Source: Eretmocerus hayati (Eukaryota; Arthropoda; Insecta; Hymenoptera; Aphelinidae). Taken from it: a stretch of DNA of 64,000 nt. The stretch lies in NCBI GenBank assembly GCA_029851415.1, contig CM056743.1, positions 89,936,501 through 90,000,500 of the forward strand, written 5' to 3'. The position numbers and the translations under genes are program-made. This document shows, piece by piece, positions 1 through 64,000 of this stretch (the stretch's first letter is position 1; each line of letters starts with the position of its first letter). Under the pieces are notes generated by a model. That model was not told where the DNA came from and ran no database searches. It saw nothing but the letters and a program-made list of their open reading frames with translations.

Positions 1-19
1 TACGCTGGTCGAACAGAAA

Positions 20-1099
20 ATGAAGGAAATTACCAAAAATACATCTTCACCAATCGAATCAGTGACGGTAAATCGGGCCATAGTATCAGACCAAGGTGGA
101 CATTATCATGTTGAAGGACATTTGGAACGGGAATGCCCAGAGAACTGGGAATCCGAATTTTGCAGATATTGTAGGAAGAAGGGCCACGATTTGAATGACT
201 GCCGATTATTGATTGAAGCAATCGACTCAGGCAAATTATTCCAAGACCAAGCGCGACGTCCAGACCGAAGCACGAGTCGACATGACAATCACACGGGTGC
301 GTCCGTCAACAAAATGGCGTCAATCTCGGCCAGTAGATTATCTCGGACACGGGTCGAATGTAATTACTGTCTCGGGGAAGGACATTTCGAAAAAGACTCT
401 AAGAGGATCCGGGATTCAAAATTTTGTAACTACTGTTTCATACGTGGGCACGATTTGAATGAATGCCGTTCTTTAGAAGTTGCATTACAACTGGGCTTCA
501 TTTCTAAACGTCAAATAGAGATGGCACGGAAAAGGCAGAACATTCCAATGCAATACGACTTCCCACCTGATAGGTCAGGAGAAAGATACAATGCCAAGCG
601 AGACAACTCTAGACACGACACACCACGTAACTACAACGTTCGTCATTTTGGAGGCCGTATGAGCAATAATAGCAATAGAAATTCCAACTCTCATGGTAAT
701 AACACAAACTTTGATCGGAAGAATGGCACTAATCGACATGAAAATTCCGTCTACAACTATGACGGTCCCAATCAAAATTATTACTGGGGTAATCGTGAGA
801 ATCATGTGCTAGGACCACCACAGAATGCCAATAATAACTTACATAACGATTGGGCCACCCAAAGTTATCCAGAAAACTACAGACATCAGAGTAACAATTA
901 CGGCCCAAATCACGATAATAGAGAGGGAGATGGCCGAAACCCGCTAAATAGCAATAGGAAAAATTTTTCGAATCCCAATGAAGATTATGATCATTGTATG
1001 GAGAATCTCGTGAGGGGTAGTTCACTAGTACCTTATGAACAGCATCAGGAAGAACTAATTGATTTTCCAAATACGAAAAATGCTCATTCCAATGGTTGA
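20..1099 (+). CDS. Gag-like CCHC zinc-knuckle protein with Asn-rich tail, probably 5' partial
   Basis: A 359-codon frame that is still open leftward to the window edge, so the ATG at 20 may be internal. Two copies of a double zinc-knuckle module are visible. Intact CX2CX4HX4C knuckles are CRYCRKKGHDLNDC (residues 48-61) and CNYCFIRGHDLNEC (136-149). Each is preceded by a decayed knuckle: residues 28-39 lack the first Cys pair, and residues 114-127 have the last Cys replaced by Ser. The C-terminal half (about 190-330) is rich in Asn, Arg, His and Tyr and looks disordered. CCHC knuckles bind single-stranded nucleic acid and are typical of retroelement nucleocapsid. No capsid, protease or RT follows, so this is either a Gag 3' portion or a domesticated knuckle protein. 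A repeat array starts 160 bp downstream. Confidence 0.55.
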   Translation: MKEITKNTSSPIESVTVNRAIVSDQGGHYHVEGHLERECPENWESEFCRYCRKKGHDLNDCRLLIEAIDSGKLFQDQARRPDRSTSRHDNHTGASVNKMASISASRLSRTRVECNYCLGEGHFEKDSKRIRDSKFCNYCFIRGHDLNECRSLEVALQLGFISKRQIEMARKRQNIPMQYDFPPDRSGERYNAKRDNSRHDTPRNYNVRHFGGRMSNNSNRNSNSHGNNTNFDRKNGTNRHENSVYNYDGPNQNYYWGNRENHVLGPPQNANNNLHNDWATQSYPENYRHQSNNYGPNHDNREGDGRNPLNSNRKNFSNPNEDYDHCMENLVRGSSLVPYEQHQEELIDFPNTKNAHSNG

Positions 1100-1261
1100 A
1101 AACCTAGTTGAGTAGTAGAATTTGTATATGGCTGAGGCCCACGCATTTTAAGAAATGGCCCAAGTAGAACTACGTTATAACAACCATAGAAATATTGAGA
1201 ATATAAAAAACGCATCATTTTTTTTTCCAATTATAGAGTATTCAAAACACGAGAATTTGGA

Positions 1262-1690
1262 ATTTCATCGTGGTTAGAACCCACATACGGTATTCAATCA
1301 ATTGAATGAGTTAGCTTCATCTTAACATTTCATATGTGGTTAGAACCCACGCATCTTTTTGTAATTCCTGAGGTGGTTAGAACCCACGCAGATCTTTGTA
1401 ATTTTTAAGGCGGTTATATATTTACTTTACCAGAGCGTTATGTGGTTAGAACCCTCGCACTCTTTTTTCCGAATATTAAAGTGGTTGGAGCCCACTCAGC
1501 CAGATAGCAATGTGGTTAGAACCCACGCACTCTTCTTTGTAAACCTTAAAGTGGTTGGAACCCACCGTACCAGTGAGCAATGTGGTTAGAACCCACGCTT
1601 ATTTTTTTAGATTGTTTGAATGGTTAAAACCCATGCACTCCCAATATTATTATAGTAGTTGAAGTCCACTATGGAACCCACGAATGATCA
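1262..1690 (+). repeat. Minisatellite of near-palindromic GTGGTTAGAACCCAC units
   Basis: About ten recognisable copies of GTGGTT[AG]GAACCCAC lie near 1271, 1335, 1374, 1442, 1481, 1511, 1551, 1581 and 1620, with weaker ones to about 1840. From 1442 the units alternate: stronger copies are 69-70 bp apart (1442, 1511, 1581) with a GG-variant between them (1481, 1551). The core can pair GTGG with CCAC. A T-rich spacer usually follows the stronger copies. Confidence 0.8.
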
Positions 1691-1699
1691 AATTTATTA

Positions 1700-4578
1700 A
1701 GCGGATTCAAATCTCCTGAACTCAGAATTCCATGCTTGGAATTCACATTTTAAGTTCATTATATTAATAATTAAGTACACATTGAAGGAGATATCACATA
1801 CGAGGTTGAAGCCCTCAAATTTGAAACCTTTATTTGGTTGGAATTATTTCATTATCTAAATAAGCGTAACCACGAATTCATATTGATGAATTAAATATAT
1901 CTCAGTTGTCAAATTCACCGAAAGGTGAGAATTTTCGATAATATCATCAGATATGTTCAAGAATCCAAGCGTTGCAGACGTGATAAACTTCAGCTAGGAA
2001 TCCATTGTTCATGTAAACGTGTTATACGAGCCACAGTAAGAGCAGTGCTTCAGAACAATAGATGCACATTCGATTCTTTTTGCGCGGCCAATGGACGTGC
2101 TTCGCCGCGCAAAAATAGAAACACTCTCAGAGCAATAGTATTGACGAACCCTGCATTTCGCAACGAATAATGACGAGCAGAGTCTTATTTGAATATATAT
2201 TAAGAATCACGATTATCGAATTAAACGATTGGATATGAAGGGAATTGATGTAACTTGCTTTGAATCATGATACTAGAATTGCGTTACTGAGAGTAGAATT
2301 CAGAAAAAAATCGTATTCCTTCAAATCAGAGAGTCACTGGAGGATGCGCGTATTCATTCGCAAGTGATATAAGATCGTCGAATCAAAATCATAGAGCACG
2401 AAGTCAGGAGTGCTAATCTAAGCCTGTAAGATGGTGAACGTGGGGCAATCCGCGCTCCGTCGAATGATTCATAGTAAGTGGACCCTACTGGTCTCGCAGA
2501 AAGTAGAAATTTATTTGCTATAGCCACATCAAGGTGTCTAGATGAAGCTTTGAATAATGCCCTCAGAAACCCAGGGGTTTCATACGAAAGGTTTTATCCC
2601 CTCCCAGTTTCCTAACAGTCCAATGTACGCAAAATTTGCCTCAACAATCCGACACAAACACTGAAAAAGGAGAAAAAAGGGGAATACCAGGAAAAAACCG
2701 CAATGTTCAACAGCAAGCATTTCCTAACTGCGAAAAAGGCATTCGTGGCCCAGCACTGAAGTGAATGATGAGCTCCAAGAGATTCAAATTGAATCAGCTC
2801 AGAGAATTCCTTTCGTCAACCATTGCGACTCTACGAAAAATGCTTTACGGGTATGTCCCAAAAGAAGGAAAAAAAACGTCCAAAAGCAAGAGGACAGCTG
2901 TTGTCTGCGAGGAAGTGAGATCAATGCTCCGGAAAAAGAAGTTCAAGGTATAAAACTTGGGCAAAGATCAAGAACTTGATCAAACTAGAAGTAGAGTGTG
3001 GAGGAAGTTCGCGAAACATATTTCATTCATAGTTCTTACGAATGATCAAGAGTTGCAGTTCGCTCATGAAGACAAAGCATAGAAGATGAGAATCCAAGTT
3101 CACTAGAGATCCTCGGACAACAGTCAATGATTGTAGTTCACTGCAGACTAATAAGCATTCGAAGAATGCAAATACAAATGGGATGAGATAAGAGACCACA
3201 GTGACTTAGGAGGCGTGATTTCATTGGATCCAACGTCACACCGAACTTCATCTATCCCGATGGTGGCCATCTCAAATTCCTCAATACACCAGCTCTATCA
3301 CGCAGACAGCAGGAATCCAGGCAATACGCTGAATGCAAACAAGTCTTTCCCTAATCCATATCCTATCCAAAAACAGAACCGATCGTCTAAAATTTTTGGG
3401 CTTGAGAAATTATAGGACAGAAATGAAATAATGGGGCGTAGAAATATACATACTTTGACTCGAAAAAGAATGACGAGCATACGCATTGATGTGGTTGCTC
3501 CAAAGAGCAGCGCGAGTTGACTCGGAGAAGCGAATGATTCATTCTCATCTGCCTGTACTGGTTGCGTTTGCCTCACGGACCTCGTATTTGTTTTTCTCTC
3601 GATCATGAAATGTGAGAAGTAGTACTTTGCTCAACCTTCACTTGATCCACGGTTTACTTTTGAGATAATTTTAAGTACGTATTGGACCACGAGAGAATGA
3701 TGCGCTGGACCGTTTTGGATTCGTTCCCCTGGAACAATTCTTTTTCAGGACTACTCCCCGGCGAGGTGTGTTTTTGAAATATTCCTCCGGAGACTTTCCA
3801 TATTTCGTGGCGCGGATTCGTTCCACAAATTTTGGTCACACTGAAGAAGAGCGAATGAATACGATTACTTATCCAGACTTTAAGTTATGCGTGATCTATT
3901 TCGTTAGCACAGTAAACTCCCAGAGTGATTAAATTTTCTCTACGTCAAGATACTCAAATATTTTCAGCGCTGCCGATGAACGCAGCGCATGAATTTTCTC
4001 CCAATTCCTATTCTTCGTTGGCACTGTCCTGATGTAAACATAAAGATAAGCTTCTAAAGCACAACAATTGGAGATAAAAGGAGAAAGAATTCACGATGAC
4101 CATAGTAAATGGAGGTGGAGATGAGAACTAAGTTACTCGCATACGAGCTGAACAGAAAAAATCCGTCGAAAGTTTTCATCATATGTGAACTATGAAACAT
4201 TTCAGTTACCGAAGCAGAATTGAAAAAAATCGGCGAGACACAGTTGGTAGCTGAGGGATATGTATGGAAAATTGAGAAATACATGTCAAAACTAGTAGAT
4301 ATTAAGTTCGTGATATTGATTCATCGATTTTAGAGGTGATTCCATTCTACCCCACCCCGTTCCATTTTACCCCATCTGAAAAAATACGATAGGAAACATT
4401 GATTTCCATGATAATTGAACCTGATTTATCGATGCCAAACGGATTTTGAGTCATTTAGACTAATTTGGCGATTTCAACCCCTTCTCAACCCCCACCCTCT
4501 CAATTCAAAAATTTAAAAAGTTTAGAAAATTGGATCATACCGTGAAAGTAGTATCCCCACAGTGAAGTTTCCGCTGTT
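1700..4578. other. No gene recognised
   Basis: AT-rich sequence with only short frames lacking domain features (for example around 2765-2950 and 3298-3606). C-rich stretches occur near 4340-4500. I see no RNA gene or further repeat family here. Confidence 0.6.
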
Positions 4579-4583
4579 GGAAC

Positions 4584-4893
4584 TGTTGATTTACTTGAGA
4601 GGGTCGAAGGGTTGATGAGGGGCACAAGACTGGGACTCAATACTTTCATAATAAATAAATAAGTATATTCAATAGACAACAATATAGTATGTTACATATT
4701 GCCGGCTTGGCTCTTCTAGCACAAGTAGTTGCTCTCTCTTCTTTCTTCAGCTTCGCTGCTGCGCGCACCACACTCATACATACATACATAAGTAGACTCA
4801 TATTTTAGACTGCAGGTGGCACCACGCATCAGCCACTGCTTCTGGCAGACGACAGATATAGTCATACAGGATAAATTTACTCACAATTCAACA
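4584..4893 (-). repeat. Copia 3' LTR
   Basis: 310 bp copy downstream of the pol stop codon. The preceding target-site copy GGAAC is at 4579-4583. Confidence 0.95.
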
Positions 4894-4902
4894 CGCCTCC
4901 TT
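4894..4902 (-). promoter_or_regulatory. Polypurine tract of the copia element
   Basis: AAGGAGG plus CG abuts the 3' LTR on the minus strand, the expected position for plus-strand priming. It is short. Confidence 0.5.
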
Positions 4903-4935
4903 AAATTTATCCTGTGAAACATCACTAAATATGCT

Positions 4936-7900
4936 TCAAATGTCATACGTTAAATTAGCCATTTCTCTGAACTTTTCAAACTTTTGTCGACCAAGAGACT
5001 TTGTCAATACATCAGCAATGTTTTCATCAGACTCAACTTTCCTCACATCAATTATACCTCTCATGTAATTCTCATTAACAAAGTGATAATGTGTTTCAAT
5101 GTACTTTGAATTTTTTGTAAAATTTCCAAATTTGGCAAGACTTATAGCACCTGAATTATCTTCATAAATTGGAATCGGTTTCTCCATTGGTACTTGAAAA
5201 TCTACTAAAATGTCTCTAATGAATTTTAACTCACTGACTGACTCTGATAAAGCAACATATTCTGCTGCTGTAGAAGCTTTGGTTACACTACTCTGTTTCT
5301 TTGATTTCCAAAATATTACATTACCATATAATCTGATCAAATACCCTGTCGTAGACCTTCTATCGACTATATCTCCTGCATGGTCAGAATCTACATAGCA
5401 ATCTAAGGTATCAACTCTCTCATTTCTTTTGTATATTAGCTTTAGATCTCTGGTCAAGTACAAATATTTTAAGATTCTCAATGCGTATCTAAAATGGGTT
5501 TGATCATAACAATTTTGGAATCTACTCAAATAGTTAACGCTGTAACTTATATCAAATCTTGTTCCTGAACTCAGATATAAAAGTGCTCCAATAAGGTTTC
5601 TGAATGGAATCTCGCTATTAGCAGACTGTGCAGGTTCACACTTCAAATTTTCTTCCATTGGTGTTGGGTATAATTTAGCATTCTCTATTCTATAACGCTT
5701 GGCCAATGACTCTATATAACTCTTCTGATCTAAAGTCATGATGTTGTTTTTATGATCATAATCAATGTTTATCCCCAAGTAGGTCTTAATTTCACCCATA
5801 TCTTTCATTCTGAACCTCTTCGTTAACAATCCTTTTATGTAATCCAAGTGTTTAAGGACTTTACAACAGATCAACAAATCATCTACAAATAAAATCAAGT
5901 AAATTATTTGGCCTTGGATGTACATGGTATACAGACAGTAATCAAAATCACTCCTTGTAAATCCTATACCTTGCAAAAATTCATCAACACAGTCATACCA
6001 TGCTCTTGGACTCTCGGATAGACCATATAGTGCTTTTTCTAACAAACAAACTTTATCTGTACCATCTTCATAACCTGGAGGTTGTTTGACATAAATTTCT
6101 GACTTTACATTCCCATTCAAAAATGCTGTTTCAACATCCATTTGATGAATTATCAGTCCATTCTGACAACTATAGGCCAATAAAAGTTTCAAAGTTTGCA
6201 TTTTGGCTACCGGTGAATATATATCTTCAAGAATTTCTTTCTGTTGGAAACCTCTAACAACAAGTCTGGCTTTAAATACTCCATTTGCTTTCAAAGTGTA
6301 AATCCATTTCAAATCAAGAGCTTTCTTCCCAGGTGGGAGTTCTACCAATTTATACGTTTGATTCTTTTCTAGACACTCGACTTCTTTATCCATGGCTTCA
6401 CACCAGGATTTTGATTCCTCACTTCTTATAGCCTCATTATAGGTAACTGGACAATTTGCATTTACATAGTTTACATGAATAACACTATTGTACACACAAT
6501 AATCATCAAATTTAGAAGGTTGCTTTTTAGATCTTTCTGATCTTCTCACGTTCTGCAAATTATTTTTCTCTACTTCAGGACTTTTTCTATTTTCTTCAAT
6601 ATCTGAAATGCTACTTCTGTCATCATGGGTTTCTAAATTTGGACTTTCTGATTCATCATCTCCCCTGTATCCCACTAAAGTTACATCCTTTTCTATTATT
6701 TCAACATGTCTAGCTACTACAATTTTGTTATCAATCAGGACTCTATATCCCACTTTTTCATATCCTACTAGGATTCCTAACTCAGCTTTTCTATCCCATT
6801 TAGAATTTCTCTTGACTTCTGGTTCCCTGACAAAAACTTTACTGCCATATAAACGTAAGTTACTGATATTTGGTTTTTCACCTATCAAAATTTCATAAGG
6901 AGTTTTCTTTTCAATAGTATTTGCTAGAGTTCTATTTTTCAAATAAGCAGCTGTCTTTATAACCTCTGGCCAGTACTTTGGATGCAATCCAGCTTCGGAT
7001 AGTAGACATCTACCAGTATCCATAATTGATCTATTGTATCTCTCTGCAGTCCCATTCAATTCGTGGACGTAAGGTGGGCAAGGCTCTAAATTTATCCCCT
7101 TATTCTTTATGAACTCAAAAATTTGGTTATTCATGTACTCTTTACCATTATCACACTTCAAATGTTTAATTCTTTTCCCAGTAAGATTCTCTACCAAATT
7201 TACATATCTGACGAAACAATCATAAACTTCACTTTTGCATTTAATTGTGTAAACCATAGCAGCTTTACTATAGTCATCAATAAAAGTTACGAAATACTTG
7301 TCACCGTTAAACCCTGGAGTACTGTGCGGCCCATTTACGTCTGTATGAACAATTTCTAATAACTCTTTGGCTCTATGGCGATTATTCTCAAACGGTAGAT
7401 TGTGCATTTTATTTTGGATACACGTTCCACATTTCATCAACTGTGACTCTAATTCATTTGGCAATCCTTCAACAAGTTTTTCTTTAGATAAAATGTTTAA
7501 ATAATTAAAATTGACATGGCCCAAAATTCGATGATATTTTTCTTTGGAAGTCATTTTACCTGGTTCTCTTTTGGCTACATAATTTGCTTCTCGCTTCATT
7601 AAAGTACTACTCATTTTATATAAACCATTCTCTTTGTACGCGATTGCAATCAATTCATTTGTATCTAAATTGAAAATCTTTGATGTTTTCCCTATGGAAA
7701 CTATTTTATTCCAATCTGTTACTTTGGCATAGCTGATAAGATTCCTATCCATTTCTTTGACAAAAAATACGTTTTTCATATTGATTTGTTTGTCCTTCCC
7801 TTCAATATTAAAACAACTAACGACATTCCCAATTTGAGTGGCTTTAAGAACTGTTCCATCCCCTATTTTAACCTCAACTGGCTCTCGTAAATCAATATAG

Positions 7901-9180
7901 TTCGAATAATATGAAAGATTATTTATGATGTGGTCAGTACACCCACTGTCAAGTAACCAATCTATTCTGTTCCCATCTACTCTAGAGCATGCAAAAATTT
8001 CAATCTTCTTATCGGGAAAATTCTCAGATTCATAGAATTCATCAAAATTATTCGTTACCTCTACAACAAATGTTCCTGCATTGGTATTATTTTGTCTCTC
8101 GCCACTATTATAATTATTCTGTTGGTGATACCAACCGCGACCTGATCCTCGACTATCTCGATTTTGATACATACCTCGGCCTCTTCCACGACCATTATGA
8201 TAACCTCGATTGTTCTGTTGTTGATAACCGCCTCCTCGATTTTGGTAGCCGCCTCCTCGCTGTTGATAGCCACCACCTTGCTGGTGATTCATCTGATACC
8301 CCTGTTGATATTGTTGCTGCATTCCTTCCCGGTTGTTACTTCGGTCCGATCTCTTGTTGGGGCAATGGAATTTTATATGGCCTGGCTTACCACAGTAGTT
8401 GCACGTTCTGGTTTCATGATTCTTCCTCTCTACTTTGAATACATTTGAACTCTGTCTCTGCCCTTTATTGTTATCACTTTTCTCTCGAATTTCAAACGTC
8501 TTTATCTTATTCTTGACATATTCCGTTGTCCGATCTTCTGGCTTAAGAACATCTACCAGATCACCTATGTGACTCATTGAACTAGGGAGTGTTTTCAGCA
8601 TGTAGTTCATCTTTTCTTCTTCTGGAACTTTTGCACCGGCTTCTTTCAATTCATTTATCAGTTTTTCAAATTCTGTGAAAAAACTGTCTGATTCTTCAAA
8701 GTCTTTCAATTTCATATTTTCTAACCTGTTTCTTACGCAAATTTGCATCGCCGTTGACTCCTTCAAATGAAGCTCGTCAAATTTCTTCATAAGGTCAAAA
8801 GCCAATTCTTTGTCTTTTACAAATTCCATTTGCTCATTTGATATTGCTCCATATATGTAGTTCATTGCTCTCAAATTCATGTCATCCCAGTCTTCTTCTT
8901 TGTCTGCCGGCAATCTCGCTCTCTTCGCCACCTCATCACATTTTTTCATCTTCAAAAACAGCATGATTCTCTTCTTCCAACATGCATAATCTTTTCCATT
9001 AAAAATTGGTATTTTAAAATCGTCCATCTTCTCTTCGTTTTCAATTACTTTTATAATTCGACAAGTTTCTTCTGATGCTTCGACCTCACTCTCACTTTCA
9101 AAAATAATTCTCTTTAGTAACAATACCTTCGATGTAGTTTCTTCAAATACTTTTTCAATAGTGCTCCAATTTTTCACCAT
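4936..9180 (-). CDS. Copia Gag-Pol polyprotein
   Basis: A single frame of 1414 codons from the first ATG (9178-9180); the frame opens four codons earlier at a non-ATG. Residue numbers below count from that opening. Gag (about 55-260) starts in the copia style with a DYACWK segment. Next come a CCHC knuckle CNYCGKPGHIKFHC (264-277) and a Gly/Gln/Arg-rich stretch (290-360). Protease has DSG at 415-417. Integrase shows the HHCC domain (H553, H559, C588, C591) and the D618, D681, E717 triad. RT has FVDD at 1102-1105. RNase H has D1268, E1311 and D1345. Gag and Pol share one frame, as in Drosophila copia, so Gag excess probably relies on splicing or processing. No lesion seen. Confidence 0.96.
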   Translation of the reverse strand: MVKNWSTIEKVFEETTSKVLLLKRIIFESESEVEASEETCRIIKVIENEEKMDDFKIPIFNGKDYACWKKRIMLFLKMKKCDEVAKRARLPADKEEDWDDMNLRAMNYIYGAISNEQMEFVKDKELAFDLMKKFDELHLKESTAMQICVRNRLENMKLKDFEESDSFFTEFEKLINELKEAGAKVPEEEKMNYMLKTLPSSMSHIGDLVDVLKPEDRTTEYVKNKIKTFEIREKSDNNKGQRQSSNVFKVERKNHETRTCNYCGKPGHIKFHCPNKRSDRSNNREGMQQQYQQGYQMNHQQGGGYQQRGGGYQNRGGGYQQQNNRGYHNGRGRGRGMYQNRDSRGSGRGWYHQQNNYNSGERQNNTNAGTFVVEVTNNFDEFYESENFPDKKIEIFACSRVDGNRIDWLLDSGCTDHIINNLSYYSNYIDLREPVEVKIGDGTVLKATQIGNVVSCFNIEGKDKQINMKNVFFVKEMDRNLISYAKVTDWNKIVSIGKTSKIFNLDTNELIAIAYKENGLYKMSSTLMKREANYVAKREPGKMTSKEKYHRILGHVNFNYLNILSKEKLVEGLPNELESQLMKCGTCIQNKMHNLPFENNRHRAKELLEIVHTDVNGPHSTPGFNGDKYFVTFIDDYSKAAMVYTIKCKSEVYDCFVRYVNLVENLTGKRIKHLKCDNGKEYMNNQIFEFIKNKGINLEPCPPYVHELNGTAERYNRSIMDTGRCLLSEAGLHPKYWPEVIKTAAYLKNRTLANTIEKKTPYEILIGEKPNISNLRLYGSKVFVREPEVKRNSKWDRKAELGILVGYEKVGYRVLIDNKIVVARHVEIIEKDVTLVGYRGDDESESPNLETHDDRSSISDIEENRKSPEVEKNNLQNVRRSERSKKQPSKFDDYCVYNSVIHVNYVNANCPVTYNEAIRSEESKSWCEAMDKEVECLEKNQTYKLVELPPGKKALDLKWIYTLKANGVFKARLVVRGFQQKEILEDIYSPVAKMQTLKLLLAYSCQNGLIIHQMDVETAFLNGNVKSEIYVKQPPGYEDGTDKVCLLEKALYGLSESPRAWYDCVDEFLQGIGFTRSDFDYCLYTMYIQGQIIYLILFVDDLLICCKVLKHLDYIKGLLTKRFRMKDMGEIKTYLGINIDYDHKNNIMTLDQKSYIESLAKRYRIENAKLYPTPMEENLKCEPAQSANSEIPFRNLIGALLYLSSGTRFDISYSVNYLSRFQNCYDQTHFRYALRILKYLYLTRDLKLIYKRNERVDTLDCYVDSDHAGDIVDRRSTTGYLIRLYGNVIFWKSKKQSSVTKASTAAEYVALSESVSELKFIRDILVDFQVPMEKPIPIYEDNSGAISLAKFGNFTKNSKYIETHYHFVNENYMRGIIDVRKVESDENIADVLTKSLGRQKFEKFREMANLTYDI

Positions 9181-9275
9181 GCGGCCGTGCACGTGCTACC
9201 GGTAACTCTAACCTTTCCTTCGTGGCTGAGTTCGGAGCAAACACAATTTTCTTCAATAATCTCGCAACCAACGAC

Positions 9276-9284
9276 CTGCTACCA
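9276..9284 (-). promoter_or_regulatory. Minus-strand primer binding site (initiator tRNA-Met)
   Basis: TGGTAGCAG directly abuts the 5' LTR and complements the 3' end (CTGCTACCA) of initiator tRNA-Met. Pairing does not extend beyond nine bases. Confidence 0.7.
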
Positions 9285-9594
9285 TGTTGATTTACTTGAG
9301 AGGGTCGAAGGGTTGATGAGGGGCACAAGACTGGGACTCAATACTTTCATAATAAATAAATAAGTATATTCAATAGACAACAATATAGTATGTTACATAT
9401 TGCCGGCTTGGCTCTTCTAGCACAAGTAGTTGCTCTCTCTTCTTTCTTCAGCTTCGCTGCTGCGCGCACCACACTCATACATACATACATAAGTAGACTC
9501 ATATTTTAGACTGCAGGTGGCACCACGCATCAGCCACTGCTTCTGGCAGACGACAGATATAGTCATACAGGATAAATTTACTCACAATTCAACA
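9285..9594 (-). repeat. Copia 5' LTR
   Basis: 310 bp, TG...CA ends in both orientations, upstream of gag on the minus strand. Its sequence is identical by eye to the copy at 4584-4893. Confidence 0.95.
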
Positions 9595-9599
9595 GGAAC

Positions 9600-9916
9600 A
9601 TTTTTTTCTCAAGAAACTACCCCCACCCCACCACTTTGAAACACCCAAACCAACCCCAATTAATGTAAAACTCACCCTCGGATCATCCGGCGTCTAAATC
9701 CGATGAGCAGTGGTTAACGAAAAAAATGACCCAAAATGCCCCAAAATGTTCCATAATGCCCCAAAAGTAATACCGTATGCGCCATATAGACCGAAAATAA
9801 CAAGTATCTCACGAAAACCCAAAAACTCCCACCCCCAAGACGTCCAAATCAACTCCACCCAAAATCCGAATTCTTCATCACTGAGACAAAGGAGATGAGT
9901 GAATCAAGATGCAAGC
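9600..9916. other. No gene recognised
   Basis: Old flank of the copia insertion, low in complexity, with several CCCCAAAATG-type short repeats around 9730-9765. Confidence 0.6.
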
Positions 9917-10480
9917 TCGTAGTTCCGCACGCACATTAACCTATCGGTGAGCCTGCAAATCGATCTCCAGTCACAGCACATACAGTACGTTTGCTCTGCA
10001 GATCATACTATGCGATCGAACACACATACTATCAACCTATTGGTGAGCCTGCGAATCGATCTCCAGACACAGTATAGCTGCATTCACCGAGCATGATCTT
10101 TCAATACACAGCCGCACGCACACTAACAACCTATCGGTGAGGCTGCGAATCGATCTCGAGCCACAGCACAGCTGCATTCAACGAGCATGATCTTTCAATA
10201 CAAATCCGCACTCACACTAACAACCTGTCGGTGAGGCTGCGAATCGATCTCCAGCCACAGCACAGCTGCATTCAACGAGCATGATCTCTCAATGCAAATC
10301 CGCACGCACACTAACAACCTGTCGATGAGACTGCGAATCGATCTCCACTCGCCATGCATACAGCACGCGTTCGTACTCACCACGCATCGGAGTCTCCATT
10401 GGAAATCAATGCAGTTTGACACTCACACTGTTGTACTGTCCGTGAGACTGCAAATCGATCTCCACCCAGAGCGCGTACAA
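9917..10480 (+). repeat. 94-bp tandem repeat, about 5.5 copies
   Basis: The block CTATCGGTGAG...AATCGATCTCCAG...GCACACTAACAAC repeats with the CTAT/CTGT anchor at 9941, 10037, 10131, 10225 and 10319 (spacing 96, 94, 94, 94). A degenerate copy lies near 10435. Anchored matches include AATCGATCTC and GAGCATGATCT. No coding function is evident. Confidence 0.85.
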
Positions 10481-10639
10481 TTTATATGCGTATATAAAGA
10501 GATAATAGAACTGACACTAAAATCACTGTTGCCCTATAAATTGTTCGAGTTACGCATGAATTTTTTGGCAAACGTCGATCAATACGAAGTCAATAAGATG
10601 TGCCTATGAGATGGCCGATTTTTGGTTTTTCGCCTCGAG

Positions 10640-11420
10640 CAAAAATGATCATAACTAAACAACTATTGGGTGGAATCGACTTTAATTCAGCTCAAAATGT
10701 ACAAAAAGAAGTAACCCACGCGGCAAATAACTGTGCATAGTGAGTTTTACGATAATGGTTGAGTTGTTGACAAAACCTGAGTTGCGTCCGATACGGTAGT
10801 GGCATCGGCAAAAATGGGTATCGCGGTTGAATATCTTTATTGTAAACACTTGGGATGAATTCGAATCTCGTTATTCACCTACTGGTACCTCTGAACTACT
10901 CTGGAAAAACCTTAATAGCCTCCTGGATGGGTTTACCTTGCAATGAAGTCGGATCGAAGAGAAAAAAATGCAGTTTTCGTCGTTCGGGTCGGTTAGCGAA
11001 AAATGGATGATTTCATCCTGCCAGATTGAATATAATGGGAACTTACCTTGTGAATAATCAAAAAGGTAGACGATCTACGTATCTAACTTTTCAAATACTT
11101 CGACGAGCCGAAAAATGAAAAATGGAATAATTACGGGTGGTTAATGGTTGAAAATCGCAGTTACTCGCACGAAAAATCAGAAGGTGCGCGAGCGTTGATT
11201 ACCCAAAATCTAAAGGTCGGAGGGAAGCTCGCAATAGCTTATATTGAAGCTGGGACACTAAACAATGAGATGGTACGGGTAGAATCTTCAATTTAATTAA
11301 TGAGGGCGGTAGCAAATAAATTTCGGAGGACTCCGAAAGTCCTCAACTGACGCGAAAATCGAACGGTAAAATTATAATGACTTAAAATCATTATTTAACC
11401 TGGCACGTTCCTTGAACGTC
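10640..11420 (+). repeat. Diverged direct duplication, copy 1
   Basis: Resembles 12980-13790 over about 0.8 kb in the same orientation, offset about 2.34 kb. Anchors include ATCGACTTTAATT (near 10676), GAAAAATGGATGATTT (near 11000) and GTATCTAACTTTTCAAA (near 11079). Non-coding. Confidence 0.75.
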
Positions 11421-12979
11421 ATTGACCCCATACCTAGTCCAAAGTCGAGAAAACGGCCAAAATTCTAGTTAAATCATGCAAAATAAAAATCAACTCCAGA
11501 ATTTTATGAAATAAGTTGAAAAAATGCAACAAAAAAAATCAATTTTTTTGTTCTCTCTCTTTTTAACTACAAGATATCTCAGATAATACTAGGGAGTACC
11601 CGTTTCTATCGAATTGCTTTACGAAAAAATTTCAGAGAAGTGAAAATCTCAGTTTGAGATGTTGGAAACTTTCCTTCAAATTACATGGAAAAACGCGTAT
11701 TTTGACCCATCAAATGACCACTACACCACTGATACCAGTTTGATGACCTTTATACACGATCATTGTTATTGCAAATCTATTTTGTTAAATATCTTAACAA
11801 CTACAAACATCATCAGGAACACCAGAAACATTATATAAGCATCTGAAAGAGGAAAATACAGGTTTCCGATACGTAAAATAGCCATATGCGTGATCTCAGT
11901 TTTCTCAGATTATTTTTCAAATTTGCCGATGTAATCATAAGAAGTGAGTCGAGTAGCATCATATAATGGCGACAAACTAACAATCAAAGCCAAAAACCGA
12001 ATAGAAAAAGTCTGGCACCGAAATATTAGGTGGTCCAAATTTCACCCAAAAAGTCACCATCAGCACTTAAAACGAGTGCGTACCCGACTATAAATCGAAC
12101 AATTTTGGCGATATTACATTGAAAATTGGTAGGAACATTCCTTTAAATGCATACTATTAGAAATAAAACCGATCGACTACCCAAAAATTTTCAAATGGCC
12201 ACAGTAAGGTGAAAACTCATATAAATCACAGTTTCTCGTAGGTAAATAGAGGTACGCAAAAAAGTACCATAACTCGGTCAATTTTCATCCGATTTGGACG
12301 TGTAGAGGCTTAAATTGAAGGTTTTCCTGAGAACTATACAACCATTTGATAGGGAAAGCTTCAGAAATTGGGAGTTTTGAAAGATGTTGGAGCTGAAAGT
12401 TCACAATTTCACTAATCGAGAGAACCTTTTTTCACGCTTTTCTAATCACAATCCCACATAGCATCTGATCAAAAATAATGTAGATAAATTACAATTGAGA
12501 ATTAGAGTCAACTCGAGAGAGAAAAAGTATTTGTTGTGACTGACGAAAACTGATCCACAGCTGCAGGCGATAAAATTTTTCTCTCTCCAAGCTGCATAGT
12601 TATGTCTATATATACTATGTAGACTATACCCATTGTATATGCAAGAACGGAGGAGAAACAGTGGGACTGACCGATTGAATCAGGTGGCTGGACGCTATAG
12701 CAATAAGCAACTACAGGCCAGATCAATGTATGAATATATATATATCATGCACATGAGTATATGCACTGTGCAGAGAAGCTGACGCGCGATTAGTTCGACC
12801 GCATTTCAATGGATTGTGAGTTCAATACTCGCTCCCCGTTTTTCAGAAAACAACCCTTAAGATCCGGTTTGGCGCTTGAAGTCCCATGATACTGGGACAA
12901 TCAAGCTTATATGTTATAGACATGGCTTAGGTACATTAATCACAGATATTTCGATGAAATTCGGGTATCCGAACGATAA
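11421..12979. other. No gene recognised
   Basis: Sequence between the two copies of the 0.8-kb duplication. It is AT-rich, with short A-tracts and no convincing frame or RNA gene. Confidence 0.6.
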
Positions 12980-13790
12980 TTTTCGCGGTAAGCAAAAGCA
13001 CGCGTAACTCGGGAACTACTGGGTCAAATCGACTTTAATTGAGCTTGAATTATATCTAAGGAACCAAACTCAATGATGATCATTCGTGGGAGACAATTTC
13101 ACGAATGGCCATCGAATGGCGGAAAAATTCTGGGCCGTCTCCGATACAATGGAATCACGAGCAATAATAGGCATCAGGCGCGTCTAAACATGTTTCAATG
13201 ACTCCCTAAGGGTTTTTTTCCAATGAATTACCTACCTACACCCTTCTAATACCGCAAGAAGTTCACAATACCCGTTTAGAATGAGGTCATTCACAATGAA
13301 GCGAGGACCAAAAGAGCAAAGTTGAGATTTTTGTAAGTCGAGCCGACTAGTGAAAAATGGATGATTTTATCCTGTCAAATAGAATATTACAGGAAATGGC
13401 CTTGTGGATTATTCAAAGAGCAGATGACCCACGTATCTAACTTTTCAAACACTTCCACGAGTCGGAAAATGAAAAATGGAACAATGAAGGGTGTTTAATG
13501 GTGGAAAACTGCAGTTACTTGCACGAAAAATCAGAGGGTGCGCGAATGGCGATTACTCAAATTCTGAAGGTCCAATTGGAGCTCACAATAGCTTATTTTG
13601 AAGCTTAGACTTAAAACAAAAAGACGATAGGTATGATCTTCAGTTTAGTTGATGGGAACAGAGTGTGCATAGGCTTTGGAGCACTTTGAAAATACTCGAG
13701 TGACACGAAAATCAGATGGTAAAATTATATTTATCTCTTGTGGTGGCTTCAAATGATCGTCTAATCAACCCGGGACCTCCTTTAAAGTTC
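12980..13790 (+). repeat. Diverged direct duplication, copy 2
   Basis: Partner of 10640-11420; anchors at about 13024 (ATCGACTTTAATT), 13350 (GAAAAATGGATGATTT) and 13433 (GTATCTAACTTTTCAAA). The spacing of anchors is kept within a few bases while intervening bases differ often, so the duplication is old or these are two copies of an unnamed dispersed repeat. Confidence 0.75.
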
Positions 13791-15287
13791 ACTTGACCCT
13801 GACAAAACGAAATCCAAGAAGGACTATACGCGTGGTCCAAGTATGCTCAAAAATTTATAGCTCACGGCATGAATTTGGGGCCGTACTTTCACCGAGAAAT
13901 ATAACTCAATCAAGCATGGAATGCAATAAGAACCGGACGTAACGAAAGAAATCAGGTTGCATCGTAGCCATGCAGATCAGTCAAAAGAATGAATACAAAT
14001 AGGACAACTTATTGTCCCACCTCATTTATTCGGGACTTCATTATTTGTTGATTTGCATCACTGTTCTATGCATCGCAAGAGTCTTTTGCCTGGGAGGGTT
14101 CCCTTGTCTAATTATGAGAAGACTTGTTTCAGGATATGTCATGTCTATCCAAAGATGAATTGTACATCAGAAACCATATCAAGTATGAGACAAGAAATGC
14201 AACCAGGAGCATTATAAGCAAATGTGTCACATGTAAATGAATATTTGGAACAGAAAGACACGAATATTCACACGGAAGAGAATTCCACCTATGATGAATG
14301 GATTGGAAATACCAAATTCGATGGAAATTTTGCACTGGAAAAATCAAGATTTATAATAGGCGAGTCATATACAGAATACGTTGGCGGAATACTGTGTGAG
14401 GATGGCATGCCAATACATGTGAACGGAGATTCTCATGGAAGAGCCAGAATGTGAAACTCACTATCAAAATTCTATAATCCAATTTTGAGACCATTTCTTC
14501 ATGCGAGGGAGAGAGACTGATTAAATTAAGTAAATCATAACTTTTAGAATAAGATACAGATATTCATGCCTTCAGCAGTAAATGCTAAAAGTATTTCGTA
14601 TAACCAACACAGCAAATATTTAGAGGAAGAGAGAGAGCATTACGATAAATCAATCAACATTCTTTCTTGTCGATAATACCATAGTAATAATCGCTCGGTC
14701 ACGAAATATCTTTACTCCAGCATTTCAAGAACACGCTAACATTTTAGTCAATCATTAGTTTGATGATACGTTGAATATATTGATGCTACCAGATTGATTT
14801 CATTTTGAGACTTTCCGGGAGATAGATTTTCACGCCGCTAGTTCAACTGGTATTCGCGTTACTGCACGAATATATGGTCCTAACCTAATGAAATTTCCTC
14901 AGTTATAAACTTCCACGCTACCAAAATTAATCATCATACCATTCATATGATATTTACTTAGAGACTCGTGTATTGAATCAAATATCAGCTACTGTAAGAA
15001 ATTACTTGAAGACTATATATGTAGAAAATACTACCTAATTTTAATTTACCAATGTACCCAAGATATATTTGCGTTATCAAATGGATGTATTGATCTCATC
15101 TTTCATACATCCACTGAGAGTACAAGAATTCCATTTTAGTTGTAATGTCATATGGTGGAAGTATTCTCAAATTTATGCTACCCTAGAATAATTTCGATCA
15201 GAAAAATTCTTAAAAATTTCAAAACCAAATGAGACCATACCTCTTCATAACCTTCTGATCCGGGGATCAGTTGCGCGCCAATGAACG
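13791..15287. other. No gene recognised
   Basis: A 76-codon frame at 14224-14454 begins at a non-ATG and matches nothing I know. The rest is AT-rich without repeats that I can see. Confidence 0.55.
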
Positions 15288-15992
15288 TGTCATGGAGCTA
15301 GTCTAAGCTCCATGCCTACGAGTTGTAGTTATTGCAAAATTCGATGGAATGTGGTGCAAGTATAGCCGCACGTGCAAGAATCTATAGCTGTGCGTCATGG
15401 AGTAGATCTAGAAACACGAGCTCCAGCCATTGCAGTATCTATTGTAATGTGGTGCAACTAAGCGTCACCAACCGCGCGAGCAAGATCCAATAGCTGTGAC
15501 TCAGAGGCGCCAGTCTAGAGCCTTCTAGAATGTTCGAGAACGAGCGCACTGACGCGAGTAGGCGCGAGAACAGAGGCGCTGACGCGCATTTGACCTCAAT
15601 GTGGGAACGAGTATAAAAGCGGCGTAAGAACGCTGATCCAGGCTTCTGTCCGAACAGTTGACCGCGGACTCTCACCGCGTACATTAGGCTTCTAGAGTCT
15701 CAGTTGACCTTGTAAACTCGTAGCGTAGACTCCGCGATTAGCAGCATTCCAGGACGAGTAGTCTCAGCCCTTGATACTCTCGTACCATTGTAGAATCAGT
15801 AGAATAACGAACAGTTGTAACAGTCTCTCTCTCGGATTCATAACTTACCTTTGAATAAAACCTATACTGCACTCAACATCTTGGACTTATCATTCTGGGA
15901 ATACCTTGCACCCCAACTTACTGACCCGACGGTCTGGTAAGGACAGAATAGAACCCATGGCACATGAACCTTAAGAACCCTGGTTTATAACA
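15288..15992 (+). mobile_element. Solo LTR, 705 bp, plus orientation
   Basis: Starts TGTCATGGAG and ends TTTATAACA. It contains a TATA box TATAAAA at 15612-15618 and a polyadenylation signal AATAAA at 15854-15859, in LTR order. A 705-bp inverted copy lies at 59415-60119. No primer site or internal retroelement genes adjoin it, and no target duplication is visible, so it is read as a solo LTR. The element family cannot be assigned from the LTR alone. Confidence 0.85.
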
Positions 15993-16003
15993 CCGTAGTA
16001 CGT

Positions 16004-16049
16004 TTCAATTGTTCCCAGGCTGCAAACATTAGAGACCTATTTGCACAAA
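16004..16049 (+). other. Bipartite motif, copy 1
   Basis: TTCAATTGTTCC at 16004 and ATTTGCACAA at 16039: start-to-start spacing 35 bp. First of five plus-strand copies between 16.0 and 21.1 kb. It lies immediately downstream of the solo LTR. Confidence 0.7.
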
Positions 16050-16059
16050 GTTTATCAAT

Positions 16060-17341
16060 TAAAGTATTTACAAGATTTGGATTTTGAAGTTTCCGAGTTT
16101 TTGGGTTTTTGATGATTGTTGTCTGGCGAAGAATCCTAACGCGATGAGATTACATGACCCTGATGGCCTGTTTAGATGGTTGTTTAGAACCGGAAACCCA
16201 TACTCTGAAGCAGATAATTCCCTTTTTCTTTGTCTTCGTTTTAGTATTGAGTATCTCATAGAGCGTTTTTTTTATTCATGGACTTAACATTCCGCCTTTC
16301 ATATCGACCACAAAAATCGAGGGATTACAATAGAAATTTACTCGCGTAGATTTGACCTAATACCGACGTTTCCACATGAATTGCTCAGCCATATTCAGGA
16401 GCTTAAGGAAGTAACCTCGGTACCGCACCAGCCAAATAAATCGATATTTTTTTTCTTTTCTTTTCTTTCCTTCTCTTCTCTTTCCAACTTCCACAAATTT
16501 GCCTACATATGCGTCTCACGTGTTAATCAGATCTCAATAACCTTCACATAAACTTGCATAAGCATCCGACACACGAATCATAAAATAGCAATCCCTGATT
16601 TTATCCATCTTCCGGCTCAGGTTCGCTACAAATATCAGAAGGCAGATCAATGCAATAAAATCGCAAGTGATTTTTTTTGGACTCTTGTTCATTGCTTATT
16701 CATTCTTTACAATCGCGTGTAGAGAACCTCGCTGGTTCTGTTTTAACGTCTGTTCTCGGCTGCCGGGAGAAAACAAAATTCTATTTGTCGGCCCTAAGAA
16801 ACCCAGATCACAAAAATTTTTCAACTTTCGGGGACCGACCCTAAGCCAGATCTTGAATCTGGTCCGGAGGCTGTTGACCTTTGCATCACTTGTTTCAATT
16901 GTACTTCCTTCATTGATATGGAATCCTAATTTGCGCAAAAGATTTGTATGCAAATCGTTTGAAGATCGCTGAAACGAAATTTATGACACCCAGCTCCGAA
17001 CCACTTTAACTCCAACTGGGATTTTGCAAGATAACGAGTATAGAATGGATTATTACACGCGACTGTTATTGCTGGTAATATCCCATATCATCTGTTTATC
17101 CATTAGTTATGCATGTACCAACTTCATGCTTTCAACATTACGCAAGTTAGCAAATTTTTGTTGCGGACGTCTATAACAGGTCACGAGACTGAGACAGCAT
17201 CACTCAACCAAGAACAAACGAGCCCAGTCATTTTATGATGAACCTATCGTAATCAAACTAGTATAACATTGCACATTGTTTTGATGTGGCCCGTGAGTTC
17301 CAACAGTTGCCAATCCACCGAGTCAAGGCAAAACTCCGAGG
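16060..17341. other. No gene recognised apart from a second bipartite motif
   Basis: Short overlapping frames on both strands (16084-16287, 16667-16972) lack ATG starts or domain features. A pyrimidine-rich tract lies at about 16446-16490. Confidence 0.55.
16894..16939 (+). other. Bipartite motif, copy 2
   Basis: TTCAATTGTACT at 16894 and ATTTGCGCAA at 16929, again 35 bp apart. One base of the right half differs from the consensus. Confidence 0.7.
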
Positions 17342-17440
17342 ATGGATCGTTTTGTTGAAATCCTTTGTTGTCTTTGCCTTCTCGCGTATTGTTTTGCTAT
17401 CATCTACGTCTGTATGCAAAGAATACTACTTGCCCTACTG
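17342..17440 (+). pseudogene. Small hydrophobic ORF cut by a LINE insertion
   Basis: An ATG at 17342 opens a strongly hydrophobic frame, Cys/Leu/Ile-rich, consistent with one membrane segment. The LINE inserted after 17440. After the second target-site copy (19163-19181) the same frame runs only a few more codons to a stop, so the pre-insertion peptide would be about 43 residues. A chance frame is quite possible. Confidence 0.25.
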
Positions 17441-19162
17441 GAGGGGAAAAAATGGCCGCCGGTGTGGCTAGACGTAGAAAATAGAGGTGCGAAACAAGTG
17501 CTTTGTGGACAAGATAAGATAGATTTGCACGTATAGAAAGGTGAAAGAAAAATTAGACGAGATAGTGAAAAATAGAGTGAGACATAAAGTGCGAAGATCA
17601 GAAAAGGCAAAGTGAAGAAAGAATTGAAAGGAAATAAGGAGTATTTTGAAGGTTAGAAAGCACCACCAGGAGCAAGGAGACCTGCAAAGACGAGAGGACA
17701 ATTGCGCATGCGCACCAGAGAGGAAGAGAGGGAAGGATAGAAAGTGGGAAGTAGCGCGAAAATTTGAAACCAGGAAAGAGCTATGGCTGATTCAACACAG
17801 AAGATGGAGGAACTGAAAGAGTACATACACGGAGACTTCGAATCAATGTCAAAATCTTTGCAGAATGTAATGAAAAAGATAGAAGAGATGGAAAGGCGGA
17901 GGGAATTGGAGCTCAAAGAGAGGGAAGAGGGAAAGAAGGTGCAAGGACAACACAGAGAAGGAAATTTCAAAGCACAGGGAGAAAAAGATGACGTCAGAGA
18001 CAGCACACCGAGAATGAAGAGAGCCGAGAAACCAACAAGGATAACATACTCGCCGAAGAAAGCACTAAGGAGCAGACAAATGAACAGAGCCAAAAAACCG
18101 GCGGAAAAAGGTGGAGGAAAAGAGAAGTTGATGCGCGGATTGATGAGAAGAATGGAAGAGTACGAGATGCTAAAAATAGACTTCACACATAGGATGATAG
18201 ATATGGAAAGGAATACCAAAAACCTGGGGAATGAGCTGGAAAGAGTTCAAAAAGAGTTAGAGGAATATAAAGAGAGAGTAGGAAAGCTCAAGGAGGAAAG
18301 CAGATGGGAAGAAGAAGATGCAACAAGAAAGAGAGACGTTTATGAGTCAGAATTGAAGGAAAAAACAGAAAATACTAAAGGGACTCAAAGGTGCAACCTA
18401 GAAAAAAGTAAAATGAGCTCAAACTCGACAAGGGATGGAAAAGTGGTGCAAGAGATGACAAGGGAAGAGGAGTACTTTGATTGGAGAGGAGAAGAGTTCG
18501 AAATCCTGAGTAAAAGAGTGGAAAGAACCGAGAGGGAAGGCAAAAGAAATAATATAGTGATATCCGGGTTAAACTTGAAAGTGGTGAACGAAGAAAACCT
18601 TTGTGAGTGGATGAGAGAAAATTTGAAAATCGAAGTAAAAGATATATATGTGGAGAACATGAGAGGCACAACAAACAAAGTGAGACTAGCATGTAAAAGT
18701 AGAGATACAAAAGAGAACATAATGTGCAAAAAACATTTACTCAAAGGGTCCAAAGTATACATAGAACATGACCTGACATTCGAGGAAAGGAGAATAAGAT
18801 ACGAAGCAAGAGAAATACGGAGAGAAGAATTGAAGCTAGGAAAGGAAGTCAAAGTAGGCTATGGAAAGATAATTATCGATGGAGAAGTATGGAGATGGGA
18901 CGAAAAGGAAAGAGGATTCAAGAAGAAAGATATCCAGGCAAGCAGGGACGGACTTAGAGGGGAACTAACTTGAGGCAGAGCAACACCGAGAAGGAATATA
19001 ATGTGTGAGAGGGAGGAAGTGTTACATTCAAGAAATTCGAAACTTAAAAGTGGTTGAAAGTAATACCGTGTATCATCAAATTAGTAGCGGAATTTAGGAA
19101 AAAGATGTGATGATAGAGATTTTTGTAAATTTATAACCCTATGGGTTCAATAAATCAATAAT
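17441..19162 (+). mobile_element. ORF1-only LINE (HAL1-like), 1722 bp, with 19-bp target duplication
   Basis: The 19-bp direct repeat AATACTACTTGCCCTACTG occurs at 17422-17440 and 19163-19181 and brackets the element. It starts GAGGGG, carries a long 5' UTR, one ORF1 and a short 3' UTR, and ends in an AATAAATCAATAAT-type tail. There is no endonuclease-RT ORF and no internal junction visible by eye. Target duplication plus A/T-rich tail show LINE-type retrotransposition, presumably with enzymes supplied in trans. Confidence 0.88.
17783..18973 (+). CDS. LINE ORF1 protein (coiled coil plus RNA-binding C-terminal half)
   Basis: A 396-residue highly charged protein from an ATG in reasonable context. 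Residues 5-50 and about 115-200 are Glu/Lys/Arg-rich heptad-like stretches consistent with coiled coil. RNNIVISGL at 255-263 is the usual start of the RRM-like domain in insect ORF1 proteins. The following segment through EVKVGYGKIIIDGEVWRW (355-372) matches the C-terminal domain pattern of that group. ORF1 proteins bind the element RNA and act as chaperones. The frame is intact, so the insertion may be young or the protein selected. Confidence 0.85.
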   Translation: MADSTQKMEELKEYIHGDFESMSKSLQNVMKKIEEMERRRELELKEREEGKKVQGQHREGNFKAQGEKDDVRDSTPRMKRAEKPTRITYSPKKALRSRQMNRAKKPAEKGGGKEKLMRGLMRRMEEYEMLKIDFTHRMIDMERNTKNLGNELERVQKELEEYKERVGKLKEESRWEEEDATRKRDVYESELKEKTENTKGTQRCNLEKSKMSSNSTRDGKVVQEMTREEEYFDWRGEEFEILSKRVERTEREGKRNNIVISGLNLKVVNEENLCEWMRENLKIEVKDIYVENMRGTTNKVRLACKSRDTKENIMCKKHLLKGSKVYIEHDLTFEERRIRYEAREIRREELKLGKEVKVGYGKIIIDGEVWRWDEKERGFKKKDIQASRDGLRGELT

Positions 19163-19203
19163 AATACTACTTGCCCTACTGATAGTGTCTGTTTTCAGTT
19201 GCC

Positions 19204-19554
19204 GTGAAAGTTGATTGTTGTAGCTCTCAATTCAGAGAGCCCAAATCACACTGCTGCAACAAGTTTGTGAATCCCACTCGTAATGGCTACCTAGCTGCGA
19301 TGTTTACCAGGTACCAATCCGAACGCCCCGCACGGGGTGATCTAGAAGAGCGGGTACTCAAAGTTCCCAACATGAGACTTGAATATGGAAGAAGATCTTT
19401 CCAGGTCCAATGTGCTAATTTGTGGAACTTTCTCCCTCCGGGCTTTCGGCAGCTTGGGGAGATATCATTATTTGAAGAGTCCTTAAAAGACTTCCTGTTA
19501 ACACTATCTCCCCAGAGGATTGATGTGGAAAAAAAACACTATTTTAATTTATAA
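19204..19554 (+). pseudogene. C-terminal end of a LINE ORF2 (reverse transcriptase) protein
   Basis: The frame shows the tail signature of arthropod LINE ORF2 proteins: LEYGRRSFQVQCANLWNFLP, then a Phe-x-x-x-Leu-Lys helix near the end. Only about 115 residues survive; the RT catalytic region is absent. The frame has no convincing start and is a 5'-truncated insertion remnant. Confidence 0.75.
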
Positions 19555-19730
19555 ACTGTGATAGGCATGAGCCCGTTTCAATTGATGTCTTCTACTTCAG
19601 CTGAGTTATGCGTGGCTCTTTCGCTTCCGATCTGAGATTCCTGTGATATGACTGTGGGCCCGTGTCTTCTTTATATGTCTTCCCAAACGGGAAAATGTTT
19701 CCTTTTCCTCAACCTTTTTTGCCAAGACTG

Positions 19731-19731
19731 A

Positions 19732-19786
<55 letters not shown>
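19731..19786. repeat. (TA)n microsatellite
   Basis: About 55 bp of nearly uninterrupted TA repeats inside the LINE 3' UTR. Confidence 0.95.
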
Positions 19787-19790
<4 letters not shown>

Positions 19791-20209
19791 ACGTGACTAT
19801 TCCTTCTTTTTCTTTTCATGACTCTTAGCATCTTACGATGCCTCGAGATGACTAGTCACTTTCTGTGATAATTCGAATAATCTTAACCAAAACGACAAAT
19901 TTTTACAAATTTAATGTATTTATTATGTATAAGTGACATATGTTTCATATGCTACTGTATTTTTGTATTTTTGCCCTTGGGCGAATAAAGGTTATCATTC
20001 ATTCATTCATTCGTAAAAACACCAATAAAAATTACTGCCCTGATAATCAGGCCGTTTTGATTCTGGTCACATTTCATGATCGAGCATCCAAAAAAAAAAC
20101 GTAACAGTTTTTTTGAGAAGTCTAAACCTAACATATTGAACTTGTAGAGCCCCGACCTTATCCCAAACTGGGAGCCGAACTGGAAGTGTTTAACACATCG
20201 ACGCTATTT

Positions 20210-20254
20210 TGAAATTGTACTTAGACTCCAAACATCAAATCACTATTTGTACAA
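20210..20254 (+). other. Bipartite motif, copy 3
   Basis: TGAAATTGTACT at 20210 and ATTTGTACAA at 20245, spacing 35 bp. It sits about 190 bp upstream of the ATG at 20437. Confidence 0.65.
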
Positions 20255-20436
20255 AAGTCGTCTTACTGATTCAACGCAATGAGATCAAGAGAAATTTTTC
20301 ATGTTGAAAGGCTAATCTACTATCATTCAAGCTAGATTAATTGAAACGACGCACGATTCACGTGATCCTGCACCCAGATTGCCACTCTTTGATTGGTACC
20401 AAGAACACTTGATAAAAAAAAAAAAAAATTAGCCTC

Positions 20437-20781
20437 ATGGCGCCCCGAGCTGTCCCGTCCGAACATTCACCGGAACTTAGCAGAACGCAAGTCTTGAAAC
20501 GAGAATCTTTTCAAGCGTTCTGCGTCAAATTACACCCGCGAGTGACATACTTCCTCATCGATACCGATTCTAGAGAAGTACACTGCAGCATTTGTATGAA
20601 CGCTAGGGCCGAGTTAGACTTTTTGTACGATTATTATCAGCACGATTTACATGAAACTTTCACTTTTTACACTGAGAACCTATTGTGTAGTTTCTGCGAT
20701 GGCCCAGTAACTCAAGTTGAATCAGTAATACATTGTAACGACTGTTTCACGCGATTGTTCCGAAGGGGACTACGCCTCTAA
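20437..20781 (+). CDS. Family B cysteine-rich zinc-binding-like protein
   Basis: A 114-residue ORF from a clean ATG. It has three Cys pairs, C50/C53, C84/C87 and C100/C103, with H72 between the first two, a layout that suggests a two-zinc treble-clef or RING-like fold. The spacing Tyr-12-CxxC-19-His-12-CxxC is almost the same as in the second half of the ORF at 35276-35902 (12, 19, 11), so the two are homologous although 15 kb and a giant palindrome separate them. The frame is undamaged. No known family is recognised; Cys pairs alone do not prove zinc binding. Confidence 0.6.
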   Translation: MAPRAVPSEHSPELSRTQVLKRESFQAFCVKLHPRVTYFLIDTDSREVHCSICMNARAELDFLYDYYQHDLHETFTFYTENLLCSFCDGPVTQVESVIHCNDCFTRLFRRGLRL

Positions 20782-20875
20782 AAAGACATTCGATGGAAAT
20801 TGTAAAATCCTGTAAAGCAGACCTTACTGAAATTTGAGGCCCAACTCAACGGTTTTTCATTCTTCAACCTCATGG

Positions 20876-20921
20876 TTCAATTGTACCTCAATTATGAATG
20901 ACTAAACGCTATTTGCACCAG
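20876..20921 (+). other. Bipartite motif, copy 4
   Basis: TTCAATTGTACC at 20876 and ATTTGCACCA at 20911, spacing 35 bp. Similarity to copy 1 continues to a shared AAGTATTT about 20 bp further on. Confidence 0.7.
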
Positions 20922-21045
20922 ATTTATCACCGCAAGTATTTCCCGAAACTCAAATTTTCACGATTAGGATTTACGGACTCGAACCCACACCTAAGCCGGT
21001 GATCCGAATGAAGTTTTTGTTTTATTTTTTTTTTTCACAGTACGC

Positions 21046-21090
21046 TTCAATTGTACCTGGATTATTAATGCTAACTCCCAATTTGCACAA
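21046..21090 (+). other. Bipartite motif, copy 5
   Basis: TTCAATTGTACC at 21046 and ATTTGCACAA at 21081, spacing 35 bp. It is 176 bp upstream of an ATG at 21222. Confidence 0.7.
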
Positions 21091-21221
21091 GGGCTATTTG
21101 TAAGAGCCGAGCCTCGATTAACGTTGAAACATTTTAATTTTTGTGTCACAAAACAAGGTATCTAGCAGATGCCATCCACCCTCAAAACTTCCCCCTAGGT
21201 ATTATTGTTATCTCAAAACAT

Positions 21222-21991
21222 GCTAGAGAGAAATAAAGGACTTCCAGAGCACCGCAAACTGTGCCATCTGAGCAATTGATTGCAACGGTCGACTACTTTA
21301 ACGTTCCACTGGATGGTACGTTCTTGAAGTCTTTGCTCATAACTATGAAAAATCTGGTTACTACAAAGTTTGTCGAGTCGCGGTTGCACGACCAATCTGA
21401 CCTTTTGCTCGCTTCTCTTTCCCATTTCTTCCGTACTGCTTCATCGCTTGACGACTTCTGTAGTCGCCGGAATAGATCTATGCTTTGTTAAGCATCAATT
21501 TTTCACAACATTCTGAAGCTGACAAACGAAAACTCCCTTGGAATGTTACGGTGGGCAAACAAGCGTTTAACCGAAAACAGGGACAAGCAGACCGCATACT
21601 AGCTGTACAATACGGGGTAGAACTTCCCGAACACCAACCGGAAAGCCCAAGAATTTGGCGCAAAAATAAGAGGCCCGGGAAGATGCAACGGCTTATTGAG
21701 AAAGCACGAACTTTGTATCAGGTCGAAAAACTGATTGATATGGGAATTTGGCAACCAAAGCGACCAAATAAACCCCTCAGAGACGAGAGTCCCGAAAGAG
21801 AACCTGACTGTACTGAGTGCAGAAGCGAAGAGAAGTGCCGTGAATGTATGGAGAAGATATTCCTTTCATTGAAAATTGCACGCATGCATGATAAAAGACG
21901 TTTAAATAAACTTATGAATGGAATTCAAATTAAAGGCGATGAACAAATATTCCGGAAGTTTATACTTCCTGATTGGACAAGACTTAATTAA
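21222..21991 (+). pseudogene. Unrecognised basic protein with a CxxC pair near its C-terminus, frameshifted
   Basis: Three overlapping frames read as one decayed gene: an ATG frame at 21222 that soon stops, a frame through 21261-21491, and a frame through 21476-21991. The last segment is rich in Lys, Arg and Pro and contains CTECRSEEKCRECMEK, two Cys pairs that may bind metal, then a basic helix-like tail. No family is recognised. Orientation and position fit the plus-strand cluster that continues beyond the giant palindrome. Confidence 0.45.
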
Positions 21992-22133
21992 GTTCATCTG
22001 TAACATCACGAAGATAATTGTAATTTTCTCGATCTAGAAGTTTGACAAAAGCATCTGTCACGAACCACTCATTCACCAGAATCGAATAAAATTCAATTGA
22101 GCACTATCTTGGTCATATAGACATTCTTTCGAA

Positions 22134-22436
22134 ATGTACCCACCCACTAATAAAATAGTCATACAATCAATTGATGAGATCAATCAAATAGTTTGGATAG
22201 CTGAATCTGTATTGAGGGCAAGAAACCGTCTATTTTATCGACCCCAAATTGTACAGTTGTTGATTTCTTCACGGACCATAGAAAATGATATCAACGATCT
22301 CCAGAGAAAGGTACGGAATTTCCACCGAGAAATAAGATTTTTAGAAGAATTTGAATCAAATTGTAGACAACTAATTGACAATTACAACGATATTTTGGAA
22401 GATTTGTGTCAGAAACTCTCCGAACTGAGTCTATGA
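22134..22436 (+). CDS. Small predicted coiled-coil protein
   Basis: 100 residues from an ATG at 22134, undamaged. Residues about 45-95 are amphipathic with Leu/Ile at heptad positions and alternating charges (for example NDINDLQRKVRNFHREIRFL), so a helical bundle or coiled coil is likely. It ends 30 bp before the giant palindrome. The ORF on the far side at 31983 is also coiled-coil rich. Function unknown. Confidence 0.5.
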   Translation: MYPPTNKIVIQSIDEINQIVWIAESVLRARNRLFYRPQIVQLLISSRTIENDINDLQRKVRNFHREIRFLEEFESNCRQLIDNYNDILEDLCQKLSELSL

Positions 22437-22989
22437 TAGTGACGTCATCGATTTGGCACTCCGTCGCACACAGGTTTCCGAAACACCTCTGGGCCCAAAA
22501 TTTTTCTTACGCTGAAAGAAATCGATATCGGAAATTTGCAAGCAAGGAAATTGTAGCTTTTTAATCGTAGAATCCGAATCCTTTTCCCCCGAGAAGCCTC
22601 CTGGACCCATACGCCCATGGTGGGCTGAATAGCGCGAAAATGAGGAAAAAACGCAGTATCAGGCGTTTAACTCGGAGAAGAAGCGATTTATGCAAATTTT
22701 CATCGGCAACAAAAATGTTGCATTTTTAAAAACAAATTTGATGTTTTGGGCGATTTTTTGAAAATTGCAATTTTTTGGAGTTTTTTGCATTTTTGAGGGG
22801 ATTACCACAGATATTTTGGAATTTGAACTACGGCATTCGAAAGAACGAAAAATTTTACGTCGAAATATGTGTTTTGAAAATTTTTCCTACCACTCATTTT
22901 GAGGATTAGGGCCCACTTGGGGATGGGAAATCATGAAAAAACTGCATATTGGTAAAAAATCATGAATTTTCGGGGTGTAAACGCGAATG

Positions 22990-24075
22990 TGCCACATTGA
23001 AAGTACCTGGACTACCTTTGTCCATCATCCACCTATCATTTGTCGTGTACCAAAAGTGCGTGGATACACCTGCGGGACTTTGAGAGCGTCTAGAACGAGC
23101 TTTGAGGCGAGAGGTCACACGAATCACCGCATATTGGCAAAAAATCATGAATTCTCGGGGTGTGAACGCAAATGTGCCACATTGAAAGTACCTGGACTAC
23201 CTTTGTCCATCATCCACCTATCATTTGCCGTGTACCAAAAGTGCGTGGATACACCTGCGGGACTTTGAGAGCGTCTAGAACGAGCTTTGAGGCGAGAGGT
23301 CACACGAATCACCGCATATTGGCAAAAAATCATGAATTCTCGGGGTGTGAACGCAAATGTGCCACATTGAAAGTACCTGGACTACCTTTGTCCATCATCC
23401 ACCTATCATTTGCCGTGTCCCAAAAGTACGTGGATACACCTGCGGGACTTTGAGAGCGTCTAGAACGAGCTTCGAGGCGAGAGGTCACACAAATTACTGC
23501 AAATTGGTGCAAAATCACGAATTCTTGGAGGCTAAACGCAAATGTGCCACATTGAAAGTACCTGGACTACCTTTGTCCATCATCCACCTATCATTTGCCG
23601 TGTCCCAAAAGTGCGTGGATACACCTGCGGGACTTTGAGAGCGTCTAGAACGAGCTTCGAGGCGAGAAGTCACACAAATCACTGCGAATTGGTACAAAAT
23701 CACGAATTCTTGGAGGGTAAACGCAAATGTGCCACATTGAAAGTACCTGGACTACCTCTGTCTTTCATCCACCTATCATTTGCCGTGTCCCAAAAGTGCG
23801 TGGATACACCTGCGGGACTTTGAGAGCGTCTAGGACGAGCTTTGAGGCGAGAGGTCACACGAATCACCGCATATTGGCAAAAAATCATGAATTCTCGGGG
23901 TGTAAACGCAAATGTGACACATTGAAAGTACCTGGACCACCTTTGTCCATCATCCACCTATCATTTGCCGTGCCCAAAAGTGCGTGGATACACCTGCGGT
24001 ACTTTGAGAGCGTCTAGAACGAGCTTCGAGGCGAGAGGTCACACGAATCACCGCATATCGGCAAAACATCATGAA
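22990..24075 (+). repeat. 185-bp tandem repeat in the left arm, about 6 copies
   Basis: Exact 185-bp periodicity (anchors at 22987, 23172, 23357, 23542, 23727, with a sixth near 23911). The unit contains GTACCTGGACTACC, ACACCTGCGGGACTTTGAGA and a GAATTC site. Frames of 62 and 93 codons recur only because of the repeat. Confidence 0.92.
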
Positions 24076-25085
24076 TTCAAGGGGGGTAATATATCATTCT
24101 ATATTATTATATATAATTATATCCGTATTCATAAGTAGAATGTCAATCAATCGTGGTGAAAACCAAACCTGATCAATCCCAAAATAGAGATGGATGAAGC
24201 AGTCTCTGCCAGTCCTCATTCCACTCAGCTATAGAAATATGATTGTATATGAATATATATCATAACATATCATAATATATCATAACATATTGTTATACAT
24301 TAATTTTTCATGGCAACCATTGATTAAAGCGATCATAGTATATTATGTCCCGGGGTTCGGGAGCAGACGCTCCTCGAACGAGGTGCATACGCTATTTTTC
24401 TGTTGGGAACAGACGAAACGCTTCCCCGACCTGTTCTTTCGAAGCGAGAATGGCTCGAGAAAGGCGTTTTCCCTTTGGAAGCAAGAGAATTATGTATGCA
24501 TTTCGTGCCGAAAACGCGTTCATTAATAAAACTCGTATTGTTACTGCGTCCCAGCACTCGTTCCGTTGAATCAACGCATTCTCCGCAACTCGATACATGA
24601 TGTCTTATATCCTCCAGGTAGCGTTCCCACTAGGCAATCTTTTGGGCCAAGATTTAAAACACCAAAATGGTAATTCTATTGTATTCTCTCAATCCAAATA
24701 AATAATTCATTCTATCTCAAACAAGTAAGGAAATCTGATATGTAATTTGTCGAATCGGGAGTTGATAATTGGAGCCATTCTTTGAAAAATCCATTTGTGG
24801 ATCACTCAATTAACTTGCGATTCGAAGAGCGTCAATGACGGAACAATATTGGAAATCGGTTCGATTTTTGAATCAACAATTTTGTCACTTACGTTATAAT
24901 TTCCACCATAGGAATTTGATGTTTTCCCGTATCAATCAGTTATTTGTTGCAAACGAAAAAAAATGTATCAAACTGTCCTGATTGACACGAACATTCTCGA
25001 ATTGGATAGTTCATGAACGAGATCTTGATGAAATTGTCCATGAAAAATGATTGAGTATGATTGGAAGAAAAAAAATTGATTTCCA

Positions 25086-25142
25086 GGGGATTCGAACTGC
25101 GTTCCGCAAAGTAGGTAGTATTCTAACTCGTCACCGACTTGG
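25086..25142 (-). other. tRNA-like A and B boxes, left arm
   Basis: On the minus strand an A-box-like TAGCCAAGTCGG and a B-box-like AGTTCGAATCCC are about 47 bp apart. The anticodon stem pairs only with a bulge and no clean acceptor stem is visible, so this is a tRNA-derived relic. Confidence 0.45.
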
Positions 25143-27378
25143 CTACAGTATTCTCTACTGTAAAAGTCCGAAATTCCACATATGAACCATTCGCCCCCCC
25201 CCCCCCCAGAAGGGTTTTCATGTACAGTCGACGCGGATGTTTTTTCCTCATTTGTGAACTGTTTGAATTCCTCGCCTAATTTCAAAAGTTGGTCCGATTT
25301 GAGAAAAATAGCCCGAGATAATTTTAGCGATCCATGCTGATGTAAGATTTGCAGGTTTGGTTATCGCCGTATTGTTTTGCGTTGTTTGTGAAGTGAACGC
25401 ACACACGCACACGTGTCATCTGGTAGCAGCGCCACCAAGCGGTTGGCTAACATAACTAACCTCTCTGCAGATTTCGGTCACGGTGCAGACGACAAATGAT
25501 CTGTCCCTGTCTGTCGGGCTGATTGTTATGAATATTTTGACACGTTTTTGAGATACCAGGTAGTCATGAAGACCACCTGAGTCTGATATGATATGTGATT
25601 GTGAGTTGTCTAATAATATCAGTTGCATGGGTGTGGTGGATTCCATGAAAGAAGCTTCCTGCCCTATTGTGATATTTATCAGCAACTCAACTCCTCAGCA
25701 CTCCATGAATTTTTTCGAATCTGAGTCTGCCCATAGCTGCCAAATAGTGAGTTGAACAGTGCTCAATACTTAACATCCATCGATGGATGAATTGGAACCT
25801 TGGCTACACTTATCGACTTGGAAAGCAAGGTTCCCACTATGGTCAAGTACATTTCAATAAATGAATAACACTTGTTTCCATATTCAAAAACATTGTTGGG
25901 GTGATAGAATGTCATGTGCTATTCATTGATGTGAATATTCCATGTGTGGACCTTTATCATATATCAAATAATAGTCTATGGTACAGCATCAGTTCGGATT
26001 TAGATTTTGAATTGCTGATTATCTTTGAGCACATGACAAGTGCCCTCCAGTATCACTACAGTAGAGATATCCATGAAAACTACTCATGTTATATGATGAA
26101 ATAGGATGAAGGTCAAGCCTCAGTGACAAAAGTATTGATAGGCGAGCAAAGACATCTAGGTAGATAGGAATGTTTGGCTCACTACATGATCTGGAATCTT
26201 GATGACTGCTTTTCCCTTCCTATTGATTCAGTAGACTCAATTCATGAAATTTGATGGTGAAGACTGATTCAGATGTCTACTATGATACCCATGGAGGGCA
26301 GTCAGGATGGAAGTGAAGCAGCTCCTTTACAAAATTTCTTTATAGTACAATCTCTCATATTTTCAAATAATGAGGGTTGTACACAATGAGAAAAACCCAT
26401 ATCTTAACTGCACCAATGTGAGCCACCCCAAGGTAGAATCGTTGTTTGAGAAAATTGCTCGCAGTCAAGGTACATCTGTATCTATTTGAGAAAATTTGTA
26501 AAGGAGCTGGTTCACTTCCATCCTGAGTGCCCTCCATGGGTATCATAGTAGAATTCTGAATCAGTCTTCACCATCAAATTTCATGGATTGAGTCTACTGA
26601 ATCAATAGGGAGGAAAAAGCAGTCATCAAGATTTCAGATCATGTAGTGAGCCAAACATTTCTATCTACCTAGATGTCTTTGCTCGCCTATCAATACTTTT
26701 GTCACTGAAGCTTGACCTTCATCCTATTTCATCATATAACATGAGTAGTTTTTATAGATATCTCTACTGTAGTGATACTGGAGGGCACTTGTCATGTGCT
26801 CAAAGTTAATCAGCAATTTAAAATCTAAATCGGAACTGATGCTGTACCATAGACTTTTATTTGATATTTGAAAATGGTCCACACATGGAATATTCAAATC
26901 AATGAATAGCACATGATATTCTATTACCCCAACAATGTTTTTGAATATGGAAACAAGTGTTATCCATTTATTGAAATGTACTTGACCATAGTGGGAACCT
27001 TGCTTTCCAAGTCGATAAGTGTAGCCAAGGTTCCAATTCATCCATCGATGGATGTTGAGTACTGAGCACTGTTCAACTCACTATTTGGCAGCTATGGGCA
27101 GACTCAGATTCGAAAAATTTATGGAGTGCTGAGGAGTTGAGTTGCTGATAAATATCACAATAGGGCAGGAAGCTTCTTCCATGGAATCCATCACACCCAT
27201 GCAACTGATATTATTAGACAACTCACAATCACATATCATATCAGACTCAGGTGGTCTCCATGACTACCTCGTATCTCAAAAACGTGTCAAAATATTCATA
27301 ACAATCAGCCCGACAGTCAGGGACAGATCATTTGTCGTCTGCACCGTGACCGAAATCTGCAGAGAGGTTAGTTATGTT

Positions 27379-28583
27379 CCCTACTGAAAGAGGCCGAGTC
27401 GGTGACCGAGACGGTTGACCGAGTCGGGGTACGGAGTCGGTGACTGTTTCGGTTTACCGACTCGGTCACTTCGCATGGAATGGTCCCAAATGCCACGAAA
27501 CGAACAATAAATGATAAATTATCGTCAGAGGTTAATAGAAAAATTGAAAAAAAATAGAAAAAATCATGCCCGGCTATTTTCACAATTTTGACGCGCGTGG
27601 GATTCGAACCTGCAATCTCTTGCTTACGAGTCCAAGCACATGTGCCCGGGGCCAGCGGGACATGTTACGAGAGAGAGCTTAGTGAGCGTACTTGGAGTGT
27701 GACTCATAGGGAGTACCTAAGATCTGTTCATCATCAGTTTTATCATGAGTTGATCATAAACTCTGGCGCCAGAGCACTGAGTCAAGCCGTAGCTAGGATG
27801 AGACTTGGAATATTTCTAGATCTGGCTGCTTGACCGAGTCGGTTGACCGAGTCGGTCAGTCGGGACTTGGAATATTTCTAGATCTGGCTGCTTGACCGAT
27901 TCAAATTTTCACGGGGAAGCAACACGCATAGGACTTGGGAATTTCCGAGATTTGGCTGGTTAACTACCGACACGGTACACCGACTCGGTCAACCGAATCC
28001 AAATTTTCACGGGAAAAGTAACACCGAGTCGGTTAACCAGTCAAATTTTGAAAATTTTCCTAGTTTTATGCGTGTTGCTTTCCCGCGAAAATTTGAATTC
28101 GGTTGACCGACTCGGTCAACCGACTCGGTCAAGCAGCCAGATCTAGAAATATTCCAAGTCCCATCCTAGCTACGGCTTGACTCAGTGCTCTGGCGCCAGA
28201 GTTTATGATCAACTCATGATAAAACTGATGATGAACAGATCTTAGGTACTCCCTATGAGTCACACTCCAAGTACGCTCACTAAGCTCTCTCTCGTAACAT
28301 GTCCCGCTGGCCCCGGGCACATGTGCTTGGACTCGTAAGCAAGAGATTGCAGGTTCGAATCCCACGCGCGTCAAAATTGTGAAAATAGCCGGGCATGTTT
28401 TTTTCTATTTTTTTTCAATTTTCCTATTAACCTCTGACGATAATTTATCATTTATTGTTCGTTTCGTGGCATTTGGGACCATTCCATGCGAAGTGACCGA
28501 GTCGGTAAACCGAAACAGTCACCGACTCCGTACACCGACTCGGTCAACCGTCTCGGTCACCGACTCGGCCTCTTTCAGTAGGG
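27379..28583. mobile_element. Nested palindromic element, 1205 bp, rich in ACCGAGTCGGT
   Basis: Ends CCCTACTGAAAGAGG...CCTCTTTCAGTAGGG, flanked by TT on both sides. The arms meet near 27980. The left arm of the host palindrome (around 25440-25460) shows the uninterrupted sequence, which proves the insertion. The near-palindromic 11-mer ACCGAGTCGGT or ACCGACTCGGT recurs more than ten times. No transposase is encoded. Confidence 0.85.
28318..28368 (+). other. tRNA-Thr-like 3' half inside the nested palindrome
   Basis: TGCTT...AAGCA forms an anticodon-type stem around ACTCGTAAG, followed by AGAGATTGCA and a perfect B box GGTTCGAATCC. The anticodon region and arm order resemble tRNA-Thr(CGT). 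The D arm is missing, so this is a SINE-like relic; an inverted copy is at 27593-27645. Confidence 0.45.
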
Positions 28584-28620
28584 TTAGCCAACCGCTTGGT
28601 GGCGCTGCTACCAGATGACA

Positions 28621-28870
28621 TGTGGGGATTCTGGGTATGCCTCCAGGTGGCTACCCGTTCCGCACCTCTCTCGCAAGCGCACAGAAACGAACACATTCCA
28701 TATATAAGGAACTTCTCTACCTCCGCACTCCGCGTCCAGGGCAACCGCCTGCAACCTCAGCCCTACTGATGAGTCCGGGTTACGATGTACCCAGTTGCAG
28801 GCGGTGGACGAAACGCATTCCGAGCCTTCCGCTCATTTACTTTAGTGGTGACTTATAATAAAGCCCCACA
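28621..28870 (+). repeat. 5' LTR of the mini element
   Basis: 250 bp, TGTGGGG...CCCCACA. A TATA-like ATATATAAGG lies near 28700, upstream of the ribozyme. Confidence 0.92.
28732..28816 (+). ncRNA. Type III hammerhead ribozyme in the 5' LTR
   Basis: Same structure as the copy at 29249-29333, but the base just before CTGATGA is A instead of G. This removes the innermost pair of stem I and may weaken cleavage. The predicted cut is after C28736. Confidence 0.85.
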
Positions 28871-28871
28871 T

Positions 28872-28889
28872 TGGTGACCCCGACGTGAT
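28872..28889 (+). promoter_or_regulatory. Primer binding site for tRNA-Trp
   Basis: TGGTGACCCCGACGTGAT, one base after the LTR, is an 18-nt complement of the 3' end of eukaryotic tRNA-Trp (ATCACGTCGGGGTCA plus CCA). Confidence 0.85.
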
Positions 28890-29125
28890 GTGAACATGCA
28901 TCAATCTTCCTATACCCTTTCCACTTCTTTCAATACGATACGTGCTCACGTATCTGGGTGTTGAGTGACCACCCGCCTAGACGTGTATCTCGTCAAGAGT
29001 TACACTAGTCATTGACGGCGGTGTATGTATCCCAGCATCCCAGGGTTGAGTCACGATACGTGCGGAGAAGACGGGAAGCGGGTTTTCAAAAATGTCCAGA
29101 TTCCCTGCGATTGCTCGAGGATGCT

Positions 29126-29134
29126 GGGGGGGAG
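29126..29134 (+). promoter_or_regulatory. Polypurine tract of the mini element
   Basis: GGGGGGGAG three bases before the 3' LTR, the standard position for plus-strand priming. Confidence 0.7.
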
Positions 29135-29137
29135 TCT

Positions 29138-29387
29138 TGTGGGGATTCTGGGTATGCCTCCAGGGGGCTACCCGTTCCGCACCTCTCTCGCAAGCGCACA
29201 GAAACGAACACATTCCATACATAAGGAACTTCTCTACCTCCGCACTCCGCGTCCAGGGCAACCGCCTGCAACCTCAGCCCTGCTGATGAGTCCGGGTTAC
29301 GATGTACCCAGTTGCAGGCGGTGGACGAAACGCATTCCGAGCCTTCCGCTCATTTACTTTAGTGGTGACTTATAATAAAGCCCCACA
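29138..29387 (+). repeat. 3' LTR of the mini element
   Basis: 250 bp. Differences from the 5' LTR are a T/G in the first 35 bp, a T/C in the TATA-like region and A/G beside the ribozyme core. Confidence 0.92.
29249..29333 (+). ncRNA. Type III hammerhead ribozyme in the 3' LTR
   Basis: All conserved parts are present in order. Stem III is GCGT (29249-29252) with ACGC (29330-29333). The cleavage base is C29253. Stem I is CAGGGC (29254-29259) with GCCCTG (29277-29282). The core CTGATGA is at 29283-29289. Stem II is GTCC (29290-29293) with GGAC (29323-29326). GAAA is at 29327-29330. Loop 1 (29261-29272) and loop 2 (29311-29322) share 12 nt of perfect complementarity, a strong loop-loop contact. 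Hammerheads self-cleave RNA. Confidence 0.92.
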
Positions 29388-29659
29388 GACACGTGTGCGT
29401 GTGTGCGTTCACTTCACAAACAACGCAAAACAATACGGCGATAACCAAACCTGCAAATCTTACATCAGCGATGGATCGCTAAAATTATCTCGGGCTATTT
29501 TTCTCAAATCGGACCAACTTTTGAAATTAGGCGAGGAATTCAAACAGTTCACGAATGAGGAAAAAACATCCGCGTCGACTGTACATGAAAACCCTTCTGG
29601 GGGGGGGGGGGGGGGGGGCGAATGGTTCATATGTGGAATTTTGGACTTTTACAGTAGAG

Positions 29660-29730
29660 AATACTGTAGCCAAGTCGGTGACGAGTTAGAATACTACCTA
29701 CTTTGCGGAACGCAGTTCGAATCCCCTGGA
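29660..29730 (+). other. tRNA-like A and B boxes, right arm
   Basis: Inverted partner of 25086-25142: TAGCCAAGTCGG at 29667 and AGTTCGAATCCC at 29714. Preserved in both arms simply because the arms are copies of one another. Confidence 0.45.
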
Positions 29731-30729
29731 AATCAATTTTTTTTCTTCCAATCATACTCAATCATTTTTCATGGACAATTTCATCAAGATCTCGTTCATG
29801 AACTATCCAATTCGAGAATATTCGTGTCAATCAGGACAGTTTGATACATTTTTTTTCGTTTGCAACAAATAACTGATTGATACGGAAAAACATCAAATTC
29901 CTATGGTGGAAATTATAACGTAAGTGACAAAATTGTTGATTCAAAAATCGAACCGATTTCCAATATTGTTCCGTCATTGACGCTCTTCGAATCGCAAGGT
30001 AATTGAGTGATCCACAAATGGATTTTTCAAAAAATGGCTCCAATTATCAACTCCCGATTCGACAAATCACAAATCAGATTTCCTTACTTGTTTGAGATAG
30101 AATGAATTATTTATTTGGATTGAGAGAACACAAGAGAATTACCATTTTGGTCTTTTAAATCTCAGCCCGAAAGATTGCCTAGTGGGAACGCTACTCGAAG
30201 GATATAATACATCATGTATCGAGTTGCGGAGAATGCGTTGATTCAACGGAACGAGTGCTGGGACGCAGTAACAATACGAGTTTTATTAATGAACGCATTT
30301 TCGGCACGAAATGCATACATAATTCTCTTGCTTCCAAAGCGAGAACGCCTTTCTCGAGCCATTCTCGCTTCGGAAGAACTGGTCGGGAAAGCGTTTCGTC
30401 TGTTCCCAACAGAAAAATAGCGTATGCACCTCGTTCGAGGAGCGTCTGCTCCCGAACCCCGGTGCATAATATACTATAATCGCTTTAATCAATGGTTGCC
30501 ATGAAAAATTAATGTATAACAATATGTTATGATATATTATGATATGTTATGATATATATTCATATACAATCATATTTCTATAGCTAAGTGGAATGAGGAC
30601 TGGCAGAGACTGCTTCATCCATCTCTATTTTGGGATTTATCAGGTTTGGTTTTCACCACGATTGATTGACATTCTACTTATGAATACGAATATAATTATA
30701 TATTATAATATAAAATGATATATTACCCC

Positions 30730-31480
30730 CCGAGAATTCATGATTTTTTGCCAATATGCGGTGATTTGTGTGACTTCTCGCCTCGAAGCTCGTTCTAGAC
30801 GCTCTCAAAGTCCCGCAGGTGTATCCACGCACTTTTGGGACACGGCAAATGATAGGTGGATGATGGACAAAGGTAGTCCAGGTACTTTCAATGTGGCACA
30901 TTTGCGTTTACACCCCGAGAATTCATGATTTTTTGCCAATATGCGGTGATTCGTGTGACCTCTCGCCTCAAAGCTCGTTCTAGACGCTCTCAAAGTCCCG
31001 CAGGTGTATCCACGCACTTTTGGTACACGGCAAATGATAGGTGGATGATGGACAAAGGTGGTCCAGGTACTTTCAATGTGTCACATTTGCGTTTACACCC
31101 CGAGAATTCATGATTTTTTGCCAATATGCGGTGATTCGTGTGACCTCTCGCCTCAAAGCTCGTCCTAGACGCTCTCAAAGTCCCGCAGGTGTATCCACGC
31201 ACTTCTGGGACACGGCAAATGATAGGTGGATGATGGACAAAGGTAGTCCAGGTACTTTCAATGTGGCTTATTTGCGTTTACCCCCCAAGAATTCGTGATT
31301 TTGCACCAATTCGCAGTGATTTGTGTGACCTCACGCCTCGAAGCTCATTCTAGACGCTCTCAAAGTCCCGCAGGTGTATCCACGCACTTTTGGGACACGG
31401 AAAATGATAGGTGGATGATGTTAAAAAAGTATCTCAGGTACTTTCAATGTGGCACATTCGCGTTTACATCCCGAAAATTC
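30730..31480 (-). repeat. 185-bp tandem repeat in the right arm, about 4 copies
   Basis: Inverted counterpart of the left-arm array (anchors 30740, 30925, 31110, 31295). The arms differ in copy number by about two units, so the array has expanded or contracted since the palindrome formed. Confidence 0.92.
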
Positions 31481-31982
31481 ATGATTTTTTACCAATATGC
31501 AGTTTCTTCATGATTTCCCATCCCCAAGTGGGCCCTAATCCTCAAAATGAGTGGTAGAAAAAATTTTCAAAACACATATTTCGACGTAAAATTTTCCGTT
31601 CTTTCGAATGCCGTAGTTCAAATTCCAAAATATCGGTGGTAACTCCCTCAAAAATGCAAAAATCTCCAAAAAATTGCAATTTTCAAAAAATCGCCCAAAA
31701 CATCAAATTTGTTTTTGAAAATGCAACATTTCTGTTCCTCATGAAAATTTGCATAAATCGCTTCCCCTCCGAGTTAAACGCCTAATACTGCGTTTTTTCC
31801 TCATTTTCGCGCTATTCAGCCCACCATGGGCGTATGAGTCCAGGAGGCTTCTCCGGGAAAAAGGATTCGGATTCTACGATCAATAAGCTACAATTTCCTT
31901 GCTTGCAAATTTCCGATATCGATTTTTTTCAGCGTAAGAAAAATTTTGGGCCCAGAGGTGTTTCGGAAACCTGTGTGCGTCG

Positions 31983-32328
31983 TCGAGTCATTCTACCCAC
32001 ATTCTGTGAGGACTATCGCGAAGAGAATGAAGAGAGATTAACCGCTATAGATGAACATCATGACTTCATTACCGAATGCTGCACTCTACTCGAAATTAGA
32101 CATGAAAAAGCCTTAAGAAAGATTCGCCATTTAGAGCATAGTCTTGCTGCTTTAGAATCAGCTCAAAAAGAAATATTGCCAAAATATTTAAAATTACGAG
32201 AAACGGTGAGCGAGCAAAAGATCACGATTTCCGCATTGACAGCAAAATTCGAAGCGCTTAAGATAGAACATGCTAGAGAATTCCTCAAAACCTACACGAA
32301 TCCACCTCCTCCATCTCTTGATATTTAA
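31983..32328 (+). pseudogene. Coiled-coil protein, 5' end lost at the giant palindrome insertion
   Basis: About 115 residues, helical and charged, with regular Leu/Ile spacing (for example LRKIRHLEHSLAALESAQKE) and a Pro-rich end. The frame continues leftward into the palindrome end, but that part is transposon sequence. Without the insertion the frame would extend left toward 22440, in a frame different from the ORF ending at 22436. No family recognised. Confidence 0.5.
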
Positions 32329-32558
32329 ACTGATTGACGAAAATTTTCGGAATTTTCGAAATCTGGCGATTCCGAGGATTTAAGGATAGTTCGCGAACCA
32401 AGCCGATTCCTGACGCCAGCGTTTTGGTGTGCTTACAGGTATATTAATAGGACCAAACATGACGGCATGCTGTTAGCAGCCCGCCGCATCCGACGACAAT
32501 TGCGACTTCCCCACCAACGTTTAAATTTCTAGTTTTTTTTTTATTACTGATTCATTAT

Positions 32559-32871
32559 ATGTCAACCACGCCTTTCTGCAACAACTTCATAACATTGAGC
32601 TGGCATCAAAGAAAAGTCTTATGTTCTAATAGATATTCAGAGGCCACCCAGTTTGTGATACAGGCCAACACCGACACTACACTCTGTCGCCAATGTTTTG
32701 AACGAAAACATCCGCACCCAGTTTGGCAATCCACTCACTCGGTCCAAAATACACTTATTCATAACTCAGCCTTTAACATGCAATAATTGCAGTAAACGTT
32801 TAATTATCGCTAAATCGATGTCGAGACAGCCCGTCGAAATATTTAAAACCGTCGTAATTTTACCCGAATAA
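32559..32871 (+). pseudogene. Family B cysteine-rich protein, frameshifted
   Basis: The ATG frame (32559-32786) has LCRQC in the position of the first Cys pair, 11 residues after an aromatic-Val-Ile strand as in the 20437 ORF. A shift near 32760 moves to a second frame carrying CNNC, the second Cys pair, which then runs to the stop at 32869-32871. Order and spacing fit family B apart from a shorter middle segment. Confidence 0.45.
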
Positions 32872-32885
32872 CATTCTGCCTCTGA

Positions 32886-33047
32886 ATGGCACGTCGTTTA
32901 TCTCGATTGTCGTTTGGAAGACCCTGTTCGTGCGGTGAGAGTTGCTTGTACGTCTGGGGATACTACAAGGGAAAGACCAGTTCAAAGTTATACTGTCGAG
33001 AGTGTGTGTTGAACGAGAACACGTTAATATTTGAGACCCTCAAATAA
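32886..33047 (+). CDS. Small cysteine-rich protein, possible family B relative
   Basis: 53 residues from an ATG at 32886. It contains CSCGESC near residue 16 and LYCRECV near residue 37, separated by a YVWGYYKGK strand. The CxxC after an aromatic strand resembles the front half of family B. Too short to be sure; possibly a truncated copy. Confidence 0.4.
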   Translation: MARRLSRLSFGRPCSCGESCLYVWGYYKGKTSSKLYCRECVLNENTLIFETLK

Positions 33048-33157
33048 GTATTCAATTTTTATTGTTGCTTTCATTCAGTACGGGACGTCGTAACTTGCAA
33101 TGCTTGCCAGCGCCCTCTTGTACCTTTGACCACAGACTATCCGTGTGACATAGCCAT

Positions 33158-33838
33158 ATGAGCGAACAGATTGTAGATATTCCCAACAAGGCACACGCCA
33201 TAGCAGAAAAAATCTTAGACCTTCATTATAATTTGGCACTGTTACTACACAGGGGACTAGGTTATCATCGCCTATCTTTGTTCCGCGTATACGTCTTGCC
33301 AGACGAAATTCAATCCTACGAACGCTGCGTAGTAGATGTGCCACACGCTGGACGCTGGGAATATTTGCATTTTGGATACGGACGAGTAGCCCCTACCACC
33401 CTGGTCAGATTACCTTCCGATTTTCCATTTGTTTTTGCACTACGCTTCTTGGAAGTAAAGAGCTTTGTACTCTCAGGGTGTATAAAAAGGGATTCCTTTG
33501 GTTACTACATAGATGAGGACACCATCTCCGCGTTGAATGAGCCGCATACCGCCTCGTGCCCGTTTTTGAGACCATTCCCACGAGATCGCATCTTCGACGC
33601 GAATCGAGTACTTCTTCGAGTTGCAAGGAAGATTTCTGAAGGGCAGAGCTCCGTGCACAGTCTTAAAAGTACTTTTGACATTCAAACTGCCCAAGCCTGG
33701 ATCAGAACTGCAAGATTAGTCAACGATAAGGCCAGAATCATTCTTAGGAGCAAAGTTTCTCAGCAGCGCGGCAGCGTATGGAGAGCGCAAAGGCGACCTC
33801 ATTCGGATATCCCGTCAGGAGGACCGACGTCCTGTTAG
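33158..33838 (+). CDS. Family A protein, copy 1 (intact)
   Basis: 226 residues from a good ATG with no lesion. Landmarks shared with copies 2 and 3 are an N-terminal ILDLHY helix, a FRVYVL strand, then GYYIDEDTI, exactly ten residues, then CPFLRPFP and F-x-A. A conserved Ala-x-x-Trp helix follows (TAQAWIRTARLVN). The C-terminus is basic and Ser/Gly-rich. No signal peptide or membrane segment. No known family is recognised and I assign no function. It starts a run of related ORFs on the same strand. Confidence 0.6.
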   Translation: MSEQIVDIPNKAHAIAEKILDLHYNLALLLHRGLGYHRLSLFRVYVLPDEIQSYERCVVDVPHAGRWEYLHFGYGRVAPTTLVRLPSDFPFVFALRFLEVKSFVLSGCIKRDSFGYYIDEDTISALNEPHTASCPFLRPFPRDRIFDANRVLLRVARKISEGQSSVHSLKSTFDIQTAQAWIRTARLVNDKARIILRSKVSQQRGSVWRAQRRPHSDIPSGGPTSC

Positions 33839-34480
33839 ACACCTTATATTATTGTGCGGTCGACCTGCATCTAGCAGTGAGGAAGGTTTTCCAAAAACAA
33901 CACCGTGCATATTTCTTCGTGTGCAAACCTATTATAGGTATAGCTAAGGAAATAGCTAGTAACGACGTCGTACACCAATATGCCGGGTTTGAGAACTGAC
34001 GTATGCTAGTGCGTTTAGCAATTGGCCTCCTTCCCGAAGTCAGGCAGGAATTTAGAACAGACACTAGCCGAAGTTCACAATACCGTATTGAAACATTGGT
34101 TTAGTAAGGACGTCTTTGAATATTACGTGGACGACGAAACCATCTTCCGTGGCCCCGCATCGTGTCAGTTCCCTTGCCCTTTTCTAGACCCGTTTCCTCT
34201 TCGACAGCCTTTCCTAGCTGCACGGAGTGTGCAATTCGTCTGGGATATACTTGAACAAGGAGAAGTTGCATGCCCTGGACTCTCCACATTCGAGCAACGT
34301 CAAGCCGCTTGGCTGTGGTTTGAGAGTCTAGGGGACGTTAATAAACTTCATCACGCCAATAGCACCCTTAGAGCAATCAAACTGTCGAGCGAGCCGCTTC
34401 AAATCAAGCTAGAGTACGGGGAAGTCATTACCATTCCACCATTGGATGCCTGGGGATTGCCCGCTATTCCTTGGAATTAA
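33778..34480 (+). pseudogene. Family A protein, copy 2 (frameshifted)
   Basis: The front half (ATG 33778 to stop at 33997-33999) has LLDTLYYCAVDLHLAV and an HRAYFFV strand. The back half continues in another frame at about 34022-34480 with EYYVDDETI, ten residues, CPFLDPFP, F-x-A and an AAWLWF helix. At least one indel lies near 34000. It overlaps the last 61 bp of copy 1 in a different frame. Confidence 0.55.
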
Positions 34481-34502
34481 GGCCCCCCCCCCCACAACAC
34501 CG

Positions 34503-35093
34503 ATGATCCCATCACTACCTCGAATCGTTTTAGCCGATAACCCGATTGACAGCGTTCTGGATAAACACTATTGAGACGCAACTAGACTACTATTAACTCT
34601 GCAAAACCAGTCATCCCTGAAATACCGCGTATACTTATACGTCCATCAGAATCTAACCGAACCACTCAGTCATATATACTCTGAAAATCAATGGTTAGAA
34701 TTCATCGAGTTTGTAGAACGAAAAGTAGTCAGTAGTAACACCGCTTGGTTATGTCATACCATTGGCCACGAAAATTTCAGTCGATATATCGAACTTCAAA
34801 GAGGACTTCTCCGTCATCTCCTGAGAGAAGATAATTTCGGATTTTTCATTGACGGCTTTACTCTTTTCGGAACACACGTGCTGGTGATACCACGGTGCCC
34901 TTTCTTACAGCCATACCCGGTCTGCCAACCCTTTGCGGCCACCAATTATATCCGTCGGTTCGAAACCTTTGAGAGTGGAACCGAGTTCGTACTTCAAACT
35001 GACGAGGACAACACCCGGGCTGAGATTTGGTACGCTAGGGTTATCACCGCTAACAAATTACAGACGGAAAGTTCGTCTAGACTGAGAGACTGA
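34503..35093 (+). pseudogene. Family A protein, copy 3 (one nonsense codon)
   Basis: A 196-codon frame from ATG 34503 with a single TGA at 34572-34574. It carries VLDKHY, a YRVYLYV strand, GFFIDGFTL, ten residues, CPFLQPYP, F-x-A and an AEIWYARV helix. It starts 23 bp after copy 2 ends, beyond a C run at 34485-34495. Confidence 0.55.
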
Positions 35094-35275
35094 TCTTCAA
35101 TCAAAGAGACTCCTCATCAGAGCGCGAACCTTCAGTCACCTCGGTCCCCGACACGGATGCCGGGAGATTCTGAATCCAAACGGCGCGTAGAATATTATAA
35201 GGAGGACCCGCAAAAATCAATCCGCGAAGGATAGATATCGTGGAGTAAATTTCCGTGCGAGTATTAGATCTACAA

Positions 35276-35902
35276 ATGCGTGGGCCAGGAGTGTCGCCCA
35301 CTCCTGTCGAAACGATATTCGATGAGTGCGAACGTTGTATACGACAGAACCCCGAAATTCCAGTTTATTATCAAGTCGAGCGGTATAGGGGAAGTGATTT
35401 GATCTTCTGCGGCCCGTGCTTTGATGACCGATTGAGAAGCAATCCAGTGGACCACCAAATAGCTAGAGAGGTTACCGATTATCACGATTTCGTTTATGCG
35501 GGAGAGCAAACGCATTGTGACGCATGCGAAGTAGCTTGTACAATAAAAAGACACGCAGACGAGAGTGAAGAATGTATTGAAGTGTCCGAGCAGACTCGCG
35601 AAACACCGCAGACGCACCCGCGCTCACATCCACTATTCACGTGCGCCCGTCAAAACCGAAACGTCCCAATTTATTACACGATCCGAACAAGACAGATTGG
35701 CACAGATTTGTGCGACAACTGTTACTCGAGCGACGCAATAGAGGCAGAATCAGAAATTGAGGTTGTAACAAATCACCACTCCTTCGTAGTGGGTGGAACG
35801 CCGATAAATTGCAGTAGTTGTGGAACCCCGTGTTTGTTTATCGAACCGGCAATCAACTGCGAGTCTTGCCTCGCCGAGTGCAATAGAACCTGCCCGGAAT
35901 AG
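35276..35902 (+). CDS. Family B protein with two cysteine-rich repeats
   Basis: 208 residues from ATG 35276. Two internal repeats are clear. Repeat 1: C18/C21, VYYQV, C45/C48, H70, C81/C84. Repeat 2: C123, IYYTI, C146/C149, H168, C179/C182, C195/C198. The second repeat matches the 20437 ORF in all spacings within one residue. This points to a metal-binding module duplicated in one protein. A Glu/Thr/His-rich linker (about 92-120) joins the halves. Function unknown; RING or treble-clef like architecture is only a guess. No lesion seen. Confidence 0.6.
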   Translation: MRGPGVSPTPVETIFDECERCIRQNPEIPVYYQVERYRGSDLIFCGPCFDDRLRSNPVDHQIAREVTDYHDFVYAGEQTHCDACEVACTIKRHADESEECIEVSEQTRETPQTHPRSHPLFTCARQNRNVPIYYTIRTRQIGTDLCDNCYSSDAIEAESEIEVVTNHHSFVVGGTPINCSSCGTPCLFIEPAINCESCLAECNRTCPE

Positions 35903-36078
35903 TCCATTCCCGAGTTCCAGGTCACTCAAGTTCCCCACGATTTTGGATAGCAGCCATCGTTGTCTACCGTTGTTCCCTTCATATCAATAGGTCCAGAAAC
36001 TCCCTGTACCAAATTTCCAAGTAAGCTAGTGAGGGTTGGGAACCCTCGGATCAATTGTTTTAATCAGTAGAAAGACCC

Positions 36079-36632
36079 ATGGAACGGAATTACGCGGAGC
36101 GGCCCATAAGTGGTGGATTTCGGTTGAAAAACCCTCCACCTCTTCAATATCAGGCTTTAGCTAGATTGGTAGACTTGTACTATCAACAGGCCAGAGAATT
36201 GTTCTGCGTTTTGAGGAACAAGCGTTACTTCTCCGGTAGGATATGTCTGCTTTCGTATCGCAGAAATCCAGACGACTGGATAACCACCTGGTGACGAAGT
36301 CAATCCGAATTCATAGATTGTACCCTCAAAAGGAATTTAATCAAACGAAAGGCTGATCCTTTAGAGGAGACTCGACGAAAAATCATTAGCCACAAAGGGA
36401 AGATATATCGGTTTTAGGAGACTCCAATTGGTGAAATATTTCCTGATACCTTCTCCATACGAATCAATTCGGGAAGTAAATCCGAATACCTGGATCTCCG
36501 TAAACCATTCCGCAAACTATTGGCCTGTGGCATTGAGCATCTTTTTTCTCTTGACATTGAAACACAGCTTTTACAAGACGACTCTAATTGCATCTTTCTC
36601 AATCGAAACTCCTATGAGAATCACCGTGTGAA
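36079..36632 (+). pseudogene. Family A relative, copy 4 (broken)
   Basis: ATG 36079 opens a 71-residue frame containing LVDLYYQQARELFCVL and a GRICLLS strand, matching the N-terminal third of family A. After a stop and shift, a second frame (about 36421-36632) continues without the CPFL motif. The assignment rests on the N-terminal pattern alone. Confidence 0.35.
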
Positions 36633-36636
36633 GGAA

Positions 36637-37050
36637 TAGAGAAAGCCCATCATCGGACTCCTATTCATACCTAAGCGTGTATATTATACCTTGCGGTTCC
36701 CATTTACAAAAGAAGGACCCCGAAGCATACCTTATGCCGATAACAGATACATAACCAGATTGAATTACCCAGGTATTGATCGTTTGTTCGTTTGTTGGCG
36801 AGATCGAATGACCCATGCAACTCGTCATCGCCAAAATTGCTGTTGGGAGTGTAACTCAAAACACTACGATATAAAGGATGATCTGATTTCCAGCGCGGGG
36901 CGAAGACTTGATAGGTCACAGTATCCACATGACTCCACGGCTTATGAACAGATAGGATTAATTTACTACGCAATACAGGACTGTCGTCGTTACCCGGCCG
37001 AAGAAGAGTTTAGCGGCTCAAAGGAATCAGTCTGCGCCAACAGAGTGTGA
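36637..37050 (+). pseudogene. Unrecognised ORF without ATG, Cys-containing
   Basis: A frame open from just after a TAG at 36634-36636 to 37050. It includes CCWECNSKHY and, near its end, YEQIGLIYYAIQDC, which looks like a family A N-terminal helix. No good start codon. It may be the middle of a decayed gene. Confidence 0.35.
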
Positions 37051-37127
37051 GACGGGCCGGTGTTCACTCATTTTTGGATACAAGGGAATCTCTTGTATCA
37101 TTCTCTCTTTCAAAGCTCACTGCATTC

Positions 37128-37463
37128 ATGGCTCGATTCAACGGACTTTCGACGATTACCGTCGTCTCCGACATCCCCAAAGAAAGAATAATTGAACATC
37201 ATTTTCAATCGGCCATTAAATTAGTACAAGCATTGACCTTGATTCATGGAAACAATCCCATCGTTTACTCCTACCACCCCTTAATAAGCACCGGAGATCA
37301 TTTTCACCTCGATCTTTGCGGAGAACGCGTCTACTATTTAGAATCTAGGGACGGCAAGATCGCTTTAGATACCTTTTTGGGCCGAAAATACGATAACACT
37401 ACCGTGAAAAACTTGGAAAAAGCTGCTTCCATCATCAAAAACAATATTTACACCTATTGTTGA
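37128..37463 (+). CDS. Family A relative, copy 5
   Basis: 111 residues from ATG 37128; the frame is open a little further upstream. RIIEHHFQSAIKLVQAL followed by a PIVYSYHP strand matches the family A N-terminal pattern. Then comes HLDLCGERVYYLESRDG and a basic helical end. The IDxxT and CPFL motifs are absent, so it is a divergent or shortened member. Undamaged. Confidence 0.4.
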   Translation: MARFNGLSTITVVSDIPKERIIEHHFQSAIKLVQALTLIHGNNPIVYSYHPLISTGDHFHLDLCGERVYYLESRDGKIALDTFLGRKYDNTTVKNLEKAASIIKNNIYTYC

Positions 37464-37810
37464 CTAAAACAGGAAGGCACCAATTGCTCCTACCTTGATC
37501 GCCAAACCTTATCGGCACCAAGTTCAGCTCTGCTTGATCTGTCGCCAGTCACGGAATTCGCGTATCCAAGAAGAGTGCTAGCGCTCATTAGGATCCTGCG
37601 ATTTTACCGAGTTTACCGGCAATTACCATCTCGAACTCGCGAATCCATAAGAGTTGAAGGATTTCGTCCTGTCATCTCAGACGAGCAGTACCTGATCTGG
37701 TGAGCCTCCGTATCACGGAATAATCAACTCAGCGAATACACTGATCGAGACGACATTCCTTTACCAACTAGGTATTTCTAACGGAAGGGGACCCTTTTGA
37801 CCAAAAATTT

Positions 37811-40800
37811 ATGACTAGAAGTAGAGCACGTCAAGACCTCGCTCTACAGCAATTGGTTGAGGATTTACAGCCTTTATCTTTGCATAACAGAACTCATACG
37901 CCAAGGCGAACAACTTTGCCGGCGGGAGTAGCGACTAGTACCCCTAGAGAATCACAACAACCTTACCAGGATTGCTATCGCGGAAACCTGAGTCTAGAAC
38001 CTATGGAAGGGTTGGATGAGACCGAACAAGAAGTCGACGAAACCATTCTAGCCAAACCAAACTGTTTGAACAGCAAAGAGAGTAGAGAGCCAAGCCCTTC
38101 ACCCCCTACAACGGATCACTCGACCCCTTCCGAAACTTCCACAGGAATGAGTAATAGCGTTAGCTCCACACGATCCAACATCATGGCGCGCAACAGAGTA
38201 ACGCTGAAGGACGCCCTCAGGGTGATCCCAGAATTTAGCGGGTCCAACATCCCTCCGAGCCAATTTTTAGAGGGATGCGACGAAGCTTTGGCCATGATTG
38301 AGGAAGAAGCCGAACCGCATCTCGTGAAATTAGTTAGATCACGGATCATAGGCGAAGCTCGCCAGGCGATTCTTGGACAACAATTCGAAGATCTTGATGG
38401 CAGGGCTTTCCGAGAAACGAAACGAAATATTTCGTTTCGTTTCTCAACGGCCGCGGAACGTTTTGTTTCGTTTCGATTCGTTATTGAATAACGAAACGAA
38501 ACTCACTTCGATTTCGTTTCGGAATAGAATAACGAAAGTGTAACGAAACTAAAAGAGTTTCGTTTCGTTTCATGCTCCGTTTAAGGATTGATATGAGAAT
38601 TTCGTTTCGGTTCATTCCGTTTCGTTACAGAAGAAACGAAACATAATGGGGACCCAATAACGTTATTGGATAACGGAACGATATTATGAAACTTTCGTTT
38701 CGTTTCGGTTTCCTGTGAGTTGGAGACATTCTAATTCGTTTTATCTCGTATATGAGTAGTTCCGTGGGAACTTTCATATTTGAGAGTCGAAAATGTGCCA
38801 ACCCCAAATCTCACTTCCGAGGGTTCTCGGATGGATTTTCCGACTTCTTGGAACATATAAAGCATAAATTAATTCGCGCACGAATGAACAAATTTTCACC
38901 CTGACATTTTGAGGCACGGCACGAAACCTGACATTTGGCACTAAAATTGATCCCACGGCCAAATGGGTTGAGCTACGGTCTTGAGGTTTTGGGGTTTCCA
39001 TTTGGCCACCAGATATTTTGAAAAAAAAAACTGACTAGGGACTCCGTAATCTCGCGTTGAAGGGTCGCACTAGTATGGCACGGGACTTACCAGAAAACTT
39101 AGCAAATCCAGATTGGAATCCGAATGCCACTTGGTTATTAGTTAATTTTGCGTCCATTGCGTATACGCAGAATTCTCACCACGAGGGCTGAAATCAGGCT
39201 TCTCGTTTCTCATCGTGGGAAACCAAGTCTCCGCAACGAGGTGCGCACGCAATTACATATGTACCTACGCGCAGCGTAGGTACACGTTATGGCACATCTT
39301 ACGCATCGGGGGACCTAAAATACTATCCGGGAAACATATTTCGATCTGTCGAAGCCCCATTCCAGAACCGATGCGGAATGACACATTTCGTTGTCTTGAT
39401 GGAGGATGGTAGTAGAGTAGGAGAGAGGGGAATTTCCTATGCAGTCAGTTTATTCTCGCAATCTCATCATTTTCTACCAGTTTCTGGATTCACATACATA
39501 ACAAAGAAATACATTGATTCATTACAGACTCATAATCGCGAATCAACACTTCTCACCATTGATAACCCAATCAGTTTCAACTCTTTCGTATATCATCTCC
39601 AATGAAAATTACGACGAGGTCAAGCTCGGGAAGAATTTGGGAGAAAACTGGACTATACTTCCAATCGAAGAAACTTCATAGTTAAATGAGGTTAAACTTT
39701 GGATGCTATCCTGTCAGTTTTAGAAAATGAATTCCTAGATCACACACGATTTAAACTGATGAACTATCGGTTGTGTTGGTTACATAATCAAGATTTTTTG
39801 CACGATCAGTAATGTCTAATGGAATCAAACGATCACAGACTTATTACCATACTTGTCTTACAAACACGTTACATTCAACAACGAAAAAATAGCGGTCCTA
39901 GAACTTATAGTCAGGTATTTGATGAATTCCTATCTCATATAACGCAGAATTCAATTGCGTAAGTCAACATTTTGGAGATTGTCATATGAGAAACCTTTTA
40001 ATGGACCTCATAACATGGAAGGCTCAAATAATCAACATTTTCGCTTATCAGTCGAAATTTAATCGATCAGAATATGTCAGCTACCCCTCATGATTTCGAT
40101 TAGCCACACTTGTATTAGATAAGCTCGAATTTGAGCTAGATAAACTTTGGTCAACTGGTTGACCAAATTGATTTTCATACTTTGCGGAGCTCTTTCCCGC
40201 AAAAATCTGGATTTGCTAAGTTTTCTGGTCAGTTCCGTGCCCTACTAGTGCGACCCTTAAACGCGAGATTGCGGAGTCCCTAGTCAGTTTTTTTCAAAGT
40301 ATCTGATGGTCAAATGGAAACCCCAAAACCTCAGGACCGTAGCTCAACCCATTTGGCCAAGGGATCAATTTTAGTGCCAAATGTCAGGTTCCGTGCCCGC
40401 TATCGCGTTATCTTTATGATACTTATGGTACTCATGAGTGGAAATTTGTTCATTCGTGCGCGAGTTAATTTATGTTTTATATGTTCCAAAAAGTCGGAAA
40501 ATCTATCCGAGAACCCTCGGAAGTGAGATTTGGGGTTGGCACATTTTCGACCCTCAAATATGAAAGTTCCCACGGAACTACTCATATACGAGATAAAACG
40601 AATTCGAATGTCTCCAACTCATTGGAAACCGGAACAAAATAAAACTGTCATAATTTCGTTTAGTTATATAATAACGAAATCATATATGTCAATTTCATTT
40701 AATTTGTTCTCTCATGGGACAAGACTCCCCTCTCAAAATTCTCACATTGATCCTTAAACGTAGCACGAAACGAAATTGACGCGAGTTCCGTTTCGTTACA

Positions 40801-42634
40801 GATGAAACGAAACGAAACGAAAGTTTCATGATATCGTTTCGTTATCTAATAACGTTATTGGATGTCATTTATGTTTCGTTTCTTCTGTAACGAAACGGAA
40901 TGAACCGAAACGAAATTCTCACATAGTTCCGGAAACCAAGCCTGAAACGAAACGAAACTCTTTGAATTTCGTCACATTTTCGTTATTCTCTACCGGAACA
41001 AAATCGAGGCGAGTTTCGTTTCGTTACGGAAGAAACGAAACGAAACGAATCCAAACCCTTCGAACTCATTGAGGACAGAAACGAAATGAAAGTTTCATAA
41101 TATCGTTTCGTTATCTAATAACGTTATTGGATCCCCATTATGTTTCGTTTCTTCTGTAACGAAACGAAACGAACCGAAACGAAATTCTCATATTGATCCT
41201 TGAACGTAGCATGAAACGAAACGGAACTCTTTGAATTTCGTTACATTTTCGTTATTCTCTACCGAAACGAAATTGAGGCGAGTTTCGTTTCGTTACGGAA
41301 GAAACGAAACGAAACGTAACCAAACCCCTAAGACTCACAGAAAACCGAAACGAAACGAAAGTTTCATAACATCGTTTCGTTATCTAATAACGTTATTAGT
41401 TATCATATTCGTTTCGTTTCTCTCCTGTGAAACGTAACAAAAGCGGGACTTAGAATCGTTTCGTTCCCAGGAACGAAACGAAACATAATGAAATTTCATC
41501 GTTTCGTTTCATTTCTCAGAACGCCCTGCTTGATGGTATCAAAGATTATTTGAAAGGAATCTATGCACCAGCGAAGACTGTGCATCAGCTCATGGGCGAG
41601 TTGGGAAACGAATTTCAAAGGGATGGGGAGAGCGTCATTGCTTACGCCAACCGCATGCGGGACATCAAAGGTCGCATCTTCGAAGCACGCAAACTCCAAG
41701 CTGGAGATATAGATGCTGCCTTCCGAGCTGGGCACAAACAAAATAGGATCGAATGTTTCAAGAGAGGGTTGCGCCCGGAGATTGAATCTAGAATCACCGA
41801 CGGAGAGGATGTCGATAACACGGTACGGGCTGCAATTGAAATTGAGCGTCAATTAGAAGCTCAGCAGGCCCTCCGCAAGCCACCAACTCCCGCCAACCTG
41901 CCCAAACCGGATTTTCCACAGAAACCTTCGAAGAGGAATGTGTATGTCTGCACCGTCTGCTCCCAAGGAGACCATCAGGAGGCTGACTGCCCCAAGAAAC
42001 CCAAAGATTGTGTTTATTGTTCACGAACGGGGCATGGAATCGATTCATGTTGGAAGAAAGAGCGTGATGAGGCTTCGCCCCCCGCAAGCCTGCTTGCCAG
42101 TTTCGCGATAAGCCGGGTCACAGCGCGCCACAATGTTCACTGGCTATAAAGTGCCAGTTGTGTAACGCTCCGGGGCATACGGCGAAACAATGTGGGGCGA
42201 AATCCCCCACTCCTCAGAACGATCCGAACTTGACTTGCCAATACTGCCAAAAAACCGGGCATACTGCGGATAAATGCTGGAAGGTACGCCCTCCGAATCC
42301 ACCCGCACTAGACCCGCGAATAGAGGCGCGAAATCAATTGACCTGCCAAATCTGCAACGGCGTTGGACATACTGCAGCAAGCTGCAGAATTCACAACGCG
42401 CACGCTTCCGCTCCCTCTGGCGGAATAATTTGCAGGTATTGTAAGAAACCAGGCCATGTTATCGCCGAATGTCGGAAAAGAGCTTATAACAACGCTTATA
42501 ACGGTGTTATGAATCCGGGAAACGCGCAGAGTCTCCCGAATCCGAGCGCTACCAAGGAGACTCAAAGAGCACGGGGCTCGCCAGACCCAGCACAGATAAA
42601 CAACCTCTTCGGCGAATTGCTACCCTTAGATTAG
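37811..42634 (+). pseudogene. gag: Retroelement gag with seven CCHC knuckles, split by a hAT-type insertion
   Basis: ATG 37811 opens a Ty3/gypsy-type Gag: a Ser/Pro-rich N-terminal region, then a capsid-like domain (KDALRVIPEFSG onward). The hAT element at 38401-41528 interrupts it, but the frame matches on both sides of the 8-bp duplication. After the capsid come seven CX2CX4HX4C-type knuckles between about 41949 and 42472; the third has Arg for its second Cys. A frameshift lies near 42070-42090, between knuckles 2 and 3. A single in-frame TAG at 42632-42634 separates gag from the protease. Gag would assemble particles and bind RNA. Confidence 0.8.
38401..41528. mobile_element. Non-autonomous hAT-type foldback element, 3128 bp
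   Basis: Inverted ends begin CAGGGC (then TTC.GAGAAA.GAAACGA with a few mismatches). The 8-bp target duplication CTTGATGG is at 38393-38400 and 41529-41536. CAGGG ends and 8-bp duplications are hAT hallmarks. Long inverted arms (about 38401-39116 and 40201-41528) are packed with CGAAA/GAAACGAAAC repeats, longer in the right arm. The ~1.1-kb centre encodes no transposase. Confidence 0.9.
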
Positions 42635-42646
42635 AAACGCTGCGGC

Positions 42647-43630
42647 AATTTTCACCATCCGTCCAGCTACAAACTTGGACGTGACGGTGAGAAATTATTT
42701 TTTCTATTGGATAGCGGTTGCGAGACCAACGTCATTAAATATGACGCGATCCCAAGAGTCGAATTCATTGACGAATCACAGGTTCACGAATTACGTGGGT
42801 TAGGTTCCAGGCCTATTATTTCTCTTGGCATCGCGCGATTGAAAATTTTGGGATAGACACCGAATTCGTTGTGGTATCCACGGATTTTCCCCTACCCTTC
42901 GACGGAGTGTTTGGAACTACCTTTTTCTTAAACTCTAAGGCTATTATTGATTTCGAATTTCAATCATTAGAAATAAATAAAGATAAAATAAGTTTCTACG
43001 AATACGACCTTCCTACCGATAAGAAACCTACTCATATATACAATATAGACTATAGAAAGTCCGAAAAGGTTTTACCCTTTACGAGATTATCTAATGATAC
43101 TGCCCCTTTCTTTTCGGAACCACTTCTTATTGATACAGGGTCAGAGGTCAATCTCTTACGAGACCGCCTGGTCCCAGACAGTTCAAAAATTGACCTTACT
43201 AAGGTCACGTGTATACAAGGGATAGGTACTGATGCAATGGACACCAAAGGAGTAGTGGAATTGAACATCTTTGGTACGACTCTTTTTCATCGTACCTGAT
43301 GACCTTAGGTTTCCTGGGTCCGGAATTTCAGGAGCCCACTACTTACAGGAAGCCCTGGCGACATTAGATTTCGATGAACGTGTTCTTAGCACTTACGTTC
43401 TTACGATACCATTATCCCTTGAATGTACTCACCCGCTTCTACCCGTAAAACCGCTAGACCCCAGTTTGCTCGGGATGCAAGGGCCACCAACCGAATCGGT
43501 GTCGGACGTATCGGATCAAGAATCCCTCAACGATATCGAAGACTACGGTTATCACGGTTCTGACGTGGATAGCGATTGCAGTTTTATCCCGGACTGGAAT
43601 TATGAGGAAGTTAATCAGTTCCATATCTTG
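42647..43630 (+). pseudogene. Two tandem retropepsin-like aspartic protease domains
   Basis: First domain: FFLLDSGCETNVIK near 42690-42750, then after a TAG (42854-42856) and shift, DFPLPFDGVFGTTFFL near 42886-42930, the usual C-terminal ILGxDFL-like element. Second domain: LLIDTGSEVNLL near 43123, IQGIGTDAMDTKG near 43216, then in another frame PDDLRFPGSGISG near 43300. Both have the catalytic D-[ST]-G and a C-terminal turn. Retroelements usually carry one per polyprotein. Multiple stops and shifts make this inactive. An acidic linker follows to the stop at 43634-43636. Confidence 0.7.
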
Positions 43631-43645
43631 GAATAAACCTCTGAT

Positions 43646-44230
43646 TTGGAAATCGACGACGAACTGTTGGGTCTCGACCCTGAACTCGGTAACCACGAAC
43701 GAATGAACGATGCAAATCGCGGGAGACCCAGTGTCTTTGACTATCTGAGGTTAGACCATTTAAGTGAAGCCGAGCAAAGATTCATGCGTCGTCTCATTTC
43801 CGGGAACGAGGATTCATTTTATCTACCCGGAGATGACTTACCAGGTACCACAGTGGTTACCCACAAAATACCAACTACTGACGAAGAGCTTATCAATGCG
43901 CGTCAGTACAAATTTCCTCATGCTTATAAAGATTAAATTAATCGTCAGGTTAAAGAGATGGAAGAGAAGGGCATCATCCGCCCCTCCACTTCTCCATACA
44001 ATATTCCTATGTTATATATCGCTCCGATCACGCCCGATTATACAAAATCCCGCTACGAGAGAATTGATTCCAATGATTGGGTTATAACAAGCCTATGTCG
44101 TCGATTTGATCGCGAAGATAATTATTTCTTCAGTGACAAAGGCATTTCGCCTCACGAAGACGAGAAGCCATATGCCTGGGATGTATGGGACCTGACGAGC
44201 CTGTTTGCAGAACAAGTTCAGGTTAACTAA
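43646..44230 (+). pseudogene. Start of Ty3/gypsy pol: RT linker only
   Basis: In the frame of the previous segment, after a TAA at 43634-43636 and another at 43934-43936. It shows the hallmark THKIPTTDEEL...RQYKFPH and EEKGIIRPSTSPYNIP stretch that precedes RT in Ty3/gypsy elements. Similarity to RT ends at about 44040, before any catalytic motif. RT, RNase H and integrase are missing from the window. The remaining ~60 codons are unrecognised. Confidence 0.7.
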
Positions 44231-45710
44231 TAAATAAGGAATAGTTAGGACGATTATCTGGAAAAACACCAACCGGATGATTATTCGTGGTTGCAGAAAA
44301 TCTCGGTCTTGATCCCACGACCTACGGGGCAGGTGTAATATTAGATAATTTAATCGTTCCGTCTCAAGTAAATAACCCCTTGGGAGCAACCTTTCCGCTG
44401 GATTTCACGCTTAATGATAAGCCCTGGAACCCGGAGTTTCCTCCGATGGGTCGGTATCATTAATTAATAAGGGACAATATTTTTTTCGATAATCACGATA
44501 ACTCGCACGATCCCGTCAATTTTGCTCCAAAATTGTTGTACCGCTTGAAATAACATTCATGTAACTAAGTATAAGTGTGTGTGTGATTAATTTTTGTTAA
44601 TTTGATGTTGACATTTAAGAGCATCTAGATATAATAATGATCACTTCGAAGATAAGCAATATAATGATCAAGTGATAATATTTGAGACAATTGTATAAGG
44701 AATTGGTTATTATAAATCATCATTTATGATAACCAAATCATCATCTATTTAGAAAAAAAAGAAGAAAAAAAAATATATATCTTTCTAAGCATGGAACTAT
44801 GTATTTAGCCACGCGCATATCAGTTTCTCTTATTACCACCTCTAATTAATATATCTTGATCCAATATCAAATTTACCTAGTAAATCTTGACGAGTTCATT
44901 CAGAAATGGCCCCTAGTAGCACTCGCGACGAGATGCGGATTTTGCGCTTAATAATTTGCTTTTGAGCCTAGAGCTTCCTCCAATGGCTCGGGATCGTATT
45001 TAAAGAAAGCAAATAATTCGATCGAGAGAAGTTTTAATATTTTAACCTAAAAATGCACGGATACGGTATTCTGGAACTCTGGAGCACTCTGGAGACTCCC
45101 TAAAATACTTAGTATTTTCACTGTCTGGCACCATTTGGGCGAACCAGGAAGAATACCTCCAGTGAAAGTATAAGCCCGATTAGTTTCACTGTACTTAAAC
45201 TAGCACTCGTTCACAAGAAAACGACTGTTGGGTGTTTAGGGACCAAGGCCTTAGTTACTAATAATTGATGTCCACGAAGTAATTTGTTGTGAATAACTAA
45301 AGTAGAATTCAAGAGCCGTGACACAGGATTTAGAATGAATGTCAACTTGGAACAATCTTTGCCAGAGGAATGCTTCCGTTATCACCCTGAACATAATTAC
45401 CTATTTTACGCTCGTATAATAAAAATTCTAATTCTAAAAGGTCGCTATCTAGATTAATCACTCTCAAATATAAGTGAGGGATAGGTTAATAAATAAGGAC
45501 TTCGGTTAGATTAATAGTAATTAGATTCCAGTACCCCTACCCCTAAGCAGTTATTCTTACTAACAGGTTATGGGATCTTCGTTTCGCGATTAAAAACTAA
45601 TTGGACAAAATTTCCTCCGATAAGATATTGACTCATCAGAATTACGTTGCCAACTCACTAGTGGCATTGTAGTAAAAATTTGCTTCTCCCACAAAATAGG
45701 TCAAAAAAAA
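44231..45710. other. AT-rich region with one short decayed frame
   Basis: A short frame (about 44282-44463), containing NLGLDPTTYGAGV and ending in a Pro-rich stretch, reads like protein but has no start and is preceded by a shift. The rest, to 45710, is AT-rich and I see nothing in it. This is where RT, RNase H and integrase would be expected. Confidence 0.5.
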
Positions 45711-46106
45711 ATGGAAAGCTACGTCAACACCAGGGCGTACTATCTCAAAGCCCTAAGGGAACACCGGACGGAAAATCGAATAAACAACGACCGAAATTGG
45801 TGTGAAGAAGAAGATTGGGTCGTTAACGACGACCAGTACGGGTTCAAATGGTTGTATCATGATTACAACCACGGCCCATTCCCGGATATAGAGGGAAATT
45901 CCGCACCCAATAACGGAATATTTCAAGACCCTCGACCAAAAAATGCGGATCTACAAGTACATCAGGGCGCGAACACCCTTAATGTTCGAATATACCGGGA
46001 CGAGATTTCCTTTCACCTGTGTGGTGAACACCTCCATACAGTACGGGGAACCGTATCCGTGGAACCCTGGGAATCACGACGGAGGAAAATTCTCACCCGG
46101 GCCTAA
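45711..46106 (+). CDS. Unrecognised 131-residue protein upstream of env
   Basis: ATG 45711 follows an A-rich run. The protein is hydrophilic, with a Trp/Glu/Asp-rich N-terminal part (NWCEEEDWVVNDDQYGF) and a C-terminal part including EISFHLCGEHLHT, which faintly recalls HLDLCGERVYY in the ORF at 37128. No membrane segment or known domain. Undamaged, unlike its neighbours on both sides. Confidence 0.45.
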   Translation: MESYVNTRAYYLKALREHRTENRINNDRNWCEEEDWVVNDDQYGFKWLYHDYNHGPFPDIEGNSAPNNGIFQDPRPKNADLQVHQGANTLNVRIYRDEISFHLCGEHLHTVRGTVSVEPWESRRRKILTRA

Positions 46107-46527
46107 ATGATCCAGGGCTCTCATCCTGACAATTATATAAGGCCCAAAAAGGATTATCTTATAAGGGAGGAACGCTACTAAGAGAATCGCGTACTCAAAA
46201 AAATTCAAAAAAGGGAGAGGGGAAGATCAACAAACAATACATAGCATATGATGTCGGGCGACAAGTATAGTTCGCCAACAAAATTTTCATCTTTTTTGTT
46301 TCTTTCCTTTTCTTTTCACTATCCGTCACTAAATTTTTTTTCAATTCTTCATTTTTTTTTCTCTCATGTTTTCGGAGTATAGATTGAGAAAAAACTGGAT
46401 AAAAATAATTGTTATAGAAAAAAAAAAAAAAAAAAATAGAGAGACCGGTACAATACACACATCTTCACCACACTCGAACACAATCAAGATTTTTCCATTT
46501 TTGTCACTATTGTAAAGAAAGCTCACG

Positions 46528-46543
46528 CTGTTGTCTGTTGCAG
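46528..46543 (+). promoter_or_regulatory. Candidate splice acceptor for env mRNA
   Basis: CTGTTGTCTGTTGCAG ends 12 bp before the env ATG pair at 46556. Env of insect retroelements is commonly made from a spliced RNA. The donor is not identified. Confidence 0.4.
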
Positions 46544-46555
46544 AAAGGCGCGAAG

Positions 46556-48415
46556 ATGATGATTCAGGGTTTTGTATTCCTGTGCGTATCATTAGTAGCC
46601 CTAGTCCCCGCAGCGGATGCCCTGATTGGATATGACTGTGGATCTCGATCTTTGAACGTGACCACGCTATCCTTGTTAGACGTAGATTAATGCGACCTCC
46701 CGGAGACTAAAGTCAACGTAGTCGACCGTTACGTCCAATTGCTGCAGATAAACGAGTTCCACGAAGTCGACGTATATCAATGCAAAGTGGAAATTACCAG
46801 AACAGTAACCCGTTGTGCAATGTTCAGTCACAATTCTTCTGTGGCTCATGGGCAATCTAATGGATACGTGCAGGAATTGAATGCACAAACCTGTAAGGAT
46901 GCACATTGTACCGGCACTTTGATTTTGGGCGGTAATCAAGTTATTGACGGGCTAAAAGCTAACGGACTACCAGCCCAACGGTCTATGCTCCTAGCTGGAC
47001 GAGTAGATGGCGATGGTGTCTGTAGCAGGGCTGGTTATTCCGACCCTTACGGTTCATGGAGCGATGTTTTCGTACAAGCTTCAATCAAGGTGACTCCATC
47101 CACTCAAATCGCATCCTTACGGCTCGAGAAGAACCAGCTAATCCTAAAGTCTGGTACTATGTGCAGTGCACATAGTATGTGACCACATTGTGCACCCTTA
47201 CTGACGGTTCATGTACAGATATGGCTGGAGGGCAAACCTATTGGAGCCCTCTTCCGCAAGACTTCTGTGGGTTCAATCGTTATGGAATATTGTACGAAGG
47301 TCTGGCCCATAAGTTAGCGAATAATGATGATCGAGTGTCTGAAGTTATATATTCAATCAATTCTAAGGATTTTACTTTTGCATTAACTGTAGAAGGGAAT
47401 GAGAGTGTTTGTGGATATGATGTCATGCGAACTGAACATCCTAAGTTAGTAATTTTTGAAACGGTCAAGGGACAGAGTTTCGCCAACCAGAAACCGATTG
47501 ACTCACAGAATATCGATTTGTTTTCATACGTAAATTCTAAATTCGTGTTCGGTGAAAAATGGATGCGTTTCTAATACACTCAACTGTATCGCGACGTCAT
47601 TCTGCATCGTTGTGAGTTAGAAAAGCAAATCATACGGAATCTCTTGGCCATCGCGACTCAGGCCCCCGATGAATTCGCATACAGTCATATGGAAGGACCC
47701 GGTTATATGGCTGTAGCTACTGGCGAAGTTGTTCATGTCGTTTTGTGCATCCCGATCGAGGTTCGCGTCGAACACGGCACCAGTTGCTACGCCGAGTTGC
47801 AAGTATCTCACAAGAATCATACCCTATTCCTACAACCCCGCACTCACATCTTAAAATCAAAAGGCATCGAAATCTCCTGCGATACTTTACTTCCCTACCT
47901 GTTATTTTGTCGGTGACCAATGGTATAAAATACTACCCCGCCCCACCGAAGCGAAACCCCCTACCATGATCAAACCCATGACGAAATCTTCCTGGAAATA
48001 CGTAAGCCCCGAAGGACTCGCAACTCCCGGAATTTATACCCTGAAGGATCTTAGTGATCTCAGAGATCATATCATGTTCCCGTTGGACCGTAGTGGTCAT
48101 CTAAATGACCTTGCCAGAGAACTTCATGGTCAGCCTGTTTCTAGTGCTGAAGGCTCACTATTCAAACTTTTGAACGAAGAAGCTGTAAACCGGTTGGCAC
48201 AATCTACCTGGAATAAGTTGTGGGATCGGTTCATGTCTTTTGGTACCGCTAGCGCCGGCGTGATAGCTATCTTCATGATCCTCCACCTCATCAAAGCCAT
48301 CGTGGATATAATTATCCGCGGTTACACTTCACATTCTGTCTTTGGCTGGTCATTCCTGGCATAGCTCTCCCTCTGGCTCTATGCTCTCGGGCATTTCAGC
48401 CGTATACCTACTTGA
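46556..48415 (+). pseudogene. env: Envelope glycoprotein gene, chuvirid-like, decayed
   Basis: Two adjacent ATGs (46556, 46559) begin a signal-peptide-like hydrophobic stretch followed by GYDCG. The collinear frames cover a whole type I glycoprotein: Cys-rich ectodomain with N-x-T/S sites, a region with PDEFAY near 47670, a LPRPTEAKPP stretch near 47940, and a C-terminal membrane segment (AGVIAIFMILHLIKAIVDII) near 48255-48315. The overall pattern is what I know from chuvirid glycoproteins and the related env genes of arthropod retroelements. Breaks: TAA 46688-46690, a frameshift with a stop near 47150-47180, TAA 47572-47574, a shift near 47905, TAG 48362-48364. Confidence 0.65.
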
Positions 48416-50014
48416 TGCTCCTGCGCTCCTGATACTTGGTCCCGCCGTACGGCGAGTCAAAACACCCCCTATGGGTGGATTTACCACTCTCCGTATGTGA
48501 CCATGTATCAGTTGACACAACTGGGCGATATCAGTACCAAATACTGATATATAAGTTCCAATATGCAAATTTGATCCTTTAGGCACCTAACCCTATGCAA
48601 AAACTTGTGATATCGTCTCTGGGATCCACTGATGCGTATTAGCCTCATCCCACCTTCCCCCGCAACCGGTCGCGCACCGTCACCCCCTCGTCTCTGGCGG
48701 CCCCACCTATACAAAGAAATGTCGAAAAGTAATAAAAATTCAGTTTGTCGTTCCCAAGATAATAAAAAAAAACTCCCTCGTCTTCATCCAACGATTTATT
48801 TATTGTCTACGTGCTCCGCTGCGTGAGACAAAGATTCCGAAACTCCCTAATAACAATAGATCGAGGCTGCCAGAAACTGCCGGATACTAAATTTCACTTT
48901 TTAGATTCAAAATTGATAATAAACTAGCCATGTTGGCAATAAAACCTCGGGTGGCGATGTACTTTGACTGGTGACGCTTAGTTGCACCACAAGCGTAGTA
49001 GAGTCCCTCCCCTCAAGCCCATCCAGTCAAGTGCAGAGAGCGTCGCGGCTCGCGGCGAAGGAGCTCCTCCCCTGCGACGCCGCGGCGCGCTCTCTACACA
49101 TGACTGGAGGGGCTTGAGGGGAAGGACTCTACCATGCTTGACTGCCCTGGAATAGGGCCCACGCCCTTCCTATTGATGTCAGATCCATTTGGGCGTTAAG
49201 GCCCGGGTTAACAAAAGACTATGAACACCAATTACAGAGTAGGATTCTACCCCGCCATTTAGCCCTTTTGTTGAGCTTCCCCTCTCCGGGAAATGCAGTT
49301 CCCGCCCCAAAATCATCGGGTCTCCGCGCGAGACTCCGTTTTTTACTCTCTGCTCCTGGACCCCATCTAGACCAGTCGAGCAGCTTTTCCTCGCATTTTC
49401 AAAAATCATTTTGCTCAGTCTGTGCGCATCAATTTAAAATTCCAACTCTAACTTCAATCTAAATTTTCTTTCGGTTCAACATCTTGAGGATCAGGCCCGG
49501 ATCCAGACATTAAATCTCAAGTTCGACGCTCTAGTGTACCGAGTGGCGACCCAGGGCCCATTCGTCAATAAAAACAACGAAACTCAGCACCAAAAAGTAA
49601 GTGTTTCTCTTTTTATTTCTATCCTTCTCTAAAATCATAGCCGCGTAAATAAAATCAATTCGCTAGGCACGTTTATTTTCATAAGTGACATTTTAGAACC
49701 GCGTCGCGAGTGGAGTGTATTTTATATAAAAACAATTCCTGAGATCACGCACCTCCTAACGATTGTGGGAGAAAAAATACTCGACAGTTTTGTCCGAGTT
49801 ATTTTTCCAGAACCAATCGTTGAGGAGTTTTTCAGGTTTAGAGGTGCTGGAGATTTCGCCGCCAGCTAGGGTTTTTCTGTTTTTTCTTTACAACAACCTT
49901 GTATTTTTGATACATTTCAACGTTCAACTTTTTCGGTTACAAAAGTTTCCCGAGTCCTTGGGGTCACTCCCAGACTCAACAATTATTTAAATCGGCGTCA
50001 AAATTAACTTGTAA
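48416..50014. other. Post-env region: hairpin, LTR fragment, possible LTR end and primer site
   Basis: GGTGACGCTTAGTTGCACCA near 48971 also occurs in the solo LTRs and is a fragment of that family. A GC-rich inverted repeat spans about 49003-49138 (AGTAGAGTCC...GGACTCTAC, arms of roughly 50 bp). TGGCGACCCAGG near 49542 resembles a gypsy-type primer site, followed by a leader with a donor-like AAGTAAGTG near 49595. An LTR could end just before it, but I find no partner LTR upstream of gag. Confidence 0.35.
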
Positions 50015-50842
50015 AGGGACTAAGCGGTTAAGCATGGTGAATTGCCCCTCGTCCGGTATAGCCCCCGGAGTAGATTTTCCCGGTTTCTAACACCAAAGTG
50101 AGTGGGAAAAAAGGTTTATTAGGTCCCGAGGTCACCTTCACTTTTTGTACCACCCTAAAACGACCCTGAAAAAGGCTAAAAATCGATATTTCTTAGATTA
50201 CACCGTGTTCTGACGCATCTCAATGAATCGCTTCGAAAATTTTTTGACATATTCTTGAAATCTGAACAATTTGAGGAGATATATTTGCGTTCCGCTTACT
50301 TTTCATTTAGGCCCTAAAAAAAATTCTTAAAAATTAAAAATCAATTTTTCTCATAGAGATTGACCGGGGAAACGAGAAATTCCTATTCCAACGTGTTTAT
50401 CAGGAAAAAATACGTCGGATATGAGTGTTTTTGGTCATTTTCAAGTGGTGGAAAGTGGTCAAAATCGACCAAAATCATTTTCAAAGCAAATTCTGATTCA
50501 GTATTTAGCATCTCCTGCGCATGCGCGTTTATCTGCGTCCCTAAAAGTATTCTTAATCGATAGCCAGTGTAATTTCCTTTAAGATGACCACTTGCAGAAG
50601 TCGATTTGATGCATTAGAACCCGAGATATAGCTATTTGTAGAGAGGAAAAAATTCAAAGTACCAAATCCGTGAACCGCCGGAGCCCAGTAATGAAGAGAT
50701 GCTCAGGTTTTCGCTTCTGCTGCATGGAATAGACTTCTGCAGGGGGTCATTTTGAAGGTAATCGCGCGGGCTATCGTTTTAAAATGAGTTCAGAACCCGA
50801 AAATCACGCGCATGCGCAGAAAATCGCGTTATATTGTCTATA
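50015..50842 (+). repeat. Left terminal inverted repeat
   Basis: About 828 bp. It includes near-palindromic CGCGCATGCGCAG at its inner end and a frame of 67 codons that recurs in the other copy, taken as chance. Confidence 0.9.
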
Positions 50843-51094
50843 TTGCAGGATTACTCTGCGTTTACCATTTTTCCATCGTCACCGTTCCAATAATCGTCAA
50901 GGTTACAGCAAAGAAAGACTGAGAACTCATATGGTTATGTTCCAAGTATATTTTGATTGGAGACGCATCACATGAGTATTGCCTGGAAAGTATTAGAGCG
51001 AGTAATAGACGAAAACCACATCAAAAGTAGAAAATGTCCTAGATTCTCGAATGCTGATGGTTCCTGTTTCTAGAGAATGTTGGAGTTCGCTAGC

Positions 51095-53287
51095 TCAGTC
51101 TTCGTACTCACTGTCATCTGCTATCACTGGTTCCACACCTTCATGTTCAAATATTCGGCTGAGAATTTCAGCTGGTCTAATGATCTGCGATAAATACCTG
51201 GCGTGTGACAAGTAATAAATTATAGATGCTACGTGCGAGCAGCATCCGATGGTGCGGAGTCCATTCGCACACTCGCAGCAATATCCAACTATACCACGAA
51301 TACCAACACAACGGCTATCATATTTCACAAAACATTTATACATTTTTCTATTTATATGCCGAGACCTCACTTCGAATTTGATTGTGTCTGGCGACTCTTT
51401 CACATAACTGAGGGCTATGTTGCCGTCATCATCGTAAATCTCGGCCAAATAAGAGACCGCTTGGGATAGTTGATAAGACCCAGTAAACAAGATCTTCAAG
51501 TCATTCTCCGTCATCTCAGGGAAATCTTGTATGTCATTCGAGGTCACCTTCAATAGTAAAGAAGAGCGTCTGTTCCATCGCTTCTCTTCAACTTCTAGAG
51601 CGAGTTGATTACTATTGTGAACATCTTGGGTCATCCTCACGAAGATAGCATCTTCCATTCCTGAGTCACTATTTAACTTCCTCCCATATTCATTATGGAG
51701 ATAGCAAGCTATGCGAGCATACAGCCCTATTTTTGGAAGCAGCTTGTTGTCCACTTGGTTGTGCAATAGTTTACATTTTCTACCTATAATGCCATGAACG
51801 GCTTCTACCACCCAACGGCATTTGGTGACTTTTCTAGATTCATTGGCTTCGACTGTTGACAACTGTTTCTGATTGCCTTTCAAGGCGGGCATCATCACAA
51901 CAAACCCGAGTCCTTCTAAATAACTCTTCACATCCCGAAATCCCCGGTCCAGAATGAAGATATCTCCGGGCTTCAACAATCGCCGTATCCCATTTGGATC
52001 TTCCATAATCAGTTTCATTATAGTGGCATCATTCTGTGTCCCATAGAATGGTCCAGGCAAGTCTACAACAAATCCGTCGGTTGTACAAATGGTCATCGGT
52101 TTACAAAGAGGTTTCTTCTTTTGGCCAGAGTAAGATTTCCTCTGATAAGCGTTATTGGCGCTCTTTTCATGGCTAACATATGTCCCATCACAAATCAGTG
52201 CCAATCGGTCCCCGATATTGAATAATTTATTGGCTATGGGAGACGTGTGGTTTTTGATGAGATAATCTCTTGTGTAGACAGTCGGTCCAAATCGTTTCGG
52301 TAGAATATCAACTTCGAATGAATTCAAAACTGATGTACAAAAATGAGATACTAGTCGAGGATTTCTTAGATCCAAAATTGAAGCAATCACCTCGTCAGAA
52401 TTCCCGGTCCGTAGTTTGAATAAACAGGTGACTACAGCTTGAATTGCATTTCTATTCTCCGAAGCACGTAGTGATTTCATTCTGCTGACCAAATCTTTTA
52501 ATTCATCTGAAGTAAGTCCGGTGAAAACTTTCAAACGCGCGTCTGATATACTCCAATCACCGATATGTTCAAACAGCCCTTCGTTGACTTTGTTACTCAA
52601 TCGTGACATGAAACTGGAGAATTCTGAACTAGGAATAGAGCACTCATTCGAGTAGATGGTTAAATCATCCACTTCGCTACGATAAAGCAATCTTTTTTGA
52701 ATCAAATGTCTTAAGCAACAACGATTCCTCTTTGGAATGTAAATCTGTCTTAGTGAAAAAACTTGAAGACGCGCCTCCTCTGGAACGTCAACGATGTCAT
52801 TTTTGGCTCGACAAATGAAACAATAACCGTGAGAGATTATAGTTCTTGCAAAAGGTACATTGACGTACTCAATTTCTTTTTTTTCGGGGACTTCATAGAG
52901 TTCACCAGAAGATTGTTGAGATGGTATTGGAGGTGACTCAGAGAAGTTTGATGACTGACTACCTTGAGAAGTTTGGGCATGTTGAACGTTCTGTGTAGGG
53001 ACTGGCTCATCTACTCTTGCACGTTTGCTTGCTCGTTTGTAAAGTGATCCATAACATTTTTTACATATAAGAGATCCAACTCTAAGATCCTCTTCAAAAA
53101 ACTCAGAGATGCGTTGAATTGATTGATCAGTGAGAACTATTTGTTCGCTTTTTGGCAACTTTCTGGATGACTGATAACAATGAACACATCTGGTGTCTTC
53201 ATTCTTCCTACAAAATGTCACAGGCTCACCTTCATCATTACCCTTTGAAGTGCTACAATGGAAAGGTTCATATTGCAATTTGTACAC
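51095..53287 (-). CDS. DDE transposase (DDE_Tnp_4/HARBI1-like) with N-terminal Cys pairs and C-terminal SWIM finger
   Basis: About 730 codons without a stop. Catalytic residues: D367 (LICDGTY), D447 (ILDRGFRD) and E495 (RWVVEAVHG), the HARBI1-type order. N-terminal zinc-like pairs: C34/C37 with C75/C78, and C156/C159 with C190/C191. The C-terminal CECANGLRTIGCCSH (671-685) fits SWIM, CxC-x(n)-CxH, then an acidic tail. The frame starts straight after a TAG (53288-53290) and its first internal Met is near residue 227, so a 5' exon is needed. An ATG at 53377 joined by a 36-nt GT-AG intron (53288-53323) keeps frame, though that intron is unusually short. Confidence 0.8.
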   Translation of the reverse strand: MYKLQYEPFHCSTSKGNDEGEPVTFCRKNEDTRCVHCYQSSRKLPKSEQIVLTDQSIQRISEFFEEDLRVGSLICKKCYGSLYKRASKRARVDEPVPTQNVQHAQTSQGSQSSNFSESPPIPSQQSSGELYEVPEKKEIEYVNVPFARTIISHGYCFICRAKNDIVDVPEEARLQVFSLRQIYIPKRNRCCLRHLIQKRLLYRSEVDDLTIYSNECSIPSSEFSSFMSRLSNKVNEGLFEHIGDWSISDARLKVFTGLTSDELKDLVSRMKSLRASENRNAIQAVVTCLFKLRTGNSDEVIASILDLRNPRLVSHFCTSVLNSFEVDILPKRFGPTVYTRDYLIKNHTSPIANKLFNIGDRLALICDGTYVSHEKSANNAYQRKSYSGQKKKPLCKPMTICTTDGFVVDLPGPFYGTQNDATIMKLIMEDPNGIRRLLKPGDIFILDRGFRDVKSYLEGLGFVVMMPALKGNQKQLSTVEANESRKVTKCRWVVEAVHGIIGRKCKLLHNQVDNKLLPKIGLYARIACYLHNEYGRKLNSDSGMEDAIFVRMTQDVHNSNQLALEVEEKRWNRRSSLLLKVTSNDIQDFPEMTENDLKILFTGSYQLSQAVSYLAEIYDDDGNIALSYVKESPDTIKFEVRSRHINRKMYKCFVKYDSRCVGIRGIVGYCCECANGLRTIGCCSHVASIIYYLSHARYLSQIIRPAEILSRIFEHEGVEPVIADDSEYED

Positions 53288-53377
53288 CTAAAGATGCAAT
53301 GCGAGGAATAAATAGGATCATACCTGGCAATTGGATTTGACATATTTGAAACGGATAACAACTGTGTAGTCAAACAT

Positions 53378-55823
53378 CCAGTCTTAGGAGTGTATCCCAA
53401 AATCAAAAAGATCTTCAGAAGCACAAATAGCTGCAGTAGCAACTTCATCTCGTATCAATGACTAGCTTGTTCAGATGACTGATCTGTGAATCAAGCATTC
53501 CTATGAGTTTAATATATTCCTAATTCGAGTTCAAACTATTTACATTGATCAATACCCAATCCTATTCACTAAAATTATCAACAAATTCATTATTTAACTG
53601 GTTGAAATTCATTCAAGATGAAGCTATTCAAGAGTAATATACTTGTGCATTTCAAATGAGATTACATTGAACCTGGATCCAACATTCCTCCATCAAGCTT
53701 TTAGGTTCCATTCATTCAACCACTTGGGTATAATTGGGAAAGACTTACCTATCATTGTGTTTTCATTAAAGTATCGAATAGCTGATATTCGCCTCTATCA
53801 TAGTAGTGCAAAAGTCTAGTGTGACGATACTCTGAGATCTAAGTCAGTATGCAGGGGTGGATCCTATACTTTGGATATCTCAAGGAGTTGCATGAAGGCA
53901 GCATTGATTGAGTTCTATCTACAAGGGTGTTCTATCATCAGGAACCTCTAACAATTTCTTTCGAGTGCTATCCAGCTGTTACATCACCTGTGTACAAAAT
54001 TGAGATTGATAATTTCACAATATGGTAAATTCAATGAGCTCACACACTCAGTCGCAGCTATGATTTGGGGAAGAAGTATTGGCAACACTTGACGAAAGCT
54101 ATTCTTGTTACAAGACATTTGCCTGCGTTTTTGGAAGTGAATATTGATTTGAAAAGTCTAAGAAACTCTGCAAATGTTACTGTAGTGGCTTTCTGAACTC
54201 AATTGTATGTTTGTGAAATTAAACGACAAAGTCAACTCCATCCCCATCATAATTGTTATCTCCATGAGGACCCACTAACTTGTTTTGATCACAGGAAATC
54301 ATTTCACAAAGCACACTGCAGCACAAGTGCAAGAACTTTTTGGTTATAACTTATCGTTGGATGAACCACTGCCACAGACGCAGAAGTAATGCGTTCCCTT
54401 CTCGAATGGAGAATGAAGGATATCGCATGCCTGAGTGCTATCTGTGCTTGAATTGAGAATTCATGATCAGAATCTATACTCACACTATATACAAGTTGCT
54501 GGTTGTCAAGTAGCTATTGGACTTTTGAAGCGAGGTTCTTTGGACTTGATGATTTACACAAGTGAATGGTAGTGGGTTCCTCTTCCCAAACCCAATTGAA
54601 TGAGAAACTGGACCAGATTTATTACAGCTTCATCTTAGAACTCCTACAAGAACATAATTGATTTTTGATTCTGAGTTGTGCATTCAACAGAGACACTACC
54701 AGTAGATTACAGCTGGCAAGATTCTTTCTCGAAAAGCTTGTTGCTCAAGTATAAAAAGATGAGATTATTGTCGACTGCAACATTCTTCTATTTGTTGCTG
54801 CAACTCTTGATTGAGGAATCATAACTGCATATTACTTATTCGGTCACTCGCCTTCAGTTACTCAAGTTTCACTTGTGTAATTTGGATTTTAAAATCAAGC
54901 CGGCTACTCGCTAACAACCCACAGTGTTACAGCCTTATCCACATGTTGGACGTTGCTGGTGGTTGGGATGAGCATTTGTGTAAATTCAAAACTGTAAATA
55001 CAAAATCTGGCACAGCAGTCTGATTGCTCTAGCTCTTTCCGTGATTCTTCGAATTTGCTCAACAGAATGCAGAAAAAAGGTCGGGTTAGTTAGAGATGAA
55101 CTTTTGATCCGATTTCATCCGTTACAAGAGTCAATTTGAAATGTTCCATTGGGAGTTTCGTCAGCACTCACTATAATCGAACACCTCGATGGACAAATGT
55201 CACGAGATCGAATAAATCTTTTGCAATTTCAGTGTGATGGGCTTGAAGGGTGCCAGATAAGACGAAAATCAAAGTCGTGTGATGTATAGCATCAAGACGA
55301 GTTCTACAATGACAAGTTGTTGATTCAATTGTCTGAGCGCATGCGCAAAAGCGCATATCTCATTAGGTCCGCCGATCAGATGTATATATGTATATATAGA
55401 ATAGCTGACAGACTACATCAATTCGAGGTGGCAAGCGTGCCCTAGCAGACAATGTATTTTAGATAGGAATAGGCATTGCGACAGTTCAATATTTGACCAC
55501 CTTACGCGTTCGTCCGTGGTAATTTGGCGCTGTAGTTAGGGTTGACACCTCGAATAGGGAGGGTATGTAGAAGGTGATACAATTAAGCTCTACCTGCTTT
55601 ACACTTACATATTATACGGAGTATGCAGGCCGGTATTCGGCAGTGACCTCGGGTCAGCTGATCTGCTGATGTGGTCACGATTTCAGAAAAATCTAGTCAA
55701 TTCATCCAGTACCTCAGCGTGTGGATGAGGAGATCACAAAGATCGGGGAATCATGTAATCAAGAATAACAAGGATGTATATCTTGGTCATCTCACATCAC
55801 CACAAGCGCAAAAATCTTGCCAC
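53378..55823. other. Transposon interior, no gene recognised
   Basis: AT-rich, with only short frames (for example 54811-55023) and no Myb-like domain. May hold regulatory sequence or an untranslated leader of the transposase. Confidence 0.5.
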
Positions 55824-56650
55824 ATAGACAATATAACGCGATTTTCTGCGCATGCGCGTGATTTTCGGGTTCTGAACTCATTTTAAAACGATAGCCCGCG
55901 CGATTACCTTCAAAATGACCCCCTGCAGAAGTCTATTCCATGCAGCAGAAGCGAAAACCTGAGCATCTCTTCATTACTGGGCTCCGGCGGTTCACGGATT
56001 TGGTACTTTGAATTTTTTCCTCTCTACAAACAGCTATATCTCGGGTTCTAATGCATCAAATCGACTTCTGCAAGTGGTCATCTTAAAGGAAATTACACTG
56101 GCTATCGATTAAGAATACTTTTAGGGACGCAGATAAACGCGCATGCGCAGGAGATGCTAAATACTGAATCAGAATTTGCTTTAAAAATGATTTTGGTCGA
56201 TTTTGACCACTTTCCACCACTTGAAAATGACCAAAAACACTCATATCCGACGTATTTTTTCCTGATAAACACGTTGGAATAGGAATTTTCCGTTTCCCCG
56301 GTCAATCTCTATGAGAAAAATTGATTTTTAATTTTTAAGAATTTTTTTTGGGGCCTAAATGAAAAGTAAGCGGAACGCAAATATATCCCCTCAAATTGTT
56401 CAAATTTCAAGAATATGTCAAAAAATTTCCAAAGCGATTCATTGAGATGCGTCAGAACATGGTGTAATCTAAGAAATATCGATTTTTAGCCTTTTTCAGG
56501 GTCGTTTTAGGGTGGTACAAAAAGTGAAGGCGACCTCGGGACCTAATAAACCTTTTTTCCCACTCACTTTGGTGTTAGAAACCGGGAAAATTTACTCCGG
56601 GGGCTATACCGGACGAGGGGCAATTCACCATGCTTAACCGCTTAGTCCCT
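55824..56650 (-). repeat. Right terminal inverted repeat
   Basis: About 827 bp, complementary to 50015-50842 with scattered single-base differences. Confidence 0.9.
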
Positions 56651-57675
56651 TAAAGTGCTTCCGGATGTAACATTACAAACAAAAGAAGTAAGTGAGCTCC
56701 ACATAGAAAAAATTGATAAACTCCAGATCGATGAATTCATCATCATCAAGCACCAAATCTTCTCATACGTTGACCATGCCTCGGCCATCAATCCGTACAC
56801 GAGTTCTAAACACGAATTCTGTCGAATTCGAATAAATATTCCAATCGTTCCCCAGTCTAGACAATAATCTATCCATTTCTTCTAAACCGAATACCGTAAT
56901 CATACACAAGTAGTCTTATATCTTACAGTATTAGTGAATTATCCTATCATAAGCTGCCTGGTTGGTAAACTCGTGGTCAAATCTCGGAGTGATGAGATAG
57001 AAAAATGCTCACTCAATTCTAGATACAAACTGTCGGGCTCGATAAATCCATTCCTCTGGAAGTTATTGAGATTGTATGGATTCCCTGACACGATGCAAAC
57101 TACGAACTATACTCGAACAATTTTATATTGGCACTGAGATCGATCTTGTCCAGTTCAACTGAGACAGATGTATCAAGTGCTGTCCATAGTTGTGTCCATT
57201 GACTGATTGCATTTGGCCACAAAATTCGGAAGATGTCGTCATATCGCATCACAGTAAATTAATTTTAACCACACAAAATTGAATATGATGAATAAATATG
57301 TTCGGAACGAATTTTCAAATGCGTTGTCATGGGATTGACACGGTAAAAACATGTCGAATACCGCAAGGATAACCACTTGAATACTCTTAGATCTTTTCTT
57401 GATCAGCGTGGCAGTTGATTGTTTGGCGTGTGGAGCTCTCATCAGGATATACCGCAATACGGAGCTCATCTTCGGATCTTCCGAACATTTTCGTGGCACA
57501 CTTTTAGCACACGCTAATTAACAAGTGCCGAAGAAAGGTGGATGGTCATCGCCTGTGAAGTATTTGATTACGCATGAAATAATCAGTCTGGACATTTCGT
57601 GGACAAACTTTGGGGGCAAATCCAGGTAGAGGTGGAGAGATTTCACCTTTGATACTGACCTTGAGTATTGTTGGC
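56651..57675. other. Flank of the transposon; possible but unproven exons
   Basis: Protein-like frames occur at 56655-56867 (plus) and 57239-57499 (minus). The minus one follows an acceptor-like TTGTTAATTAG. Neither has a clear start or known domain, so they are not called as genes. Confidence 0.4.
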
Positions 57676-58572
57676 TCCTCACTCGGCCTCCGGCATCACT
57701 TCCAATATCACCTCGGACATGATTTCATCGTGCATATCAGCCGGCAACTTAAAAACGAGATTTGCAATCACATCACTATGCTCGTTTCGATCGTCCGACG
57801 CTAGTCGTACAATTAGACGCAGCTTTGCAGTCGGAGCTTCTGGCTCAGTTGACCCTCGCTCACTCAAGTCAAACTGGTTTCCTGCAAAATGTTGAATCGA
57901 ATACTCATTAACAATGTTATCTCAAAATCTTCCATTACATATACTTCATACGTAATATATAATAATATACTTCATATTACATATCTTCCATTACAATACG
58001 ATAACGGGACTTCATAATATTCTCATCCATGCAACACTGACAACCAATCATCTTATACCCAGATACACTGTGTTTAATATTTCTATCATCATCGCATTAG
58101 AGGGCTCGCGATTTTGTGAGTATGAATGATTCTCATTAATTCGTTGCCATGACCCACGGCCGTGGGAATTCAATCAACCATAAATCACTATATATCACAA
58201 CTTGTTCGCGGAAGACTCAAAATTGAAGCATTGCAAGGAACGTCGTTGCTCGGCAGATCCAAAGTCATACAATTCTAGAGGATGGGAGAAGGTATCAAGT
58301 TATGTACATATTCGTACCATCATCGGCAGGTTCATCCTCACTCAGCGAGAATTTTCTCTTTCTGTGGCTGGGTTCGTCGATGTCTTGTCTCTCGTTGAAG
58401 CGACCATGCGGCGACCAGCCTAATCCAGAGTCCGTCGAGTCTCCGCGACTGGAACCGGTAAGTGCTGCCACCTCGATTCCTTCATTCCCTCCGTCCTTCT
58501 CGGCAGAGCTTGGCCACAATGAATGAGCTCTTTGAACTGCTGCCACCTCTGCCTCTGCATCGTCGTATTCAT
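57676..58572 (-). CDS. Last two exons of an unrecognised spliced gene
   Basis: Exon at 58318-58572 (255 nt) lies between an acceptor CACCTTAG and a donor GTACG. The terminal exon at 57676-57881 (206 nt) follows TTTTGCAG and ends in TGA. Phases agree: the first exon leaves one base, the second supplies two, and both frames are open throughout. The first exon product is acidic and Ser-rich with STDSGLGW and a basic HRKRKF patch. The second has a Leu/Val-rich segment (KLRLIVRLAS) and an acidic end. Upstream exons would lie to the right. The product is not recognised. This is the best candidate for an ordinary host gene here. Confidence 0.55.
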
Positions 58573-59195
58573 CTAAGGTGAAATGGAGCCAAGAAACTTA
58601 AATGCATTTAGCGCTTTGGTATGCTTCATACATCACTCATTCATCAACTACACATGCGAAGTTTATGACTTCAAAACATTCTGTTGTGACACCGTATTTG
58701 GAGTCGATATCTCGGCAGCATGGCAGACAGGTAAAGAAACACCTCTGCTCTTTCAAAAAATCCCAAAATCATCTACCCGCTCCTACCCCCGCTCTGCGCC
58801 CATAATCGATTACACTCCCGCATTTCTCTGTTTCGATGTGTCTAAATCACAAGTGCATATTGTTTTTGAATAGGAAATGCCCGGAATTTAGTGAAGAATG
58901 GCAAAAAATTCCCCCCCCCCCTCCCATAGCCCCTTTGTCGACGCTGAGCATGACATATGCGGGGTAACTATCACTATCAGCACACCCTCAAAAAATCGCA
59001 GCAACACTGCTTCCCCGACATGCTTACACATCACTATACATATAACTACACTTGAACCAAAACAATTCGTCGTAACATTCAAATATTACCCATTTCACTA
59101 TACGAGAAGTACATTTTACTACCGGAATATGTGGTATTCATGAGAACGAAACGATCGAATAATACCAACGTCGTCTCATTACGAACTTCGTGATC
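58573..59195. other. No gene recognised
   Basis: Probably intron or upstream sequence of the minus-strand gene. A plus-strand frame from 58583 to a donor-like CAG/GTAAAG at about 58733 overlaps it and cannot be confirmed. A C run lies at 58911-58922. Confidence 0.45.
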
Positions 59196-60990
59196 CTAAG
59201 CCTTGCCAGTACGTGAATAAGCTCCTCGAACTGATCCGAACTTGATTTTTAGCTCATGAAATGGTTTCCCGTATTCAGAATTCACACTACTTTTCGAAAA
59301 AAAATCATCAAACATCTCGATATATGCATGTGAGTTATTGTATCTACTAAATCGTCTATTTGTCAGAAAGTACGATAACCGATCGGACTCACTCATCGAC
59401 GCCAGATCTGCTCCTGTTATGAACCAGGGTTCTTGAGGTTCATGTGCTATGGGTTCTATTCTGTCCTTACCAGACCGTCGGGTCGGTAAGTTGGGGTGCA
59501 AGGTATTCTCTGAATGATAAGTTCAAGATGTTGAGTGCAGTATAGATTTCATTCAAAGGTAAGTTATAAATCCGAGAGAGAGACTGTTACAACTGTTCGT
59601 TATTCTACTGATTCTACAATGGTACGAGAGTATCAAGGGCTGAGACTACTCGTCCTGGAATGCTGCTAATCGTGGAGTCTATGCTACGAGTTTACGTGGG
59701 CGACTGAGATTCTAGAAGCCTAATGTACGTGGTGAGAGTCCGCGGTCAACTGTTTGAACAGAAGCCTGGATCAGCGTTCTTACGCCGCTTTCATACTCGT
59801 TCCCACATCGAGGTCAAATGCGCGTTGGCGCCTCTGTTCTCACGCCTAATCGCGTCAGTGCGCTTGTTTTCGAACATTCTAGAAGGCTCCAGACTGGCGC
59901 CTCTGAGTCATGGCTATCAATACTTGCACGCGCAGTTGGTGACGCTTAGTTGCACCACATTACAATTAATCCTGCAATAGCTGGAGCTCGTGTTTCTAGA
60001 TCTACTCAATGACGCACAGCTATAGATTCTTGCACTTGCGGCTATACTCGCACCACATTCCATTGAATCTCGCAATACCTGCAGCTCGTAGGCATGGAGC
60101 TTAGACTAGCTCCATGACACTTCACCGCTATCACCTCCCAGTCACGTTCGGGTCTGTGTTGATTGCGTGCCAGGCTCCACCTTTACTCGGCTCGAACACC
60201 TGTTGGCCAATCTACTACCATCCGAACTTGCTCCGGGTCTAGCCTCCTGAACCAGATCCCGGGTACTTCGTGCACCGAGCCGTTCTCTAACTCAATCCAG
60301 TAGGATAGGGCCATCTTGTCGTGCACCAATTCAACAGGCTATCACTTGAATGCTGCAACACTGTCGCGAACCAAGGACGCCCGGATCACGTTGAAGTCTA
60401 TGCACTGTTTTTAAATCGCGCTATTGTGAACTAGCAGCTCAATAGTCACCCCGGGCACTCGACAGATGTTCCTCGGAAGAGGACCGCGAGCGAACTGGTT
60501 GTGGCCACCGAGCGCCCCAAGAACGGAGCCAAATAGAGTATGCTTGGCACCGGCCCTGTCACAGCTCACCCTGACCCCCTCCCCCATGGTCAAGAATGCT
60601 TTATCTCGGCGAAGGCGAATCGTGGAATCTACATTCCCACCACTGCCACGGACCTCCCCAGTTACATCGACTCCGCCCAAAATCCCGCATGCGAGCCTCA
60701 ACACGTGTGCGCGAGGTCGTTATTTACAGCTTTGTGTGCAGACAAACCTTCAACGTAGCTGTCGTTTTTTGCGCACCATGTGGGGAAAATGCATCCCTGC
60801 AGCTTCTCTACGCACTCGAAATGGCTTGTCTCATTCATCTCTAGCGAAGTTCTTTTTCCACACGCACGGCAGCGAAGAGAAAGCACCCAAGGTCACTGAG
60901 GATACCGATGCTACTGCTGATTGCGATCACCACTTTGGAATTCTTTGTGTACACGATCGACGAAGAGCACACCGGTCTAAATAAGCCTTG
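59196..60990 (-). pseudogene. Decayed minus-strand coding sequence interrupted by a solo LTR
   Basis: Right of the LTR, minus-strand frames between about 60120 and 60990 read as protein in pieces: CRACGKRTS...CIFPTWC near 60770-60880, a Gly-rich block near 60480-60700, and YWIELENGSVHEVPGIWF near 60270-60330. In-frame stops and shifts separate them. Left of the LTR, 59196-59414 codes for a plausible C-terminal segment ending in TAG. The frames on both sides may belong to one gene. Family not recognised. Confidence 0.35.
59415..60119 (-). mobile_element. Solo LTR, 705 bp, minus orientation
   Basis: Reverse-complement partner of 15288-15992, same length and ends. Flanking GAAG and GGAG on the LTR strand may be a 4-bp target duplication with one change. 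No internal region adjoins it. Confidence 0.85.
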
Positions 60991-61129
60991 CCATCGATGA
61001 ACAAGGATTTTTTTCGGCATTCTCTACAACCTATTGCGAACATCCACGAATGCTACCGAGAAATCTTGATACGGTTCCCATAACCAGGTTTGTCATGTGT
61101 TCCCATGCGCATTCGCAATCAGCATCATT

Positions 61130-63520
61130 CGGTTCCGATGTCCTCCATGAGCACAGGATTCTCCGAGATCAGCTTTTCATTCAAGGACCAGAACTCGAAA
61201 CTATCCACTATCCAGCACGACACTGGACAGATTATATCAAGACCACGCGAGGAAAACACGAGGGATACTCTCGACTCCTATATGAGCCTTTCATCCGGGA
61301 CTAGAACTGGAATCAATCCATCATTCAGCTCAACGCTAGACAGAGATTATTGAGACCTTGCGTAAAAGAGATGAGGGGCATTCGAAAACGCTCGGACAAT
61401 GCGCGCGCTGGGGTTCTCGCCGTGAGGGCGTCCATGAGCAATCTGAGGGCGGTTAGTCTCCGGGCACAGAATTCCCCTATATGAGTCTTTGATTTCAGGA
61501 CCAGGACACGAATTAATCCATTATTCAGCTCAACACTAGACAGAGAATTTTGACACCACGCGGAAAAAAGACGAGGGGCACTCTCGACCAACGTGGGCAA
61601 AGTGGGTCCTGCTTTCGTTGAATCCGTGGTAGATCGTGCGATGAAGTCAATCAATCTGAGAATTCCCAGGCACAAGTCTTACATCCCTGGCTGAGAACAA
61701 AGGACTCCCGTTCATCCAGCATTGCAGAGGAGAGAGGATATTGGGTCACGCGAGGAAAAGACGAGGGGCACTCGAAAACGCACGACCAATGCGCGCACTG
61801 TGGTTCTCGCTACGAGAAAATCTATGGGCAATCTGAGGGCCATTAGTCTCCGAGCACAGAATTCCCCTATATAAGTCTTTGATTTCACGACCAGGACACG
61901 AATTAATCCATTTTTCAGCTCATCACTAGACAGAGAATTTTGACACCACGCGGAAAAGAAACGAGGGGCACTCTCGACCAACGTGGGCGAAGTGGGCCCT
62001 GCTCTGGTCGAATCCGTGATAGATCGTGCGATGAAGTCAATTCATCTCAGAATTCCCAGGCACAAGTCTTACATTCCTGGCTGAGAACAAAGGACTCCCA
62101 TTTATTCAGCATTGCAGAGGCGAGAGGATATCGGGTCACGCCAGGAAAAGACGAGGGGCACTCGAAAACGCACGACTGATGCGCGCACTGTGGTTCTCGT
62201 CACAAGAAAATCTATGAGCAATCTGAGGGTGGTCAGTCGCCGGGCACAGAATTCCCCTATATAAGTCTTTGATTTCGGGACCAGAACACGAATTAATCCA
62301 TTTTTCAGCTCAACAATACACAGAGAATTTTGACACGACGCGGAAAAGAGACGAGGGGCACTCTCGACCAACGTGGGCAAGTTGGGCCCTGCTTTTGTCG
62401 AATCCGTGGTAGATCGTGCGATGAAGTCAATTCATCTCAGAATTCCCAGGCACAAGTCTTACATTCCTGGCTAAGAACAAAGGACTCCCATTCATTCAGC
62501 ATTGCAGAGGCGAGAGGATATCGGGTCACGCGAGGAAAAGACGAGGGGCACTCGAAAACACCGCCTCATGCACGCACTGTGGTTTTCGCTATAAGAGAAT
62601 CTATGAGGTATCTGAGGATGGTAGACTCGAAGCACGGGATTCCCCTATATTAGTCTTCCACTTCGGAACCAGATCACAAAATGATCTATTATCCAGCTCA
62701 ACACTATACAGAGAATATCGAGACCGTGTGAGAAAAAGACGAGGGGCACTCTCGACCAACGTGGGCGTTGTGGGCTCTGCTTCTTTCGGATCCGTGGTAT
62801 ATCTCGCGATTCATTTAACTCATCTGAGAATCACCAGGCACAAGCCTCATATCCCTGGCTAAAACCAGGAGGCTCCCGTTTATTCAGCATCGCAGAACCG
62901 AGAGAACATCAGGTTGACGCGAGGAGAAGACGAGGGGCACTCGCAATCGCACGACTCATGCGCGCACTGGGGTTCTCGCCATGAGAGTATCTATGAGTAA
63001 ACTGAGGATAGTAGGCTTCAAGCACAGAATTTCCCGGTATCAGTCTTCCATTTCGGGACCAGAACACGGAACTAGACACTATTGATGACAAGAATGGACA
63101 GAGAATATCGGACCCCGCGAGAAAAAGATGAGGGGCACCTTCGACCTACATGGGCAATGTGGGACCTCCTTTCTCGGAATCCCTGTTATAATTCGCGATG
63201 AAACCAATCAATCGCAGAAACCCTAGGCACAAGTCGAACATCCTTGGCTAAGAGCGGAGGACCCCCGTTCATTCAGCATTGCAGAATCGAGAGAACATCA
63301 GGTTGACGCAAGGAGAAGATGAGGGGCACTCGCAATCGCACGACTGATGCGCGCAATGTGGTTCTCGTCATGAGGGTATTTATGAGCAATCTGAGGATGG
63401 TAAGCTCAAAGCACAGGATTCCTCCATATCTGTCTTTCATTTCGCAACCAGAACCCGGAACTAGAGACTATCCATAACAAATATAGATAGAGAATATCGA
63501 GACCATGCGAAATACGCTGC
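61130..63520 (+). repeat. Higher-order satellite, ~390-bp period made of two ~195-bp units
   Basis: The anchor A[CT]GAGGGGCA recurs alternately: type 1 at 61371, 61761, 62151, 62541, 62930, 63319 and type 2 at 61571, 61961, 62351, 62739, 63128. Each series steps 388-390 bp. Type 1 is followed by CTCGAAAACGCACGAC, type 2 by CTCTCGACCAACGTGGGC. Copies at both ends are more diverged. Frames of 80-110 codons inside arise from the repeat. Confidence 0.92.
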
Positions 63521-63589
63521 TAAAAGTGATGAGCAGGGTGCTTTCTCACGGCGTTAAATGATAATAATTTTAACGAAAAAGAAAGTACC

Positions 63590-64000
63590 CTATATTTTGA
63601 GTTTTTATTTTGAGGAAGCATTTCAGAGAGATTTGGGTCATCTAAACGGAGATTTTTCCAACAATATCTATCGTTTGGTTGAGAGAAAATTCTGATACAG
63701 TCGTTTAAAGATGATTAAACTGGAGTTCTCTGTGGAAGTTTCCTCCTCCCGAAAGAATCTGCATTTGAATAATGTTTCACGGATTTTATGAAAATTTCGC
63801 ATTAGCGAAATAAGTCAGGATGGCGCATAAGTGAGTCCTTAGGTCATTGAAATTGAGATAAATGAGTCGTAAAGGATGATACGAGGGAAAAATGGATATG
63901 AATTCAAATGTTCTACTATTCTTTGAGATATTTTTTTGAGAAAGCTTATTGAGATTCAGGCCATCTAGACTGAGGTTTTTTTAACAATATCCATCGTTTG
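63590..64000 (+). repeat. Second tandem repeat, ~322-bp period, cut by the window end
   Basis: GTCATCTAAAC...TTTTCCAACAATATCTATCGTTTG near 63640-63677 recurs with changes near 63960-64000. Only about 1.3 units are in the window. Confidence 0.65.

Follow-up and report, generated by a model that had tools for sequence, protein, structure and literature searches.

In the genome of the aphelinid wasp Eretmocerus hayati we found a 767-bp non-coding LTR element, at positions 28621-29387 of the window (the whole 64,000-nt stretch of DNA that was analysed), which by its anatomy is an LTR retrozyme, of a kingdom new for this kind of element, and carries a ribozyme variant that is new as well. Its structure, its insertion with a 4-bp target site duplication (TSD) and its multiplication in at least two families were observed directly, and so was the conservation of the hammerhead, the primer site and the purine tract on an otherwise unrelated background. 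The reading that we prefer, taken with its circle mechanism, is that of a non-coding, non-autonomous LTR retrozyme with a type III hammerhead in each LTR, and we consider it likely to be correct. The element is probably functionally like the known LTR retrozymes, by analogy with which it would self-cleave, yield a 517-nt circle and be mobilised in trans by an autonomous Gypsy element. Two features are new: loop I pairs with stem II over 12 bp, and a TATA box lies mostly 31-32 nt upstream of the ribozyme. An earlier interpretation of the same letters (hereafter, the sequence-only reading) had proposed an LTR retrozyme in an arthropod; the assembly is indeed that of E. hayati, and the proposal is supported by the anatomy, the copy number, the TSDs, the host identity and a second family, in which the hammerhead and the priming signals are the main parts retained.

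The element sits on C3, one of the four chromosome-size sequences of the assembly, and not on a loose contig. The genome that we searched was the E. hayati assembly of 692,130,109 bases in 17 sequences, the four largest of which are given as 204,958,428, 192,470,813, 171,544,537 and 122,604,546 bases in length (PMC10482854, Table 4). The element is flanked by the duplication GACA (28617-28620 and 29388-29391), and all the features between the two duplications are on the forward strand. The 5′ LTR (28621-28870, TGTGGGG...CCCCACA) and the 3′ LTR (29138-29387) are both 250 bp long and 98.8% identical, with three differences (28648 T/G, 28703 T/C and 28765 A/G). They enclose an internal region of 267 bp (28871-29137). 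One base past the 5′ LTR starts a primer binding site (PBS) of the tRNA-Trp type, TGGTGACCCCGACGTGATGTGAACATGC (28872-28899), in which 2 of the 28 bases differ from what we take to be the 3′ end of tRNA-Trp. The polypurine tract (PPT), GGGGGGGAG (29126-29134), stops 3 nt upstream of the 3′ LTR and is followed by TCT, hence it does not abut the LTR. The longest stop-to-stop frame has 119 codons in the 767 bp, considering reading frames only. On all these points, namely the 250-bp LTRs, the GACA duplication, the tRNA-Trp primer site, the polypurine tract and the lack of a protein, the sequence-only reading was accurate. Being under 1 kb, with LTRs, PBS and PPT, and non-coding, the element has the traits of a TRIM; it has also those of an LTR retrozyme, that is, two LTRs with PBS and PPT, a 4-bp TSD, no coding capacity and multiple, mobile copies. 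No further match to the element was obtained within the window at E up to 1.

The hammerhead of the 5′ LTR (28732-28816) is composed of stem III GCGU/ACGC, the cleavage triplet GUC (28734-28736), stem I CAGGGC/GCCCUR, the core CUGAUGA, stem II GUCC/GGAC and GAAA; that of the 3′ LTR is found at 29249-29333. A complete type III hammerhead had been claimed at these positions in each LTR: the coordinates and the equal placement in the two LTRs hold, and stems I-III are all paired in the 3′ copy, but the 5′ copy is imperfect, with C.A as closing pair of stem I (28737 with 28765) where the 3′ LTR has C-G. Across the copies described below, 50 distinct rows were counted for this closing column, and it is paired in 49 of them. 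Cuts after both GUC triplets would delimit exactly the predicted 517-nt unit (28737-29253), a putative circular RNA, in agreement with the span claimed earlier.

The Rfam model RF00008 (Hammerhead_3) covers the 5′ copy from end to end with 25.6 bits (E 0.0075), short of the gathering score of 48.5; even with E allowed up to 10, the 3′ copy did not appear among the matches. The Rfam gathering scan of the whole window gave no match, so that a hit above threshold, which the sequence-only reading had named as a check, was not obtained. The loops of the window hammerheads are far longer than those of the RF00008 model. A descriptor consisting of the core and the three stems matched both copies and one unrelated place in the window, with a background of 3 matches in 40 double-stranded Markov-shuffled windows; the two LTR copies of one element are not independent. 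A covariance model that we built from the two families of copies described below (A and B) scored the window copies at 98 and 104 bits, values that are circular, as the model's 56 sequences include both. Run on 135 kb, the same model matched nothing else apart from these two places read on the opposite strand (E 0.24 and 0.34). Both copies are matched by the descriptor and by our own model, the 5′ copy also, weakly, by Rfam. The type III hammerhead within each LTR is assigned by anatomy and copies, though the Rfam score is below the gathering score, and the strong evidence for it is represented by the copies and by the second family elsewhere in the genome.

When RF00008 was searched against the E. 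hayati genome, two other places were listed, and the window element was not among them. These two loci (L001, C4:105.7 Mb, and L002, C4:41.6 Mb) represent another repeat family, unmatched by the A and B model. They hold four type III hammerhead matches (L001 1112-1570 and L002 1501-2141), none of which reaches the gathering score (range 23.3 to 40.5 bits), located on both strands of nested inverted repeats; in L002 there are direct repeats 513 nt apart. A 9-bp complement between loop I and loop II of L001 was reached by 7 of 20000 shuffles. This family is possibly a non-LTR retrozyme with type III in place of type I ribozymes.

Copies of the window element were searched for in two ways. The primer-site pattern, with at most one mismatch, occurred at 15 genome places (reversed control, 0), 13 of which belong to the family of the window element, family A. 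These are five copies with both LTRs complete (the window element, L011, L014, L015 and L022), four partial or interrupted copies (L010, L012, L017 and L023) and four sites from one array (L018-L021). The remaining two are L009, which belongs to family B, and L016, and only these two places were matched in a 24-mer primer-site search of the genome, from which no autonomous partner was identified. L016 carries its tRNA-Trp primer-site match at 1497-1526 (C3:114568053), resembles the LTRs and internal regions of the two families over no more than 37 bases, and shows no reading frame longer than 131 aa in the 3-kb locus; it is possibly a third element or an autonomous relative. The hammerhead core pattern had 218 exact sites in the genome, against 0 for the reversed control. 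The core-pattern loci were drawn from the first 100 of these 218 sites, and most of the core sites examined were inside LTRs of families A and B.

The resulting 65 loci, which partly overlap, contain 90 distinct hammerhead-like places, 75 of them at least 90% complete (A 24, B 51). Core, GAAA and GUH were intact in 63 of the 75 (A 23, B 40), and stems I-III were paired in 95-98% of the alignment cells. The copies with conserved core and stems to which the sequence-only reading had tied its case do occur in the genome, together with a second family. The pattern by which 50 of the 65 loci were selected contains part of the core, whose conservation is thus built in there, leaving GAAA, GUH and loop I as the unbiased parts; the 15 primer-site loci are free of this bias; places within one element or array are not independent.

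An origin of the hammerhead by chance resemblance, or of the element by an assembly artefact, would agree with the Rfam score being under threshold. Against it are the 218 exact sites versus 0 in the control, the TSDs and the existence of two families, and we consider its probability negligible.

The pair count took 56 of the 75 places: 15 of the 19 omitted duplicate kept rows and four differ (one each in L032, L040, L049 and L060), and L001 and L002 were aligned with A and B but omitted from it. There were 14 cells changed on both sides, against 5.1 in shuffles, and 11 of them come from a single pair that distinguishes families A and B. Counted by pair, 4 pairs changed on both sides versus 2.9 in shuffles, a value reached by 142 of 500 shuffles. 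The covariation support is hence slight. Four loci (L027, L028, L041 and L072) have in common a stretch, 1.8 kb or longer, of another repeat; in it lies the 3′ half of a family B LTR (from CTGATGAG), without stem I and GUC of family B, i.e. a captured half ribozyme.

The type copy of family B, L009 (C1:83834810-83835679), has LTRs of 274 bp, a unit of 597 nt and the TSD TTAT. Families A and B have the termini, the primer site, the purine tract and the hammerhead in common; the tract is GGGGGGGAG also in the four other complete A copies, with GGGGGGAG instead in the two B copies inspected. In a global alignment of LTR A and LTR B the hammerhead had 87% identity and the following 20 bases 80%, the first 20 bases of the LTR 70% and its last 10 bases 80%. 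Elsewhere identity was 59% (from the start to the hammerhead) and 58% (remaining stretch), against a shuffled mean of 58% and maximum of 63%. Judged from these alignments, the pattern is the residue to be expected of selection on ribozyme and priming.

In both window hammerheads a segment of loop I is perfectly complementary over 12 nt to the 3′ side of stem II: ACCGCCTGCAAC (28744-28755) pairs with GTTGCAGGCGGT (28794-28805) in the 5′ copy, and the letters are identical in the 3′ copy (29261-29272 and 29311-29322). A complement of 12 was reached in 0 of 20000 shuffles of the two stretches. One pair of this helix (columns 16-71) is G-C in A and A-U in B, and another is G-U mostly within a B subgroup. 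In the best simple fold the two segments form a rival hairpin, with -36.5 (5′) and -39.1 (3′) kcal/mol, against -16.8 (5′) and -19.3 (3′) kcal/mol for the hammerhead fold computed without the loop helix.

These energies raise the question of whether the hammerhead is merely decaying, as a relic, and the conserved object is instead the long hairpin of the 12-nt segments, acting for example as a signal for transcription, for packaging or for small RNAs. In favour of this, folding predicts the hairpin as the best structure, and across the copies 91% of its cells are paired; the conservation of the loop helix cannot separate the two structures, because both folds use it. The core letters beyond the hairpin (CUGAUGA, GAAA and GUH) are nevertheless retained in the 63 places mentioned, stems I-III pair in a yet larger fraction of cells, and the second, unrelated repeat family (L001 and L002) has type III hammerheads with a different, 9-bp loop-loop match. 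We regard the relic as very improbable. As for the active fold of the hammerhead, part of the 12-bp helix may form there between stems I and II. Watson-Crick loop pseudoknots have been predicted for about 40% of hammerheads, and in a type II hammerhead such a pseudoknot is required for fast cleavage; the lengths named there are "four or more", five and six pairs (PMC3088659).

Exact 4-bp TSDs flank 7 of the 9 family A insertions with both ends (4 of 5 complete copies, 2 of 3 solo LTRs and the array) and 11 of the 18 family B insertions, a number that 0 of 10000 shuffled pairings reached. Within A copies the two LTRs are identical in L014 and L022, differ at 3 positions in L011 and in the window element and at 5 in L015; therefore family A probably moved recently. 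The array (C4:92848877-92851191) is composed of four LTR-internal units and a final LTR, i.e. five LTRs and four internal regions, inside one ATTT...ATTT duplication. Three of its units are identical over 516 nt, and at its odd end the LTR is 2 bases off and the internal part 5 off (gaps uncounted), with one base of difference in length. An array within one TSD is equally explained by the copying of a multimeric circle and by unequal crossing-over between LTRs. With its differences, the odd unit speaks rather for unequal crossing-over or for later homogenisation.

As regards the RNA ends, a TATA box, TATATAAG (28701-28708), lies 31 nt upstream of the first base of the window 5′ hammerhead. A box is found at this distance in 20 of the 24 A places (TATATAAG in 18 and TACATAAG in 2), and a TATA-like box 32 nt before the first hammerhead base in 36 of the 51 B places; such a box is missing from 4 A and 14 B places, and in one B place it is at 40. 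The spacing between TATA box and ribozyme is to be considered conserved, because the intervening DNA can hardly be aligned between A and B. The usual spacing of TATA promoters would place the transcription start at the first bases of the ribozyme. Downstream, the window element has AATAAA close to the end of the 5′ LTR (28857-28862), a signal absent from most copies: counting AATAAA alone, the 90 nt that follow the hammerhead contain it in 10 of the 24 A places (in one of them past the LTR) and in 1 of the 51 B places, therefore this poly(A) signal within the LTR is not general.

Precisely, we propose that RNA polymerase II would start at or near the first hammerhead base, a position set by the TATA box that precedes it by 31-32 nt. 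The 5′ ribozyme would then trim about 5 nt and the 3′ ribozyme would cut one LTR-plus-internal unit further on, freeing the unit-length 517-nt RNA, which a host ligase would circularise. A reverse transcriptase primed by tRNA-Trp and coming from an autonomous element, probably a Gypsy of the CsRn1 type, would run round the circle and so regenerate two LTRs (more in arrays) ahead of integration. In plants, a circle as template for reverse transcription is the model proposed (PMC4918200), and for the plant retrozyme NbRZ1 it has been described that the LTR drives transcription and the ribozyme removes the 5′ part (PMC12029980).

Part of this evidence would also suit a TRIM whose ribozyme makes RNA ends only, with no circles, the 5′ ribozyme removing a capped leader or the 3′ ribozyme replacing poly(A) signals, and the linear RNA being reverse transcribed. 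In fact, the TATA spacing sets the likely start at the ribozyme, and 3′ ends may be ribozyme-made, given the scarcity of AATAAA just described. We favour the circle as template because a doubly cut linear unit without terminal repeats cannot make the usual first strand jump, a difficulty that a circle would solve; moreover, circles accumulate from plant elements of the same layout (PMC4918200). The ends-only TRIM thus seems to us rather unlikely.

In the retrozyme reading the 12-bp helix could be a tertiary clamp in the active fold, and the same helix, by forming the stable rival hairpin, could stop the ligated circle from re-cutting itself. The most specific version of our proposal holds that these are true animal LTR retrozymes, mobilised by a tRNA-Trp-primed Gypsy, that transcription starts at the ribozyme, which hence supplies both RNA ends, and that the helix is a switch, a clamp before cleavage and a circle-protecting lock after ligation; we advance it tentatively, and would sooner expect some part of it to fail than all of it to hold. 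In stability the predicted circles of 517 nt (A) and 597 nt (B) exceed their controls, 40 dinucleotide shuffles for each circle (z -3.1 and -4.1). Their paired bases amount to 61.5% versus 62.3% in shuffles for A and to 63.0% versus 61.1% for B, thus, as far as folding predictions tell, a pairing excess as in the "highly self-paired" published retrozymes is not seen in A and is slight in B.

We compared the element with the known systems. Plant LTR retrozymes (PMC4918200, PMC7761336 and PMC11722881) are likewise small and non-coding, with a type III hammerhead per LTR, PBS, PPT and 4-bp TSD; they too have Gypsy-like priming signals, occur as single, tandem and solo-LTR copies, and show little similarity outside the hammerhead and the boxes. 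They differ in size (LTRs of about 350 bp and units of 600-800 nt, versus 250-274 bp and 517-597 nt in the wasp), in the loop contacts, which are mostly non-Watson-Crick in plants whereas the wasp pairing is long and Watson-Crick, and in the PBS, which is of the tRNA-Met type in plants and not so here, the wasp element having a tRNA-Trp type and an insect host. We regard the tRNA species of the primer site as dependent on the host and not as a defining trait of LTR retrozymes.

Metazoan non-LTR retrozymes (PMC7229834) are also animal, non-coding, hammerhead-bearing repeats. However, they have type I hammerheads in tandem repeats without LTR, PBS and PPT (PMC7229834 and PMC7761336), a set of traits that the wasp element does not show, as it has all three, and type III. 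Their GC content is put below 45 or 50% (PMC7229834), versus 53% (A) and 50% (B) in the wasp. In December 2024, the text of PMC11722881 still treated metazoan retrozymes as non-LTR and type I.

Pseudoknotted hammerheads of insect genomes and deltavirus-like RNAs (PMC3088659 and PMC7936874) are also type III, with a Watson-Crick contact between loops I and II and insect hosts. Such type III hammerheads are reported from termite and dipteran genomes, and a structure search of some hymenopterans found none of that type III pseudoknot architecture (PMC7936874). The termite hammerheads are isolated motifs, for which the relevant parts of PMC7936874 describe no LTR element, whereas those of the wasp are inside LTRs; moreover, the loop contact spans 4 nt in the motifs from toad and termite (PMC3088659 and PMC7936874), against 11-12 bp in the wasp.

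The Helenus and Ajax TRIMs of Hymenoptera and other animals (PMC10886601) are also short, non-coding LTR elements with PBS and PPT, and animal Helenus has a 4-bp TSD; their LTRs hold tRNA or 5S-like sequence, with no ribozyme in the descriptions given there, whereas the wasp LTRs hold a hammerhead. The CsRn1 lineage of Gypsy (PMC3630058) has a tRNA-Trp PBS and a 4-bp TSD like the wasp element; unlike it, CsRn1 is autonomous, with gag and pol, and is a candidate source of the enzymes.

In the open-licence literature that we searched (a scope outside which fall subscription journals and preprints) we found LTR retrozymes reported from no animal. The split between plant LTR and metazoan non-LTR retrozymes is broken by a wasp genome with 218 exact core sites, and spreading by way of small RNA circles may be a property of some animal elements as well. 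For the layout common to wasp and plants there are three explanations: two separate origins, a transfer, or great age. Bacterial or insect type III hammerheads have been named as a possible source of plant retrozymes (PMC7761336, where this is cited as in preparation), and the wasp element is a concrete case for the question of such an origin from insect hammerheads. E. hayati is also an animal in which reverse transcription of hammerhead circles could be tested.

Some other repeats were observed in the loci and in the window. The sequences C1 and C4 begin with (CCATAAC)n (L003 1-3693 and the start of L006), i.e. with TTATGGG telomere-like repeats; these differ from TTAGG, given as the arthropod telomere repeat (PMC8977481). 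On the minus strand of the window, an uninterrupted frame of 1418 aa (4936-9192) has, by eye, the look of a Copia-type polyprotein, and a frame of 730 aa (51095-53287) has the DDE transposase domain PF13359 in a Pfam search of nine window ORFs. Finally, short diverged repeats around ACCGACTCGGT are present at 28490-28570, about 50 bases upstream of the insertion.
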